A DNA stretch of 64,000 nt, from positions 2,294,001 through 2,358,000 of the forward strand of contig NZ_CP009454.1 of NCBI RefSeq assembly GCF_000759475.1, read 5' to 3'. The notes under the pieces were generated by a model. It had not been told where the DNA came from, did no database searches, and worked only from the letters and a program-made list of their open reading frames with translations. Source of the DNA: Pantoea rwandensis (lineage in GTDB: Bacteria > Pseudomonadota > Gammaproteobacteria > Enterobacterales > Enterobacteriaceae). Below are positions 1-64,000 of the stretch, piece by piece (position 1 is the stretch's first letter; each line of letters opens with the position of its first letter). Both the position numbers and the translations under genes were made by a program.

Positions 1-1
1 C

Positions 2-199
2 CGTCTGGATTCAGCGGTAACTAACCTGAACAATACCACCACCAACCTGTCTGAAGCACAGTCTCGTATTCAGGATGCTGACTACGCCACTGAAGTTTCA
101 AGCATGTCTAAAGCACAGATCATCCAGCAGGCGGGTAACTCAGTGTTGGCTAAAGCTAACCAGGTTCCACAGCAGGTTCTGTCTCTGCTGCAGGGCTAA
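2..199 (+). CDS. fliC: Flagellin FliC, C-terminal end (partial)
   Basis: Only the last 65 codons are inside the window; the start lies upstream. The translated end (SRIQDADYATEVSSMSKAQI, then QQAGNSVLAKANQVPQQVLS and LLQG) is the conserved D0 C-terminal coiled-coil helix of enteric flagellin, the part that packs in the filament core and ends in LLQG. Flagellin is exported by the flagellar type III system and polymerises as the filament. A strong terminator follows 26 bases later. The order fliC, accessory genes, fliA, fliZ on one strand matches the enteric arrangement. Confidence 0.96.
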   Translation, partial: RLDSAVTNLNNTTTNLSEAQSRIQDADYATEVSSMSKAQIIQQAGNSVLAKANQVPQQVLSLLQG

Positions 200-224
200 T
201 CGCTACTTAAGCTCCTTGCTTATC

Positions 225-250
225 AAACCCCGCTTCGGCGGGGTTTTTTT
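225..250 (+). terminator. Intrinsic terminator after fliC
   Basis: A stem AAACCCCGC / GCGGGGTTT closed by a TTCG tetraloop runs into seven T residues, just after the fliC stop. It should end the fliC transcript and separate it from the lipoprotein gene. Confidence 0.93.
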
Positions 251-313
251 ATACCTGCATATCATGAATTTGCAGATATACTCACAGCTCTCACTATTCA
301 CAGGACGTGAACC

Positions 314-682
314 ATGCGTAATCGATTTGCCCTTTTAACGCTTCTCCTGGTCTCTGGCTGCGCGCCCATAAAACACCCTCGCACATACACGCAAAATCCT
401 CCTGCGCCCGTTGTTACCGATCTCAAAAGTTATTACGACGCCGTCCACTTTGCTATCCAGACGCAGTTTTTTGACGTCGACAACTACGTTGGTAAAACCT
501 GTCAGATAGACATTGATCTGGATGACAAAGGGCAGCTAAGCGACGTACATATGCGCACCGGTGATTTATCGCTTTGTACCGAAGCGTTGTATGCGGCTAA
601 GCATGCTAAACTGCCGGTACCGCCTTCGGCAGAAGTGCATGAGAAGACCAAACATATGGTGATCAACTTCGCACCTCAGTGA
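314..682 (+). CDS. Lipoprotein with a TolA C-terminal (domain III)-like domain
   Basis: A 122-residue protein. An N-terminal signal peptide ends in a lipobox (LVSG before Cys16), so it should be an acylated envelope lipoprotein. Residues 35-120 resemble domain III of TolA: the stretch around YVGKTC (Cys63), the GDLSLC turn (Cys88), the AAKHAKLPVPP segment and a final INFAP match the order and spacing of TolA III, and the two cysteines correspond to its disulfide. There is no TolA membrane helix or long helical domain II. TolA III contacts TolB, TolR partners, filamentous phage g3p and group A colicins, so a lipid-anchored copy could modulate Tol-Pal or act as a decoy; that is inference. It lies between the fliC terminator and the HNH gene. 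I see no clear sigma28 site in front of it. Confidence 0.78.
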   Translation: MRNRFALLTLLLVSGCAPIKHPRTYTQNPPAPVVTDLKSYYDAVHFAIQTQFFDVDNYVGKTCQIDIDLDDKGQLSDVHMRTGDLSLCTEALYAAKHAKLPVPPSAEVHEKTKHMVINFAPQ

Positions 683-769
683 TAATTCCTGCATTAAACC
701 AAATTTGATCTCATCAGCGACGATGATTTCCCCCAGCACCCTATAACCCTAAAAAAGTAACCAACCTGT

Positions 770-796
770 TACAGTCCCGCACAGAATTGCCGATAA
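770..796 (+). promoter_or_regulatory. Sigma28 (FliA) class 3 promoter for the HNH-fold gene
   Basis: The -35 word TACAGTCC (770-777) is followed by an 11-base spacer and a perfect sigma28 -10 box GCCGATAA (789-796). The enteric FliA consensus is TAAAGTTT-N11-GCCGATAA, so the -10 is exact and the spacing correct, with a weaker -35. Transcription would start near 803, which excludes any start codon upstream of that and supports ATG 853. Confidence 0.82.
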
Positions 797-852
797 CTAC
801 CCCAGAATCATTCCCATTTTTTGCACGTCTTTTTTCTGTTTCTGGGGTGTCT

Positions 853-1821
853 ATGCGCTTCAATTATGACTTGTTACCGGGTGAGCTACTGACCTTCGAA
901 GAGATTGCGTTGCGCTATGCGCAGCAGCATCCTGATGAGAAAGAACTCACCGCCCGCGGGTTGCTGAGCCCGTCGACCAGCTTTCGCAATTTGGTGATCC
1001 GCGCGGTGTTTGCGCAGGAGGAGATCAACAGTCCGTTAGAGGATCTGCTGTTCGTCTCTGACGATAACGAGCGCAAAAACTATCTGCGCCGTTTTGAGCA
1101 CTATCTGAAAAGCCAACAAGCTTTCCTTTATTTCCGCCGTAACGATGAGATTAAGAAGGAAGGGCGCTGGAAGGTGGTGGGTGAAACCCAGGTTTACGCC
1201 ATGCTGGATCCGAATTCGGCAGAAGCGCAGAACTTGCTCACCAGCCGGGGCTTCAAACTGGTGCTGATGCGACAGACGGAAGAGGAGGAGTATTGGCAGC
1301 TGTTTGATCCCCATGCGCACCCTTGCTTCCCACTGTCGCGCAAAATTCAGTTTCTGGTGGTGCTGAGTACGCCGCAGCATAAAGTGCCGACGGCGGTGAT
1401 GCCAGGCGCAGAAGTCGGGCGGCGCGTAAAGGCGAAAGTGTTCCAGCGTGCCAGCCAGGCAGAGTTTAATTCAGCCGTTAAAGCGCGCTATGGCGCCTGT
1501 ATTATCACCGGCACGCAGCTTACGGAACGTCACAGCTGGCCGTGGGTGGAGGCCTGCTATATCGATACACAAGAAAATGAAGAAGGTTTTCTTGCCGATA
1601 ACAGCGTCGATAACGGCTTGTTCCTGCGCAGTGACTTACAGCGGTTGTTTATCAATAAAATGATAAGCATAAACGCGGAAACCGGTCAGGTGCTGTTTAA
1701 TCCAGCGCTAGAAACTGAAGCGCCGATAAGCGATTTTTATCAGACACTTGAGGGCAAAACCTGTGCACTGTGGGACGCCGTGCCGCCTGGCACGCGGTTA
1801 AGGCTGAAAAACCTGCGCTAA
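853..1821 (+). CDS. HNH-fold protein with substituted catalytic residues
   Basis: A 322-residue protein. The ATG at 853 is preferred over the TTG at 787, because the TTG overlaps the sigma28 -10 box and lies upstream of the predicted transcript start. Residues about 205-285 fit the HNH_2-type domain: CIITG (216-220), WVEACYI (231-237), the Asn of DNGLFLRSDL (N254), DLQRLF (261-266) and a final ISINAETGQVLF strand. In nuclease-active relatives the second and fourth elements read AAHI and DLHxLF; here the two His are Tyr236 and Gln263, while the Asn is kept. It is therefore probably not a nuclease; DNA binding or a structural role is possible. The N-terminal 200 residues are unrecognised. It occupies the position between fliC and fliA where Salmonella carries fliB, a flagellin methylase. 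Confidence 0.72.
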   Translation: MRFNYDLLPGELLTFEEIALRYAQQHPDEKELTARGLLSPSTSFRNLVIRAVFAQEEINSPLEDLLFVSDDNERKNYLRRFEHYLKSQQAFLYFRRNDEIKKEGRWKVVGETQVYAMLDPNSAEAQNLLTSRGFKLVLMRQTEEEEYWQLFDPHAHPCFPLSRKIQFLVVLSTPQHKVPTAVMPGAEVGRRVKAKVFQRASQAEFNSAVKARYGACIITGTQLTERHSWPWVEACYIDTQENEEGFLADNSVDNGLFLRSDLQRLFINKMISINAETGQVLFNPALETEAPISDFYQTLEGKTCALWDAVPPGTRLRLKNLR

Positions 1822-1831
1822 AGAAACCACC

Positions 1832-1856
1832 GATGGCGGTGCATTCCACCGCCATC
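1832..1856. other. Perfect 10-bp hairpin between the HNH gene and fliA
   Basis: GATGGCGGTG (1832-1841) pairs with CACCGCCATC (1847-1856) around a 5-base loop. It follows the HNH stop by a few bases but has no T run, so it is either a weak, Rho-assisted terminator or an mRNA-stabilising 3' end. Confidence 0.6.
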
Positions 1857-1913
1857 CATAACAAATTTGAAATAACCTCGCTTTTGCCCGCCTATTCTGC
1901 CAATCGAAACCCC

Positions 1914-1940
1914 TACAGAATTGGATAATCATGCCGATAA
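1914..1940 (+). promoter_or_regulatory. Sigma28 promoter upstream of fliA
   Basis: TACAGAAT (1914-1921), 11 bases, then a perfect GCCGATAA (1933-1940), 24 bases before the fliA start codon. The fliAZ operon of enterics is partly self-activated by FliA, so this fits known regulation. The -35 word shares the TACAG start with the promoter at 770. A FlhDC site was not identifiable by eye. Confidence 0.8.
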
Positions 1941-1964
1941 CTTTATTAACGCAGGGTAGTCACC

Positions 1965-2687
1965 GTGAACGATCTCTATACGCCCGAAGGCGTGATGGAT
2001 AAACATTCGCTCTGGCAGCGCTACGTTCCTCTGGTGCGACACGAAGCGTTGCGCTTGCAGGTACGTCTGCCAGCCAGCGTTGAGCTTGACGATCTGCTGC
2101 AGGCCGGTGGCATTGGTTTATTAAATGCCGTGGAGCGCTACGACGCGCTGCAAGGCACCGCCTTTACCACTTATGCCGTGCAGCGTATCCGGGGCGCAAT
2201 GCTGGATGAACTGCGCAGCCGCGACTGGGCACCTCGCAGCGTGCGTCGTAATGCGCGCGAAGTGGCCGGTGCGATGCATCAGGTAGAACAAGCGTTGGGG
2301 CGCTCGGCTACTGAGCAGGAAGTGGCTGAACAGTTGAATGTTTCGCTGGAAGAGTATCGGCAAATTCTGCTCGATACCAATAACAGCCAACTCTTCTCCT
2401 ACGACGAGTATCGGGAAGAGCACGGTGACAGCGCGGAGCTGGTGACGGAGGGGCATGAAGAAGCCAACCCGCTTCATCAGTTAATGGAAGGAAACCTGCG
2501 TGATCGCGTGATTGAAGCCATCGAGGCATTGCCCGATCGTGAAAAATTAGTGCTCACACTGTACTACCAGGAAGAACTGAACCTGAAAGAGATTGGCGCA
2601 GTGCTGGAAGTGGGGGAATCCCGCGTCAGTCAACTGCACAGTCAGGCGATTAAACGCCTGCGTGCCCGGTTAGCGGGGGCGCGCTGA
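1965..2687 (+). CDS. fliA: RNA polymerase sigma factor FliA (sigma28)
   Basis: A 240-residue sigma70-family factor that directs RNA polymerase to class 3 flagellar and chemotaxis promoters. It matches E. coli FliA along its length: the N-terminal LYTPEGVMDKHSLWQRYVPL, region 2 (DLLQAGGIGLLNAVERYD, FTTYAVQRIRGAMLDELR), region 3 and the region 4 helix-turn-helix (LNLKEIGAVLEVGESRVSQL). The GTG start at 1965 gives the family N terminus. Two sigma28-type promoters in this window (770 and 1914) are presumed targets. It is followed 49 bases later by fliZ, as in the enteric fliAZ operon. Confidence 0.97.
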   Translation: MNDLYTPEGVMDKHSLWQRYVPLVRHEALRLQVRLPASVELDDLLQAGGIGLLNAVERYDALQGTAFTTYAVQRIRGAMLDELRSRDWAPRSVRRNAREVAGAMHQVEQALGRSATEQEVAEQLNVSLEEYRQILLDTNNSQLFSYDEYREEHGDSAELVTEGHEEANPLHQLMEGNLRDRVIEAIEALPDREKLVLTLYYQEELNLKEIGAVLEVGESRVSQLHSQAIKRLRARLAGAR

Positions 2688-2736
2688 CAGACTCAGTACC
2701 TGGCATCGAAAAAATAAAAATACCGGGGACTCAGCA

Positions 2737-3240
2737 ATGGGAGCCAAAGCCAAAGCCAGACCTTTAAGTCGTTATCTTAAAGACTACAAACACAGCCAAA
2801 GCAACTGTTCACATTGTGGCAAAGTTTTAGATCGTATGGCGTTAGTGTTTCGCGGACAGATCATCAATAAAGAGGCCATCGCGCGGATGGACCAGATGAT
2901 TGATGACCAGTTATGGATGAAACTCCAGCCGGAACTGACCGCATTATGTCGTTTCTGCAGCGATATTTTTTGTAATACCCATCCTAATTACTTCGACATT
3001 ATGGCGTTCAAACAGTATCTGTTTGAGCAGACCGAGATGAGTCACAGCACCATTCGCGAGTATGTGGTGCGGCTGCGTCGTCTTGATGACATGCTGAAAG
3101 CGAAAAATTTCCCGGCCGACAGATTACGGGGCAACAGCTGGCATGAATGTCTGGAAAACGATTTGCCGGATGCGGGTAACAACAATTACCGCATCGCACT
3201 GCGTAAATATGACCAGTTTTTAGGCTGGCAGCAGGGCTGA
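2737..3240 (+). CDS. fliZ: Flagellar regulator FliZ
   Basis: A 167-residue protein matching E. coli FliZ: RPLSRYLKDYKHSQ at the N terminus, paired cysteines (CSHCGK and CRFC), FDIMAFKQYLFEQTEMS and the recombinase-like helical part EYVVRLRRLD ending NNYRIALRKYDQF. FliZ binds DNA at sigmaS-type promoters and antagonises RpoS-dependent genes, favouring motility over curli and stationary-phase programmes. It is somewhat shorter than the 183-residue E. coli protein, missing only the variable C-terminal tail. It is cotranscribed with fliA. A long hairpin follows the stop. Confidence 0.95.
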   Translation: MGAKAKARPLSRYLKDYKHSQSNCSHCGKVLDRMALVFRGQIINKEAIARMDQMIDDQLWMKLQPELTALCRFCSDIFCNTHPNYFDIMAFKQYLFEQTEMSHSTIREYVVRLRRLDDMLKAKNFPADRLRGNSWHECLENDLPDAGNNNYRIALRKYDQFLGWQQG

Positions 3241-3251
3241 TTGTGATCCTG

Positions 3252-3285
3252 CCCTTGTTGTTGCTGAGCATAGCAACAACAGGGG
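3252..3285 (+). terminator. Long hairpin between fliZ and dcyD
   Basis: A 14-bp stem (3252-3265 with 3272-3285, one T-G wobble) and a 6-base loop lie 11 bases after the fliZ stop. No T tract follows, so it may be a partial terminator or a processing/stability element separating fliAZ from the cystine genes. Confidence 0.6.
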
Positions 3286-3371
3286 CCGCACTCGCAGAAT
3301 TCCGGGTGCGACTTTTCTCATCTTCTGCAACACTGTATGGATAATTGCACATTGCCCGAATGGAGGCTGCA

Positions 3372-4358
3372 TTGTCTTTACATCTCTTGCACCAGTTCCC
3401 ACGTCTTGAATTACTCGGTGCACCTACGCCGCTTGAGCATCTGCCACGGCTTTCTGATTATCTCGGTCGCGATATCTTTATCAAGCGCGATGACTTCACG
3501 CCTGTGGCGATGGGCGGCAACAAACTGCGCAAACTCGAATTCCTGGCGGCCGATGCGCTGCGCGAGGGCGCGGATGTTCTGCTGACGGCGGGCGCGATTC
3601 AATCCAACCATGTGCGCCAGACGGCGGCGGTGGCGGCGCGCCTTGGCCTCAAGTGTGTGGCGCTGCTGGAAAACCCGATTGGCACGACTTCAGAAAACTA
3701 TCTCACCAACGGCAATCGCCTGATGCTCGACCTGATGGACGTCGAGGTGGTGATGGTCGATGCGTTGCACAATCCCACTGAACAGCTGGCCGAACAGGCT
3801 GAACGTCTCGAAGCTCAGGGTTTCCGTCCTTATATCGTGCCGGTTGGCGGTTCCAACGCACTGGGCGCGCTCGGCTACGTGGAGTGTGCGCAGGAGATTG
3901 CGCATCAAAGCGAAGGCGTGGTGGATTTCGCCGCTGTGGTGGTAGCATCGGGCAGCGCCGGCACCCATGCAGGTTTGGCGGTGGGGCTGGAGCAGTTGCT
4001 GCCCAATACCGAGCTGGTCGGTGTGACGGTTTCACGCAAAGTCGACGCGCAGTTGCCGGTGGTAGAGCGCATCCGCAGCGCGCTCGCTGAACAGCTGGAA
4101 GTGCAGACGCACGCGCCGATCACGCTTTGGGATGACTATTTTGCGCCGCGTTACGGTGAACCTAATGATGAAGGCATGGAAGCGGTGAAACTGCTGGCGC
4201 GTCTTGAAGGCATCATGCTGGACCCGGTCTACACCGGTAAAGCGATGGCCGGATTGATTGATGGCATTGCGCAGAATCGCTTCCGTCGTGAAGGGCCGCT
4301 GCTGTTTATTCATACTGGCGGCGCGCCTGCGTTATTTGCTTATCATCCTTCGGTCTAA
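3372..4358 (+). CDS. dcyD: D-cysteine desulfhydrase
   Basis: A 328-residue PLP enzyme converting D-cysteine to pyruvate, ammonia and sulfide; it resembles E. coli DcyD throughout ([20 protein letters not shown], the PLP-lysine region [51 protein letters not shown]). The start is TTG 3372: it gives [12 protein letters not shown], aligning with the E. coli N terminus and giving exactly the same length, and GGAGG (3362-3366) sits five bases before it. In-frame TTG 3345 and ATG 3360 are upstream but lack a placed ribosome site. Its position next to tcyJLN links it to cystine import. Confidence 0.93.
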
Positions 4359-4501
4359 GGCTAAGATAAAAAAGGTTTATAATCCGGCAGCTGCTGTTCT
4401 GGCCTGAAATGGGCCTGAATGCAGCGCCAATAACGAAAAGGCGGCAAACCCCGGTTTCGCTGCCTCATTGCACACAACACATCACAATAAATGGGGTAAA
4501 C

Positions 4502-5302
4502 ATGGCTTTCTCTCCAATTCGTCGCCAACTGGTGATGGGCATGATGGCGGTCGCGCTGGTCGCGGGCGTTAACGTTAAAACGTTCGCTGCAGAAGATCTG
4601 CTGGCACAGGTGAAGAGTAAAGGTGAGCTGCGCGTGGGTCTGGAAGGCACCTATCCGCCGTTCAGTTTCCAGGATGAGAGCGGCAAGCTGACCGGTTTCG
4701 AAGTGGAATTCGCACAAGAGCTGGCGCAACACCTTGGCGTCAAAGCGGATCTGAAACCGACTAAGTGGGATGGCATGCTGGCGGCACTGGATTCTAAGCG
4801 TATCGACGTGGTGATCAATCAGGTAACGATTTCACCCGAGCGTAAGAAGAAGTATGACTTCTCCACGCCATACACCATCTCTGGCGTTCAGGCGCTGACG
4901 ATGAAGAAAAATGCCGGCAGCATCACCAAGCCAGAGGATCTCTCTGGTAAGAAAGTCGGTGTCGGTCTTGGCTCGAACTACGAGCAGTGGCTGCGTGACA
5001 ACGTCAAAGGCGTCGATATCCGTACCTATGATGATGACCCAACCAAATACCAGGATCTGCGTTCAGGTCGTGTTGATGCCATTCTGGTGGACCGTTTAGC
5101 GGCGCTGGATCTGGTGAAGAAAACCGGCGACACCATGGCGGTTGCGGGCCCGGCCTTCTCCCGTCTGGAATCCGGCGTGGCGCTGCGTAAAGGCAATGAC
5201 GACCTGCTGAAAGCCATTGATGCGGCGATTGCTGATATGCAGAAAGATGGCTCGCTGAGCAAACTCTCTGAGAAATGGTTCGGCGCGGACGTCACTAAAT
5301 AA
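4502..5302 (+). CDS. tcyJ: Cystine ABC transporter, periplasmic binding protein TcyJ (FliY)
   Basis: A 266-residue solute-binding protein of the polar amino acid family. Start ATG 4502 gives a signal peptide (RRQLVMGMMAVALVAGV, cleavage near TFA-AED). The mature part shows GELRVGLEGTYPPFSFQD, VEFAQELAQHLGVK, WDGMLAALDSKRIDVVINQV and GVGLGSNYEQWL, all matching E. coli FliY/TcyJ, and the length is the same. It delivers L-cystine to TcyL/TcyN. Its stop overlaps the tcyL start codon (TAATG). A -10-like TATAAT at 4378-4383 lies upstream but with a poor -35. Confidence 0.96.
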   Translation: MAFSPIRRQLVMGMMAVALVAGVNVKTFAAEDLLAQVKSKGELRVGLEGTYPPFSFQDESGKLTGFEVEFAQELAQHLGVKADLKPTKWDGMLAALDSKRIDVVINQVTISPERKKKYDFSTPYTISGVQALTMKKNAGSITKPEDLSGKKVGVGLGSNYEQWLRDNVKGVDIRTYDDDPTKYQDLRSGRVDAILVDRLAALDLVKKTGDTMAVAGPAFSRLESGVALRKGNDDLLKAIDAAIADMQKDGSLSKLSEKWFGADVTK

Positions 5303-5970
5303 TGCAGGAAAGCTTACAACTGGTGCTGGATTCAGCACCATTCTTACTCAAAGGCGCGTTGTTCACGCTGCAGCTGAGTATCGGCGGGATGTTCTTCGGT
5401 CTGGTACTCGGCTTTGTGCTGGCGCTGATGCGCCTGTCACATTTCTGGCCAATAAACTGGCTGGCGCGTATCTATGTGTCGATTTTCCGTGGCACGCCGC
5501 TGATCGCCCAGCTGTTTATGATCTACTACGGCTTGCCGCAGTTCGGTATCGAGCTGGATCCTATCCCATCAGCGATGATCGGTTTGTCACTCAATACCGC
5601 CGCTTACGCCTCTGAATCCCTGCGTGGTGCGATTGCTGCCATTGAACGCGGACAGTGGGAAGCCGCGGCCAGTATCGGCATGACGCCATGGCAAACCTTG
5701 CGCCGCGTGATACTGCCGCAAGCGGCGCGCACTGCTTTACCCCCGCTGGGTAACAGCTTTATCAGCCTGGTGAAAGACACCTCGCTGGCGGCCACCATTC
5801 AGGTGCCGGAGCTGTTCCGTCAGGCGCAATTGATCACCTCACGTACGCTGGAAGTGTTCACCATGTATCTGGCTGCCTCACTGATTTACTGGGTGATGGC
5901 GACGGTGCTGTCGGCATTGCAAAATCGCCTGGAAGCGCATGTGAATCGACAGGATCGGGAGGCGAAATGA
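5302..5970 (+). CDS. tcyL: Cystine ABC transporter permease TcyL
   Basis: A 222-residue inner-membrane permease of the HisM/GlnP type with several hydrophobic helices and the EAA loop (AASIGMTPWQTLRRVILPQAAR) that contacts the ATPase. It matches E. coli TcyL (YecS). It overlaps tcyJ by one base at its start and tcyN by four at its end, so the three are translationally coupled. Confidence 0.96.
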   Translation: MQESLQLVLDSAPFLLKGALFTLQLSIGGMFFGLVLGFVLALMRLSHFWPINWLARIYVSIFRGTPLIAQLFMIYYGLPQFGIELDPIPSAMIGLSLNTAAYASESLRGAIAAIERGQWEAAASIGMTPWQTLRRVILPQAARTALPPLGNSFISLVKDTSLAATIQVPELFRQAQLITSRTLEVFTMYLAASLIYWVMATVLSALQNRLEAHVNRQDREAK

Positions 5971-6719
5971 GTGCGATTGAAGTACGTCAGCTGGTCAAGC
6001 AGTTCCACGGCCAGACCGTGTTGCACGGCATCGATCTGGATGTGGCACCGGGCGAAGTGGTGGCGATTATTGGGCCAAGCGGTTCGGGAAAAACCACCTT
6101 GCTGCGCAGTATTAATCTGCTGGAAGTGCCTGATAGCGGCCGCGTCACGGTGGGTAATATCACCATTGATGCCAGTATCGGGCTTAATAAGCAGAAGGAG
6201 CAGGTTCGCCGTTTGCGTCAGCAGGTGGGTTTCGTGTTCCAGAACTTCAATTTGTTCCCGCATCGTTCGGTGCTGGAGAACATCATTGAAGGGCCGGTGA
6301 TCGTGAAGGGTGAACCGAAAGCGGAGGCCATTGCCCGCGCCCGCAGCTTACTGGAAAAGGTCGGTCTGCACGGCAAAGAGGAGAGTTTTCCGCGTCGTCT
6401 GTCCGGTGGGCAGCAGCAGCGTGTTGCGATTGCGCGTGCGCTGGCGATGCGCCCGGAAGTGATTCTGTTTGATGAGCCGACTTCGGCCCTGGACCCAGAG
6501 TTGGTGGGCGAAGTGCTGAACACCATTCGCGCGCTGGCGCAGGAGAAGCGCACCATGGTGATCGTCACGCATGAGATGAGTTTTGCGCGTGACGTGGCCG
6601 ATCGAGCGATCTTTATGGATCAGGGCCGTATCGTGGAGCAGGGCGCAGCGAAAGAGCTGTTCAGCCATCCGCAGCAGGCACGAACCCGGCAATTTCTTGA
6701 CAAGTTTCTTAACCAATAG
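5967..6719 (+). CDS. tcyN: Cystine ABC transporter ATP-binding protein TcyN
   Basis: A 250-residue ABC ATPase: Walker A GPSGSGKTT, Q-loop in VFQNFNLFPH, signature LSGGQQQR, Walker B VILFDEPTSALD, and switch His in VIVTHEM. It matches E. coli TcyN (YecC) and powers cystine import through TcyL. It overlaps the tcyL stop (ATGA). No clear T-tract hairpin follows in the next 100 bases. Confidence 0.96.
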   Translation: MSAIEVRQLVKQFHGQTVLHGIDLDVAPGEVVAIIGPSGSGKTTLLRSINLLEVPDSGRVTVGNITIDASIGLNKQKEQVRRLRQQVGFVFQNFNLFPHRSVLENIIEGPVIVKGEPKAEAIARARSLLEKVGLHGKEESFPRRLSGGQQQRVAIARALAMRPEVILFDEPTSALDPELVGEVLNTIRALAQEKRTMVIVTHEMSFARDVADRAIFMDQGRIVEQGAAKELFSHPQQARTRQFLDKFLNQ

Positions 6720-6955
6720 TCTCAAGCGTCGTCTGGAACTGACGGCGCTTTCTCTTCTCCTGTCTGAATTCTCCCTCTCAGTTTCCTCTGAAAATTGTCA
6801 AAGAACCTTCAATTAACTAACTGAAAAATAATATTTTATTGTCTGCAGAAATTCACTGGCAACAGGCAGAATGATTTTTAAGACGCCCCCGATTGAGACA
6901 TCTTTGTAAATATAAATAATTCTTTACAAATTCATGGCGCAATCAGGATCATAAA

Positions 6956-8044
6956 ATGACACATGCCAGAAATGAAGTCCTCTGGATCAACACGCTAAAA
7001 GGGGCCTGCATCCTACTCGTGGTGTTGCACCACTCGATCATCACCACTTTCGCTCCCTCACTGCATCACCTCACGGCCGGCATGGTGCCTGCGCACTGGT
7101 GGGTGACCTTCAATACCTATCTTTCTCCGCTGCGTATGCCCGCCTTTTTCTTTGTCTCGGGCCTGCTGGCGGCCAGTTCGATCGTCAAGAAGAGCTGGAA
7201 AGAGGTGTTCACCAAGAAGTTCAGCAATATCGTGTATCTCTATTTGCTGTGGGGAGTGATTCAGTGGCTGAGCATTCACTATATCTCCACGCACCTCGGT
7301 GAGCGGCTATCCAGCACCAAAAACGCGGCCTATGCCGACACGCCGTTTGAGTTCCTTAAACTGCTGCTGACCTCCATGACCAGCCTGTGGTATCTGTACG
7401 CGCTGGCGGGTTTCTTCCTGTTCACCAAGTTGTTCCATCGCCAGAAAATGGCGCTGATGGCACTGGCGATTGTCGCGACCTACGCTGCGCAGTTCAGCCT
7501 GATCCCCGGTTGGGGGCCGGCCAGCGTGGCGCAAAACTATCTCTACTTCCTGCTCGGCGTATTCTTCAGCCAGTCTCTGATTGAGATTAGCCAGCTTAAG
7601 CGCCAACACTGGCTGCTGTTGGCAGGCATTGCGGTAATTGGCGTGGCACATCACGTGGGCGGCATCTATAAAAATCCGTTCTACAGCCTGCTCACCATCG
7701 TGTTTGGTATCGTTGTGTGCCGTTTCCTCAATGAGCGCCTGAACATGGCGTGGCTGAACTGGATTGGCCGTAACACGCTGCAGATTTATGTCCTGCACCG
7801 CATTTTCATTGAGTTGCTGGGACTGAGCGCGATTGCCCTGGCGCTGCATTACGGCTGGTTTGGTCATGCGGCCTTCAGTTGGGCATGGGCGCTGCTGATG
7901 CCGATAACGGGCGTGGCGCTCTGCGTGACAATCTCCCTGGCGGTGTGGTCACTGCTGAATCGCGGTCCAGGCAGAATGTTATTCCTTTATCCTCGACTGT
8001 TGCGAAAACCCGTGCCAGAGACAAAAGCGGCACCGCTGCAATAA
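6956..8044 (+). CDS. YcfT-like membrane acyltransferase (acyltransferase family 3), copy 1
   Basis: A 362-residue polytopic membrane protein. The N terminus WINTLKGACILLVVLHHS, the SPLRMPAFFFVSGLL motif, NAAYADTPFEFL, SLWYLYAL and IGRNTLQIYVLHRIFIE are shared with E. coli YcfT of the Acyl_transf_3 superfamily. The HHS histidine is the usual catalytic candidate of this superfamily, whose members O-acylate exported polysaccharides or lipids; the substrate here is unknown. A paralogue follows 409 bp downstream in the same orientation, with a terminator and its own leader between, so they are separately transcribed. No sugar-biosynthesis genes are next to it. Confidence 0.82.
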   Translation: MTHARNEVLWINTLKGACILLVVLHHSIITTFAPSLHHLTAGMVPAHWWVTFNTYLSPLRMPAFFFVSGLLAASSIVKKSWKEVFTKKFSNIVYLYLLWGVIQWLSIHYISTHLGERLSSTKNAAYADTPFEFLKLLLTSMTSLWYLYALAGFFLFTKLFHRQKMALMALAIVATYAAQFSLIPGWGPASVAQNYLYFLLGVFFSQSLIEISQLKRQHWLLLAGIAVIGVAHHVGGIYKNPFYSLLTIVFGIVVCRFLNERLNMAWLNWIGRNTLQIYVLHRIFIELLGLSAIALALHYGWFGHAAFSWAWALLMPITGVALCVTISLAVWSLLNRGPGRMLFLYPRLLRKPVPETKAAPLQ

Positions 8045-8050
8045 TCAAAT

Positions 8051-8070
8051 AGGGCCAGTTTGCTGGCCCT
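8051..8070 (+). terminator. Hairpin terminator after acyltransferase copy 1
   Basis: AGGGCCAG (8051-8058) pairs with CTGGCCCT (8063-8070) around a TTTG loop and is followed by AATTATTT, a weak T tract. Confidence 0.7.
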
Positions 8071-8453
8071 AATTATTTCCACTTAGCACAATATTAATAT
8101 CCGCGTTTATCCATCTGCCACATTTCATAATTATCCGAATAAAATTTGATTTTAATTTGGTTTGTTTGTGGTGGATTGCTCTTAATTTCCCTGTATTAAT
8201 TGCTCACCTTATTTCCCTCTTCATACCCTTAGTGACTCTAATTTGGGAAGATATTGTTAGCCTGCTTAGCATTTGATTAATATCTGGAACTGTAAAGTAT
8301 TGTTATATCAGGACCAGTAAAAAACTTTTAGGACTTTCGCTAGAGTCATCCCCCGCCAGCTTGTTTAATAATCGTTGAATAACCAGAAATGCATCATTGC
8401 TTATTTCCTCATACTTCTCCTTTTAGACCTACACAGCAGCGGGAGTTAATCAT
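8071..8453. other. A+T-rich leader between the two acyltransferase genes
   Basis: About 380 bases, clearly richer in A+T than the flanking genes, with no coding frame I can support and no obvious binding palindrome. It ends with a good ribosome site (GGGAG) before the ATG at 8454. It probably carries the promoter of copy 2. The low G+C recalls the upstream region of copy 1 (6780-6955), so the duplication may have included control DNA. Confidence 0.5.
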
Positions 8454-9536
8454 ATGAATAACGCCAGGAAAGAAGATATTGCATGGGTCAATACCCTGAA
8501 AGGGGCCTGCATATTGCTGGTGGTGTTGTACCACACCGTATTACCCGGATTTGAAGGAACGGTGAAATTATTGACGGCGGGTTGGATACCGGCAGAAATA
8601 TGGGTGCAGTTTAATACCGTTTTATCTCCGCTGCGTATGCCAGCCTTTTTCTTTGTTTCGGGCTTGCTGGCAACCAACGGGATTCTTAATCGTCCCTGGA
8701 AGCAGGTATTTACCAGTCGTATTACCAATCTGTTCTATCTCTATATTTTGTGGGGCTTTATTCAGTGGTGGTCGATTGTGGGTATCTCGACAGAGATTAC
8801 CGGCCAGCGTATCTCACACAATCTGAATGCCGCCTATGCGGGTTCACTGTTGGAGTTCCTGAAGCTGACGTTTATGGCGATGAGCACCTCGTGGTATCTA
8901 TACGGACTGGCACTGTATTTCCTGTGTGCGAAGATCTTCCACAAACAGAAAGTGGCGTTGCTGGTGGTCGCGGTTGCGCTTAACTATCTGGCGGTGGAGA
9001 AGATCATTCCATACTGGGGACCGCAAAGCGTGGCGCAGTACTTCCTGTTCTTCCTGCTGGGCGCGTTCTGGAGCCCGCTGATGCTGCGTATGAGCGAATG
9101 GCGTAGTGAAAATCTCGTGCCATGGGCGCTGCTGGCGGCGGTCTCAGGGATTCACATTATCTTCGGTCTGGATAAGAGCCTGTTCCTGTGCATCATCGCA
9201 GTGCTGGCGAGCGTGGCGGCCTGCCGCTGGCTCAATGCGCACTTTAAGATGACGTACTTTAACTGGATTGGCCGTAACACCCTGCAAATCTACGTGATTC
9301 ATCGCATTTTCATTGAGTTTTTCGGCATGTCAGCGATTTTGTTCGCTCAGCGCCATCATCTGTTTGATTATGCCTGGTTCTCCGTGCTGTGGGCGTGTTT
9401 CTATCCGGTTGCGATTGTGGGGATTTGCTCACTGCTGTCGGTGGCGGTGTGGTCTGTAACCAATCGTGGGTTGGGGCAGTCGCTGTTTGTTTTCCCGACC
9501 TTGATTGGCATGAAGCGCAACAAGTCTGCGGCGTAA
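8454..9536 (+). CDS. YcfT-like membrane acyltransferase (acyltransferase family 3), copy 2
   Basis: A 360-residue polytopic membrane protein clearly paralogous to the gene at 6956: shared WVNTLKGACILLVVL, SPLRMPAFFFVSGLLA, NAAYA, WYLYGLA, FNWIGRNTLQIYVIHRIFIEF, in the same order. In copy 2 the putative catalytic segment reads YHT instead of HHS, so the second His is retained. The degree of difference across the whole length indicates an old tandem duplication and likely separate substrates or conditions. The function is inferred from the superfamily only. Confidence 0.82.
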   Translation: MNNARKEDIAWVNTLKGACILLVVLYHTVLPGFEGTVKLLTAGWIPAEIWVQFNTVLSPLRMPAFFFVSGLLATNGILNRPWKQVFTSRITNLFYLYILWGFIQWWSIVGISTEITGQRISHNLNAAYAGSLLEFLKLTFMAMSTSWYLYGLALYFLCAKIFHKQKVALLVVAVALNYLAVEKIIPYWGPQSVAQYFLFFLLGAFWSPLMLRMSEWRSENLVPWALLAAVSGIHIIFGLDKSLFLCIIAVLASVAACRWLNAHFKMTYFNWIGRNTLQIYVIHRIFIEFFGMSAILFAQRHHLFDYAWFSVLWACFYPVAIVGICSLLSVAVWSVTNRGLGQSLFVFPTLIGMKRNKSAA

Positions 9537-9557
9537 ATACAAAGCGTCAAAAACAAC

Positions 9558-9587
9558 GCCGCAACGAATAGGTAAATTCGTCGCGGC
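9558..9587. other. Hairpin between acyltransferase copy 2 and putA
   Basis: A 12-bp stem with one mismatch (9558-9569 with 9576-9587), loop of 6. It sits between two convergent genes, directly before the T-tract terminator at 9596, and may add 3'-end stability on either strand. Confidence 0.55.
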
Positions 9588-9595
9588 GCGTCATG

Positions 9596-9626
9596 GATAA
9601 GGGCCCGTTTGGGCCCTTATCTTTTT
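9596..9626 (+). terminator. Intrinsic terminator after acyltransferase copy 2
   Basis: An 11-bp stem GATAAGGGCCC / GGGCCCTTATC with a GTTT loop and a run of five T. Its last bases overlap the putA stop codon on the opposite strand. On the minus strand no T run follows, so it mainly serves the plus strand. Confidence 0.9.
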
Positions 9627-12600
9627 AACCAATGGTCATCAAACTGGCGTTACCACCCGCTGCGGCGGTATTCACGCTCAGTGAGCGCTCTATCAACAGA
9701 CGTTCCAGCAGTAGATTGGTTTCGCCACGCGCGAAGCCCTGCACCGAAACAATCGCACCGTCCCGCGCGGCAACCTGCTCGCACAGCACACGCAATTGAT
9801 CCGCGTCCCCGTGATAGATCACCGCATCAAACCCGGCTGCCAGCACATCTTTCACCAGCACTACGTGTTTTTGTACGGCCGCAGGTAGAGATTTGCGCAG
9901 CGCGCGATGCAACTCATCATCCTGCCACAGCGCCTGGCTGCCCACGCTGGTCACTGCCGCCAGTTGCGTCAGTGCATCCTGCTCGTTATCCGCAATACAG
10001 AGGACGTGATCGCGCGGCAGCAGCGTGAAGGTGTTACGTTCACCGGTTGGACCCGGCAGCAGTCGCACCGTACCCGCCTGCGCCAACTCGTCATAACGCT
10101 GACAGAGTGCCAGCAGCTCAGGTTTATCCTGCGCCCAGCTCTGCAATGCCTGGTGCGCGCTCATCAGCTCAGCACGCACGGAACTGTCAACCGGACGCTC
10201 GGCATCCTGACGATCGAAGGTCTTACGCAGTGCATTGTCCGGGCGGTTTGCCAGCAGGCGATAGAGATACAAAGGACCACCGGCTTTTGGACCGGTGCCC
10301 GATAAACCTTCACCACCAAAGGGCTGCACGCCGACGACCGCGCCGACCATATTGCGGTTCACATACAGGTTACCGACCTTCGCACCTGCCGTGACCTGCG
10401 CGATGGTTTCATCGATACGCGTATGCACACCCAGCGTCAGACCGTAACCAGAGGCGTTAATCTGATCAATCAACTGTGGCAGGCTGTTACGCGCATAACG
10501 CACCACGTGCAGCACCGGGCCGAACACTTCTTTATCCAGATCGCTGACCTGATCCAGTTCGATCAGGGTTGGCTTGATAAAGGTGCCGCTGGTCCACTCT
10601 TTGCTGTCTTGCGGATTGTCCTGCGCCGCCTGATACACGGTGAAACCTTTATTGCGCATCGCCTGAATATGGCGCTCGATGTTACCTTTGGCTTCGGCAT
10701 CGATCACCGGGCCGATATCCGTCGAGAGACGTTCCGGATTGCCCATGCGGCATTCGGCCATCGCGCCACGCAACATTTTCAGGGTGTGATCGGCGACATC
10801 ATCTTGTACGCACAGCAGACGCAGCGCCGAGCAACGTTGTCCGGCGCTGTCAAAGGCGGAGGCAACGATATCGATCACCACCTGCTCAGTCAGCGCCGAG
10901 GAATCCACGATCATGGCGTTCATGCCGCCGGTTTCAGCAATCAGCGGCGTTGGGCGGCCTTGCGGATCGAGACGACCCGCCAGATTGCGTTGCAGCAGCG
11001 TCGCAACGGCGGTGGAGCCGGTGAACATTACACCGCGTACACGCTCGTCGCCCGTTAACTGTGCACCGACAGTCTCGCCCTGGCCGGGCAGCAGTTGCAG
11101 CACGCCTGACGGCACGCCCGCATCCAGCATGATTTGTACCGCCTGCGCGGCAATCAGCGGCGTCTGCTCAGCGGGTTTCGCCAGCACGCTGTTACCGGCT
11201 GCCAGTGCTGCAGCAATCTGACCGGTGAAGATCGCCAGCGGGAAGTTCCATGGGCTGATGCACACCACCGGGCCGAGCGGACGATGGGTTTCGTTATCGA
11301 AATCATCACGCACCATACCGGCGTAGTAATAGAGGAAATCGACCGCTTCGCGCACTTCGGCAATGGCGTTGTTGTAGGTCTTACCTGCTTCACGCACCAG
11401 CAGACCAATCAACTGCTGCATCTGGCCTTCCATCGCTTCGGCGGCGCGCTCCAGAATCGCAGCGCGTTCTTGTGGCGGGGTGGCAAACCAGATTGGACCG
11501 GCATTCACTGCGGCATCCAGCGCTTCCGAGACTTCTGCTTCGCTGGCTTCGCGCACGCTGCCCACCACATCGGCTGGTGCAGAAGGGTTGAGTACCGGAC
11601 GGCTCACGCCGTCACCCAGATCACCCTCGACCAGCGGCTGGGCAATCCATGGCTGGCTGGCGCTGTTGAGTAGGGCACTGGAGAGTGACGCCAGACGATG
11701 TTCGTTCGCCAAATCCAGACCGGCTGAGTTGGCGCGCTTCTCACCATACAGATCGCGCGGCAGCGGGATTTTCGGATGCGGTAAACCGACTGCGCCTTCG
11801 GTCAGCGCCATCTTCTCCACCGCAGAAACCGGATCGGCAACCAGCTCATCCAGCGGCAGGGTGTTATCCGCGATGCGGTTAACAAACGAGGTGTTGGCCC
11901 CGTTTTCCAGTAAGCGACGGACCAGATAAGCGAGCAGGGTTTCATGGGTGCCGACCGGTGCGTAGATACGGCACGGACGGTTCAGTTTACCGTCTGCCAC
12001 TTTGCCGACCACCTGCTCATACAGCGGTTCGCCCATGCCGTGCAGGCACTGGAACTCGTACTGACCCGGATAGTAGTTATTGCCTGCCAGCTGATAGATC
12101 GCTGCCAGCGTGTGGGCGTTGTGGGTAGCAAATTGCGGATAGATCAGATTCGGTACCGCCAGCAGTTTGCGGGCGCAAGCCAGGTAAGAGATGTCGGTGT
12201 ACACCTTGCGGGTATAAACCGGATAACCTTCCAGCCCTTCAATCTGCGCGCGTTTGATTTCGCTATCCCAATACGCGCCTTTCACCAGACGAATCATCAG
12301 GCGACGGCGGCTGCGTTGGGCGAGATCGATCAGGGAGTCGATCACAAACGGACAGCGCTTCTGATATGCCTGAATGACAAAGCCAATCCCGTTCCAGCCG
12401 TCCAGTTCCGGCTCGAAGCATAGCTTTTCCAGCAGGTCGAGCGACAGCTCCAGACGGTCTGCTTCTTCTGCATCAATATTGATACCGATGTCGTAAGAGC
12501 GCGCCAGTAAGGTCAGTGATTTGAGGATCGGATACAGCTCTTCCATCACGCGCTCATACTGCGCGCGGCTATAGCGAGGATGCAGGGCCGACAGTTTGAT

Positions 12601-13569
12601 TGAAATGCCTGGACCTTCATAGATGCCACGACCATTGGAAGCTTTACCAATGGCATGGATCGCCTGCTGGTAGGACACCAGATAAGCTTTGGCATCGCTG
12701 GCGGTCAGCGCCGCTTCACCCAGCATATCGTAGGAGTAGCGGAAGCCTTTCTCTTCCAGCTTGCGCGCATTGGCCAGTGCTTCCGCAATGGTTTCGCCGG
12801 TGACGAACTGCTCGCCCATCAGCCGCATCGCCATATCCACACCTTTGCGGATCAGCGGTTCGCCACTCTTGCCAATAATGCGGTTAAGCGAACGCGACAG
12901 ATTGGCTTCATTGTGGGTCGATACCAGACGTCCGGTAAACAGCAATCCCCAGGTCGCAGCATTGACGAACATCGACGGGCTGCGGCCGAGGTGCGACTGC
13001 CAGTTACCGTTACTGATTTTGTCGCGAATCAGCGCATCGCGGGTTGGTTTGTCGGGAATACGCAGCAGCGCCTCCGCCAGACACATCAGCGCCACGCCTT
13101 CCTGTGAAGAAAGGGAGAACTCCTGCAACAGGCTTTGCACCATTCCGGCGCGCCCGGTTGCACCTTTTTGGTGCCGAAGCTTATCCGCCAGGCTGTAAGC
13201 AAGCTGATGAGTTTTCTCGGCCAGCGGGGCAGGGAGACGCGCCTGCTCCAGCAGCATCGGTACCGCATCGGTTTCCGGACGACGCCACGCAGCGGTGATG
13301 GCTGAGCGCGTGACCGACTGCGGCAAAATATGTTCAGCGAAGTCGAGGAAGGGCTGGAATGACTCGTCTGGCGTGCCTTCTTCACTGGCGGCATCGGCAA
13401 GTTGCAGGGGAATTTCTGGCAAAGATTCACCGGCTTCCAGCTGCGAAAGGTAGTTAAAAATCGCCTGTTTGATCAGCCAGTGTGGCGTGCGGTCAATTTT
13501 ACCTGCCGCCAGTTTAATGCGATCGCGGGTGGCTTCATCCAGCTTCACCCCCATGGTGGTGGTTCCCAT
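9625..13569 (-). CDS. putA: Trifunctional PutA: transcriptional repressor, proline dehydrogenase, P5C dehydrogenase
   Basis: A 1314-residue protein matching E. coli PutA (1320) end to end. Start ATG 13569 gives MGTTTMGVKLDEATRDRI, the ribbon-helix-helix DNA-binding domain, with a GAGGAAATC ribosome site; an open extension upstream to 13791 runs through operator DNA and is rejected. Then the FAD proline dehydrogenase barrel (about 260-610), the NAD P5C dehydrogenase (about 650-1120; catalytic Cys in AFDSAGQRCSALR) and the C-terminal domain ending AAAGGNASLMTIG. It oxidises proline to glutamate at the inner membrane; without proline it is a DNA-bound repressor of putA and putP, which diverge from the control region at 13570-14012. 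Confidence 0.97.
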   Translation of the reverse strand: MGTTTMGVKLDEATRDRIKLAAGKIDRTPHWLIKQAIFNYLSQLEAGESLPEIPLQLADAASEEGTPDESFQPFLDFAEHILPQSVTRSAITAAWRRPETDAVPMLLEQARLPAPLAEKTHQLAYSLADKLRHQKGATGRAGMVQSLLQEFSLSSQEGVALMCLAEALLRIPDKPTRDALIRDKISNGNWQSHLGRSPSMFVNAATWGLLFTGRLVSTHNEANLSRSLNRIIGKSGEPLIRKGVDMAMRLMGEQFVTGETIAEALANARKLEEKGFRYSYDMLGEAALTASDAKAYLVSYQQAIHAIGKASNGRGIYEGPGISIKLSALHPRYSRAQYERVMEELYPILKSLTLLARSYDIGINIDAEEADRLELSLDLLEKLCFEPELDGWNGIGFVIQAYQKRCPFVIDSLIDLAQRSRRRLMIRLVKGAYWDSEIKRAQIEGLEGYPVYTRKVYTDISYLACARKLLAVPNLIYPQFATHNAHTLAAIYQLAGNNYYPGQYEFQCLHGMGEPLYEQVVGKVADGKLNRPCRIYAPVGTHETLLAYLVRRLLENGANTSFVNRIADNTLPLDELVADPVSAVEKMALTEGAVGLPHPKIPLPRDLYGEKRANSAGLDLANEHRLASLSSALLNSASQPWIAQPLVEGDLGDGVSRPVLNPSAPADVVGSVREASEAEVSEALDAAVNAGPIWFATPPQERAAILERAAEAMEGQMQQLIGLLVREAGKTYNNAIAEVREAVDFLYYYAGMVRDDFDNETHRPLGPVVCISPWNFPLAIFTGQIAAALAAGNSVLAKPAEQTPLIAAQAVQIMLDAGVPSGVLQLLPGQGETVGAQLTGDERVRGVMFTGSTAVATLLQRNLAGRLDPQGRPTPLIAETGGMNAMIVDSSALTEQVVIDIVASAFDSAGQRCSALRLLCVQDDVADHTLKMLRGAMAECRMGNPERLSTDIGPVIDAEAKGNIERHIQAMRNKGFTVYQAAQDNPQDSKEWTSGTFIKPTLIELDQVSDLDKEVFGPVLHVVRYARNSLPQLIDQINASGYGLTLGVHTRIDETIAQVTAGAKVGNLYVNRNMVGAVVGVQPFGGEGLSGTGPKAGGPLYLYRLLANRPDNALRKTFDRQDAERPVDSSVRAELMSAHQALQSWAQDKPELLALCQRYDELAQAGTVRLLPGPTGERNTFTLLPRDHVLCIADNEQDALTQLAAVTSVGSQALWQDDELHRALRKSLPAAVQKHVVLVKDVLAAGFDAVIYHGDADQLRVLCEQVAARDGAIVSVQGFARGETNLLLERLLIERSLSVNTAAAGGNASLMTIG

Positions 13570-13626
13570 GATTTCCTCGTCCTCAAAATATGATTCGACA
13601 TCAGCGTGGGCTGCACTATCACTCAT

Positions 13627-13809
13627 GTTGCAACTTTGTGCAACCATGTTAAATGTGACCTGAGTTGCACGTTTATCACCGCTTAAAATCAATCTGATGA
13701 AAAAGCGGCACAGAACTTGCTGCAAGAAGCTCGCCAAAGTTGCAACTCCGGTCAACGAGAGCACTCTCATGTTGAATAAGGTGCAACTCAAAGTGTGAGC
13801 GTGTGCAAC
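13627..13809. promoter_or_regulatory. Array of PutA operator words (GTTGCA) in the putA-putP control region
   Basis: The 443-bp divergent region contains six occurrences of the PutA recognition word GTTGCA or its complement TGCAAC: 13627-13634 (palindromic GTTGCAAC), 13639-13644, 13664-13669, 13739-13746 (palindromic again), 13782-13787 and 13804-13809. The ribbon-helix-helix of enteric PutA is known to bind GTTGCA. All six lie on the putA-proximal side; the 200 bases nearest putP have none. I did not find a convincing CRP site. Confidence 0.85.
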
Positions 13810-14012
13810 CTATTGGCATTAAATCATCGAAGTCAGGTGAAACCATTGTGACAGCTGTGTTAAATGCATTGTGCGCGCCGCCCCTTTGCGGCAGGATACC
13901 GCGCCTTAAGAGAAATCGCTTTCTCTGGATGCGGTAAATCCCTGCGTTATCACGTTCCGATGACGCAGGAAAAAGATTTCTCTTAACGGATTAAATAATA
14001 AGTGGAGAGAGT

Positions 14013-15497
14013 ATGAGTATAAGTACACCGATGTTGGTGACCTTTGTAATTTATATCCTGGGAATGGTGCTGATTGGTTTTATTGCCTACCGTTCAACCA
14101 AAAACTTTGACGACTACATTCTGGGTGGACGCAGTTTAGGCAGCGTGGTCACCGCACTGTCAGCGGGTGCATCAGATATGAGCGGTTGGTTGCTGATGGG
14201 CTTACCCGGCGCCATCTTCCTTTCCGGCATTTCAGAAAGCTGGATCGCCATTGGCCTGACTATCGGTGCCTGGCTGAACTGGAAAATTGTGGCAGGTCGC
14301 CTGCGCGTGCAGACCGAACATCACGATAACGCTTTAACGCTGCCGGACTTCTTCTCCAGCCGTTTCGAGGACAAAAGCAAGCTGCTGCGTGTTATCTCCG
14401 CTGTGGTCATCCTCATCTTCTTCACCATTTATTGCGCATCTGGCGTGGTTGCGGGTGCCCGTCTGTTTGAAAGCACCTTCGGTATGGATTACCAGACCGC
14501 GCTGTGGGCCGGTGCTGCTGCCACCATTCTTTATACGCTGGTGGGCGGATTCCTGGCGGTCAGCTGGACCGATACCGTGCAGGCCAGCCTGATGATCTTC
14601 GCGCTGATTCTCACTCCGGTGTTTGTGATTATCGCGGTAGGTGGTTTCGATGATTCACTGGCGGTGATCGAAGCGAAAAGTCTTGAAAACCTCGACATGC
14701 TGAAAGGGCTCAACTTTGTTGCTGTGATCTCCTTACTCGGCTGGGGCCTGGGCTACTTTGGACAACCGCATATCCTGGCGCGCTTTATGGCGGCGGATTC
14801 ACATCACTCGATTCGCACAGCACGTCGCATTGGCATGACCTGGATGATCCTGTGCCTGACCGGTGCCGTGGCGGTAGGCTTCTTCGGTATCGCCTACTTC
14901 CAGAACCACCCTGAACAAGCGGCAGGCGTAAGCCAGAACGGCGAACGCGTGTTCATTGAACTGGCGCGTATCCTGTTTAACCCATGGATTGCTGGCATCC
15001 TGCTGTCTGCGATTCTGGCAGCGGTGATGTCCACCCTGAGCTGCCAGCTGCTGGTGTGCTCAAGCGCCCTGACAGAAGACCTTTACAAAGGCTTCCTGCG
15101 CAAAAATGCCAGCCAGAAAGAACTGGTGTGGGTAGGGCGTTTAATGGTGCTGCTGATTGCGTTGATCGCTATCGCGCTGGCGGCCAACCCGGAAAACCGC
15201 GTGCTGGGCCTGGTCAGCTATGCATGGGCAGGCTTTGGTGCCGCCTTCGGTCCGGTTGTCCTGTTCGGGGTGTGCTGGAAGCGTATGACACGCAACGGCG
15301 CGCTGGCAGGGATGGTGATTGGTGCACTGACGGTGCTGCTGTGGAAACAGTATGGTTACACCGAACTGTATGAAATCATTCCTGGCTTCATCTTCGCCAG
15401 TATCGCGATTGTGGTGTTCAGCCTGATCGGCAAAGGCCCATCAGAAGAAGCGCAAGCGCGCTTTGCTGCGGCTGAAGCGGAATTCAACACTAAGTAA
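14013..15497 (+). CDS. putP: Sodium/proline symporter PutP
   Basis: A 494-residue SSS-family transporter, matching E. coli PutP (502): MLVTFVIYILGMVLIGFIAY, the DDYILGGRSLG and TALSAGASDMSGWLLMGLPG motifs involved in Na+ and proline binding, and SAILAAVMSTLSCQLLVCSSAL. It imports proline for PutA. It is divergent from putA and presumably repressed through the shared operators. A T-tract terminator follows. Confidence 0.97.
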   Translation: MSISTPMLVTFVIYILGMVLIGFIAYRSTKNFDDYILGGRSLGSVVTALSAGASDMSGWLLMGLPGAIFLSGISESWIAIGLTIGAWLNWKIVAGRLRVQTEHHDNALTLPDFFSSRFEDKSKLLRVISAVVILIFFTIYCASGVVAGARLFESTFGMDYQTALWAGAAATILYTLVGGFLAVSWTDTVQASLMIFALILTPVFVIIAVGGFDDSLAVIEAKSLENLDMLKGLNFVAVISLLGWGLGYFGQPHILARFMAADSHHSIRTARRIGMTWMILCLTGAVAVGFFGIAYFQNHPEQAAGVSQNGERVFIELARILFNPWIAGILLSAILAAVMSTLSCQLLVCSSALTEDLYKGFLRKNASQKELVWVGRLMVLLIALIAIALAANPENRVLGLVSYAWAGFGAAFGPVVLFGVCWKRMTRNGALAGMVIGALTVLLWKQYGYTELYEIIPGFIFASIAIVVFSLIGKGPSEEAQARFAAAEAEFNTK

Positions 15498-15515
15498 TGT
15501 GGTCTCTGACATATC

Positions 15516-15546
15516 AAGCCCGCCCGTTAAACGGCGGGCTTTTTTA
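15516..15546 (+). terminator. Intrinsic terminator after putP
   Basis: AGCCCGCC (15517-15524) pairs with GGCGGGCT (15533-15540), followed by a run of T residues. Confidence 0.92.
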
Positions 15547-15556
15547 TTGAATAGAC

Positions 15557-15780
15557 AATGTTCAAACGTTCAATGCAAAGCAACAACACTGCCAAATGTT
15601 CGATACAGGCTATGCAGAATAGCGAAGCATTTGCGCCGTGAATGGCACCAGTCTGCTCTGAAGCTTCCGTGTGTGTCATTAAAAACGGCAATGCTTAAAC
15701 TCTCAATTCAAAGCAATACCACAGCCAAACGTCCAATAAAGGCCATGCCGAAGAGCGAAGCGTCCGCGCCATGGACGGCG
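15557..15780. repeat. Pair of about 90-bp imperfect direct repeats
   Basis: Bases 15557-15647 and 15690-15780 align without gaps at an offset of 133, with roughly three quarters of positions matching. Shared words include CAAAGCAA, GCCAAA, ATGC and AGCGAAGC. The second copy ends in a hairpin (CCGCGCC 15764-15770 with GGCGCGG 15777-15783, loop ATGGAC). Neither copy codes for anything plausible. They could be dispersed intergenic repeats or a duplicated small-RNA cassette. Confidence 0.7.
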
Positions 15781-15844
15781 CGGCCGATCTGCAGGGATGC
15801 GTGGTTTCTTCGCGATCGGGATGGCCTTTAGTGGACAGAGCACT

Positions 15845-15932
15845 GAACGTGCAGCGATACCCCTGCACTGAACCTGCAGCGATAGCCCTGCACTGAACCT
15901 GCAGCGATACCCCTGCACTAAACCTGCATTCA
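15845..15932. repeat. 25-bp tandem repeat, 3.5 copies
   Basis: Units at 15845-15869, 15870-15894 and 15895-15919 plus a partial unit to 15932. The unit reads GAACCTGCAGCGATACCCCT followed by GCACT; copies differ at one or two positions. Each unit contains CTGCAG and TGCA words. No reading frame of the array belongs to a supported gene. The rest of the putP-efeU intergenic region (15933-16076) shows nothing else I can name. Confidence 0.92.
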
Positions 15933-16076
15933 TGCCCATACGCAGCAGGCTTAGCAGTATCGACTACATAAAACTTCACTTACCAGACCAAACGCCGCGA
16001 TCTCCTTCGCATAGAATCCGTCGCCCTCCCCGCAAATGAGAAATAATTTCATTAAGTGACTTGTAATTTTACCCGC

Positions 16077-16095
16077 GATAATGATAATCGATATC
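16077..16095. promoter_or_regulatory. Fur box upstream of efeUOB
   Basis: GATAATGATAATCGATATC matches the 19-bp Fur consensus (GATAATGATAATCATTATC) at 17 of 19 positions. It lies 60 bases before the efeU start, where it would cover the promoter. It predicts iron repression of the whole operon. Confidence 0.9.
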
Positions 16096-16155
16096 GTTTG
16101 CACTTTACGTATTTTTACCTAAGGTTTACCCTGCTTAACAATCAAGAGGTTGGTG

Positions 16156-16989
16156 ATGTTCGTACCGTTTCTCATTATGCTGCGTGAAGGTCTTGAAGCA
16201 GCTCTCATCGTCAGCCTGATTGCCAGCTACCTGAAACGCACCCAGCGTACACAGTGGTTCCCCGCGATGTGGGCGGGTGTTTTCATTGCCGCAGCACTCT
16301 GCTTAGGCCTTGGCATTTTCATCAATGAAACCACCGGCGAATTCCCGCAAAAACAACAAGAACTGTTTGAAGGCATCGTGGGAGTCGTCGCGGTGGTCAT
16401 CCTCACGTCCATGGTGTTCTGGATGCGCAAAGTCTCGCGCAACATCAAAGCCACACTGGAACGCTCGGTGGATCAGGCATTGCAAAAACAGGGCGGCGGT
16501 GGCTTCCCGCTGGTTCTCATGGTCTTTCTGGCCGTTGCTCGTGAAGGGCTGGAATCGGTATTCTTCCTGCTCGCCGCTTTCACCCAGGATGTCGGCTACG
16601 CACCGCCGATTGGTGCAGTACTCGGCCTGTTAACGGCGATTGTATTGGGCATGCTGCTCTACTACGGCGGCATTCGCCTCAACCTGGCGAGCTTCTTCCG
16701 CTGGACCAGCTTATTCATTCTCTTTGTTGCCGCAGGCCTCGCGGCAGGTGCGATCCGTGCTTTCCACGAAGCAGGGCTCTGGAACCACTTCCAGGACATT
16801 GCTTTCGATCTTAGCAACACGCTCTCCACCCACTCGGTGGTCGGTACGCTGCTGGAAGGCATTCTCGGTTATCAGGAAACGCCAAGCGTCAGTGAAGTGG
16901 CGGCCTGGCTTATCTACCTGATTCCGGCGCTGCTGCTGTTCTTCTTCCCGGCACGCCCAACGGCCAGTGCTGCACGCACCACACGCTGA
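16156..16989 (+). CDS. efeU: Ferrous iron permease EfeU
   Basis: A 277-residue membrane protein of the FTR1/EfeU family with two REGLE iron-binding motifs (LREGLEAAL near the N terminus, AREGLESVF in the middle) and about seven hydrophobic helices. ATG 16156 gives MFVPFLIMLREGLEAALIVS, the E. coli N terminus, with AGAGG at 16145-16149; TTG 16150 and GTG 16153 precede it in frame but are less likely. Unlike the frameshifted E. coli K-12 gene this copy is intact. EfeU imports iron across the inner membrane with EfeO and EfeB. Confidence 0.95.
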   Translation: MFVPFLIMLREGLEAALIVSLIASYLKRTQRTQWFPAMWAGVFIAAALCLGLGIFINETTGEFPQKQQELFEGIVGVVAVVILTSMVFWMRKVSRNIKATLERSVDQALQKQGGGGFPLVLMVFLAVAREGLESVFFLLAAFTQDVGYAPPIGAVLGLLTAIVLGMLLYYGGIRLNLASFFRWTSLFILFVAAGLAAGAIRAFHEAGLWNHFQDIAFDLSNTLSTHSVVGTLLEGILGYQETPSVSEVAAWLIYLIPALLLFFFPARPTASAARTTR

Positions 16990-17043
16990 AATTAAATCAG
17001 GCGCGATTGCGCGCCTGTTCTTCCATGTAACAGGGATATCACT

Positions 17044-18162
17044 ATGACGATTCGCTTCCGCCGTAAGGCGCTGTTAGTTTCGATGCTGGCTCTCTCAGGC
17101 GCTGCATCTGCTGCATCCATCCCGCAAGTCACGGTTACCGTCACTGACAAACAGTGTGAGCCGATGTCACTCAATGTGCAGGCGGGTAAAACCCAGTTCA
17201 TCATCAAAAACAACAGCCAGAAAGCGCTGGAGTGGGAAATCCTGAAAGGGGTGATGGTGGTAGAAGAGCGTGAAAACATCGCGCCGGGTTTTAGCCAGAA
17301 ACTGACCGCGAACCTCGAAGCAGGCGAATATGACATGACCTGTGGCTTGCTGACCAACCCGAAAGGCAAACTGGTGGTTTCGGGTGAGTCGAAAACCGCT
17401 GCCAAAGGCAAAACCGACATCATGCAGCTGGCTGGCCCAATCACGGACTACAAAACCTACGTGATGAGCGAAGTCAAAGAGCTGGTGGCGGGCACTCAGG
17501 CCTTCACCGATGCAGTCAAAGCGGGCGATCTGGAAAAAGCCAAAGCGCTGTACGCACCGACCCGTGCACACTACGAGCGTATCGAGCCGATTGCTGAACT
17601 GTTCTCCGATCTGGACAGCAGCATCGATGCCCGTGAAGATGACTTCGAGAAAAAAGCCGAAGACCCGAAATTCACCGGTTTCCACCGCATCGAAAAAATC
17701 CTCTGGGCCGACAAAACCACCAAAGGTGCTGAAGAGTTTGCCACTAAGCTGAATCAGGACGTGCTGGATCTGCAGACCCGCATCAGCGAACTGGCATTCC
17801 CTCCGGCGAAAGTCGTCGGCGGCGCAGCAGGCCTGATCGAAGAAGTGGCAGCCAGCAAAATCTCGGGTGAAGAAGATCGTTACAGCCGTACCGACCTGTC
17901 TGACTTCCAGGCCAATATCGACGGTGCACAGAAAATCGTTGATCTGCTGCGCCCACAACTGCAAAAAGCTAACCCGCAGCTGCTGGCGAAAGTCGATGCC
18001 AACTTCAAGAAAGTGGACAGCATCCTCAGCAAATACCGCACTAAAGACGGTTTCGAATCCTATGAGAAACTGACCACCGCTGACCGCAATGCGCTGAAAG
18101 GGCCGATCACCACTCTGGCGGAAGATCTCTCCCTGCTGCGCGGTACTTTAGGTCTCGACTAA
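17044..18162 (+). CDS. efeO: Iron uptake protein EfeO (cupredoxin plus M75 domain)
   Basis: A 372-residue periplasmic protein. The signal peptide ([18 protein letters not shown]) is followed by a cupredoxin-like domain (about 25-120, with [19 protein letters not shown] and DMTCGLL) and a helical imelysin/M75 domain carrying the HxxE metal motif in [10 protein letters not shown]. It matches E. coli EfeO (375). It is thought to bind ferrous or ferric iron and pass it to EfeU. It lies 54 bases after efeU and two bases before efeB. Confidence 0.95.
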
Positions 18163-18164
18163 TC

Positions 18165-19445
18165 ATGAGCCATAAAAATGACGCGGCGCAGACGTCGCGT
18201 CGTCGTTTATTGCAGGGATTAGGCATGTTGGGCGGCGCGGCTGCCCTGAGTGGCGGCTGTCCGTTCCATACGGCAGCCGCGGCTGACAGCTTCTCTCCCG
18301 GCACGGTTGCACCCGATGCGCGCCAGCAGGCGCAACCCTTCTATGGCCCGCATCAGGCTGGCATTATCACCCCGCAGCAGGCTTCCATGATGCTGGTGGC
18401 TTTTGACGTCTTAGCCAGTGACAAAAGTGACCTCGAACGTTTGTTCCGTCTGCTCACAGAGCGCTTCGCTTTCCTGACCAAAGGAGGCGCCGCGCCAGTT
18501 GTCACCAACCCGCAGCTGCCGCCAATGGATTCCGGTATTCTTGGCGCTGATATCGCACCCGATAATCTCACCATGACCCTGTCCGTGGGCACCTCGTTGT
18601 TTGATGAGCGCTTTGGTTTAAGTGCACACAAACCGACGCAACTGCAAAGCATGACACGCTTCCCCAACGATTCGCTGGATGCCGATCAGTGTCACGGCGA
18701 TTTACTGCTGCAAATCTGCGCCAATACGCAAGACACGGTGATTCACGCACTGCGCGACATCATTAAGTACACGCCCGATCTGCTGGCCGTACGCTGGCGG
18801 CGTGATGGTTTTATTGCCGATCATGCCGCACGCAGCCATGGCAAGGAAACGCCGATCAATCTGCTGGGCTTCAAAGATGGCACCGCCAACCCTGATACGC
18901 ATAACCCTGCGCTCATGGATCAATTGCTATGGGTGACGGCGAATCAGCAGGAACCTGCCTGGACGCAGGGCGGGAGTTATCAGGCGGTGCGTATCATTCG
19001 TTTCCACGTTGAAATGTGGGATCGCACTCCGCTGGGTGAACAGCAAACCATATTCGGTCGTGAGAAACTTTCCGGTGCGCCGCTGGGCATGAAAGAAGAA
19101 CATGACGTGCCGGATTACAGTAAAGATCCGGATGGTGATGTCATCGCGCTGGATGCGCATATCCGTCTCGCCAACCCACGCACGCCGGAAACCGACAGCA
19201 GTTTAATGCTGCGCCGGGGTTACAGTTACTCCTCAGGGATTACCGGTTCGGGGCAGTTGGATATGGGACTCTTGTTCGTTTGCTATCAGCATGATTTAGC
19301 CAAAGGCTTTATCACGGTGCAAAAACGTCTCAATGGCGAAGCACTGGAAGAATATATTCGTCCGATTGGCGGCGGATACTTTTTCGTTTTGCCGGGCGTC
19401 CCTGACGAAAAACATTACCTTGGCCAGCCTTTACTGCAGGCCTGA
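18165..19445 (+). CDS. efeB: Deferrochelatase/DyP-type heme peroxidase EfeB
   Basis: A 426-residue DyP peroxidase (E. coli EfeB 423). The N terminus has a twin-arginine signal ([20 protein letters not shown]), so it is exported folded with heme. DyP hallmarks are visible: [10 protein letters not shown] (GXXDG distal Asp motif), and the proximal His in [12 protein letters not shown]. It oxidises ferrous iron or extracts iron from heme in the periplasm and is the last gene of efeUOB. A strong terminator follows. Confidence 0.95.
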
Positions 19446-19459
19446 TTAATAAACGCACC

Positions 19460-19497
19460 GCGCCAGCGCAGCGATAAGGTTGTGCTGGCGCTTTTTT
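19460..19497 (+). terminator. Intrinsic terminator after efeB
   Basis: An 11-bp stem (GCGCCAGCGCA with TGTGCTGGCGC, one G-T pair) and a run of six T. Confidence 0.92.
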
Positions 19498-20019
19498 CAC
19501 CGACCGTAAACTTTCCCCTGGTCGCTTCCACTTCCGAATGTTCTGAAAAAGTTCGGCGCGCGTCAAATAATCCATCCAACTGAAAAATAGAGATAATTTA
19601 ATTTAAGACGAAAATTCTCATGCTTCGCTTATCTCTTTTTCTTTGTCGTGACGTAAAAATACTGTTGCAAAGCATGGTTAATATGATGCACTTTACTCAT
19701 AAGCGTTGTCAGTTGTGTGGCTAAGTCCACTGGAGTTCGCGCATGACCCGGTCCTTCTATGGACAGTTAAATACACTTCAGCTAGCGCAGTACACTGCGG
19801 GGGATTTCTTCCCTCCAAAGTATCCTCTTCACTTTTCAATTATCGTTCCCGAACTATCGCCATTTCTTTACCGGTGCGCTTCAGCGCTTCGTCGTTGTTG
19901 CACACTACTCTCAATAGCCAGACCCGGCTTACAAGGAAGCCAAACAAACCTCTAAAGCGTTCAAGTCATCGCCGCGGGTGATCCGCCGCGATAAATGAAA
20001 CCAACTGTAAGGTGCCACT
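19498..20019. other. Long non-coding leader upstream of phoH
   Basis: Over 500 bases without a supported gene. An in-frame TAA at 20008-20010 excludes an N-terminal extension of PhoH like the one annotated in E. coli. A G+C-rich stretch with partial dyad (about 19970-19992) precedes the start codon. I could not find a convincing Pho box. Small frames here have no recognisable product or ribosome site. Confidence 0.5.
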
Positions 20020-20808
20020 ATGGGAAGACAGAAAGCAGTGATCAAAGCGCGTCGTGAAGCAAGAAGAGTCGTTCGTAGTGATTCTCGCAGTCACCGTCAG
20101 CGCGAAGAAGAATCGGTCACTTCGCTGGTGCAGATGGGTGGGTTGGACTCAATTGGCATGGCGCGTGATTCACGCGATCGTGGTCCGATTGAAGCCAGAA
20201 ATGAAGCTCAAGCGCACTATCTTAATGCCATAGAAACGAAACAGCTGATATTCGCCACCGGTGAAGCCGGTTGCGGTAAAACCTGGATTAGCGCAGCCAA
20301 AGCGGCTGAGGCCCTGATCAATAAGGATATCGAAAGGATTATTGTGACGCGCCCGGTTCTGCAGGCGGATGAAGACCTCGGTTTCCTTCCTGGGGATATT
20401 TCCGAGAAGTTCGCCCCGTATTTCCGACCGGTATACGACGTTCTGGTTAAACGTCTCGGCGCTTCCTTTATGCAGTACTGCCTGAGGCCTGAAATTGCCA
20501 AGGTAGAGATTGCGCCCTTCGCATATATGCGCGGACGTACGTTTGAGAATGCGGTAGTGATCCTTGATGAGGCACAAAACGTCACTGCGGCACAGATGAA
20601 GATGTTCCTGACACGCTTAGGCGAGAACGTGACGGTTATCGTCAACGGTGATATCACCCAGTGTGACTTGCCGTCCCACGTCAAATCTGGTCTGGCCGAT
20701 GCGCTGGCGCGTTTCGAAGAAGACGAGATGATTGGTGTGGTGCGTTTCGACAAAAACGACTGCGTCCGTTCGGCACTTTGCCAGCGCACGCTGCTGGCTT
20801 ACGGTTAA
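20020..20808 (+). CDS. phoH: PhoH family ATPase
   Basis: A 262-residue P-loop protein that matches E. coli PhoH from its internal MGRQKAVIKARREARR onward: Walker A GEAGCGKTW, IIVTRPVLQADEDLGFLPGD, VVILDEAQN and GDITQCDLP. PhoH is a putative RNA-linked ATPase/helicase-like protein of the phosphate regulon in E. coli; its exact role is unsettled. Here it follows efeB as in E. coli. It ends in a good terminator. Confidence 0.93.
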   Translation: MGRQKAVIKARREARRVVRSDSRSHRQREEESVTSLVQMGGLDSIGMARDSRDRGPIEARNEAQAHYLNAIETKQLIFATGEAGCGKTWISAAKAAEALINKDIERIIVTRPVLQADEDLGFLPGDISEKFAPYFRPVYDVLVKRLGASFMQYCLRPEIAKVEIAPFAYMRGRTFENAVVILDEAQNVTAAQMKMFLTRLGENVTVIVNGDITQCDLPSHVKSGLADALARFEEDEMIGVVRFDKNDCVRSALCQRTLLAYG

Positions 20809-20842
20809 CGATTGAGAAGTTGATTGAGAGTGTAGCGAAGCA

Positions 20843-20868
20843 AAACCCGGCGCAAGCCGGGTTTTTTT
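20843..20868 (+). terminator. Intrinsic terminator after phoH
   Basis: AAACCCGGC / GCCGGGTTT with a GCAA tetraloop and a T run. The next gene on the opposite strand ends 9 bases later. Confidence 0.93.
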
Positions 20869-20876
20869 ATGGCTGC

Positions 20877-21755
20877 TCAGCCAGGTTCATTGGCGCGTAT
20901 CAATAACTGCTGGGCAGGAAAATCGATCAGAACACGATGATGTTGTAAAAAATTAGTGCCTAATAAACCATCCGCCACCATTTTTGAATCAATATCATCC
21001 ACCAGGGTCGCCGCGATATTTATTTTCCCGGATGTGGCCTGTTTGATATTGATTTGCGTCGCCTGACAACCTTCATCATCCATTTCCGCTATGACTTCTT
21101 TGCAAGGAAATACGTTATCTGTTCTATTTAAACGTTTACTCCATAACATTGAGAGTGTTGCACCGGTATCCAGCAGCATATTAAAACTCTCATTATTTTT
21201 CATAACCTCAATGATTATGCCTTCATCTGTGATCGTTAAAGGCAGCGTTAACCATTGCTGGCGGTCGATAGTGAAATCGTCCAGCCGATTCGCCACGGTG
21301 AACAGGCGATGCGGGTAATCAATCATCAGGACCTTTTGCCGGAAAAGCCCCAATCCGATGACCATACTTTCCGGTCTTTTGCCGTCAGGCTGCAGCGTCA
21401 GCCCCCATGGGCTCAGGGAAACACCTTCAACGTTCTCAAAGCTCATGCCATTAACCGAGACATGGTGAAACATGAATTTATCATTCAGGAACACCTCGCC
21501 GGTCAGATCGGTGGTGCGCACTTTATCCTTTAACGGCTTTAGCCACGGCACCTGTCGTATAAACGCCGGATCAAAATGGAAAGCAAATGCAGAGCCGGTA
21601 TCCAGCATAAACTCGCCCTCCTGGCCGTTAATATTCAGCGTGACAATCGGTAATGCACTTTCATCTAATTTAAAGGGGATTTTAATGACTGCTTCAGCTA
21701 ATGATGTGAACGTCAGTATGAAGATAAAAACCCCATAATGCATGAATCCTTTCAT
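20877..21755 (-). CDS. Exported retropepsin-like aspartyl protease with two DTG motifs
   Basis: A 292-residue protein with a signal peptide (YGVFIFILTFTSLAEA). Two aspartyl-protease half-domains occur in tandem: FMLDTGSAFAF (Asp52) with a later VIGLGLF, and MLLDTGATLSML (Asp196) with GLLGTNFL. In retropepsins one DTG comes from each of two identical subunits, while pepsins carry both in one chain; this protein has the single-chain, two-lobe layout and should supply both catalytic Asp itself. It probably acts in the periplasm or envelope; the substrate is unknown. ATG 21755 has AGGA at suitable distance. It is transcribed alone, convergent with phoH. Confidence 0.75.
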   Translation of the reverse strand: MKGFMHYGVFIFILTFTSLAEAVIKIPFKLDESALPIVTLNINGQEGEFMLDTGSAFAFHFDPAFIRQVPWLKPLKDKVRTTDLTGEVFLNDKFMFHHVSVNGMSFENVEGVSLSPWGLTLQPDGKRPESMVIGLGLFRQKVLMIDYPHRLFTVANRLDDFTIDRQQWLTLPLTITDEGIIIEVMKNNESFNMLLDTGATLSMLWSKRLNRTDNVFPCKEVIAEMDDEGCQATQINIKQATSGKINIAATLVDDIDSKMVADGLLGTNFLQHHRVLIDFPAQQLLIRANEPG

Positions 21756-21844
21756 TTGTTTTTTCCTAAGTTGGTATTTACCTCAACCAGATATCTTCAG
21801 CGTCGGTATAAATAAAACGCGAAAGGTTTACGCCTCGTGTGGCT

Positions 21845-22858
21845 TTATGTTTTATCCAAAGATGTTTTATGCGCCATTTTGTGATCGAACACAGGAACAT
21901 CTTCGGAAAATCGTGCGGTGCGTGCATCCCGCTCATAACCTTGTGGTTCACAGAGCAGGTGATAAAGTTCTGGCCGTCTGCCGTGGATCCAGCGGCGCCC
22001 GGTAGACATCGCCAGTAACGAAAGGTCCAGATCGGCGCTCACCAGCGTATCTCTGAATGAAGTGGTTTCGTTGACGATGCGACCATAGGGATCAATTACC
22101 ATCGCATTGCCGGTGCGGATCTCACCGTTATCCAGTCCTACGCCATTACTGAACAGGATGAACAGTCCATTATCGTGTGCACGCGAGGGCAGCCAGCGCA
22201 TCAACCAGCCTCGCCCGCTGTCACCCATTAATGCGGCTTCCAGCGCTTCAGGGGCTTGCTGGCGGTTTTCCCAAAGGCTTACAGGGATGGGTTTCATGCC
22301 GAAGGGGCTGCGCGAGTGCGTGCCGCCCGTTTGATGTGGCGCAATCAAAATATCGGCACCCAGCAGGGCGGTGACGCGAACGTTATCGGTGAGGTTATTG
22401 TCCCAGCAGATAAGAATCGCTATTCGTACACCCCACGGCGTATCAAACACCGTAAATGCATTCCCCTGGGAAATGGATGGATGCTCGAAAGCGTGGATCT
22501 TACGATGTACATGGCGTTGACCATCAGGCATGCAAACCGCGTAAGCATTGTAGAGCTGGCCGTTTTGATGCTTTTCAATATAGCCCGCCCCGATCGCCAT
22601 CTGATAGCGCTCTGCCAGCGCCGCTATCCGTGCCAGTGACGGGCTGTCATCGCTGCGCTCGGCGAGGGCTGCCACTTCATCATGCGATAGCTGAGGCACA
22701 TGCCAGTAACCCGTGATACACATCTCAGGAAAAGCCAAAACCTGAGTATCTGTCTGAGCGGCCTGATCAATAAACTGTTCCATCAGCGCTAAGTTGTACT
22801 GCTTGTCTCCGGCGCGATGACAAAACTGTACGGTGGCAACACGAAGCTGTTTGTTCAT
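21845..22858 (-). CDS. Carbon-nitrogen hydrolase (nitrilase superfamily)
   Basis: A 337-residue enzyme with the Glu-Lys-Cys triad: Glu45 in AFPEMCITGYW, Lys120 in HRKIHAFE and Cys151 in ILICWDNN. These hydrolyse nitriles, amides or carbamoyl compounds in the cytoplasm. The start ATG 22858 gives MNKQLRVATVQFCHRAGD, a normal family N terminus; an open extension upstream to 22936 covers the divergent control region and is rejected. A LysR-type gene is divergent 95 bases away and probably regulates it. The substrate cannot be read from the sequence. Confidence 0.88.
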   Translation of the reverse strand: MNKQLRVATVQFCHRAGDKQYNLALMEQFIDQAAQTDTQVLAFPEMCITGYWHVPQLSHDEVAALAERSDDSPSLARIAALAERYQMAIGAGYIEKHQNGQLYNAYAVCMPDGQRHVHRKIHAFEHPSISQGNAFTVFDTPWGVRIAILICWDNNLTDNVRVTALLGADILIAPHQTGGTHSRSPFGMKPIPVSLWENRQQAPEALEAALMGDSGRGWLMRWLPSRAHDNGLFILFSNGVGLDNGEIRTGNAMVIDPYGRIVNETTSFRDTLVSADLDLSLLAMSTGRRWIHGRRPELYHLLCEPQGYERDARTARFSEDVPVFDHKMAHKTSLDKT

Positions 22859-22953
22859 GGTGGTTTCTCTCGTAGGGGGATGGCGTGCTATTTCACCAGA
22901 GAGAAATCCACCGTGTATAATCACAACTTCGCTCACTTCGATAACCGAATGGA

Positions 22954-23829
22954 ATGGATATTAAACTGCTCCGTGCCTTCGTTACGTTGGCTAAAACCCA
23001 TGCTTATCACACTGCTGCTGAACAGTTGTGCGTGACGCAACCCGCGCTAACGAAACAAATCCAAACGCTTGAGCACCTTGCGGGTGTCACGCTTTTCCAG
23101 CGCGGGCGGCATGGCGCCCGCCTCACTGTGGCGGGAGAGCAGTTTTTGTCCGGTGCGCGGGATATCGTGGAGCGTCATGCGCAGTTTTGTGCCTCGATAG
23201 CGGAACGGCAGCAGGGCCAGACGGGAACGTTGACCATTGGATTTGGTATCTCGTCCTTTCGCATGGCACCTGAAAGGGTAGCGGCGTTCCGCACTGCGTA
23301 TCCTGGCGTGCAGGTGTTATTAAACGACATGCCTTCTGCGGTGCAATGCCAGCAACTGATGGAAGGGCGACTGCAGATTGGATTTGTGCGCTTGCCGGTA
23401 ACCGAACCGTTGCAAAGTCTTGTGCTGGATGAGGAGCGCTTAGTGCTGGCGATCGCGGCAGACCAGCCTTCCGATCTGGCGGAAGCGAAGGTGTTTATTG
23501 AAACTCACCAACTGCTCCAGCTCTCACCCGATCGCGGCAATGGCTTAACGGCTCAGGCGCAGCGCTATCTGTGCGGGCAAGGTTTTCCGCCTTGTAGGGT
23601 TGCAGCCGCCGATGATATCCAGACATTGCTGGCACGAGTGGCGGCAGGGGATGGTGTCGCGTTATTGCCGGCGAGTGTGAAACACATCCTTCCTGCTGGC
23701 GTCAGGCTATTGCCGCTGGAGGGTGAACATACGCATTGGCAAACAGGTTTGGCCTGGAACGCACAGATCAAAGACCCACTCAGAGACAAGTTCCTGGCGA
23801 TGGTAATCGGGGATGGCCAGGTAAGTTAA
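22954..23829 (+). CDS. LysR-type transcriptional regulator
   Basis: A 291-residue LTTR: the winged helix-turn-helix at 1-60 (MDIKLLRAFVTLAKTHAYHT, CVTQPALTKQIQTLEHLAGV) and a substrate-binding domain (GTLTIGFGISSF onward). It is divergent from the nitrilase gene, the classic layout for an LTTR and its target. The effector is unknown, perhaps the nitrilase substrate or product. Confidence 0.92.
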   Translation: MDIKLLRAFVTLAKTHAYHTAAEQLCVTQPALTKQIQTLEHLAGVTLFQRGRHGARLTVAGEQFLSGARDIVERHAQFCASIAERQQGQTGTLTIGFGISSFRMAPERVAAFRTAYPGVQVLLNDMPSAVQCQQLMEGRLQIGFVRLPVTEPLQSLVLDEERLVLAIAADQPSDLAEAKVFIETHQLLQLSPDRGNGLTAQAQRYLCGQGFPPCRVAAADDIQTLLARVAAGDGVALLPASVKHILPAGVRLLPLEGEHTHWQTGLAWNAQIKDPLRDKFLAMVIGDGQVS

Positions 23830-23850
23830 TGATGTGGCTGATCTGAAGAC

Positions 23851-23879
23851 AAAAAAAAGCCTGAACTTTCGTTCAGGCT
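23851..23879 (-). terminator. Intrinsic terminator of tRNA-Ser
   Basis: On the minus strand a 9-bp stem (AGCCTGAAC / GTTCAGGCT) with a 4-base loop runs into eight U residues, 15 bases after the tRNA 3' end. Confidence 0.88.
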
Positions 23880-23893
23880 CTTCTTCAAAATGA

Positions 23894-23981
23894 TGGCGGT
23901 GAGAGGGGGATTCGAACCCCCGATACGTTGCCGTATACACACTTTCCAGGCGTGCTCCTTCAGCCACTCGGACATCTCACC
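23894..23981 (-). tRNA. tRNA-Ser (GGA anticodon)
   Basis: Reading the minus strand gives an 88-base class II tRNA: acceptor GGTGAGA paired with TCTCACC, D arm, anticodon loop CTGGAAA (anticodon complement at 23945-23947), a long variable arm, the GGTTCGAATCC T-arm and encoded CCA. It nearly equals E. coli serW/serX. It reads UCC and UCU. It is a single-gene transcript with its own terminator. Confidence 0.97.
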
Positions 23982-24123
23982 ACATTTTTTCTGCCAACCG
24001 CACTGGGTCAACGGGGCGCTACTATAGGGAGTTACCTGAAAACGGTCAAGCCCTATTTTCTCCTTTTGTTCTATCCGCTTAAGCTCTGTGCAGCTTGCTG
24101 CATCTCTCGCCGAACTGCGTGTT

Positions 24124-24185
24124 CTGTCATCAAATTATTCCTTCTCTGCCACAAAAGTGTCACCAGACTGTCGCAGACTTGTCTG
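24124..24185 (+). promoter_or_regulatory. Pho box array upstream of phoA
   Basis: PhoB half-sites repeat every 11 bases: GTGTCAC (24157-24163), CTGTCGC (24168-24174) and TTGTCTG (24179-24185). An additional CTGTCAT (24124-24130) is exactly three 11-base periods upstream. The enteric Pho box is two 7-base CTGTCAT-like words separated by four bases, so at least two overlapping boxes are present. They lie 42-103 bases before phoA. Confidence 0.82.
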
Positions 24186-24226
24186 CGGAAACATTTGGTT
24201 ATATTTACTGATAAGGATGCTTATAA

Positions 24227-25633
24227 ATGAAACACATACCTCTTTTCACGGTTTCTCTGCTGGCTTCACTCATCGCAACGTCAGCAGTGGCAGATTCAAC
24301 AACGTATAGCCGCGCCGCCACCGGTGATATCACCGAACACGGTGGCGCGCGCCGCCTCAGCAGCGACCAGACGGAAGCGCTGAAAGCCTCACTCATCAAT
24401 ACCACGGCCAAAAACGTCATCTTGTTGATCGGCGATGGCATGGGCGACTCGGAAATCACCGCCGCACGAAATCAGGCGATGGGCGCAGGTGGTTTTTTCC
24501 CAGGCATTGATGCGCTGCCGTTAACCGGCCAGTACACCCACTACTCGTTAGACAAGAAAACCCACAAACCGAACTACGTGACAGATTCCGCTGCCTCCGC
24601 TACCGCCTGGGCAACGGGCACCAAATCTTATAACGGTGCCATCGGCGTAGACGTCAATGGCAAGGATCAGGTCACCATTCTGGAGTTGGCGAAAGCTGCC
24701 GGCAAAGCCACTGGCAACGTCTCAACCGCAGAATTGCAGGATGCCACGCCCGCCGCTTTGATGGCGCATGTCACATCGCGTAAATGTTATGGCCCGGAGA
24801 AAACCAGCGAACTCTGTCCAACCAATGCGCTGGAGCAGGGCGGTAAAGGGTCGATCAGCGAGCAGATGCTGAAGACTCGTCCAGACGTCACGCTCGGCGG
24901 CGGGGCGAAATCGTTCACGGAAAGCGCCAAAGCTGGTGAGTATCAGGGAAAAACCCTGCGCGAGCAGGCTCAGGCGTTGGGCTTCCAGCTGGTCGATAAC
25001 CTGGATGGCATGAATGCCATCCAACAGGCCGACCAAAGCAAACCGGTACTGGGTCTGTTCTCCGACGGCAATATGCCGGTTCGTTGGCAAGGGCCAAAAG
25101 CCAGCTATCACGGCAACATTGATAAACCCGTAGTGACCTGCGAAGTGAATAAAGATCGCCCGGCATCAACACCGACACTGGCGCAGATGACCAAAAAGGC
25201 AATTGATTTGCTGAGCACCAATGAGAAAGGTTTCTTCCTGCAGGTGGAAGGCGCGTCGATTGATAAACAGGATCACGCAGCAAACCCATGTGGTCAGATT
25301 GGTGAAACCGTGGATCTGGATGAGGCCGTGCAGCAGGCGCTGGCCTTTGCACGCGAGCATGGCGATACCCTGGTGGTGGTGACGGCTGACCATGCGCACA
25401 GCAGCCAGATTATTGAAAATGGCAGCAAAGCGCCGGGCCTGACGCAGGCGGTGAACACCAAAGATGGTGCGGTCATGACCATCAGCTACGGTAACTCTGA
25501 AGAGGATTCTCAGGGGCATACCGGCACACAGTTGCGTATCGCGGCCTATGGTCCTTATGCGGCTAACGTGGTGGGCCTGACCGATCAGACGGACTTGTTC
25601 TTTACGCTGAAGGATGCAATGGGCATTAAGTAA
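24227..25633 (+). CDS. phoA: Alkaline phosphatase PhoA
   Basis: A 468-residue periplasmic phosphomonoesterase (E. coli PhoA 471). The signal peptide ([21 protein letters not shown]) is followed by [13 protein letters not shown] (metal Asp), the nucleophile Ser in [14 protein letters not shown], metal ligands in [15 protein letters not shown] and VTADHAHSS. It releases phosphate from organic monoesters under phosphate starvation via the Pho boxes upstream. Its terminator has been split by an IS element 38 bases after the stop. Confidence 0.97.
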
Positions 25634-25683
25634 CTGCGCCCGTCAGCAACGAGAATCCCCGCATTAGCGGTAATGCTTGTCAG

Positions 25684-27000
25684 TTAAGATCTTAATGGAG
25701 GCCGCAACGGATAACGTTGCGGCTTCTTTTTTACCGCCCTTGGGTAATGCCGCACTCTTCTTTCCGGCAGCACCAGCCCTGGCGCCATCGCCATTACCTC
25801 TTCCATTATCCGCGGTATTTTTCCCGGTGAGATGCCCGGTAGCAGGCTCAGATGACTTCTCAGATACAGTGCGGACTGCTTAAAACTCATCTGATAAGGT
25901 TCCACACCTTTCAGGCTGTACGCCATCTGCGCCATCATGAACCTCAGAAGGTTATAGGCCAGGACCACGCCCCACAGCTCCTGACGCACAAGTTCTGGCT
26001 TTTTGCTTCTCAGCGTCAGCTCATTATTCAGCAGGTGTTGTTTCATCTCGCGGAACCCATGCTCTATTTCCCAGCGATGGCCGTATAAATCCACGACATC
26101 TGCTTTGGGATACCTCAGGGGATCGCACATGGATGTCAGGATTTGAACCGTTTTTCCGTTGAGTTCTTTGCTGATAAGCCTTGCCGTCAGCGTGTCCGCA
26201 GCTCCCTGCCATTTTTTCTTCGCCTGCGGCGACAGCTGTAATTCCACCAACGCCTGCCCGGCCCCTAAGCTACGGACTATACGGTACTGTGCTCCTTTGC
26301 GCAGCGGCAGCATCCAGTGTCTTTCCGTTCCCGCTGACTGCCAGGCGTGCAGCAGACCCAGCGCGTAAAAACCTTTATCAAAGAGGGTCAGAGAGTGGTC
26401 GGGGGTCTGTGGGATAAGCTGAGCGGCAAGATCGGCTTCGCCGGCAGCTGAGACGCTGTCGAACGCTGCTGCTGACAGCAGGTGACTGGTGACTTCCATC
26501 TGACAGACCATTCGCACCTGCGGCCACTCAGAGCACTTATTAATATTGGCCGTTCGCCCGAAGGCGGCATCATTCTCTGGTGTGTCAGGGGTACGCCATA
26601 CGGTGCCATCCACCGCCATCAGAGTCAGTCCGTTCCAGTGCGACAGCGGTGTCTTTTCAAACCACAGGCGCTGCGTTTTCTCAAACATTAACCGGATAAC
26701 ATCTTCTCCAAATCGCTGCCGGGCCTGCACAACCGCGCTGGGCGCAACAAAGGGCCTTTTCCCCGGCAGAAGGATATCCAGGTGTGAGACGAGCTGAGTC
26801 ATCGAATGGGAGCGAAAAAGTGCCATGCCCGTCACTGCCCAGACCATCATTTCCATCGACAACCTGCGCTTACGTAACGTTACTGTCCCGGTATCCGCGA
26901 GACACTCGTCAATAAGTTCAGGAGAAAGGAGATCAGAAAGCGTCGAGAACTCCTGAGGAGTAAAGTTATGAACAATATCGAGAGCCTGACTGAGAAGCAT
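25684..27000 (-). CDS. IS4-family transposase (copy 1)
   Basis: A 438-residue DDE transposase strongly resembling that of IS4: [51 protein letters not shown] (first Asp), [14 protein letters not shown] (second Asp) and the YREK-type signature [15 protein letters not shown] (Glu). It is intact. The ATG directly follows the U run of a hairpin whose stem includes the only weak ribosome-site-like GGA, so translation from read-through RNA should be poor. It differs from copy 2 at a few residues (for example V/I, A/V and IV/VI swaps). Confidence 0.96.
25701..25732 (+). terminator. IS-borne terminator facing inward from the left end (copy 1)
   Basis: GCCGCAACG (25701-25709) pairs with CGTTGCGGC (25715-25723), then TTCTTTTTT. 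It is read by transcripts entering the IS from phoA, blocks antisense transcription of the transposase and substitutes for the disrupted phoA terminator. Confidence 0.88.
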
Positions 27001-27034
27001 AAAAAAATCCGTAATCCCTGAGAGATTACGGATT
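27001..27034 (-). terminator. IS-borne hairpin terminator directly upstream of the transposase start (copy 1)
   Basis: On the minus strand an 11-bp stem (AATCCGTAATC / GATTACGGATT) with a 7-base loop is followed by seven U and then the transposase AUG. It can stop outside transcription and also occludes the initiation region, as known for IS10 and IS50 leaders. Confidence 0.85.
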
Positions 27035-27131
27035 CTTGCAGAACTGTTGGATCGTTCAACCGATCATTTTTGTCTTAACTGATCGGCATTACGCATTAGC
27101 GGGGATTTTTTTAGTTGAGGAGGAGGGCGAA

Positions 27132-28142
27132 TTACAGGCCGCGCTGTGCCATGAGACGTGCTAAATCCACCAGTCGATTTGAGAAGCCCCACTCGTTGTC
27201 GTACCAGGCAAGAATTTTCACCAGGTTGCCGCCAATCACCAGCGTGGAAAGGCCGTCGATGATGGATGAACGAGGATCGCCCTGATAATCACTGGAAACC
27301 AGTGGTTCATCGCTGTAACCGAGAATCCCTTTCAGCGGACCTTCTGCTGCTGCGGCTTTAAAGGCATCATTGACCTCCTCGGCGGTGACATCGCGTTTAA
27401 GCGTCACGGTTAAGTCGACAATCGACACCACCGGCACCGGTACGCGCAATGAATAGCCCGTCAAACGCCCATCCAACTCGGGGATAACACGGCCCAACGC
27501 TTTAGCCGCGCCGCTTGAATAAGGCACGATTGACAGCGCCGCCGCGCGCGCGCCGCGCAGATCTTTCTCCGGCTGATCGTGCAGTACCTGGCTATTAGTA
27601 TAAGCATGAGTGGTGTTCATCAGACCATGCTCAATACCGAAGGCCTGATGGAGAACCTGTGCAGCCGGGGCTAAGCCGTTGGTGGTGCAGCTGCCGTTGC
27701 TCACGACGAAATGCTGTTGAGGGTCGTAGCGCTGATCGTTCACGCCCAACACTATCGTCAAATCATCGTTTTTACCCGGCGCGGAGATAATGACGCGTTT
27801 CGCGCCACCGCGGGTGATATGCACCGCTGCTTTGTCACGTTCAGTGAAGAATCCGGTGGCTTCGATAACAATATCGACACCCACATCGCTCCAGCGAATA
27901 TTGGCCGGATCTCGTTCGCTGAACACGCGTACTGGCTTACCATCAATGCGCAGTTCAACTTCACCCGCTTCCACTTCTGCAGGCAGTCGACCCAGCAGAG
28001 AGTCGTGTTTCAGCAGATGCGCCAGCGTTTTGCTGTCGGTGAGATCGTTAATCGCCACAATCTCAATATCATCACTGCCCAGTGCGGCGCGGAATACGTT
28101 ACGTCCGATACGGCCAAAACCGTTAATGCCTACCTTGATCAT
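27132..28142 (-). CDS. Type I glyceraldehyde-3-phosphate dehydrogenase, non-GapA type
   Basis: A 336-residue GAPDH. It has the Rossmann motif IKVGINGFGRIGR, Asp in AINDL (NAD preference), catalytic Cys in SNGSCTTNG, His in NTTHAYTNSQ, Arg in YSLRVPVPVVS and the C-terminal WYDNEWGFSNR. The usual SCTTNC second cysteine is Gly, and the overall motifs (WGFSNR, EKDLRGARAAALSIVPYSSGAA) look like GapB or Gram-positive enzymes rather than enteric GapA. Start ATG 28142 has AAGGAGT; the open extension to 28208 is not needed. It lies 78 bases downstream of a GlxA-like regulator on the same strand. It may be a stress-tolerant or alternative isozyme; it is not the main glycolytic gene. Confidence 0.88.
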   Translation of the reverse strand: MIKVGINGFGRIGRNVFRAALGSDDIEIVAINDLTDSKTLAHLLKHDSLLGRLPAEVEAGEVELRIDGKPVRVFSERDPANIRWSDVGVDIVIEATGFFTERDKAAVHITRGGAKRVIISAPGKNDDLTIVLGVNDQRYDPQQHFVVSNGSCTTNGLAPAAQVLHQAFGIEHGLMNTTHAYTNSQVLHDQPEKDLRGARAAALSIVPYSSGAAKALGRVIPELDGRLTGYSLRVPVPVVSIVDLTVTLKRDVTAEEVNDAFKAAAAEGPLKGILGYSDEPLVSSDYQGDPRSSIIDGLSTLVIGGNLVKILAWYDNEWGFSNRLVDLARLMAQRGL

Positions 28143-28220
28143 TATTGACTCCTTATCCGAAGTGGTTGCAGTCAATGTAGGACGATGTGGGATTGGCGTA
28201 AACGACAAAAAAGGATCACT

Positions 28221-29198
28221 TTACGCCATTTTACGGCAGTGAAAGCGTTGGCGATATTCACCGGGCGTGAGATGCAACTGGCGCTCAAAACTGCGGCGCA
28301 AATTGATGCTGCTGCCAAATCCGGTGTCGAGGGCGATGCGTTCCAGCGTCGCGCGGCTCTGCTCCAACAATTCGCGTGCGGCAGCCAGTCGCGCCTCTGC
28401 GACATAGCGCGCCGGTGACGCACCGGTTTCACGGGTGAATACGCGGGTGAAATTGCGTGGGCTCATCGCGACACGTTCGGCCAGCTTCTCAACCGACAGA
28501 TCTTCCGCCAGGTTGGCGCGTATCCAGCTTTGCAGATCGTGGATCGGGCCGGTGCTGGTTTGTTGTAGCTGGTAGCGGCTGAACTGCATCTGTCCGCCGG
28601 GGCGGCGCAAATACATCACCATATCCTGAGCGATATCGCGTGCCACGCTGAAACCGAAGTCTTCCTCAACCAGCGCCAGCGTGAGATCAAAGCCGGAACT
28701 CACGCCACCGGACGTCCAGATTGGGCCATCCTGGATGTACAGCGGGCCACCTTCCACCTGGACGCGGGGAAAGCGGGTTTGCAGCGTTTCCAGCAGACGC
28801 CAGTGTGACGTGGCACGGCGTCCATCCAGCAAACCCGCTTCAGCGAGCAGCATCGCGCCACCACAAATTGACACCACACGCCGGGCCTGCGGAGCCGCCA
28901 GCCTGATGAAATCCACCACCATGTTGCCCTCTTCGACGCTGTCACCGCGTCCGGTAATCATGATGGTATCCCAGGCGGTGCGGGGATCTACTTCGGCCAG
29001 CTTCAGGTCAGCCAGCAGGTTGAGGCCCGACTGACCGTGAATCACCTGATGCGACTGCGTGGTGGCGATACTGACACGATAACGTGGCTGATCGACGCCA
29101 ACGGGCAGGTGTAGGTTGGCGTGCATCAGGATGTCGGCAATACCGGCGGCTTCAAACAGCATGCCGCCATCGGGGACGATAACGAGAAAGTGCTTCAT
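28221..29198 (-). CDS. GlxA-family transcriptional regulator (DJ-1/PfpI domain plus AraC HTH)
   Basis: A 325-residue regulator. Residues 1-170 form a class I glutamine amidotransferase-like (DJ-1/PfpI) domain with SICGGAMLLAEAGLLDGRRATSHW, including the nucleophile-elbow Cys. Residues about 215-320 form the AraC double helix-turn-helix (LAERVAMSPRNFTRVFTRET, IALDTGFGSSINLRRSFERQ). It probably senses a reactive metabolite and controls the GAPDH gene immediately downstream; that link is inference from position. Confidence 0.9.
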   Translation of the reverse strand: MKHFLVIVPDGGMLFEAAGIADILMHANLHLPVGVDQPRYRVSIATTQSHQVIHGQSGLNLLADLKLAEVDPRTAWDTIMITGRGDSVEEGNMVVDFIRLAAPQARRVVSICGGAMLLAEAGLLDGRRATSHWRLLETLQTRFPRVQVEGGPLYIQDGPIWTSGGVSSGFDLTLALVEEDFGFSVARDIAQDMVMYLRRPGGQMQFSRYQLQQTSTGPIHDLQSWIRANLAEDLSVEKLAERVAMSPRNFTRVFTRETGASPARYVAEARLAAARELLEQSRATLERIALDTGFGSSINLRRSFERQLHLTPGEYRQRFHCRKMA

Positions 29199-29249
29199 GG
29201 CGAAAAATGCTCATCGTGGCAAAATAAGCCAGATTATCGCACGGTAGCG

Positions 29250-30273
29250 TTATTTTTGCTGGTAATACGGTCCCTGGGTGATCGAATTACGCAGCACCAG
29301 TCGGCCCGGCATCAGTGGCTGCGCCGTCACGCTTTCACCATCCAGCATTTTAGACAGTTGCGTTAACGCGCTCGACACCATCTCAGCAACCGGAACATGC
29401 ACCGTGGTTAACGCCGGCAGGAGATAGGGCGCAACCGGGATATCATCAAAGCCCAGTAAGGAGACGTCCTGCGGGATGCGCAGACCCGCGTTGTGCAAGG
29501 CGCAGGCGGCGCCAATCGCCATATCATCATTGCTGGCGACAATCGCGGAAAATCTCACTTTACGACGTAACAGTGCTTCAACCGCCAGTTGCCCACTGGC
29601 GCTGGTCCAGCAGCCGTCCAGCATCAGGTTTTCGTCGTATTCAATGCCATTTTCTATCAACGATGAAATATAGCCTTTCAGGCGACTTAATCCGGTGTGA
29701 GAGCTGCCCATCCCTTTGATAAAAGCGATCTCGCGGTGGCCCTGAGCAATTAAATGATTCACAGCGTTGAGGGTGTCATTTTCGTGGTCAGCACACACCG
29801 AATATTGCGGATGCTGCTTCAAACGGCGGTTTAACACGATTAACGGCTTACTCATACCAGGAATAAGTGCATCAATATCTTCCACGCTTAAATAGCGCGG
29901 ATAGATGATCACGGCATCGCAATAGCTATCGATCAAAAAGTTTATGGCTTTACGCTCTTGCTGCGCATTGTGTTTACCATCGCCCAGCACCAGTTGTGAG
30001 CCGAGTTTTTTCCGTCATGGTCGCGGCCTGGAATAACAGCTCGGTGAAAAAAGGACCATTGTAAAGCGTGTTGGGCACCATCAGACCAATACTGTGCGAA
30101 CGGTTGGTCGCAAGACTTCGTGCCAGCAGATTAGGACGGTAATCCATCTCATCTATGGCCAGCATCACCCGATCCCGCACCGTTTTAGACACATAAGCAT
30201 GGCCAGCCAGCACCCGTGACACCGTGGCTTTTGACACACCTGCGCGTTTTGCGACATCAAGCATTGTCGTCAT
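29250..30273 (-). pseudogene. ascG: AscG-like LacI-family repressor, frameshifted in an A/T homopolymer
   Basis: The N-terminal frame (30273 down to 29974) encodes the LacI HTH (MLDVAKRAGVSKATVSRVLA) and the start of the sugar-binding core, then diverges to a false end. The rest of the core (from LGDGKHNAQQERKAINFL to the end at 29250) is in the next frame. Removing one base from the run of six T at 30006-30011 (A on the coding strand) joins them as TEKLGSQLVLGDG, matching AscG-type proteins, for a 340-residue product. It may be a real mutation, a sequencing error or transcriptional slippage. An intact product would repress the divergent beta-glucoside operon via the operators at 30419 and 30508. 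Confidence 0.85.
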
Positions 30274-30418
30274 TTATCTTCCTTCTCAGCGTTCTCGCGC
30301 ATTGTAGCGCAAAAGCTCAATCTGAAAACCGCAGAGTGAGGCTCTTCTAACCGATAACGTTTTTTCTCATTATCATCCGATTTCATCACATATTTAAAAG
30401 GCTAACATAAAAATAATA

Positions 30419-30432
30419 TGAAACCGGTCTCA
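30419..30432. promoter_or_regulatory. LacI/AscG-type operator 1
   Basis: TGAAACCGGTCTCA, one base from a perfect 14-bp palindrome of the AscG type (TGAAACCGGTTTCA). It lies in the divergent region between the repressor gene and the PTS operon. Confidence 0.78.
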
Positions 30433-30507
30433 GATTAATCATATTTTCACTCTTTAAATAAGGTTTAACGGTTTGAGTTATGGATCACAAAAAAAACAAA
30501 TTGAATC

Positions 30508-30521
30508 TGTAACCGGTTGCA
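30508..30521. promoter_or_regulatory. LacI/AscG-type operator 2
   Basis: TGTAACCGGTTGCA, a palindromic AACCGGTT core 89 bases from operator 1 (start to start) and 47 bases before the IIB start. A degenerate third site, GAAACGGTTCTC, follows directly. The pair could support looping. Confidence 0.78.
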
Positions 30522-30567
30522 GAAACGGTTCTCGGCGCGTAATTATTTAAAAAAAACGGAGGGTATC

Positions 30568-30888
30568 ATGGTGAAAATTCTATTGTGTTGTTCCGCAGGT
30601 ATGTCAACCAGCATGGTGGTACAAAGAATGCAGAAAGCCGCTACGCAGCTGGGTTTAGAAGCCAAAATTGATGCCGTTGGCATGGAAGAGTTCAATGAAA
30701 AAATCGCGGAGTATGACTGTTGTCTGTTAGGTCCGCAGATCAAATATAAGCTGGCAGATTTCGAACGCCAGGCGCAGGAATATCACAAACCGGTCACCGT
30801 CATTAACACCATGGATTACGGGATGTTAAATGGCGAAAAAATCCTGAAGTCGGCACTCGCCCTGATTGATGCCAATAAGGGGGCATGA
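30568..30888 (+). CDS. PTS lactose/cellobiose-family IIB component
   Basis: A 106-residue IIB protein (ChbB/CelA type): MVKILLCCSAGMSTSMVV with phospho-accepting Cys8, GPQIKYKLADFE and MDYGMLNGEKILK. It receives phosphate from IIA and passes it to the sugar entering through IIC. ATG 30568 has a strong GGAGG site (30558-30562). Its stop overlaps the IIC start, so the two are coupled. Confidence 0.93.
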   Translation: MVKILLCCSAGMSTSMVVQRMQKAATQLGLEAKIDAVGMEEFNEKIAEYDCCLLGPQIKYKLADFERQAQEYHKPVTVINTMDYGMLNGEKILKSALALIDANKGA

Positions 30889-32204
30889 TGAGTACACTGG
30901 CTGACTCTTTATTTGGCGTGATTGAGAACCGCATCAGTCCGATTGCAGCACGACTCTCCTCGCAACGGCATGTGGTGGCCATCAAGGACGGATTTATTGC
31001 CTCGATGCCGTTCCTGATTGTCGGTTCATTTATGCTGCTGTTCTCACATCCTCCTTTCAGTCAGGACAGCCAGTGGGGCTTTGCCCAGTGGTGGCTGGGC
31101 ATGGTGAAGCAGTACAACGACCAGCTGATGATGCCCTACAACATGACGATGGGCATCATGGCGGTGTTTATCACTGGCGCAATTGCCTACAACCTGGCGC
31201 AAAGCTACAAACTCAATGGCCTGATGGCGGCGCTGCTGTCGCTGATGACCTTTTTGGTGGTGGCTGCACCGGAAAAGGATGGTGCGTTATCCGTGGCATC
31301 GCTGGGCGGGGAAGGGATATTCTCCGCCATCCTGATCAGTCTGTACTGCACGGAAGTGATGCACTGGCTGGTGAAATACAACATTGGCTTCAAACTGCCA
31401 GAACAGGTGCCACCGAAGATTCGTCAGTCGTTTGACCTGCTGATCCCCATTATGGTGATTTTCCTGACGCTTTATCCGCTGAACCTGTTTATGGAGAGCC
31501 ACTTTGGCTTACTCATTCCTCAGGCCATTATGTCGGTGTTTGCGCCAATCATCTCCGCAGCCGATTCACTGCCCGCCGTGCTTATCGCCGTCTTGCTCTG
31601 TCATCTGCTGTGGTTTGCCGGTATTCACGGTGCGGCGATTGTCGGTGGGATTTTACAGGCATTCTGGCTGAGTAATCTGGGGCTGAACCAGGAAGCGCTA
31701 AATGCCGGCCAGGATATTCCTAAGATCTTTATCGAGCCGTTCTGGCAATTCTTCATCACCGTGGGCGGTTCGGGCGCCACCATGGGCCTGGTGATTCTCT
31801 ATCTGCGCAGCCGCTCCGCGCATCTGCGCGCCATCGGCCGCCTCGGCTTTGTACCCGGTATGTTTAACATCAATGAGCCGATTATTTTCGGTTCGCCGGT
31901 GGTGATGAATCCGCTGCTGTTTATTCCCTTTATCACCACGCCGTTGATCAACGCGGTTATCGCCTGGACCGCCACCCGCACCAACTTGATCAACCACGTC
32001 ATTTCGCTGGCACCCTGGACCACGCCGGGACCAATTGGTGCCGCCTGGTCAACTGGCTGGGACTGGCGCGCGGTAGTGCTGGTGGCCTTCCTGATTTGTT
32101 TATCCACGCTGATTTATTACCCGTTCTTCAAACTGTATGAACGCCAACTGCTTGCGCAGGAAGAAGAGATGGCGCAGGAACAACTGGCAGAGGAGATGAA
32201 GTAA
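30885..32204 (+). CDS. PTS lactose/cellobiose-family IIC permease
   Basis: A 439-residue membrane protein of the ChbC/CelB type, with FIASMPFLIVGSFMLLFSHPP, LLWFAGIHGAAIVGG, GSGATMGLVI and the conserved FNINEPIIFGSPVVMNP. It transports and phosphorylates beta-glucosides, with cellobiose, arbutin, salicin or chitobiose as candidates. Start could be ATG 30885 or 30888. It overlaps the next gene by one base. Confidence 0.93.
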   Translation: MMSTLADSLFGVIENRISPIAARLSSQRHVVAIKDGFIASMPFLIVGSFMLLFSHPPFSQDSQWGFAQWWLGMVKQYNDQLMMPYNMTMGIMAVFITGAIAYNLAQSYKLNGLMAALLSLMTFLVVAAPEKDGALSVASLGGEGIFSAILISLYCTEVMHWLVKYNIGFKLPEQVPPKIRQSFDLLIPIMVIFLTLYPLNLFMESHFGLLIPQAIMSVFAPIISAADSLPAVLIAVLLCHLLWFAGIHGAAIVGGILQAFWLSNLGLNQEALNAGQDIPKIFIEPFWQFFITVGGSGATMGLVILYLRSRSAHLRAIGRLGFVPGMFNINEPIIFGSPVVMNPLLFIPFITTPLINAVIAWTATRTNLINHVISLAPWTTPGPIGAAWSTGWDWRAVVLVAFLICLSTLIYYPFFKLYERQLLAQEEEMAQEQLAEEMK

Positions 32205-32545
32205 TGCAAGAGATGCAGGAAATGGAAAGCACGGTGATGGAGCTGATTATTCATGCCGGTGAAGCCCGTTCATCATCGATGCAGGCACTGCAAGCAGCCC
32301 GAAAACACAACTGGCAGGAAGCCGATGCGCTGCTGGCCAGTGCCCGAGATGCCGCACGCGAAGCCCACAAAATTCAAACCGCCTTAATTGGTGCGGATGA
32401 AGGCTGCGGCAAGATTCCCGTCAATCTGATTATGGTGCATGCGCAGGATCATCTGATGAACGCCATGCTGTGCCGTGATTTAGTCGAAGAGCTGATTTAT
32501 CTGCATCGTCAGGTGCAGGCGTTGTCGAAAACCCACGTGCAGTAA
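32204..32545 (+). CDS. PTS lactose/cellobiose-family IIA component
   Basis: A 113-residue three-helix IIA protein: IIHAGEARSSSMQALQAAR and the active-site segment LIMVHAQDHLMNAM (His79 the phosphorylated residue by comparison with LacF and ChbA). It takes phosphate from HPr. Its ATG overlaps the IIC stop. Confidence 0.92.
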   Translation: MQEMQEMESTVMELIIHAGEARSSSMQALQAARKHNWQEADALLASARDAAREAHKIQTALIGADEGCGKIPVNLIMVHAQDHLMNAMLCRDLVEELIYLHRQVQALSKTHVQ

Positions 32546-34009
<1,464 letters not shown>

Positions 34010-34017
34010 GTCGCATT

Positions 34018-34098
34018 GCCCGGGCAGGAGGCCCGGGTAAAACAGATGTGTCATCTCTTCTTCAGTAAATATCCTTTCCAGCCTGCGCAGGCAGGCTG
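34018..34098 (+). other. Two hairpins between the GH1 and GH4 genes
   Basis: GCCCGGGC (34018-34025) pairs with GCCCGGGT (34031-34038), and CAGCCTGC (34079-34086) with GCAGGCTG (34091-34098). Neither has a long T run. They may attenuate or stabilise transcripts and so lower GH4 expression relative to the upstream genes. Confidence 0.65.
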
Positions 34099-34210
34099 AA
34101 TAAATAACATGAACCTGAGCCAGGAAAAATATCATCCATGCGGTGAGGCGTAATGCTGCCTGAAACGGCGCTGTTGACTCACCTGATTGCAACCAAACGG
34201 AGTTAATCCT

Positions 34211-35623
34211 ATGCCAAATAAGATCAAGATTGTCACTATCGGTGGGGGGTCCAGCTATACGCCAGAGTTGATTGAAGGGCTTATCCTGCGTCAGGCGCAG
34301 TTGCCGATTGCCGAGTTGTGGCTGGTGGATATTGAGGACGGCGCAGAGAAGATGGAAATTGTTGGCAGTATGGCGGAGCGGATGATTGCGGCCGCTAAAC
34401 TCGACTGGCAGGTTCATCTTTCTCTCGATCGTAAGGAAGCGTTAAAGGATGCGGATTACGTGACCACGCAGTTCCGTGTGGGGTTGCTGGATGCGCGCTT
34501 AAAAGATGAAGTGATTCCTTTGGCCAATGGTTTACTGGGTCAGGAAACCAACGGCCCGGGCGGAATATTTAAGGCGTTTCGCACGATTCCGGTGATTCTC
34601 GATATTATCGAGGATATGCGTCAATTGTGCCCTCATGCCTGGCTGGTGGATTTCACTAATCCGGCAGGCATGGTGACCGAAGCGGCGATTAAATATGGCA
34701 AGTGGGAAAAAACCGTCGGCCTGTGCAATGTGCCGTTCGGTCATATCACTCAGGCCAGCAGCGTACTCGGTGTGGAAGAGAAAGATCTCTATTTCAAATT
34801 TGCCGGGCTCAACCATTTCCACTGGCATCGCGTTTGGGATCAGCAGGGCAATGAACGCACCGCCGAACTGATTGATAAAATCTATTCACCAGACCAGCAG
34901 GAAAAAAGCGATGAAGGGCTGAAAAATATTCATCAGATTCCTTTTAATTACGATCAGGTGAAACATCTCGGCCTGCTGCCCTGTGGTTATCACCGCTATT
35001 ACTATTTGCAGGAACCGATGCTGGCTCATGCCATCGAAGAGTTCGAACAGTATGAAACCCGCGCTGAAGTGGTGAAGAAAACCGAAGCGCGGCTTTTCGA
35101 GTTGTATAAAGACGTCAATCTTAACTACAAGCCTGAAGAGTTAAGTCAGCGGGGCGGGGCGCATTACAGCGATGCGGCATGCGATCTGATTGCATCGATT
35201 CAAAATAACAGCGGAAAATTGATGGTGGTCTCGACGCGCAATAACGGCGCGCTTGCCGATTTGCCGTTTGATTGCGTGGTGGAGGTCACTGCCGCCATCA
35301 CTTCTCATGGCGCAGAACCGCTGCGTTGGGGAGCGTTACCGCCTGCGGCGCGCGGCATGATTCAGTTAATGAAAGCCATGGAAGAAACGGTGATTGAAGC
35401 GGCCGTTAGTGGCGATTACGGCGCAGCATTACACGCCTTCACGATTAATCCGCTTATTCCGGCGGGCGATACGGCGATAAAAGTGCTGGATCAATTGTTG
35501 TATGCCCATAAAGACTATCTGCCGAAGTTCGCCAGTAAAATTGCCGAGATTGAGAAAACCAAACCGGAAATCGTCGCTTTCGTCGATCAGTTACTGGCCG
35601 ACAGACATGCGCACAGGGCGTGA
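34211..35623 (+). CDS. 6-phospho-beta-glucosidase, GH4 family (NAD/metal-dependent)
   Basis: A 470-residue GH4 enzyme: NAD motif IVTIGGGSSYTPELIEG, TTQFRVGLLDAR, GQETNGPGG, FTNPAGMVTEA, metal-binding Cys in GLCNVPFGH and His in AGLNHFHW. GH4 enzymes use a redox-assisted elimination with NAD+ and Mn2+, unlike the hydrolytic GH1 upstream. Start ATG 34211 has GGAG (34199-34202). It resembles the ChbF/LicH group. Having both a GH1 and a GH4 phosphoglucosidase suggests a broader substrate range. Confidence 0.92.
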   Translation: MPNKIKIVTIGGGSSYTPELIEGLILRQAQLPIAELWLVDIEDGAEKMEIVGSMAERMIAAAKLDWQVHLSLDRKEALKDADYVTTQFRVGLLDARLKDEVIPLANGLLGQETNGPGGIFKAFRTIPVILDIIEDMRQLCPHAWLVDFTNPAGMVTEAAIKYGKWEKTVGLCNVPFGHITQASSVLGVEEKDLYFKFAGLNHFHWHRVWDQQGNERTAELIDKIYSPDQQEKSDEGLKNIHQIPFNYDQVKHLGLLPCGYHRYYYLQEPMLAHAIEEFEQYETRAEVVKKTEARLFELYKDVNLNYKPEELSQRGGAHYSDAACDLIASIQNNSGKLMVVSTRNNGALADLPFDCVVEVTAAITSHGAEPLRWGALPPAARGMIQLMKAMEETVIEAAVSGDYGAALHAFTINPLIPAGDTAIKVLDQLLYAHKDYLPKFASKIAEIEKTKPEIVAFVDQLLADRHAHRA

Positions 35624-35667
35624 TGAGGTTTTTTCAGGATTGGATGATGCAGGCAGGAGACGGAAGA

Positions 35668-35733
35668 CGGTGCCCGGATGAACATCGCTGGGCACCGAAG
35701 TAAAGCACTCACCGTCCTGCTGGGCGGTGAGTG
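35668..35733. terminator. Paired hairpins between the GH4 gene and mesD (convergent)
   Basis: CGGTGCCC (35668-35675) pairs with GGGCACCG (35690-35697), and CACTCACCG (35706-35714) with CGGTGAGTG (35725-35733). They sit between convergent stops. No strong T tract on either strand, so termination is plausible but not certain. Confidence 0.55.
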
Positions 35734-35741
35734 GATCATCA

Positions 35742-36770
35742 TTACGCGGTGAGTTCGTTACGGACGATAGCTGCACCCGCGCTCAAGGCTTCCAGCTTAC
35801 CTCTGGCCACGCGGCGCGACAGTGGCGTCATACCGCAGTTAGTAGAAGGATAAAGCTTATCGGCATCAACAAACTGCAGCGCTTTACGCAAGGTATCAGC
35901 CACTTCTTCTGCGGTTTCAATGGTGTTGGTCGCCACATCAATGGCACCGACCATGACTTTTTTGCCACGAATCAGCTCAATCAGATCCATTGGCACGCGC
36001 GAATTCTGGGCTTCCAGTGAAATGATATCGATAGAAGACTTTTGCAGTTTAGGGAACACTTCTTCATATTGACGCCACTCAGTGCCGAGCGTCTTTTTCC
36101 AGTCGGTATTCGCTTTAATGCCATAGCCATAGCAAATATGCACGGCGGTTTCGCACTTCAGACCTTCAACGGCTCTTTCCAGTGCGGCAATGCCCCAGTC
36201 ATTCACTTCATCGAAGAACACGTTAAATGCGGGTTCATCAAACTGAATAATATCGACACCGGCTGCTTCTAGCTCTTTCGCTTCCTGATTAAGAATTTTG
36301 GCAAATTCCCAGGCGAGTTTTTCACGGCTTTTGTAGTGGCCATCATAGAGGGTATCGATCATGGTCATTGGGCCTGGCAAAGCCCACTTAATCTGTTGTT
36401 TGGTTTGCTGGCGCAAGAATTTAGCATCTTCAACAAACACCGGCTTTTTACGCACCACTTCACCGATCACACTTGGCACGCTGGCGTCATAACGATTGCG
36501 GATCTTCACAATCTCACGCTTTTCAAAATCAACGCCGCTCAGATGTTCAATAAAGGTGGTGACGAAGTGCTGGCGCGTTTGCTCGCCATCACTGACGATA
36601 TCAATGCCCGCTAATTGCTGATCCTGCAGGGATAACAGCAGAGCATCTCTTTTGCCCTCGATTAATTCATCACCCTGCAGTTTCCATGGCGACCACAGCG
36701 TTTCAGGTTGAGCAAGCCAGGCCGGTTTCGGTAAGCTTCCTGCCGTTGAAGTAGGCAATAACAATTTCAT
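35742..36770 (-). CDS. mesD: Folate-independent methionine synthase MesD (MetE C-terminal-like)
   Basis: A 342-residue protein equivalent only to the catalytic C-terminal barrel of MetE: LPTSTAGSLPKPAWL, SDGEQTRQHF, ALPGPMTMIDTLYDG, IIQFDEPAFNVF, His and Cys zinc ligands in AVHICYGYG and YPSTNCGMTPLSRR. Proteins of this short type paired with a DUF1852 protein have been described as MesD, which methylates homocysteine without folate. ATG 36770 is preferred over an in-frame TTG at 36776. The DUF1852 gene lies 27 bases upstream on the same strand. The methyl donor is not known to me. Confidence 0.86.
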   Translation of the reverse strand: MKLLLPTSTAGSLPKPAWLAQPETLWSPWKLQGDELIEGKRDALLLSLQDQQLAGIDIVSDGEQTRQHFVTTFIEHLSGVDFEKREIVKIRNRYDASVPSVIGEVVRKKPVFVEDAKFLRQQTKQQIKWALPGPMTMIDTLYDGHYKSREKLAWEFAKILNQEAKELEAAGVDIIQFDEPAFNVFFDEVNDWGIAALERAVEGLKCETAVHICYGYGIKANTDWKKTLGTEWRQYEEVFPKLQKSSIDIISLEAQNSRVPMDLIELIRGKKVMVGAIDVATNTIETAEEVADTLRKALQFVDADKLYPSTNCGMTPLSRRVARGKLEALSAGAAIVRNELTA

Positions 36771-36797
36771 AATCAATAACCTTTTATTTTGGCTTAA

Positions 36798-37775
36798 TCA
36801 AAGAACGTATTGTGCAGACCACTGCTCAAGAATCTCTTGATAGGGTTTGATGAAGTGCTCTTCCGTAAACTTCCCCTGCTCAATTGCCAACTGGCTGCGT
36901 TCTTCTCGATCGTAAACAATGCGCGTTAATGAATGATCGCCATGCGTCAGGCTTGGCTGATAGCACTGGCCTGCGGCAGAGTTGGCATTGTAAATCTCTG
37001 GGCGGTAAATCTTCTGGAACGTCTCCATGGTGCTGATGGTGCCGATCAGTTCCAGATCCGTGTAATCATTCAGCAAGTCACCGGTGAAATAGAAGGCTAA
37101 TGGCGCGACGCTGTTTTCAGGCATGAAATAGCGCGCCTGCAAGCCCATTTTGCCGAAATAGTGGTCGGTGAGAGACAGCTCATCTTGCTGATATTCAAAG
37201 CCCAACACCGGATGCTGATAGTCAGTACGGTGATAGATATTTTTGCTCGATACACTCAGGCAGATCACCGGCTTTTTATTAAAGCGCTCCTGATAAGCCG
37301 ACGAGTTGACGAAGCTTTTAAAGATATTGCCGTGCAGATCGCCGAAACCTTCCGGCAGGCTGAAACCGGATTGGTTGTTATTGGCCGCCAGCAGACGCAC
37401 GCTAAAATCGTAATCACGCACGTAGGACGAGAAGTTATTGCCTACGATGCCGTCGGTACGCTGCTGAGTTTTGCGATCAACAATATTGGTTTTCAGGATC
37501 TCAATGACCGGGAAGGTTTTGCCATTGCCTTCAATATCAATTTCCGCAGAAATGATTTCCAGCTCAACGGCATAACGATCGCCTTTTGGGTTATCCGCGT
37601 GCGCCAGAGAGTTGAAACGGTTGTTCATCATCATTAAGGCATTGCGCAAATTCTGCTGGCGGTTGGTTCCTCGTGCCAGGTTAGCGAAGTTCGTGGTGAT
37701 ACGCGTATTCTCAGAGGGGTTGTAGTGCTCATCGAAAACGCTGCTCTTAATTGAAAATGCAAAATCGTTGCTCAT
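36798..37775 (-). CDS. mesX: MesX, DUF1852 oxygenase-like partner of MesD
   Basis: A 325-residue DUF1852 protein (FAFSIKSSVFDEHYNPSENTRITTNFANLARG, SYVRDYDFSVRL, SVSSKNIYHRTDYQHPVLGFEYQQDELSLTD). This family always accompanies MesD and is required for its activity in the presence of oxygen, according to published work on folate-independent methionine synthases. ATG 37775 gives the family N terminus; the ribosome site is weak. The two genes form an operon. Confidence 0.86.
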   Translation of the reverse strand: MSNDFAFSIKSSVFDEHYNPSENTRITTNFANLARGTNRQQNLRNALMMMNNRFNSLAHADNPKGDRYAVELEIISAEIDIEGNGKTFPVIEILKTNIVDRKTQQRTDGIVGNNFSSYVRDYDFSVRLLAANNNQSGFSLPEGFGDLHGNIFKSFVNSSAYQERFNKKPVICLSVSSKNIYHRTDYQHPVLGFEYQQDELSLTDHYFGKMGLQARYFMPENSVAPLAFYFTGDLLNDYTDLELIGTISTMETFQKIYRPEIYNANSAAGQCYQPSLTHGDHSLTRIVYDREERSQLAIEQGKFTEEHFIKPYQEILEQWSAQYVL

Positions 37776-38111
37776 GATGCTCGGGTATCCTGATTTCTGC
37801 TGCAAAACCTCTCCGATTTCAGACGGGTTGCCTTGATGCCTGGCCTACCACCTGCGGGAGAATTCACATTGTCTTAAGTCAATAACAATGCGAATTTTAT
37901 GCCAGAGTCCCTCAGCGATTGATAGTGATTAAATTTCAAAGCTGCATGAGCCAATTTCATGAGCGGGCTCACACTCTGGATCAGGGCCGTCAGAAGGGGG
38001 GATTGATGCGGAAAAGCGAGCGGTGACGGTGGAATAGGTCAGCGACGGAAGCGAAGTGAGAGTGACGCTACGCGAGCGCGATGCGGAAGAATTTACTCAA
38101 TGAGAAATAAA
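37776..38111. promoter_or_regulatory. Control region upstream of mesXD with a possible MetR site
   Basis: No gene is supported in these 336 bases. TGAGCCAATTTCA (37947-37959) differs by one base from the MetR consensus TGAA-N5-TTCA. A dyad CATTGT...ACAATG occurs at about 37868-37890. Bases 37990-38090 are G+A-rich with repeated GCGA words on the plus strand and no evident function. Confidence 0.4.
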
Positions 38112-38138
38112 AAATCCACGCCAGGCGTGGATTTTTTT
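38112..38138. terminator. Bidirectional terminator downstream of ychF
   Basis: AATCCACGC / GCGTGGATT with a 3-base loop, flanked by A runs on the left and T runs on the right, so it works on both strands; on the minus strand it ends the ychF transcript. Confidence 0.88.
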
Positions 38139-38179
38139 GCGGTGCTTAATCCATCGGGATTAAATCATCGACGTGAAGA

Positions 38180-39271
38180 TTAGACGTTGAACAGGAAGTT
38201 CATCACGTCGCCATCTTTCACGATGTACTCTTTACCTTCTGAGCGCATCTTGCCGGCTTCTTTCGCGCCTTGCTCACCTTTGTAGGTAACAAAGTCGTCA
38301 AACGCGATGGTCTGCGCACGGATAAAGCCTTTCTCGAAGTCGGTGTGAATTTTACCGGCAGCCTGCGGCGCGGTGGCACCCACTGGGATGGTCCATGCGC
38401 GCACTTCTTTCACGCCAGCGGTGAAGTAAGTTTGCAGGTTGAGCAGGGCATAACCTGCACGGATCACGCGGTTCAGCCCCGGTTCTTCCAGACCCAACTC
38501 CGCCATGAACTCGTCACGCTCTTCGTCATCCAGCTCAGCAATGTCGGATTCAACGGCTGCGCACACTGGCACCACCACTGAACCTTCGGCTTCCGCAATC
38601 GCACGCACCTGATCGAGGTAAGGGTTATTTTCAAAACCGTCTTCGTTAACGTTGGCGATATACATGGTTGGCTTCAGGGTCAGGAAGCTCAGGTAGCGGA
38701 TGGCCGCTTTCTCGTCTGCATCCAGTTTCAGCGCGCGCAACATGCCAGCTTCGGACAGGTGCGGCAGGCACTTCTCTAATGCAGCCAGTTCAGCTTTAGC
38801 ATCTTTGTCGCCGCCTTTGGCTTTCTTCTGGCAACGCTGAATGGCACGTTCACAGGTATCCAGATCGGACAGCGCCAGTTCGGTGTTGATGACGTCAATA
38901 TCTTCCGCCGGGTTCACTTTGCCGGAAACGTGAATAATATTGTCGTTCTCGAAGCAACGCACCACGTGGCCGATAGCTTCGGTTTCACGGATGTTGGTCA
39001 GGAACTGGTTACCCAGACCTTCACCTTTGGATGCGCCTTTCACCAGACCGGCGATATCGACGAATTCCATGGTGGTCGGCACAACACGCTGCGGCTTAAC
39101 GATTTCGCTCAGCTGATCGAGGCGCAGATCGGGCATTGGCACCACACCGGTGTTAGGCTCGATGGTGCAGAACGGAAAGTTGGCTGCTTCGATACCCGCT
39201 TTGGTCAGCGCGTTGAACAGGGTGGATTTACCGACGTTCGGCAGGCCCACAATACCGCATTTAAATCCCAT
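38180..39271 (-). CDS. ychF: Redox-regulated ATPase YchF
   Basis: A 363-residue OLA1/YchF P-loop protein, the same length as in E. coli: G1 GLPNVGKST, switch region [17 protein letters not shown]3 [26 protein letters not shown] in place of the usual NKxD, and a C-terminal TGS-like domain ending [16 protein letters not shown]. It is an ATP-preferring ribosome-associated protein that dampens oxidative stress responses. It lies downstream of pth, as in E. coli. Confidence 0.97.
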
Positions 39272-39382
39272 GGTCTGATTACCTTTCTCACTGAGTGTGC
39301 GGCACTGGCTGGCAGCGCCGACAGATTCAAAAAATTTCGCGCATTATACACAGAATTGCCTTCTGCGGCGCGGGAATTGGCC

Positions 39383-39970
39383 TTAGCCAGCCTTGAACGC
39401 ATGCAGGCGGTTCATCGCCTTGATTTTGTCTTCTTTCAGCCACAACTCAGTACAGCGCACCGCTTCATCCACGGCATCATCAATCAGCTTTTGCTCACTG
39501 GCTGGGGGTTTACCCAGTACGAAGCCGGTGACTTTATTGCGATCGCCGGGATGGCCAATGCCAACCCGCAGGCGATGGAAATTGTTGTTATTGCCCAGTT
39601 TACTGATGATGTCTTTCAGACCGTTGTGTCCGCCGTGACCACCGCCCTGTTTAAATTTCGCGATGCCCGGAGGCAGATCCAGTTCATCGTGTGCCACTAA
39701 AATCTCTTCCGGTGCGATGCGATAAAACGTCGCCATCGCGCCCACCGCTTTGCCGCTGAGGTTCATAAAGGTAGTGGGCACCAACAGGCGCACATCTTCA
39801 CCCGCCAGTGACAGGCGCGCGGTATAGCCGAAAAATTTTGGCTCTTCTTTTAACGACTGATTATGTCTTTCGGCCAGCAAATCCACATACCAGGCACCCG
39901 CGTTATGACGCGTTGCGGCGTATTCAGCGCCGGGATTGGCCAGCCCCACAATCAGTTTAATGCTGCTCAC
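39383..39970 (-). CDS. pth: Peptidyl-tRNA hydrolase
   Basis: A 195-residue enzyme recycling peptidyl-tRNAs: [21 protein letters not shown] (Asn and catalytic His), [21 protein letters not shown] and [16 protein letters not shown] 39970 is the start: it gives SSIKLIVGL like E. coli MTIKLIVGL and has AGGA upstream; the longer open frame to 40090 has no matching residues. Confidence 0.96.
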
Positions 39971-40229
39971 GATGTTTATCCTGTCTTGCTGCGGAAAGGG
40001 CGATAGTTTACTGCCTGCAAGCGGCGATGACAAAGGGTGCTGAGTACAGATGATACCTCTGAGTGACTTATCAATTTCTATCGAAATCAAGCCTCTGGCC
40101 GTAAAGAAATGTCAGAGATTGTGAAGGATGTGTGATCCTGTCCGCAACTTAACCTGCGGTCATTGCCTAAACTTATGACAAGTTAACCATACGTGCTGTT
40201 TTGCTTTTTCATAAGGATGGGGGTGAATC

Positions 40230-40505
40230 ATGAAACGTCAACAATGCCGCTATGTAGGTAATGGACTGATGTGTTTAGGTTTACTGACGATGGTGTTAGG
40301 CGTCGGCTATTCCATTATTAATCAGCTACCTGCGTTAAACCTGCCGCAATTCCTTGCCCATGGTGCCATGTTCAGTATCTTTGTCGGGGCACTGCTGTGG
40401 CTGGTCGGCGCGCGTGTCAGTGGACGTGAGCGTGTTGAAGACCGCTACTTCTGGTTGCGCCACTACGGTGACAAACGCTGCCGCCGCGATCACTCCTCAC
40501 ATTAA
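40230..40505 (+). CDS. ychH: YchH, stress-induced small inner-membrane protein
   Basis: A 91-residue protein (E. coli YchH 92) with two hydrophobic helices (LMCLGLLTMVLGVGYSII and FLAHGAMFSIFVGALLWLVGA) and a basic C terminus, DRYFWLRHYGDKRCRRD. The precise function is unknown; in E. coli it responds to stress and aids biofilm. It is divergent from pth, as in E. coli. Its stop overlaps the end of the convergent diguanylate cyclase gene by four bases. Confidence 0.93.
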   Translation: MKRQQCRYVGNGLMCLGLLTMVLGVGYSIINQLPALNLPQFLAHGAMFSIFVGALLWLVGARVSGRERVEDRYFWLRHYGDKRCRRDHSSH

Positions 40506-41677
40506 GAGAGAGCCGCTTCCTGCATAGGCTGTAACTGCACGAAATAACGCTCGACGCGGTTACGGCCACTGGCTTTTGCACGATACAACGCTTCATCTGC
40601 CAGCCCGAGTAAAATCGGGAAGGTGTGATCGCGATGATAAGCGGTGGCATAGCCAATACTCACCGTGTAGCAAACATCGTTAGGCTGTGAGAGCTGCGTG
40701 GCCAGTCGGATTCGCTCACACACTCGTTCCGCATCCTCGCTATTGCCCGGCAGAATCGCCGCAAACTCTTCGCCGCCCAAACGAGCAAAATGCCCCCCGG
40801 CGGGCAACAACGCTTGTACCACATGACAAAAATCAATTAATACACGATCACCTTGCAGATGGCCGTAACGATCGTTGATGCCTTTGAAATGGTCGAGATC
40901 AAACAGCACAGCGGTGTAAACCAGCGGTTGCGGACTTCGCGTGTTACGCACCACTAATCTGTCGGCTTGCTCAAACAGAGCGCGGCGATTCCAGACGCTG
41001 GTCAGGGGATCATGAAGCGAAGCTCGCTTGTGAGCTATCTGCGTGCGTTCGTTGACCATCGCCAGAATGGTAAAAGTCAGGCCAATCACAAATAGAATGG
41101 ACTCAAGAATCACATAAACCGAAAAACTGGAGCCTGCTATTGCGCCGTGCACCGGTGTGGCGATGGCGTCATCAAGGAAGATACGCGCCACGTGAAACAA
41201 CAGATGGATCCATAGCAACATCTGCGCGGGCCAAAAAGTCACTTGCAGGGCATCGCGTGATTGCCATAACAACCTTATCAGTGCGCCGGTGTAAATGATG
41301 CACAGCAGGCACAGCACTAAAACGCGTTTAGGCTGACTGGCATAAAACTGTGGGAAAGTGCAAAGAATGGCCCATAACAGTGCGCCCGCTAACCAGCTGA
41401 AGCCTAAGGGTTTATTGCAGAAAGCACGAAAAGCATTGAGCAGATTGCCGTAGGCCAGCAGCATCACCACGTTGCCAACAGCAATGGGGAGAAAAACAAA
41501 GCCAGCACTGCGCAGACTGCTGAGGAAGACCGCCATCAAGGTTAACGTGAGCGCCAGCGTGGTGAACCCCAGCACGCGATCGTACTGTGCACCTACCCAG
41601 GCGAACACCAAAATAATGCTCAAAAACCCCAGCACATAGAGCTCGCAAACAAACAGCGTGTAGATGTCGAGAGTCAT
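40502..41677 (-). CDS. Membrane diguanylate cyclase (GGDEF domain)
   Basis: A 391-residue protein with five to seven N-terminal hydrophobic helices (about 1-215) and a C-terminal GGDEF domain with active-site GGEEF (HFARLGGEEFAAILPG), DLDHFKGINDRYGH and DEALYRAKASGRNRV. It should make c-di-GMP at the inner membrane. The position five residues before GGEEF has no RxxD, so allosteric product inhibition through the usual I-site is not expected. ATG 41677 is chosen over TTG 41695. It stands alone between ychH and prs, and is not in the E. coli order. Confidence 0.9.
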   Translation of the reverse strand: MTLDIYTLFVCELYVLGFLSIILVFAWVGAQYDRVLGFTTLALTLTLMAVFLSSLRSAGFVFLPIAVGNVVMLLAYGNLLNAFRAFCNKPLGFSWLAGALLWAILCTFPQFYASQPKRVLVLCLLCIIYTGALIRLLWQSRDALQVTFWPAQMLLWIHLLFHVARIFLDDAIATPVHGAIAGSSFSVYVILESILFVIGLTFTILAMVNERTQIAHKRASLHDPLTSVWNRRALFEQADRLVVRNTRSPQPLVYTAVLFDLDHFKGINDRYGHLQGDRVLIDFCHVVQALLPAGGHFARLGGEEFAAILPGNSEDAERVCERIRLATQLSQPNDVCYTVSIGYATAYHRDHTFPILLGLADEALYRAKASGRNRVERYFVQLQPMQEAALS

Positions 41678-41862
41678 AGTGGTCGGAGTTCTCAAAAAAA
41701 AGTGTGGAGAAAAATACCACTAATCAATGGCCCGCTAAAGCGAAGCATCGCATGTCGTTTGAAAAGAGTGTAAGGCAGGGAGAATAGCGAGTTTTAACGA
41801 AATTTATCGCGAAAATATCTGCGCTGAAAGCGGCTTAATCGGTAAATGAAGCGGATTATCAG

Positions 41863-41890
41863 AAATAAAAACCGGGCGCGAGGCCCGGTT
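41863..41890 (-). terminator. Intrinsic terminator of the lolB-ispE-prs transcript
   Basis: On the minus strand AACCGGGC / GCCCGGTT with a 5-base loop is followed by TTTTATTT. It lies 13 bases after the prs stop. Confidence 0.85.
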
Positions 41891-41902
41891 TCATGCAATG
41901 TA

Positions 41903-42926
<1,024 letters not shown>

Positions 42927-42987
42927 ACGGGTGTGTTAATGCGTCACGTGCAGTGCCTGGAACAGGGTGGCACTGTCACGCAAACGC

Positions 42988-43845
42988 TTAGAGCCCGGAA
43001 AGGGTACGTTGCAACGGCGAGTGATTAAGCCCGCGAGCCACAAATCCGTTAATCCATTTCGGGGCAAGCTCCAGCACCTGACGAGCAGCGGACTCGGTGT
43101 TAAATTCAGCAAACACACAAGCTCCCGTCCCGGTCAGGCGCGACGGCGCGTATTCTAGCAGCCAGGAAAGCAGCGCATCAACCTCGCGAAAACGTTTTCT
43201 TGCCACAGCTTCACAATCATTGTGAAAAGGACGCTGTAACAGTTCATCTAATGTGCGTATCGGTGAATTGCGCGTCAAGTCAGGATCGCGAAAGATATCC
43301 GGCGTGCCGATGCTTATGCCAGGATGCGCCACCAGATACCATTTTTCTTCCGGTTCAGCAGGCTGAATCTCTTCGCCAACCCCTTCGGCAAAGGCGGCAT
43401 GACCGCGCACGAACACCGGAACATCGGCACCGAGCTTGACGCCAAGCGTGGCTAACTCATCCACGCTAAGCTCGGTTTGCCACAAATGGTTGAGCGCCAC
43501 CAGCACGGTCGCGGCATCAGAAGAACCTCCACCGAGACCGCCACCCATCGGCAGGCGTTTCTCAAGCGCAATTTGCGCACCCGCGTTTTCGGGCAGCGTA
43601 CCGCGAACGGCCGCTGCCTGTTTTAACATCCGCGCCGCCCGCACGATCAGGTTCTCGTCGTCGGCAACGCCCGCCAGAGGCGTCAACAGCGTAATGTTCC
43701 CGCTGCTATCAGGCGTGATTTCCAGCGTGTCGCCGTGATCAAGAAACTGAAACAGCGTTTGCAGATTGTGGTAGCCGTCAGCACGACGGCCGGTAATGTA
43801 GAGAAACAGGTTCAGTTTTGCCGGAGCAGGCCAGGTGGTGATCAT
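42988..43845 (-). CDS. ispE: 4-diphosphocytidyl-2-C-methyl-D-erythritol kinase
   Basis: A 285-residue GHMP kinase of the MEP isoprenoid pathway: [30 protein letters not shown], the ATP loop [18 protein letters not shown] and [12 protein letters not shown]. It phosphorylates CDP-methylerythritol in the cytoplasm. It overlaps the lolB stop by four bases and precedes prs, as in E. coli. Confidence 0.97.
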
Positions 43846-44465
43846 TGCGTGGTCCAGCTATCCATACGCAGTTTGATACGCTGACCACCTTCGGTCAGTT
43901 CCAGGTTGGCCGGCAGCGGTGGATTGACCTTGCTGTCGTAATCAGAGATGTTCACTTTCCACTGCTGGCCATTACGACTGTAATTCACACTCTGCAACTG
44001 ATAGCTGCTGTTGAGCTGATAATCCGTGGCATCACCCGGCAGACCCATCATCCACTGACGCAGATTCGCGAGTGGGATATCCATGCCGGTCAACTGTGAA
44101 ATCATCTTCTCAGCGTCATTGCTCACATAGCGCTTGCCTTTGTTATCGACGATTTGCACCACCGAACCCTGCGCATCAAGTTGCAACTCGGTGCTGCCAA
44201 GCGGATTGGTTAACAACAGACGATAGCGATCGGCGGCAGTTTGCTGCCAGTTAAAGCGCGCATAGACTTTTTGCTTGTCAGAGAGATAAGCAAAGGCGCC
44301 ACGCGTTTGATATTGGGTGATTTTCTCAACGGCTTGTTGATGCTGCTGCCATTGCGGTGAGGTGGTGCTGGGGCCAGGACCTTGTGGTTTGTTGATGCTA
44401 CAAGCAGCCAGCAATACGCTGGCAAGGGGCAAAAGGCGCAACAGCTTGCGCGGGGGCAAATGCAT
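43842..44465 (-). CDS. lolB: Outer-membrane lipoprotein receptor LolB
   Basis: A 207-residue lipoprotein, the same length as in E. coli: signal peptide with lipobox LLAAC, then [35 protein letters not shown] and [13 protein letters not shown]. It receives lipoproteins from LolA and inserts them in the outer membrane. ATG 44465 is preferred over GTG 44468. It is divergent from hemA. Confidence 0.96.
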
Positions 44466-44682
44466 CACGTGGTCGTCTCCTCAGACACGTTTTTACTTCG
44501 TAACCGATAACGCTAACCATCCAATACTATGCCGTCAATGCCGATGTAAGGATAATTGCGCACGATCAGTTTAATCTTATTACAGTCATAGCCTTTGTAT
44601 GGCTTTTCTTGATCTGTGGCATCTTGTAGAATGCGCTTCACAAAGCCCTGACAAATATTGGGACATCCCAACCCGAATCACC

Positions 44683-45939
44683 ATGACGCTGCTTGCTCTC
44701 GGAATCAACCACAAAACCGCACCTGTTGCGCTGCGCGAACGCGTTGCGTTTCTGCCAGACACGCTGGATCAGGCTCTGAACAGCCTGCTATCTCAGCCGA
44801 TGGTTCAGAGTGGTGTGGTGCTCTCAACCTGTAATCGTACTGAACTCTATCTCAGCGTAGAGCAGCAGACAGATTTGCAGGAGAGGCTGGTGCGCTGGTT
44901 GTGCGAGTATCACGATCTGCGTGAAGAGGATGTCCGCGCCAGCCTTTACTGGCATCAGGACAACGCCGCCGTCAGCCATCTGATGCGCGTGGCCAGCGGT
45001 CTGGATTCGCTGGTATTGGGCGAACCGCAAATTCTCGGCCAGGTGAAAAAGGCCCATGCTGATTCTTCGCGTGACCATGCGCTAAGCAGCGAGCTGGAAC
45101 GCATGTTCCAGAAAACCTTCTCCGTCGCCAAACGTGTTCGCACCGAAACTGAAATCGGTGCCAGCGCGGTCTCTGTCGCCTTCGCCGCCTGTTCTCTGGC
45201 GCGTCAAATCTTCGAATCACTCAGCACGGTAAATGTGTTGCTGGTGGGCGCCGGGGAAACCATCGAGTTAGTGGCGCGTCATCTGCGTGAACATAAAGTG
45301 CAGAAGTTGATGATCGCCAACCGCACGCGCGAGCGTGCACAGTTGCTGGCCGATGAAGTGGGCGCCGAAGTGATTGGGTTGGGCGATATTGAAACGCGCC
45401 TCGCCGATGCGGATATCATTATTTCTTCTACCGCCAGCCCGCTGCCGATTATTGGCAAAGGCATGGTGGAGCGCGCGTTGAAAGCACGTCGCAACCAGCC
45501 GATGTTGCTGGTGGATATCGCCGTACCACGTGATGTCGAACCTGAAGTGGGCAAGCTGGCGAACGCCTATTTGTATAGCGTCGATGATCTGCAAGCGATC
45601 ATCGAGCAGAATATGGCACAACGCAAAGCCGCTGCCGTCCAGGCCGAAAGCATTGTTGTACAGGAAAGTGGCGAATTTATGGCGTGGCTGCGTGCGCAAA
45701 GCGCGGGCGACACCATTCGCGAATATCGCTCACAGGCTGACGACGTGCGTGCCGAGTTGCAGGAGCGTGCGATTGCCGCGCTACGTCAGGGCGCGGATGC
45801 CGAGAAAGTCTTGCAAGAGTTAGCGCATAAGCTGACCAACCGTCTTATTCATGCACCAACCAAATCACTGCAGCAGGCCGCGCGCGATGGCGACAGCGAA
45901 CGCCTGCAGATCTTACGTGACAGCCTCGGTTTAGAGTAA
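44683..45939 (+). CDS. hemA: Glutamyl-tRNA reductase
   Basis: A 418-residue enzyme, as in E. coli: [20 protein letters not shown], catalytic Cys in [25 protein letters not shown] and the NADPH fold [16 protein letters not shown]. First committed step of heme synthesis from Glu-tRNA. ATG 44683 gives the E. coli N terminus; the open frame to 44599 is not used. The N-terminal Lys/Leu degron region (TLLALGIN) is present. Confidence 0.97.
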
Positions 45940-45980
45940 TCTGATCTGTCACGACCTATCACTGGGATACCCTCTATTAC

Positions 45981-47063
45981 ATGAAGAGCTCTATTGTTGC
46001 CAAGCTGGAAGCCCTCCAGGAACGCCACGAAGAAGTCGAAGCGTTGCTGGGCGATGCCGGCGTCATTGGCGATCAGGAACGTTTTCGCGCGTTATCACGC
46101 GAATATGCACAGTTGACCGATGTGACCCGTTGCTTCCGCGACTGGCAGCAGGTGCAGGAAGATATCGAAACGGCTGAAATGATGCTCGACGATCCTGAAA
46201 TGCGCGAAATGGCTAACGAAGAGTTAAAAATCTCGCGTGAAAAGCGTGAAGGTCTGGAGCAGCAGCTTCAGGTGCTGCTGCTGCCGAAAGATCCTGACGA
46301 TGAACGTTCCTGCTTTGTTGAAGTGCGCGCCGGAACAGGCGGTGACGAAGCCGCGATTTTCGCGGGCGATCTGTTCCGTATGTACAGCCGTTATGCTGAA
46401 GCACGCCGCTGGCAGGTTGAGATCATCAGCGCCAACGAAGGTGAGCACGGCGGCTATAAAGAGGTAATCGCACGTATTCATGGAGAAGGCGCTTATGGTC
46501 GCCTGAAGTTTGAATCCGGCGGTCATCGCGTTCAGCGTGTACCGGAAACCGAATCACAGGGCCGTATTCATACCTCTGCCTGTACCGTGGCGGTGATGCC
46601 GGAATTGCCTGAAGCAGAAATGCCAGAAATCAACGCGGGCGATCTGAAAATCGATACTTTCCGCTCTTCAGGGGCTGGTGGTCAGCACGTTAACACCACC
46701 GACTCGGCGATTCGTATTACCCACTTACCCACTGGTATTGTGGTGGAGTGCCAGGACGAACGTTCACAGCACAAAAACAAGGCCAAAGCACTGGCGGTGT
46801 TGGGTGCGCGTATTCATGCCGCCGAAACCGCTAAGCGTAATGCGGCAGAAGCCTCAACCCGCCGTAACCTGTTAGGCAGTGGCGATCGTTCCGACCGCAA
46901 CCGCACTTACAACTTCCCGCAGGGACGAGTGACCGATCACCGCATTAACCTGACGCTATACCGCCTGGATGAAACCATGGAAGGCAAGCTGGATACGCTG
47001 ATTGAGCCGATTGTGCAGGAGTATCAGGCCGATCAGCTGGCCGCGCTGGCTGGACAGGATTGA
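45981..47063 (+). CDS. prfA: Peptide chain release factor 1
   Basis: A 360-residue RF1 recognising UAA and UAG. The GGQ peptidyl-transfer motif is in [15 protein letters not shown]. The codon-recognition tripeptide is PET (in [16 protein letters not shown]) where E. coli has PAT, still within the PxT pattern. It is methylated on the GGQ Gln by PrmC, the next gene. Lies 41 bases after hemA. Confidence 0.97.
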
Positions 47064-47932
47064 TGATGATTCGCCACTGGCTCAAGCACGCAGTGGTCGC
47101 GCTCTGTGGCGGAGACAGCCCGAAACGGGATGCGGAGATTTTGCTGGGGTTCGTAACGGGAAAATCGCGCAGTTGGCTGGTGGCGTTTGACGATCACGAA
47201 CTGGACGCCTCCCAGCTTGCCCAGCTCGATGCGCTTCTGGCGCGTCGGTTAAACGGCGAACCAATTGCGCATTTGGTGGGTGAACGTGAGTTTTGGTCGC
47301 TGCCGCTGCGCGTTAATGATGCCACCTTGATTCCACGACCGGACACCGAAGTGCTGGTGGAGCAGGCGCTACTGCGCATACCTGCAACCGCATCCTCCTT
47401 ACTCGATCTTGGCACCGGCACGGGTGCTATCGCGTTAGCGCTGGCGAGCGAACGTCCTGACTGCCAGGTGCTTGGCTGTGATCGAATCCCACCTGCTGTA
47501 ACGTTAGCCGAAGAGAACGCTCAGCGGCTGCACATCAGCAATGCACGTTTCCTGCTTAGCCACTGGTTTAATGACATTCCCGCTCAGCGTTTCGATGTCA
47601 TCGTCAGTAATCCTCCTTATATCGACGCCGCCGATGAACATCTGCAGCAGGGAGATGTGCGCTTTGAACCGCTCAGCGCACTGGTCGCCGACGAGGCCGG
47701 GCTGGCCGATTTACGTTTGATTATTCACCTTGCGCCGCAGTGGTTGCAGCCTGGCGGCTGGCTGTTGCTGGAGCACGGCTGGCAGCAGGATAAAGCGGTG
47801 CGCGAGATCATGACGCAGCACGGCTACCAGCAGGTCAGCAGCATTAACGATTATGGCGGCAATCCGCGCGTCACACTTGGGCAATTTTTTGATTTGAGGA
47901 AGCACCATGGCAAGCTGGTATCCGCTGGTTAA
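47063..47932 (+). CDS. prmC: Release factor glutamine N5-methyltransferase PrmC
   Basis: A 289-residue SAM enzyme: RRLNGEPIAHLVGEREFWSL, LIPRPDTEVLVEQAL, SAM motif LDLGTGTGAIALALASERPD and catalytic NPPY in VIVSNPPYIDA. It methylates Gln of the GGQ motif of RF1/RF2. The start overlaps the prfA stop (ATG 47063 or 47066). The C terminus runs about 12 residues past the E. coli end and overlaps sirB2 by 26 bases. Confidence 0.95.
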   Translation: MMIRHWLKHAVVALCGGDSPKRDAEILLGFVTGKSRSWLVAFDDHELDASQLAQLDALLARRLNGEPIAHLVGEREFWSLPLRVNDATLIPRPDTEVLVEQALLRIPATASSLLDLGTGTGAIALALASERPDCQVLGCDRIPPAVTLAEENAQRLHISNARFLLSHWFNDIPAQRFDVIVSNPPYIDAADEHLQQGDVRFEPLSALVADEAGLADLRLIIHLAPQWLQPGGWLLLEHGWQQDKAVREIMTQHGYQQVSSINDYGGNPRVTLGQFFDLRKHHGKLVSAG

Positions 47933-48305
47933 ACATTTTCACCTGCTGACGGTAGCGTTGACGATCAGCTTGTTTCTGCTGCGCTTTTACTGGTTAACCA
48001 CCGGCTCAGCGATGCTTCAGCGCCGCTGGGTACGCATTGCGCCGCATATTAATGACACCTTTTTACTGCTCAGTGGCGTGTGGCTGGTGGTGATCACACA
48101 CTTTTATCCGTTCTCACCACAAGGAAGCTGGCTGACGGAGAAGCTGTTAGGGGTTATTATCTACATCGCCTTAGGTTCCGTGGCATTGAGCCGTCGCCCA
48201 CGCAAGATGGGGACACGTTGGATCGCTTGTCTGATTGCAATCGTAGCACTGCTGTTTGTGATTAAGCTGGCGATGACCAAAATGCCGTTATTGGGGATAG
48301 TATGA
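47907..48305 (+). CDS. sirB2: SirB2 family membrane protein
   Basis: A 132-residue protein with four hydrophobic helices, matching SirB2 (YchQ): WYPLVKHFHLLTVALTISLFLLRFYW, HINDTFLLLSGVWLVV. GAGGAAGC precedes the ATG. The biochemical role is unknown. It is embedded in the prfA-prmC-sirB2-sirB1-kdsA operon, as in E. coli, overlapping both neighbours. Confidence 0.93.
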   Translation: MASWYPLVKHFHLLTVALTISLFLLRFYWLTTGSAMLQRRWVRIAPHINDTFLLLSGVWLVVITHFYPFSPQGSWLTEKLLGVIIYIALGSVALSRRPRKMGTRWIACLIAIVALLFVIKLAMTKMPLLGIV

Positions 48306-49111
48306 CCTCGCCAGAGCTAGTTGATTACAGTGAAACACCGTTGAGTGAAGCGGTGATTGGCGCAACCTGCGCCATACGCAATGATTTTTCTGCGCCATCC
48401 GTTCAGCAACAGCTGGCGGCATTAGTTGAAGAAGCACGGGAATACGTCAGCAGCGAACAGGATGCCGACTTGCAACTGGGCAAGCTGCTTGAATTGTTTT
48501 ATCGCCAGTGGGGCTTTGGTGGCGCCAGCGGCGTCTACAATTTGTCCGATGCGCTGTGGATCGATAAAGTGCTGAAGAGCCGACAGGGCACCGCCGTATC
48601 GCTGGGGGTGATTCTGTTACACATCGCCGACGAACTGGAGCTGCCGCTGATCCCGGTGATTTTCCCTACCCAGTTGATTCTGCGTGCAGACTGGCTGGAC
48701 GGTGAAATGTGGTTGATCAACCCTTTCAACGGCGAAACGCTGGATACACATACGCTGGAAGTGTGGCTGAAGGGCAATATCAGCCCGACCGCGAAGCTCT
48801 ACAATGATGATCTGGATGAAGCCAAAACCATCAACGTGATGCGTAAAATGCTGGATACGTTGAAAGCGGCGCTGATGGAAGAGAAGCAGATGGAACTGGC
48901 GCTCAACGTCAGCCAGGTACTGCTGCAGATTGATCCCGATGACCCGTATGAAATCCGCGATCGGGGGTTAATCTACGCTCAGCTTGAGTGTGAACATATC
49001 GCACTGACCGATTTGACCTACTTCGTTGAACAGTGTCCAGAAGACCCGGTCAGCGAAATGATTAAAGTGCAGATTCACGCAATTGAACAGAAACAGGTGA
49101 CGCTGCACTAA
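48302..49111 (+). CDS. sirB1: SirB1 family protein (YchA), transglutaminase-like/TPR
   Basis: A 269-residue protein: N-terminal transglutaminase-like fold (KLLELFYRQWGFGGASGVYN, GTAVSLGVILLHIADELELPL, WLINPFNGE) and a C-terminal TPR-like helical pair (ALNVSQVLLQIDPDDPYEIRDRGLIYAQ). Matches E. coli YchA/SirB1. Role not settled. Overlaps sirB2 by four bases. Confidence 0.94.
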   Translation: MTSPELVDYSETPLSEAVIGATCAIRNDFSAPSVQQQLAALVEEAREYVSSEQDADLQLGKLLELFYRQWGFGGASGVYNLSDALWIDKVLKSRQGTAVSLGVILLHIADELELPLIPVIFPTQLILRADWLDGEMWLINPFNGETLDTHTLEVWLKGNISPTAKLYNDDLDEAKTINVMRKMLDTLKAALMEEKQMELALNVSQVLLQIDPDDPYEIRDRGLIYAQLECEHIALTDLTYFVEQCPEDPVSEMIKVQIHAIEQKQVTLH

Positions 49112-49129
49112 GCGTCATCTCGACAATAA

Positions 49130-49993
<864 letters not shown>

Positions 49994-50042
49994 TTGCGCT
50001 ATCCAGATGTAAGAAAGGCGCCGATGGGCTAATGCTTGTCAG

Positions 50043-51359
50043 TTAAGATCTTAATGGAGGCCGCAACGGATAACGTTGCGGCTTCTTTTTTACCGCCCTT
50101 GGGTAATGCCGCACTCTTCTTTCCGGCAGCACCAGCCCTGGCGCCATCGCCATTATCTCTTCCATTATCCGCGGTATTTTTCCCGGTGAGATGCCCGGTA
50201 GCAGGCTCAGATGACTTCTCAGATACAGTGCGGACTGCTTAAAACTCATCTGATAAGGTTCCACGCCTTTCAGGCTGTACGCCATCTGCGCCATCATGAA
50301 CCTCAGAAGGTTATAGGCCAGGACCACGCCCCACAGCTCCTGACGCACAAGTTCTGGCTTTTTGCTTCTCAGCGTCAGCTCATTATTCAGCAGGTGTTGT
50401 TTCATCTCGCGGAACCCATGCTCTATTTCCCAGCGATGGCCGTATAAATCCACGACATCTGCTTTGGGATACCTCAGGGGGTCGCACATGGATGTCAGGA
50501 TTTGAACCGTTTTTCCGTTGAGTTCTTTGCTGATAAGCCTTGCCGTCAGCGTGTCCGCAGCACCCTGCCATTTTTTCTTCGCCTGCGGCGACAGCTGTAA
50601 TTCCACCAACGCCTGCCCGGCCCCTAAGCTACGGATTACACGGTACTGTGCTCCTTTGCGCAGCGGCAGCATCCAGTGTCTTTCCGTTCCCGCTGACTGC
50701 CAGGCGTGCAGCAGACCCAGCGCATAAAAACCTTTATCAAAGAGGGTCAGAGAGTGGTCGGGGGTCTGTGGGATAAGCTGAGCGGCAAGATCGGCTTCGC
50801 CGACAGCTGAGACGCTGTCGAACGCTGCTGCTGACAGCAGGTGACTGGTGACTTCCATCTGACAGACCATTCGCACCTGCGGCCACTCAGAGCACTTATT
50901 AATATTGGCCGTTCGCCCGAAGGCGGCATCATTCTCTGGTGTGTCAGGGGTACGCCATACGGTGCCATCCACCGCCATCAGAGTCAGTCCGTTCCAGTGC
51001 GACAACGGTGTCTTTTCAAACCACAGGCGCTGCGTTTTCTCAAACATTAATCGGATAACATCTTCGCCAAATCGCTGCCGGGCCTGCACAACCGCGCTGG
51101 GCGCAACAAAGGGCCTTTTTCCCGGCAGAAGAATATCCAGGTGAGAGACGAGCTGAGTCATCGAATGGGAGCGAAAAAGTGCCATGCCGGTCACTGCCCA
51201 GACCATCATTTCCATCGATAACCGGCGCTTTCGTAACGTTACTGTCCCGGTATCCGCGAGACACTCGTCAATAAGTTCAGGAGAAAGGAGATCAGAAAGC
51301 GTCGAGAACTCCTGAGGAGTAAAGTTATGAACAATATCGAGAGCCTGACTGAGAAGCAT
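50043..51359 (-). CDS. IS4-family transposase (copy 2)
   Basis: A 438-residue DDE transposase nearly identical to copy 1. Visible differences include MEEIMAM for MEEVMAM, SAVGEAD for SAAGEAD and QYRVIRS for QYRIVRS, plus silent changes. All catalytic motifs ([31 protein letters not shown]) are intact, so this copy too should be active in principle. Confidence 0.96.
50060..50091 (+). terminator. IS-borne terminator facing inward from the left end (copy 2)
   Basis: The same GCCGCAACG / CGTTGCGGC stem and T tract as copy 1. It would terminate kdsA-operon transcription 67 bases after the kdsA stop, replacing the disrupted terminator. Confidence 0.88.
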
Positions 51360-51393
51360 AAAAAAATCCGTAATCCCTGAGAGATTACGGATT
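51360..51393 (-). terminator. IS-borne hairpin terminator directly upstream of the transposase start (copy 2)
   Basis: Same 11-bp stem and U run abutting the transposase AUG as in copy 1; it faces transcripts coming from the chaA side. Confidence 0.85.
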
Positions 51394-51495
51394 CTTGCAG
51401 AACTGCCGGATCGTTCAACCGATCATTTTTGTCTTAACTGATCGGCATTACGCCGATGGGCGCCTTTTTTTTGCTTTTAATCTGAGCGTCCCACG

Positions 51496-52587
51496 CTACA
51501 ACATAATTGTCAGTAAATAGCCGGCGAACAGTGCCAGATGCGCGGCGCCGTTCAGCACATTGGTACGCCCGGTTGAGAACGAAATATGGCACAAAATCAG
51601 CGCGGCACTCATGATCACCATATGTGGTGGCTCAAGACCAAATATCAGCTGCTGACCGGTCAGGGTAGCGATGATGCTCACCGCCGGCACCGTCAGGGAG
51701 ATGGTGGCTAATACCGAACCAAAGAACAGGTTCATCGCGCGCTGTACCTGGTTCATTAACACCGCTTTGATTGCCCCTAACCCCTCCGGCGACAGAATCA
51801 GCAACGCCACCAGGAAACCGGTGAACTGCTCAGGTGCATTGAGTTCTGTCAGCAGATGCTCCAGCGTGTTGGCGTTCATCTTGGTCACGCTGATCACGGC
51901 GATCAGATGAATGATCAACCATACCGTGTGCCACAGTGAGCTATGCGCGGAAGGTTTACCGTGATGCGGGTCGCCATCGTCACCGTCATCCTCATGCTCA
52001 TAAACAAACAGGCTCTGATGTGTTTTGGTCTGAATCAGCAGGAAAACGCCGTACATCGCAGCGGAGATCGCGGCAATGATCAGCGCCTGAGCCGTGGTGA
52101 AGTTACCGCCTGGCAGCGCATTCGGAAACACCAGCACCAGAATCGCCAGCGGGAAGATGGCAATCATGTACTGCTTTACGCCCGCCAGATTGACATATTG
52201 GGTGGCGAATTTGCGTCCGCCGAGCAGCAGCGCAAAGCCCACCAGACCGCCGGTCACAATCATGATGATGGAGTAGAGCGTGTCGCGCATTAGCGCGGGT
52301 GCGGCATCACCGGTGGCCATCAAGGCGGAGATCAAACTGACCTCCAGAATCACTACGGAGAGGCTCAAAATCAGCGAGCCATAGGGTTCACCCAGGCGGT
52401 GTGCCAGCACGTCAGCATGACGTACCACGCTGAAAGCACTGCAAAGGATGGCGACCAGCGCCAACAGGTTGATGCCGATAACCGGCAATAATGCCGTCTG
52501 ACCGCCAAAGAAGCTCAGCACCGTCAGCGCGACAATCGGGAAAATCAGTGAGTACTCGGTATGTCGGGTTTTCTCATGTGTAGCCAT
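51496..52587 (-). CDS. chaA: Calcium/sodium:proton antiporter ChaA
   Basis: A 363-residue CaCA-type antiporter with about eleven hydrophobic helices and the two acidic repeats (SLSVVILEVSLISALM and LLILSPEGLGAIKAVL), plus an acid/His loop EHEDDGDDGDPHH. It exports Na+, Ca2+ or K+ at high pH. It is divergent from chaB, as in E. coli. The E. coli ldr toxin genes normally between kdsA and chaA are absent here. Confidence 0.96.
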   Translation of the reverse strand: MATHEKTRHTEYSLIFPIVALTVLSFFGGQTALLPVIGINLLALVAILCSAFSVVRHADVLAHRLGEPYGSLILSLSVVILEVSLISALMATGDAAPALMRDTLYSIIMIVTGGLVGFALLLGGRKFATQYVNLAGVKQYMIAIFPLAILVLVFPNALPGGNFTTAQALIIAAISAAMYGVFLLIQTKTHQSLFVYEHEDDGDDGDPHHGKPSAHSSLWHTVWLIIHLIAVISVTKMNANTLEHLLTELNAPEQFTGFLVALLILSPEGLGAIKAVLMNQVQRAMNLFFGSVLATISLTVPAVSIIATLTGQQLIFGLEPPHMVIMSAALILCHISFSTGRTNVLNGAAHLALFAGYLLTIML

Positions 52588-52740
52588 TCACCATCCTCTC
52601 CGGCAAAAAGAACAAAACAGGCGATCAATGCCTGATAAATATAATGACTTTTCTGACGCAGCGCAGTGTAACTTTTCAACAGTTGTGTTTCAGGCTTTTT
52701 ACGCGACTTTACTTAGTCAGGTTTTTAATGCTAACACGTC

Positions 52741-52776
52741 AAAATTAGGTGTTATCAACCAATAACATCTAATTTT
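52741..52776. promoter_or_regulatory. 15-bp inverted repeat in the chaA-chaB control region
   Basis: Arms 52741-52755 (AAAATTAGGTGTTAT) and 52762-52776 match at 14 of 15 positions around a 6-base spacer. It is A+T-rich with no T tract, in the middle of the 367-bp divergent region, so an operator for a dimeric regulator is likelier than a terminator. The rest of the region shows no other feature I can name. Confidence 0.7.
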
Positions 52777-52954
52777 CATGCTGTTGAAAAATAGTAATGT
52801 CACTCTTTTGATAAAATGATGCCTGTTTTTACCTAATTGGAATGCGGTTTATTGGCGCTTTGGGGGTTAAAAAAACCTTGTGTAACTAAAGTACATGTTT
52901 GCAATTTTTCCGCTATCTTCCAGACTTAATAGGATCCATAAATCAGGAGGAATC

Positions 52955-53185
52955 ATGCCGTATTCATCCAATCGTGAATTGCCTGACAGCGTGCGCCATG
53001 TCCTGCCAAATCACGCTCAGACCATTTATCAAAAGGCGTTCAATAGCGCCTGGGATCAGTATAAAGATGAAGAAGACCGCCGTGGTGATGAATCACGTGA
53101 ACAGGTTGCGCACAAAGTTGCCTGGGCAGCAGTCAAGCATGAGTACGCCAAAGGCGATGACGACAAATGGCATCCTAAGCACTAG
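52955..53185 (+). CDS. chaB: ChaB, small cation-transport regulator
   Basis: A 76-residue protein equal in length to E. coli ChaB: LPDSVRHVLPNHAQTIYQKAFNSAWDQYKDEEDRR and AHKVAWAAVKHEYAKGDDDKWH. ATG 52955 is preceded by AGGAGG; the open frame to 52895 is not part of the protein. Biochemical function is uncertain despite the name. A stem-loop (53194-53212) follows. Confidence 0.95.
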   Translation: MPYSSNRELPDSVRHVLPNHAQTIYQKAFNSAWDQYKDEEDRRGDESREQVAHKVAWAAVKHEYAKGDDDKWHPKH

Positions 53186-53193
53186 CCACACTC

Positions 53194-53212
53194 GCGGGTC
53201 ATAGCGACCCGC
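53194..53212 (+). other. Hairpin after chaB
   Basis: GCGGGTC (53194-53200) pairs with GACCCGC (53206-53212) around 5 bases; a T-containing but not uniform tract follows. Possible weak terminator between chaB and chaC. Confidence 0.55.
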
Positions 53213-53424
53213 TTCACTGTTTTCATTCCCCCTATTCAAGTTATCTGCCAGACAGCCGATGCTATTTACAAAGAATTTCCCCTTTGTGATCGGGGTCAAT
53301 CTTGAAACTTTTGTTAAAAATGCATTAATGTCTTCTCTTAAGTCGACGCAACGCGTGTTGCCTGTAAGACATCATCTTTGAGGAGCCGAACCGACAGGAT
53401 GTCAGCGCAGTAGAGGAGGTCGCA

Positions 53425-54093
53425 TTGTTAACCCGGGAATTTCTTTTAAAAGCGGATTGTAAAACATCGTTTGGCGATATCGACGAAGCGCTGCTGTGGA
53501 GCTGTGAAAAGCGTGCCGCGTCACTCGCTGCCACACTGGCTTGTCGCCCTGACCAGAGCCCGGTGTGGATTTTTGGCTATGGCTCCCTGATGTGGAACCC
53601 GGTTTTTGAGGCGGAAGAAGTGGCTTCCGGACGACTCGAAGGCTGGCATCGTGCTTTCTGTCTGCGTCTGACCGCCGGCAGGGGCACGGTATCGACGCCC
53701 GGTCGAATGCTGGCGCTAAAAGAAGGCGGTTCAACCAGCGGTCTGGCTTTTCGTTTACCTGAAGCGCGGCTGCATGACGAGCTGGAGCTGCTGTGGAAGC
53801 GCGAGATGATCACCGGCTGTTATCTGCCCACCTGGTGCGAACTGGAACTGGACGATGCTCGCAAAGTGACGGCGTTGGTATTTATCATGGATCCGCGTCA
53901 CCCGCTGTATGAAGCAGACTCCTGTCGCAGCACCATCGCACCGTTGATTGCCCAGGCCAGCGGACCATTGGGCACCAATGCTCAGTATCTCTACTCCCTC
54001 GAACAGGAGTTGGGTAAACGCGGCATGCAGGAAGACGCGTTGACGCGTCTGGCCGCTGAGGTGAGGGCGCTGCAGCAATCTGCAGCGCGTTAA
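53425..54093 (+). CDS. chaC: Glutathione-specific gamma-glutamylcyclotransferase ChaC
   Basis: A 222-residue ChaC/GCG enzyme: VWIFGYGSLMWNP (YGSL substrate loop), GWHRAFCLRLTAGRGT, catalytic Glu in LLWKREMITGCYLPTW and ASGPLGTNAQYLYSLEQEL. It splits glutathione into 5-oxoproline and Cys-Gly. TTG 53425 is the start, with GAGGAGG upstream. Its stop directly abuts the stop of the convergent kinase gene. Confidence 0.94.
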   Translation: MLTREFLLKADCKTSFGDIDEALLWSCEKRAASLAATLACRPDQSPVWIFGYGSLMWNPVFEAEEVASGRLEGWHRAFCLRLTAGRGTVSTPGRMLALKEGGSTSGLAFRLPEARLHDELELLWKREMITGCYLPTWCELELDDARKVTALVFIMDPRHPLYEADSCRSTIAPLIAQASGPLGTNAQYLYSLEQELGKRGMQEDALTRLAAEVRALQQSAAR

Positions 54094-55512
54094 CTACGGT
54101 TTACCCGGATTAATCAGCCAGGTTCCGGGCTTGTCGATGGTCAGTGATTGGCTCATTACCTGGCTGCCATTTTGCACTTCAATTCGATAACTTCCCGCCG
54201 CCAGATTGAGTGAAGCAAAGCCACTGCTGGTGGGTTTCACATCCTTCGCTTCGCCGTTGAGCAGCACTTTCTCGCCCTCCTGCAAGCGCAGATAGACGGT
54301 TGCCATACCTGGCGCGCTGGCTGCTGCACTCTGACTCGCCACCGGCGCTGAGGCAGAAGGGGTCGCGGCTATCGGAGCGGTTTCACTGTGGCGATTGGTT
54401 TTCCACACCACCACCACCACGGCCAGAATGGCAATGGCAGCGGCGGCGACCAGACCAGGCGAAAGGCGACGCACGTTGCGTGGCGTGACAGGTTCAATCG
54501 CCGCCGCTGCATGATTCACCGCCATCACCTGCGGTTCAGGCACCGGCACTACGGCGACGGGTTCAGGCGTTGGGGCTTCCACGGCGACAGGGAAGGTGGT
54601 GACCAGGGCTTCAACATCACTCACCGGCAAATCGATCAGGCTGGCAAACGCATCAATGCTCTGCGGACGGTCACCGGGTTTCATTGCCAGCGCACAGTCG
54701 ATGGCATGCAGTAGCGGCAGCGAATAGCCGGCTGGCTTGCGTTCAACCAAGGGTTGATAGTTATCCTCGATGCAGCGCACCACGCTGACAGGCGGCGCGT
54801 GGCCGGTAATCAGATTGTGCAGCACCGCGCCTAGCGCATAGATATCGGTCCAGGGGCCTTGCTCTACCTCACCTTCTTCGCTGTATTGCTCAATCGGGGC
54901 AAAGCCGGGCTTCAGCATGATTTCGGTTTCATCAGAGAGATTGCCGATCTCCTTACGGGCTGAACCAAAATCAAGTAACACCGGCAGCTGATTTTCCTGG
55001 ATTTGGATGTTATCCAGCGAAATATCACGGTGCAGATAACCGGCGGTATGGATGGTGTTAATTGCGCCAAACAGCGGCGGTAACAGCCGACGAATCCAGG
55101 ACTCATCGATACTGTCCGGGCTGGTCACCTGCCACTCTTTTAATGTCATCCCGCTGTAGTAGAGTGTGCCCATGTAGGCGGTGCCGTTCTCTTCCCAGAA
55201 GCGCAACACGTGCAGCAGGCCGGGATGATTGAAGCGTGCCAGCAGGCGCGCTTCCTGAATAAAGCTGTTTCGTCCGGCATTGAACAGTTTCTGGAAACGT
55301 TCGCCGCGCAACTCCAGTGACAGATCCGCGGCACGTACTGCCAGCGAGACGGGCATGTACTCTTTGATGGCGATGGTGCGTTCCAGCTGATGGTCCCAGG
55401 CACGGTAAACAATGCCAAAGCCGCCGCCGCCAATCACTTCCTTGATTTCAAATTCATTAAACCGGTAACCCGCAGGCAGGGCATTCGGTGTGTGGTTTTC
55501 GTTTGCCGACAT
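54094..55512 (-). CDS. T6SS-associated Ser/Thr protein kinase (PpkA-like)
   Basis: A 472-residue membrane kinase. Kinase domain 20-290: GGGGFG (28-33), Lys50, HRD (161-163) with Asn168, DFG (181-183). A proline/valine-rich linker leads to one transmembrane helix (about 353-370), then a periplasmic part ending in a PEGA-like beta domain (404-472). In the threonine phosphorylation pathway of T6SSs, PpkA phosphorylates the FHA protein to activate secretion. Here it is the last gene of an eight-gene operon that also encodes the phosphatase and FHA partners. ATG 55512 is chosen over an in-frame start at 55530. Confidence 0.88.
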   Translation of the reverse strand: MSANENHTPNALPAGYRFNEFEIKEVIGGGGFGIVYRAWDHQLERTIAIKEYMPVSLAVRAADLSLELRGERFQKLFNAGRNSFIQEARLLARFNHPGLLHVLRFWEENGTAYMGTLYYSGMTLKEWQVTSPDSIDESWIRRLLPPLFGAINTIHTAGYLHRDISLDNIQIQENQLPVLLDFGSARKEIGNLSDETEIMLKPGFAPIEQYSEEGEVEQGPWTDIYALGAVLHNLITGHAPPVSVVRCIEDNYQPLVERKPAGYSLPLLHAIDCALAMKPGDRPQSIDAFASLIDLPVSDVEALVTTFPVAVEAPTPEPVAVVPVPEPQVMAVNHAAAAIEPVTPRNVRRLSPGLVAAAAIAILAVVVVVWKTNRHSETAPIAATPSASAPVASQSAAASAPGMATVYLRLQEGEKVLLNGEAKDVKPTSSGFASLNLAAGSYRIEVQNGSQVMSQSLTIDKPGTWLINPGKP

Positions 55513-55577
55513 AGTGAACTCTCTGAACACGTCCTGTAGCGCCTGTCAGTCTGTCGACGTCAGGCGACGACCGCTAA

Positions 55578-56528
55578 TTAATTAATGTTACGCCAGGCAC
55601 CAATCGCCGGATCGGCAAGATCCGCATGCAGGGTGTCAATCAGTAACACAGTCACTTTTTGCTGTGGCATAAACTGCGACGACCAGGCGCCGCGTAAAGT
55701 TTCAACCCGGCTCTTCACCGCATCACTGTCCTGTCCTGCTGTCTTATCCATTTTAATCAGCAGGTTGCCAGTGAATCGCCATACATGTTGCTGGCTGTCG
55801 AACGGCAGCACTAGCCAGCTATCTTCGGCATCCGGACGCGCCACAATCATGCGCTGTTTGTTCACTGCCACCACTTCCAGTGCCGGGCCGCTGAGTTTCA
55901 GATTGGCAATGGGATAGCCCTGATAGAAATTCACCGCCAGCGAGCGCGTTTTATCTCCGCTCATCAGTGTTAACTCACTGGGGCCTTCCAGCCAGCCTTC
56001 CGTGGAGCAGTGCTGTTGTGGGTTATCCGGAATAAACAGCGAGTCGCCGTTTTCGTCCCAGGAGGTGCGGAAATGGCAACCTGCGGGTAAAGCGAAGTGT
56101 TGCAAAGGGCTGTTATCTGCCGGTCGCGAGAGATCCAGCGGGGCGGCATTGCTGGCACTGGCGCTGGCGGTGGCATCGTTGATCACGATTGGCCGCCAGT
56201 TCTGCAGTTTTGCTGCGCTGCCATTGGCCAGTACGCTGCCGTCTTTATTGGTCATCTGCCATGGGATTTCGTCCAGCGTGCCGCATTGATTCGCCAGCAG
56301 TGTGCCAACGCGTGGCAGGAAGCTGGTCAGAATGCTGGAATCGGTGCTTTTGCCGGAAACAATACGCAACGGCAAGGTCTCTTTGCACCAGTCGTTGGGT
56401 GAATTGCTGGCTACATTATCGATATAGACTTCAAGCGACAGACTCGGCGAATAGACCACGCGATAATCATCAGCTTGCGCATTTAGAGCCAGCAACAGGG
56501 TCGCTAAGCCCGGCAACCACACTTTCAT
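55578..56528 (-). CDS. Exported protein of unknown function in the T6SS-like operon
   Basis: A 316-residue protein with a signal peptide (MKVWLPGLATLLLALNAQA) and no other membrane segment, so probably periplasmic. I do not recognise a domain; several Cys (in NDWCKE, NQCGT, AGCHF and QQHCST) could form disulfides. ATG 56528 has AAGGA in place; TTG 56546 is upstream in frame. It lies between the phosphatase and kinase genes, so it may be the periplasmic sensor or ligand partner of the kinase PEGA domain, comparable in position to TagQ/TagR-type factors, but with no visible homology. Confidence 0.75.
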   Translation of the reverse strand: MKVWLPGLATLLLALNAQADDYRVVYSPSLSLEVYIDNVASNSPNDWCKETLPLRIVSGKSTDSSILTSFLPRVGTLLANQCGTLDEIPWQMTNKDGSVLANGSAAKLQNWRPIVINDATASASASNAAPLDLSRPADNSPLQHFALPAGCHFRTSWDENGDSLFIPDNPQQHCSTEGWLEGPSELTLMSGDKTRSLAVNFYQGYPIANLKLSGPALEVVAVNKQRMIVARPDAEDSWLVLPFDSQQHVWRFTGNLLIKMDKTAGQDSDAVKSRVETLRGAWSSQFMPQQKVTVLLIDTLHADLADPAIGAWRNIN

Positions 56529-56542
56529 AAGGGTCCTTGGGA

Positions 56543-57319
56543 TCAATAACGTGTCGGCAGAAAACGTGCCGCATCAGCCTGGGAATAAAGCAGCGTCGCT
56601 TCCTGCGGTTCGCCAATCCAGATGGCCAGAGCGCTGAGATTGTCGCTTTTTACACTGCGGTTAACGGCTTGTTCCATCAAAGTCAGCCACTCTTCGCAGG
56701 CATTGACCATGCGCAGGGCTTGTTCCATCTCGTGAGTGGTCAGATTGAGCCAGAACCCGTCCGTGCAGACGAGAAACGCATCGCCATCCGTTAAGGGAAT
56801 CACTTCACTAAAGGTGGCGGGACGTGCAGGCTCAACGCCGAGCGCATTATAGAGTAAATTACTGTTAATTCCGGTATTTTCATAGCCTGCTTCCCGCAGC
56901 TGCTGGGCCAGACTATGGTCACGTGTCACCTGACTCAACACCCCATGACGGAAGTGATAAACCCGGCTGTCACCTGCATGCGCCCACCATGCGCGCTGTG
57001 TCTCGCGGTCAATAAACAGCGCGGCCAGCGTGGTGCTCATGCGTGCATATTTCGGATTTTTTCCCTGCGCCTCAAGCAACACCTGCTGACAGTGCTCAAT
57101 CGCTGCGCGTGTGCTTTCGGGCGTGAACGTCGGATTGTTGTGTAACTGTGTCAGCAGCGTATCCCGCACGATTTGCGCCGCTTTATCACCGCCAGGCAGA
57201 CCGGCCACGCCATCGCAAACCAGAAAGCAGGCTTTGCGCTCATCCAGCTCGGCCCCGGTGCGATCCTGGTTTTCATCGCGCATTCCCTGCTGGCAACGGC
57301 TGGCAAACATCATTTTCAT
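56543..57319 (-). CDS. T6SS-associated PP2C phosphatase (PppA-like)
   Basis: A 258-residue PP2C-type phosphatase: GMRDENQDR, VCDGVAGLPGGDKA, AHAGDSRVYHF, VCTDGFW and VKSDNLSALAIWI supply the metal-binding Asp residues. In T6SS signalling PppA reverses PpkA phosphorylation of the FHA protein. Its ATG overlaps the FHA gene stop. Confidence 0.91.
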   Translation of the reverse strand: MKMMFASRCQQGMRDENQDRTGAELDERKACFLVCDGVAGLPGGDKAAQIVRDTLLTQLHNNPTFTPESTRAAIEHCQQVLLEAQGKNPKYARMSTTLAALFIDRETQRAWWAHAGDSRVYHFRHGVLSQVTRDHSLAQQLREAGYENTGINSNLLYNALGVEPARPATFSEVIPLTDGDAFLVCTDGFWLNLTTHEMEQALRMVNACEEWLTLMEQAVNRSVKSDNLSALAIWIGEPQEATLLYSQADAARFLPTRY

Positions 57320-58431
57320 GCGTCTTCGGTCCGAGTCTGGGAATCTTTATATTGATTCACTTCCATGTCATACGCATGCAGGAAGGCTTCACCAAACAGG
57401 GTATGGAAGTCATCTTCAATTTCACCGGCAGTGCGCTGGTAGTGGCGTGAAAAGTAATCCCACAAGGCCGCTTTACGCCCGCCGTTAAACGGTAGCTTAG
57501 GCAACACGCCATCTTTACGTGCTTCCTCTTCCAGCCGTTGCGGATTGAAGGATTGCAGCATCGCCGCGATGATCGCGCGGATGCCCGCAATCATCCCCAA
57601 CTGATGCGCCTGCAAATCCACCAGTGCATCGCGCACTGCCGCTTCTGGCGGCATGAAACCGGGCATCTGACTCTGATAAATCTGCATCAATACCGTTTTA
57701 CCCGAAGGCAAAATTTTAAACGGATTATTCGCCTCATTGAGGATCATCGTCATGTCGGCTTTCACGCCGCGTTTGAGGATCGAACGGGAAGAGAGCAGGG
57801 CAACAGTGCCTTGCGAGAACAGGCTCAGCATACGGCCCGTCACGCGCATCTGCTCTTCGGTGATTGTCGTGTGATGGCCATTATTCAACCCCATGCCTTC
57901 CAATAGCGCGGCCAGCAGCTTGTCTTGATCGGCTTGCGGCAGCGTGGCGGGAGCCGAAGGGGCATCACTTTGTGGGTCAATACCCAGGCGTGGATCAGTA
58001 CGGCGCTCCGGACGCGCCGCAGTGGATTCCGGCACCACGTCGAATGCCTGCTGCATACCGAGTGGATCGGCCGCACTGTCCGCGAAGAACGTGAGCGGGT
58101 CATCCTGCTGGGTGCTCTGGCAGGCAGGATCGCGCACCTCAAGGCCATAATCGCCGATTTGCAGTGCATCACCATGCTGTAATTGCACTTGTGAACCGCG
58201 CTGTAGCGCCACGCCGTTCAATACCACTGAGGTCACACTGCCCTGATTGGTCAGACGGCACTCACCTTCCGGGGAGATATGCACCAACGCCTGCAAGCGT
58301 GAAATGGCGCGCGATTCGTCAGGCAGTACCAGATCGTTATCCTGACTGCGGCCAATGGTTCCCCCAGGCGGTTTAAAAGCAACCGTCTTTGCTGGCACAT
58401 CCGTATTGCACTGCACAATGGTAAATTGCAT
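57316..58431 (-). CDS. T6SS-associated FHA-domain protein (TagH/Fha-like)
   Basis: A 371-residue protein with an N-terminal FHA domain (1-100; GGTIGRSQDNDLVLPD, ISRLQALVHI, NGVALQRG) that binds phosphothreonine, a variable linker, and the C-terminal TagH-type domain (about 190-360; NEANNPFKILPSG, LVDLQAHQLGMIAGIRAIIAAML). It should be the substrate and effector of the kinase/phosphatase pair. Confidence 0.9.
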   Translation of the reverse strand: MQFTIVQCNTDVPAKTVAFKPPGGTIGRSQDNDLVLPDESRAISRLQALVHISPEGECRLTNQGSVTSVVLNGVALQRGSQVQLQHGDALQIGDYGLEVRDPACQSTQQDDPLTFFADSAADPLGMQQAFDVVPESTAARPERRTDPRLGIDPQSDAPSAPATLPQADQDKLLAALLEGMGLNNGHHTTITEEQMRVTGRMLSLFSQGTVALLSSRSILKRGVKADMTMILNEANNPFKILPSGKTVLMQIYQSQMPGFMPPEAAVRDALVDLQAHQLGMIAGIRAIIAAMLQSFNPQRLEEEARKDGVLPKLPFNGGRKAALWDYFSRHYQRTAGEIEDDFHTLFGEAFLHAYDMEVNQYKDSQTRTEDA

Positions 58432-58464
58432 GAGTCATCCTGTTAACAAGGCAAACGCTGCGGC

Positions 58465-59163
58465 TCATTCAAACATGGGTGGATAGAGGCCGTTGCGTCC
58501 CGGCTGTGCACCTGCCGCCGGGTTAAACAGTAACGCAAAAAGTTGCGCGGTGAGCGGCCCACTGTGTTTATGTGTGGCGTGGGCAAAACCGTCACTGCGA
58601 TTACTCCACCAGTAGCTAATGTGCTGCTGGGGATCAAATTTATCCGCCACTTCACGCCAGCTCAGCGTACAGGGCAGATCATCAAAACCAATCACATCCA
58701 TAATATCGCTGCGCTGATTATCCGGGACCACCAGCGGCGTCACGCGTTGCATCTGCTGCTCCAGCGCATCGGGGTTCAGCCGGTCACGCACGCCGCGCAG
58801 TAGCAGCGTGCCCAGCTCCTGAAACCAGTCGCCCGACATGGCCAGCTGAGCGCTGTGCCAGTGGCTGAGCGGAAAACTTCGCAAGGCCAGCAGCGGCCAA
58901 CTGCGCCCTACGCGATCGCACGAGGGCATCAGGCAGCCCATCTGCACCTGCTGACGCAGCGGCGACAGCGGCAGAACAAAATTCCAGACAGGTGCGCGCA
59001 GAAACAGCTGAGTGGAGGCATCGGGTTGCTGATGCCAGTGCATGAGCCCCTGTTGAAACCAATGGCTCCAGGGCGTCACGGTATTCTCACTCAGGCGCTG
59101 GCGCAGGAAATCGCCGGTGGCCGGCAATTTGCCGTACCAACCCGGCGCGGTGTGCGTCGCCAT
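58465..59163 (-). CDS. tagF: T6SS-associated protein TagF
   Basis: A 232-residue TagF-type protein: APGWYGKLPATGDFLRQRL at the N terminus, PVWNFVLPLSPL, GCLMPSCDRVGRSWPLLA. TagF is a negative post-translational regulator of T6SS. ATG 59163 has GAGG placed well; an in-frame start at 59184 is less likely. It follows tssM by 13 bases. Confidence 0.9.
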   Translation of the reverse strand: MATHTAPGWYGKLPATGDFLRQRLSENTVTPWSHWFQQGLMHWHQQPDASTQLFLRAPVWNFVLPLSPLRQQVQMGCLMPSCDRVGRSWPLLALRSFPLSHWHSAQLAMSGDWFQELGTLLLRGVRDRLNPDALEQQMQRVTPLVVPDNQRSDIMDVIGFDDLPCTLSWREVADKFDPQQHISYWWSNRSDGFAHATHKHSGPLTAQLFALLFNPAAGAQPGRNGLYPPMFE

Positions 59164-59176
59164 GGTTACCTCACCA

Positions 59177-61291
59177 TTACTCACTGTGTCCGGTCAATCG
59201 CTGCGAAGCCCGCTGTGGTGCAATCGCCAGCGAACTGCCATTCGCACCAGCAATTTTCAGATTTTCCGCAAGCTTGCGCATCATTAGTGCGTTATCTCGC
59301 GCATAAGGTGACGACTGAATCTGCTGATCCAGAAGCTGGCTAAGATGCCAGTCAAGCTGCTGCAAATCCCGGGCGCTGACATCATCTGGCAGATTGCGTT
59401 GAAGATTCTGCATCAGCCAGGCACGCAGGAATTCGCCGTCATAATTGCGCGGCTGATACAACATCTGATAGGCACGCAGCGCATTGCGGCTGTATTCATT
59501 GTCGTTACCGGGATCATCACGCAGCAAATTGGTGATTTGCTGGGCCACGCGCGGTAACAGCAGAGACTTAAGCGCATTTTGATAAAGCACCCATGCCGCA
59601 TCGCTTACCTGGTTGCCACGATACAGACCCGCGCGCATGCTAAGCGGTGGATTGTCGAGGGAAAAGCGCTCCGACAAAGGCAACTTCACCAGGTTATTTA
59701 AGAAGGGTAGCAGATCAAAGATATTATCGGCTGGCTGATGAATCACCTGCTGACTCTGACGAGTCATCGGCTCAATACGCGCGGCGACCTGGTTAAGATA
59801 TTGCTGGTTCTGGAAATAGCTGGCCAGCCATAAACCGGAGAGCAAGAGCAGTGCACCGGTCAGCGCACCGTAGCCAATCCAGTGAAACAGGCGGTTGCGG
59901 TATTCCCAGTGGCGGTTGCTGCCCGCCAGGCCACTTTCGCGGAACACCAGATCGCTCAGCAGGTCACGGATAAAGAAGCTCTGGCCTTTGTTGCCAGGGA
60001 TGGGATTATTACGAGTCACGCTATCCCAGGTTGCGAAGCGACTCTCACCGGTGTGCGGCAACTGCAGCTTACGGTTGAGTTCGCCCATGATGCGGTCAAA
60101 CGGTAAGCCTTCCTGTGTGCCGCTGGTAAAGAATAAGCCGCGCGCTGACCAGGCAATCTCATCCTCATGGCGCGAGAACACCACATCAAGGTACTCATTC
60201 AGCAGCGGGCGCAGGGAGCTGAACTCCTGTGGAAACAGGAAACAGTCCGCACGTAGGGTGAGATCGCGTTCGTTTGCCATCACCATCGGCAGTTGCTGCT
60301 TTAGGCGCTGTTCTAGATGCTGATATTGCAGGCTAAAACTGGTATGCCAGTCATCTTTGTGCGGTTTGCCGGGTTCCCATGGGAAGGTGAATCCCCAAAT
60401 GGCGTCGCGCTGTGGTTTGCTCAAGCCTTCGTGGAAGCTTAAAAAACCTTTCAGCAGATCGGTCTTGGTCACCATCACATACACCGGGAAATGAATACCG
60501 GTTTGCTGATACAACTCCTGCATCCGGCTTCGCAACGCGCTGGCCTGCGCATGACGCGCCTCCGCGGAATCGGTGAGCAGGTCAGCCACGCTGATGGTCA
60601 TGATCACGCCGTTGATTGGCTGGCGTGTGCGATAGCGTTTCAGCAGGTTAATGAAACTCTGCCACTCGGCGCCGTCGCGTGCACGCTGGCTCTCCTGCAG
60701 GGCATATCGCCCTGCGGTATCGATCATCACCGCGCTGTCGGTAAACCACCAGTCACAGTGCCGCGTGCCGCCGACGCCGCGAATCGCCGCTTTGCCAAGG
60801 CTATCGGTCAGCGGAAACTCCAGTCCGGCATTGAGCAGGGCGGTAGTTTTCCCTGCGCCGGGCGCCCCAATCATGACATACCAGGGCAGTTGGTAGAGAT
60901 AGTGGCTCTGAAAACGTGCCAGCCAGTTCTGTTGATGACGACGACCAAACTGTGTGCGTTTCAGGCGCAATGCGGCTTCGCTGAAGCGCTGAGCCAGCAG
61001 CGCATCAGTGGCCTGACGATCGGACAGCTCTTCGTGACTCATCTCCTGCAAACGGTTGAGGAGTTTACTGTTAAACCAGCCACGCCAGATCGCCGGGATA
61101 AACTGGAACAGCACCCAGCAAAAGAACAGCAAACCGACCAGGAGTTGACGAGGAAAAACCGGCTCAAGCGGACGGGTATCTCCCCAACTCCACAACGGGC
61201 CGAGCATCCACAGCACACAGCTTAAGGCGGTGACACCAATCAGGCTCCACAATAGGCGGTGGGTTAACAGATGTTGCAGCGATGCGCGCAT
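59177..61291 (-). CDS. tssM: T6SS inner-membrane protein TssM (IcmF), short form lacking the C-terminal half
   Basis: About 704 residues, where full TssM has 1100-1200. Two N-terminal helices (about 13-35 and 49-69), the NTPase with Walker A GAPGAGKTT (142-150), GVGGTRHCDWWFTDSAVMIDTAGRY, VMVTKTDLL and LFFTSGTQEGLPFDR, a third helix (about 473-493), then only about 210 periplasmic residues (GLYRGNQVSDAAW, NALRAYQMLYQP). The IcmF C-terminal part that in other systems binds TssJ is missing. There is no degenerate remnant: the frame stops cleanly 13 bases before tagF. Start ATG 61291 overlaps the tssL stop. Confidence 0.9.
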   Translation of the reverse strand: MRASLQHLLTHRLLWSLIGVTALSCVLWMLGPLWSWGDTRPLEPVFPRQLLVGLLFFCWVLFQFIPAIWRGWFNSKLLNRLQEMSHEELSDRQATDALLAQRFSEAALRLKRTQFGRRHQQNWLARFQSHYLYQLPWYVMIGAPGAGKTTALLNAGLEFPLTDSLGKAAIRGVGGTRHCDWWFTDSAVMIDTAGRYALQESQRARDGAEWQSFINLLKRYRTRQPINGVIMTISVADLLTDSAEARHAQASALRSRMQELYQQTGIHFPVYVMVTKTDLLKGFLSFHEGLSKPQRDAIWGFTFPWEPGKPHKDDWHTSFSLQYQHLEQRLKQQLPMVMANERDLTLRADCFLFPQEFSSLRPLLNEYLDVVFSRHEDEIAWSARGLFFTSGTQEGLPFDRIMGELNRKLQLPHTGESRFATWDSVTRNNPIPGNKGQSFFIRDLLSDLVFRESGLAGSNRHWEYRNRLFHWIGYGALTGALLLLSGLWLASYFQNQQYLNQVAARIEPMTRQSQQVIHQPADNIFDLLPFLNNLVKLPLSERFSLDNPPLSMRAGLYRGNQVSDAAWVLYQNALKSLLLPRVAQQITNLLRDDPGNDNEYSRNALRAYQMLYQPRNYDGEFLRAWLMQNLQRNLPDDVSARDLQQLDWHLSQLLDQQIQSSPYARDNALMMRKLAENLKIAGANGSSLAIAPQRASQRLTGHSE

Positions 61292-62505
61292 CACTCACCT
61301 CCTGGATGATTGCCGAGGGTTTCCGGTGCGGCAAACAGGGTGATCTCCACACGCCGGTTGCGCGCGCGGTTTTCATTGCTGTCATTGGGCAGCAACGGAT
61401 TACTGTCGCCGCGGCCTTCCGCTTTCACACTGTGCCCTTCAGCCAGTTGCGGATTCAGTAATTGGGTCACGGCGCGTGCGCGCGCAAAGGAAAATTCATA
61501 GCTTGAGGCAAAACGCCCATCCACCGGGCTGTTATCGGTGTACACCGACACCAATACCGTTCCTTTAACGGTTTTCATGGCGCTGGCAACGTGTGCCAGC
61601 AGCGCGCGACCGACCTGATTGACCACGGTACCGTCCGGGGAGAAGAGTTTATCGGCGGGAATGATCACCTTACTGCCAAATGCGCCATCGCTGACTTCCA
61701 GTTGACCGGCGGCGATCACATCATTCAAACGCTGATGCAAATCCAGCAACGCCTGTGGAGAGGTAGGTCGACGGCCAGGCATAATTTGTGGCAGCGGAGT
61801 TTGATAGATGGCGCGCAGCAGCGGCTCGGCCGCATTGCCCAGCCGCCAGTTCAGGCCGCTGTAAATCAGGCAGGCAATCAGGGCCGCTAGCATCGCACAG
61901 GCCCATAACGGCACCATCGGACGGGTTAAGCGACTGACCAGAGGATGCACTTCCACCAGTGGCGCGGCCGGGTTAGCGGTCGACGGGCGTGTTTCCTGGA
62001 TCAGTTGAGCGAGACGTTTACGAATCCCTTCACATTGTGCACGGCCGTTATCGCTACCGCGATAACGGCCTTCATAACCCAGCAGCAGACAGTAATGGAT
62101 CAGCTCCAGCAACCACAGGTGTTGCTGCGGGCTTTGCGAGACGCGGGAAAGCAGCTGAAATACTTTTTCGCCGCCCCAGCTTTCATTATGGAAAGTGACC
62201 AGCATGCCGTTCCCTGACCACACACCCCGCGTACCCCACGGGGTTTGCGCGGCGGCTTCATCCAGTACGCTGCATAAGCAGTAGCGTGCACCAATAATCA
62301 TCTCAAACGGCAAACCGGCTTGCTTACAACGATATTCGAATTGGCGGATCTCTTCAATCAGTAACTGACGTAAACCGGCGGGATCGTCATGCGTAGCAGC
62401 CTGCCGTATACGGACAACGGCATTCAATATCGGTGCTGCGGCATTAAGCAAAAGGTTATCGTTGCCCGCGACAATGCCATCGCGGACAACAGAATCCTGG
62501 GTCAT
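61291..62505 (-). CDS. tssL: T6SS protein TssL (DotU) fused to an OmpA-type peptidoglycan-binding domain
   Basis: A 404-residue protein. DotU domain about 10-210 (NDNLLLNAAAPILNAVVRIR, FEMIIGARYCLCSVLDEAAAQTPWG, YEGRYRGSDNG), one transmembrane helix (LWACAMLAALIACLIY), then a periplasmic OmpA-like domain (VYTDNSPVDGRFASSYEFSFARA, NRARNRRVEITLFA) that should bind peptidoglycan. It partners TssM. ATG 62505 is preferred over an upstream in-frame codon at 62571. Confidence 0.93.
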   Translation of the reverse strand: MTQDSVVRDGIVAGNDNLLLNAAAPILNAVVRIRQAATHDDPAGLRQLLIEEIRQFEYRCKQAGLPFEMIIGARYCLCSVLDEAAAQTPWGTRGVWSGNGMLVTFHNESWGGEKVFQLLSRVSQSPQQHLWLLELIHYCLLLGYEGRYRGSDNGRAQCEGIRKRLAQLIQETRPSTANPAAPLVEVHPLVSRLTRPMVPLWACAMLAALIACLIYSGLNWRLGNAAEPLLRAIYQTPLPQIMPGRRPTSPQALLDLHQRLNDVIAAGQLEVSDGAFGSKVIIPADKLFSPDGTVVNQVGRALLAHVASAMKTVKGTVLVSVYTDNSPVDGRFASSYEFSFARARAVTQLLNPQLAEGHSVKAEGRGDSNPLLPNDSNENRARNRRVEITLFAAPETLGNHPGGE

Positions 62506-62590
62506 TAAATATCTTTTTTCCTGGCAATGGCGCCAGGGAGCGTCCACAGAGTGCGACCTTGCTGTGAACAATCTGCGCCATATTGCATTA

Positions 62591-63082
62591 TCAGTCTAGG
62601 ATCCAGGTCGCGGTATCGTTGGTGCGGCAAGCCTTGCTGGCACCGCCAACGGCCACGCAGACCTGTTTAGTACGGCGGGGACGTGGACGGTCGCTACGCA
62701 CGGTGGCGTCATAACGGCTACTTTCAACCCCGGCTTTCGGCGGGATGTAACCAATCAGCTGTCCATTGGGTTCATCGGCAACGGCTAACCAACTGTGGTC
62801 GACACGTCCCAGTACTTCAAACGGTTTCGCGTTATCGAGATAACGAACAACCTTGCCGCCATAATCAGGCGTGGTCATCACCGACGCCGCATAGAGTGCG
62901 CGGAAACTCCCATTAACCGGCGTGAATTCGCCTGGCGCTGCCACCGCATGACGGTGGACTAGCTTGACGCCATTGACCTCACTGGTGACCAGGGTGTCAT
63001 CAGTCATCGGCGGTGGTGGCGCTTTACAACCCGCCAACGTCAATACTGCCAGCAGAGTGAGCAACAGACTCTTATTCACCAT
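62591..63082 (-). CDS. SH3-like-domain lipoprotein heading the T6SS-like operon
   Basis: A 163-residue lipoprotein: lipobox LAG before Cys19, then a segment resembling a bacterial SH3 fold (FRALYAASVMTTPDYGG, KPFEVLGRVDHSWLAVADEPNGQLIGYIPP) and a C-terminal tail with two Cys (QVCVAVGGASKACR). ATG 63082 has GAGG upstream; TTG 63091 is less likely. It is the first gene of the operon, where classical clusters supply the lipoprotein TssJ; it has no TssJ-like sequence that I can see. Confidence 0.78.
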   Translation of the reverse strand: MVNKSLLLTLLAVLTLAGCKAPPPPMTDDTLVTSEVNGVKLVHRHAVAAPGEFTPVNGSFRALYAASVMTTPDYGGKVVRYLDNAKPFEVLGRVDHSWLAVADEPNGQLIGYIPPKAGVESSRYDATVRSDRPRPRRTKQVCVAVGGASKACRTNDTATWILD

Positions 63083-63562
63083 GAACCTCAAATTTCATCA
63101 GATTAGCTGCAGATTAATATGTGGCACACGCATCTAAGGCGGGCAGAGTATGCAGCGGGAAAGCCATCAAAAAACAGTCAGATTACAGAAAGATAGTGCT
63201 GTGTTCAGTCTACCTAAGACTTTTGAGAATTCAATCCATTGCATAGCGAGAAAGCCCGTGCTATCGGGCGGAAATAGCGCATATCAGGGTGATAAAAAAC
63301 CTGTGCCTTTAGTGATAGATAAGCTGAGTTTACTTATTTAGTCGTGTAAGCGTGTGACGCAGGCGATAAAGCCGAAGAGCTGCAGAAAGATGTCTCGAAA
63401 TTGATAAATGATCTTAATCTTTTCTTAAGGTTGAAAAAAGATTGCGCAGGTAAACAATTTTCTTACTTTCGGAATTTCCGCGCGCATTTCCGCCAGTGCT
63501 AAAGCCAGTCCGGCACGGCTTTTGCTTAAAATCGTTATGTCTATTTTGCGCGAGAAAACGTG
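63083..63562. other. Divergent control region of the T6SS-like operon and nasR
   Basis: 480 bases without a supported gene. It is A+T-rich near 63400-63470. A short dyad GCCCG (63254-63258) / CGGGC (63265-63269) is present. Promoters for both sides must lie here, but none is clear enough to place. Confidence 0.5.
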
Positions 63563-64000
63563 ATGAGCCGGGCCCTAGAGTATTTGCATGCCAGCCGCGC
63601 CAGCGAAATTGCCAGCTTGCGACGGCTAATGCGCACAGGCGAACAGATTCTCGCCATTAGTGAGTTAATTCACGTGCTGCAACGTGAACGCGGTGCCAGC
63701 AACATCTGGATCTGTTCAGCCGGACGGCTGTTTGGAGATGAGCTGGACGCGCGCGCGCGTGAGGTTGAGCAGCGTCAAAAAATTGCCTTAACAGTCCTGC
63801 CGGAAGCGGTGGCACAGCCGGGTTACAGCCGTTTCTGTATGCTGATTGCGGCAGCACTGCAGTCGTTAGAGAGTCTGCCATCACTACGTCAGCATATTCG
63901 GGAGGGGCAATACAGCCATGCAGAGGCGATGGAGGGCTTTAATCACATTATTCGTACCTTACTGAATCTGGTCTTCGAGGCTACGGATACCGCCAGTGAG
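63563..64000 (+). CDS. nasR: Nitrate regulatory protein NasR-like, NIT sensor domain (partial)
   Basis: 146 codons, open to the window end. The helical NIT domain is visible: ISELIHVLQRERGASNIWICSAGRLFG, RAREVEQRQKIAL and SLESLPSLRQHIREGQYSHAEAMEGFNHIIRTLLNLVFE, matching the nitrate/nitrite-sensing half of NasR. The C-terminal ANTAR RNA-binding antiterminator domain would lie outside. NasR senses nitrate and antiterminates the nas assimilation operon, expected just downstream. ATG 63563 (or GTG 63560) is the likely start. Confidence 0.8.
   Translation, partial: MSRALEYLHASRASEIASLRRLMRTGEQILAISELIHVLQRERGASNIWICSAGRLFGDELDARAREVEQRQKIALTVLPEAVAQPGYSRFCMLIAAALQSLESLPSLRQHIREGQYSHAEAMEGFNHIIRTLLNLVFEATDTASE

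Follow-up and report, generated by a model that had tools for sequence, protein, structure and literature searches.

An eight-gene, tail-less T6SS-derived cassette conserved beside chaC in Pantoea and related genera, and its possible role as a phospho-regulated envelope complex

A partial and perhaps non-functional T6SS has been on record in Pantoea and Erwinia since 2011, when De Maayer described an eight-gene 'T6SS-2' of approximately 9 kb with syntenous genes (PMC3235180). The only core genes reported for it were icmF and dotU, and the average identity to the T6SS-1 paralogues was 52% (PMC3235180, PMC3942780). The locus was named 'PA T6SS-3' by Shyntum in 2014, where it was proposed to be transcribed as a single unit and to be under strong selection (PMC3942780). 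It was present in all eight sequenced P. ananatis, in other Pantoea and in E. billingiae, and was read as 'potentially non-functional' in both 2011 and 2014 (PMC3235180, PMC3942780). Deletion of T6SS-3 from P. ananatis LMG 2665 left onion virulence and competitor inhibition unchanged, according to the passage of PMC9837560 that cites Shyntum 2015 (MPMI 28:420). Further reduced loci were reported for E. amylovora, E. pyrifoliae and E. tasmaniensis (PMC3235180); the four-gene T6SS-2 of the first two is a further reduced version in which the kinase and phosphatase are lost (PMC3235180, PMC5561584), and in E. amylovora both enzymes are found in T6SS-1 and are absent from T6SS-3 (PMC5561584). A literature search with thin coverage of subscription journals returned no published function of the cassette. 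In S. marcescens, TagF, which blocks assembly of the membrane complex, is overcome by phospho-Fha, and PpkA is stabilised by RtkS (PMC6082577); TagV supports firing without TssJ (PMC7614798). There the same regulators serve a complete T6SS, whereas the cassette described below has no adjoining tail genes.

The window, a 64,000-nucleotide stretch of the Pantoea rwandensis genome (NZ_CP009454.1), carries a minus-strand cassette at 54094–63091, adjoining chaC (Table 1; positions are window coordinates). The preliminary description had recognised here an eight-gene T6SS-derived cluster with no other tss gene, and both points were confirmed: the genes encode TagV-like, TssL-OmpA, TssM, TagF, Fha, PppA, RtkS-type and PpkA proteins, and the only core members are tssL and a truncated tssM. 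Set against the 13 core genes by which a functional T6SS is recognised, the eleven other T6SS-1 core proteins matched nothing at the cassette. With eight genes in a fixed order, a length of about 9 kb and tssL and tssM as its sole core genes, this is the same locus type as 'T6SS-2'/'PA T6SS-3', with no structural difference apparent; the locus is already published and the observation is not new. New here are the RtkS and TagV assignments, the uniform TssM truncation, the colinear comparison, the upstream element, the constraint comparison, the T6SS-less carriers and the additional genera.

Table 1. Genes and upstream element of the cassette (window coordinates)
Feature	Position	Strand	Remarks
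ppkA, transmembrane Ser/Thr receptor kinase, 478 aa	54094..55530	-	start GTG 55530 or ATG 55512
rtkS-type periplasmic regulator of PpkA	55578..56546	-	putative signal peptide; likely ATG 56528
pppA, PP2C phosphatase	56543..57319	-	PF13672
fha/tagH, short form, FHA domain and T6SS_FHA_C	57316..58431	-	long linker of T6SS-1 Fha missing
tagF, putative brake on membrane-complex assembly	58465..59184	-	51% identity to the T6SS-1 copy
tssM, truncated, 705 aa	59177..61294	-	three hydrophobic segments, Walker A kept
tssL with OmpA peptidoglycan-binding domain	61291..62571	-	likely ATG 62505
tagV-like lipoprotein	62591..63091	-	NF041850 below cut-off; likely ATG 63082
conserved upstream element, 39 bp, probable promoter/operator	63205..63243	-	113 bp before annotated tagV frame

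Assessment of domain architecture showed that PpkA consists of a kinase domain, a single hydrophobic segment (357–375) and a tail taken as periplasmic. The kinase matched the PpkA structure 5hnv (E 1.3e-150), and residues 409–476 matched PpkA as crystallised together with RtkS in 9k1u (kinase chain, E 6.4e-15). The C-terminal domain of RtkS, predicted to bind the PpkA periplasmic domain, also matched 9k1u in fold and sequence; both partners of the pair match a solved complex. The lipoprotein scored 195.5 bits against the NCBIfam NF041850 cut-off of 300, and because this cut-off was missed it is called TagV-like.

Residue conservation was counted in alignments of 67–72 loci, with the window counted once. 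Ten tested kinase residues of PpkA were invariant in the 67 aligned loci. In PppA, D19, D36, D117, D134 and D187 were present in 70/70 loci and D226 in 68/70. By motif, the hallmarks of a Thr-phosphorylation module are thus present, namely a predicted catalytic PpkA and PppA together with an FHA domain. The usual FHA histidine position was Q in all 72 loci, as it is in the T6SS-1 Fha, and N62 was variable (N in 63/72). Thr438, the phosphorylated threonine of the S. marcescens Fha, had no assignable counterpart in the cassette protein, in which the linker is missing and Fha_C is kept. TssM retained K149 and T150 in 71/71 loci, and the TssL OmpA domain retained R407 in 70/70 and D346 in 69/70. 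The TagV-like protein kept the lipobox Cys (C22), the SH3b Trp (W101) and the C145-C155 cysteine pair in all 70 loci; W100, C145 and C155 are named for TagV in PMC7614798.

The remaining genome, one 4.33-Mb contig, was searched for tss genes as the preliminary description had proposed, and a complete T6SS-1 was found. It lies at about 2143–2171 kb, about 177–180 kb from the cassette, and holds the single TssK and the one other TssM of the genome. All 13 core genes, TssA to TssM, scored above the family cut-offs. T6SS-1 is not a machine that lacks its own tssL, tssM and phospho-regulators, because every cassette gene has a paralogue there, and the eight stand in the same relative order. Its order is tagV-J-K-L-M-tagF-A-B-C-hcp-fha-pppA-rtkS-E-F-G-H-ppkA-vgrG when some additional frames are omitted, and the cassette corresponds to this order minus J-K, A-B-C-hcp, E-F-G-H and vgrG. 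Identity to T6SS-1 was 44% for TagV, 55% for TssL, 53% for TssM, 51% for TagF, 50% for PppA and 37% for RtkS; this range of 37–55% over most aligned stretches agrees with the published average of about 52%. The PpkA kinase and Fha_C were about 73–75% identical (kinase part 74%, Fha_C 75%), and the other domains 36–58%.

Unlike the tail-less cassette, T6SS-1 encodes a TssM of 1209 aa and an Fha of 615 aa. The cassette TssM lacks the last ~500 aa of its counterpart, its TIGR03348 match stops at 630 of 1168, and both the C-terminal periplasmic domain of TssM and TssJ are missing, with no tssJ match at the cassette. TssJ binds the last ~500 residues of TssM. The truncation follows one and the same conserved motif in every one of the 73 loci except the broken G044 (72/73). 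The reduction is visible by comparison, and we infer that the machine genes, the TssM end and the Fha linker were actually lost. In a TssM tree (24 cassette and 12 T6SS-1 proteins; midpoint rooting only), the two sets were separated by a branch with 100/100 support, which indicates a single origin of the cassette. Eleven T6SS-1 core proteins were searched against 73 homologous loci, and none was found inside any cassette. The only match was an Hcp-like gene beyond chaC in L101; no relative examined therefore keeps the missing genes in place, as sister loci would after a recent deletion.

The short TssM was found in 58 of 61 genomes of the genus in the GTDB sense, which includes Mixta; the three without it are genomes of 1.4–2.9 Mb. 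When a gene was counted as open at 85% coverage or more, all eight were open in 48 of these 58 loci. Three loci were cut by contig ends (G010, G011, G054), and seven carried lesions: frameshift-like breaks in G009, G021, G033 and G060, a stop in tssM in G025, absence of tagV except for a 23-residue match in G053, and a decayed cassette in G044. Assembly error is possible in G021 and G033, because chaC is also broken there. Across 392 genomes sampled from the family, the short TssM occurred in at least 20, from at least eight genera among the matches listed. Of fifteen carriers outside the genus, likewise among the matches listed, 14 had all eight genes, the exception being G146 without tagV, and 14 had chaC, with G179 as the exception. 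Among 19 named short-TssM loci, some from the same assemblies and with L189 left out as cut by a contig end, 17 matched all eight genes and all 19 had chaC; the two exceptions are L134, with a stop in tssM, and L138 (E. piriflorinigrans), which retains only tssL, tssM and tagF. In L135, which is P. ananatis LMG 2665, all eight genes and chaC were matched. The exact eight-gene order, which the preliminary description had suggested looking for in other genomes, recurred across genera, beside chaC in most carriers, with Pantoea, Mixta, Erwinia and Izhakiella among the named ones. The carriers belong to Pantoea and its relatives, bacteria that live in association with plants and insects.

Constraint was compared using cassette/T6SS-1 distance ratios in the same six genomes (15 pairs, not independent of one another, but 6 for the kinase and 3 for the PpkA tail). 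The lowest ratio was that of the RtkS N-terminal domain, 0.46 (0.34–0.60), against 1.34 for its C-terminal domain. TssM gave 1.04 for its periplasmic and 1.66 for its cytoplasmic part, and TssL 1.93 and 1.88, respectively. The ratios were 1.09 for the PpkA kinase, 1.26 for the PpkA tail, 1.15 for TagF, 1.45 for Fha_C, 2.36 for PppA and 2.55 for the FHA domain. A conserved periplasmic input is suggested by the slow N-terminal domain of RtkS, and the faster cytoplasmic faces of TssM and TssL could be due to loss of baseplate docking. If docking was lost and periplasmic work kept, one would expect what is seen in these parts: cytoplasmic TssM and TssL evolve 1.7–1.9 times faster, periplasmic TssM keeps pace with T6SS-1, and the N-terminal domain of RtkS changes about half as fast. 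The fit is not full, since periplasmic TssL is also fast (1.93) and cytoplasmic TagF and kinase are hardly faster than in T6SS-1 (1.15 and 1.09).

The reading that we favour, with a confidence approaching but not reaching an even chance, is that the cassette is a phospho-regulated envelope complex derived from a T6SS-1-type cluster and is no longer a secretion machine. RtkS would read a periplasmic signal and hold or activate PpkA; PpkA would phosphorylate Fha, and phospho-Fha would relieve TagF. TssL-TssM would then assemble in the inner membrane, with the OmpA domain anchoring it to peptidoglycan and TagV perhaps anchoring the complex to the outer membrane, and PppA would reset the circuit. 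Because there are no baseplate or tail genes beside the cassette and no TssJ-binding part, the assembled complex would itself be the output, serving in anchoring, sensing or local cell-wall control rather than in injection. In favour of this reading we count the colinear reduction, the single origin, the shared gene order beside chaC in several genera, the low dN/dS, the retained active sites, the match of RtkS and PpkA to a solved complex, the conserved upstream element, the intact cassettes in three genomes without a usable T6SS, the lack of significantly faster evolution in T6SS-less genomes, the constraint ratios, and the reported deletion that left competitor inhibition intact (PMC9837560). 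Against it we count that no phenotype is on record, that lesions are commoner without a T6SS, that all 15 carriers examined outside the genus have a sheath gene, that the highest dN/dS values and two leaning rate comparisons involve T6SS-less genomes, and that the identity of about 73% of kinase and Fha_C to T6SS-1 allows cross-talk. More tentatively still, the lineage around Pantoea and Erwinia may have domesticated the base and switch of a T6SS as an envelope receptor complex that stands alone, is gated by a signal and is expressed from a regulated promoter of its own. If so, TssL-TssM function would be separable from the contractile tail, with its work in the periplasm, and such a tail-free function would bear on the evolution of T6SS membrane complexes. 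Handles for testing are offered by the RtkS-PpkA pair with its solved homologue, the locus-specific upstream element and the T6SS-less carriers.

The next alternative, possible but clearly short of an even chance, is action in trans with a resident T6SS, in which PpkA/PppA/Fha/TagF or TssL-TssM would tune or host a complete T6SS, for example in clusters lacking phospho-regulation. Possession of a T6SS was compared with the state of the cassette. TssK was missing in 11/61 genomes of the genus and VipB in 10/61; G011 was dropped because TssF was present, leaving ten T6SS-less genomes (G004, G008, G022, G025, G030, G041, G043, G044, G053 and G054), in none of which TssF was found. Leftovers comprised a VipB fragment and one Hcp in G004, five Hcps in G022, two in G044, an Hcp fragment in G053 and Hcp pieces in G030 and G041. 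The cassette was intact in 3/6 readable T6SS-less loci against 45/49 with a T6SS; put the other way, lesions were commoner without one (3/6 against 4/49; Fisher p 0.022, kinship ignored). When three locus-free genomes were added, the intact proportion was 3/9 (p 0.0004, kinship ignored). This enrichment of lesions favours action in trans, as do the VipB sheath gene in 15/15 carriers examined outside the genus, the cassette locus in 51/51 sheath-positive genomes of the genus, the identity of kinase and Fha_C to T6SS-1, and the E. amylovora T6SS-3 without the kinase and phosphatase that its T6SS-1 has (PMC5561584). It is opposed by the T6SS-1 copies of all eight genes, by the FHA domain and PppA evolving 2.4–2.6 times faster than in T6SS-1, and by the LMG 2665 deletion, reported in PMC9837560 to change neither competition nor virulence. 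Further, of 26 genomes that carry the cassette but in which no T6SS-1-like TssM was detected, 19 had all eight genes intact, as had three genomes without a usable T6SS (G004, G008, G022). Seven relative-rate comparisons in five T6SS-less genomes demonstrated no significantly faster protein evolution than in sisters (p 0.07–1), although two leaned towards the T6SS-less branch (29 vs 19 and 38 vs 23 changes; p 0.19 and 0.07).

The preliminary description had proposed independence from the contractile tail. The three intact cassettes without a usable T6SS speak for it, while the enrichment of lesions in T6SS-less genomes and the sheath gene in all 15 outside carriers speak against it. Strict dependence on T6SS-1 is therefore unlikely, some tie to T6SS possession is suggested, and independence from the tail has partial support.

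A slowly decaying partial duplicate without function is improbable. It would accommodate the lack of a reported phenotype and the real reduction seen in E. piriflorinigrans (L138), in G044 and, from the literature, in the three Erwinia species E. amylovora, E. pyrifoliae and E. tasmaniensis (PMC3235180). The per-gene dN/dS check (Nei-Gojobori, 21 genome pairs; 165/168 values computable, some with dS > 1) gave 0.010–0.190 for the cassette genes; the highest values, 0.13–0.19, fell in signalling genes and involved the T6SS-less genomes G022 and G053. A simple relic is made less likely by these ratios, the retained active sites, the 48/58 intact loci and the conservation of the upstream element in several genera; such results lend good support to the earlier claim of selection on a tail-less T6SS-derived module.

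Under a decoy-brake reading, the short TssM and TssL would enter the membrane complexes of a T6SS and stop their assembly in a dominant-negative manner. This agrees with a TssM that lacks its C-terminal part and conserves its three hydrophobic segments together with the beginning of the periplasmic domain, but it is similarly improbable given the full signalling set and own upstream element, the TssM identity of only 53% to T6SS-1, the retention in three genomes without a usable T6SS, and a deletion passage that mentions no gain of killing (PMC9837560).

The upstream element, a probable promoter/operator, lies 113–138 bp before tagV in most loci. It had 5 or fewer mismatches to the 39-bp consensus in 66/73 loci and 11 or fewer in 71/73, while the best of 200 stretches in the shuffled control had 18 mismatches. 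A 20-mer taken from the element occurred at a single site per genome, at the cassette, in 4/4 genomes tested.

The 39-bp element located before tagV showed almost no variation across the genus (GTDB sense, including Mixta), and a 20-mer taken from it occurred as one copy per genome in all four of the four genomes searched. In one T6SS-less genome of the genus (G053, locus L088), the upstream element was intact while a 23-residue match was left of tagV, and the remaining seven cassette genes were all open. The locus of Erwinia piriflorinigrans (L138) carried only tssL, short tssM and tagF before chaC; the membrane genes were kept and the signalling genes were lost.

Coordinates of the upstream element and of neighboring or Hcp-related features
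Feature	Position	Strand	Remark
39-bp element	window 63205-63243	-	two short inverted repeats
Transposase-like frame	window 50043-51359	-	438 aa; IS4 kind, judged by eye
chaA-antiporter-like frame	window 51496-52587	-	resembles a chaA antiporter gene
Hcp-like gene	L101 (G281) 646-1116		37% to T6SS-1 Hcp
Extra Hcp gene	G000:C1:1529164-1529547		outside T6SS-1 core
Extra Hcp gene	G000:C1:2184586-2184942		outside T6SS-1 core

In the window, the transposase-like frame adjoins the chaA-like frame, with chaC nearby. The Hcp-like gene of one relative (L101) lies immediately past chaC, adjoining the cassette. The P. rwandensis genome (G000) has two Hcp genes in addition to the core copy of its complete T6SS (T6SS-1), and near 2171-2183 kb vgrG is followed by frames that appeared Rhs-like by eye.
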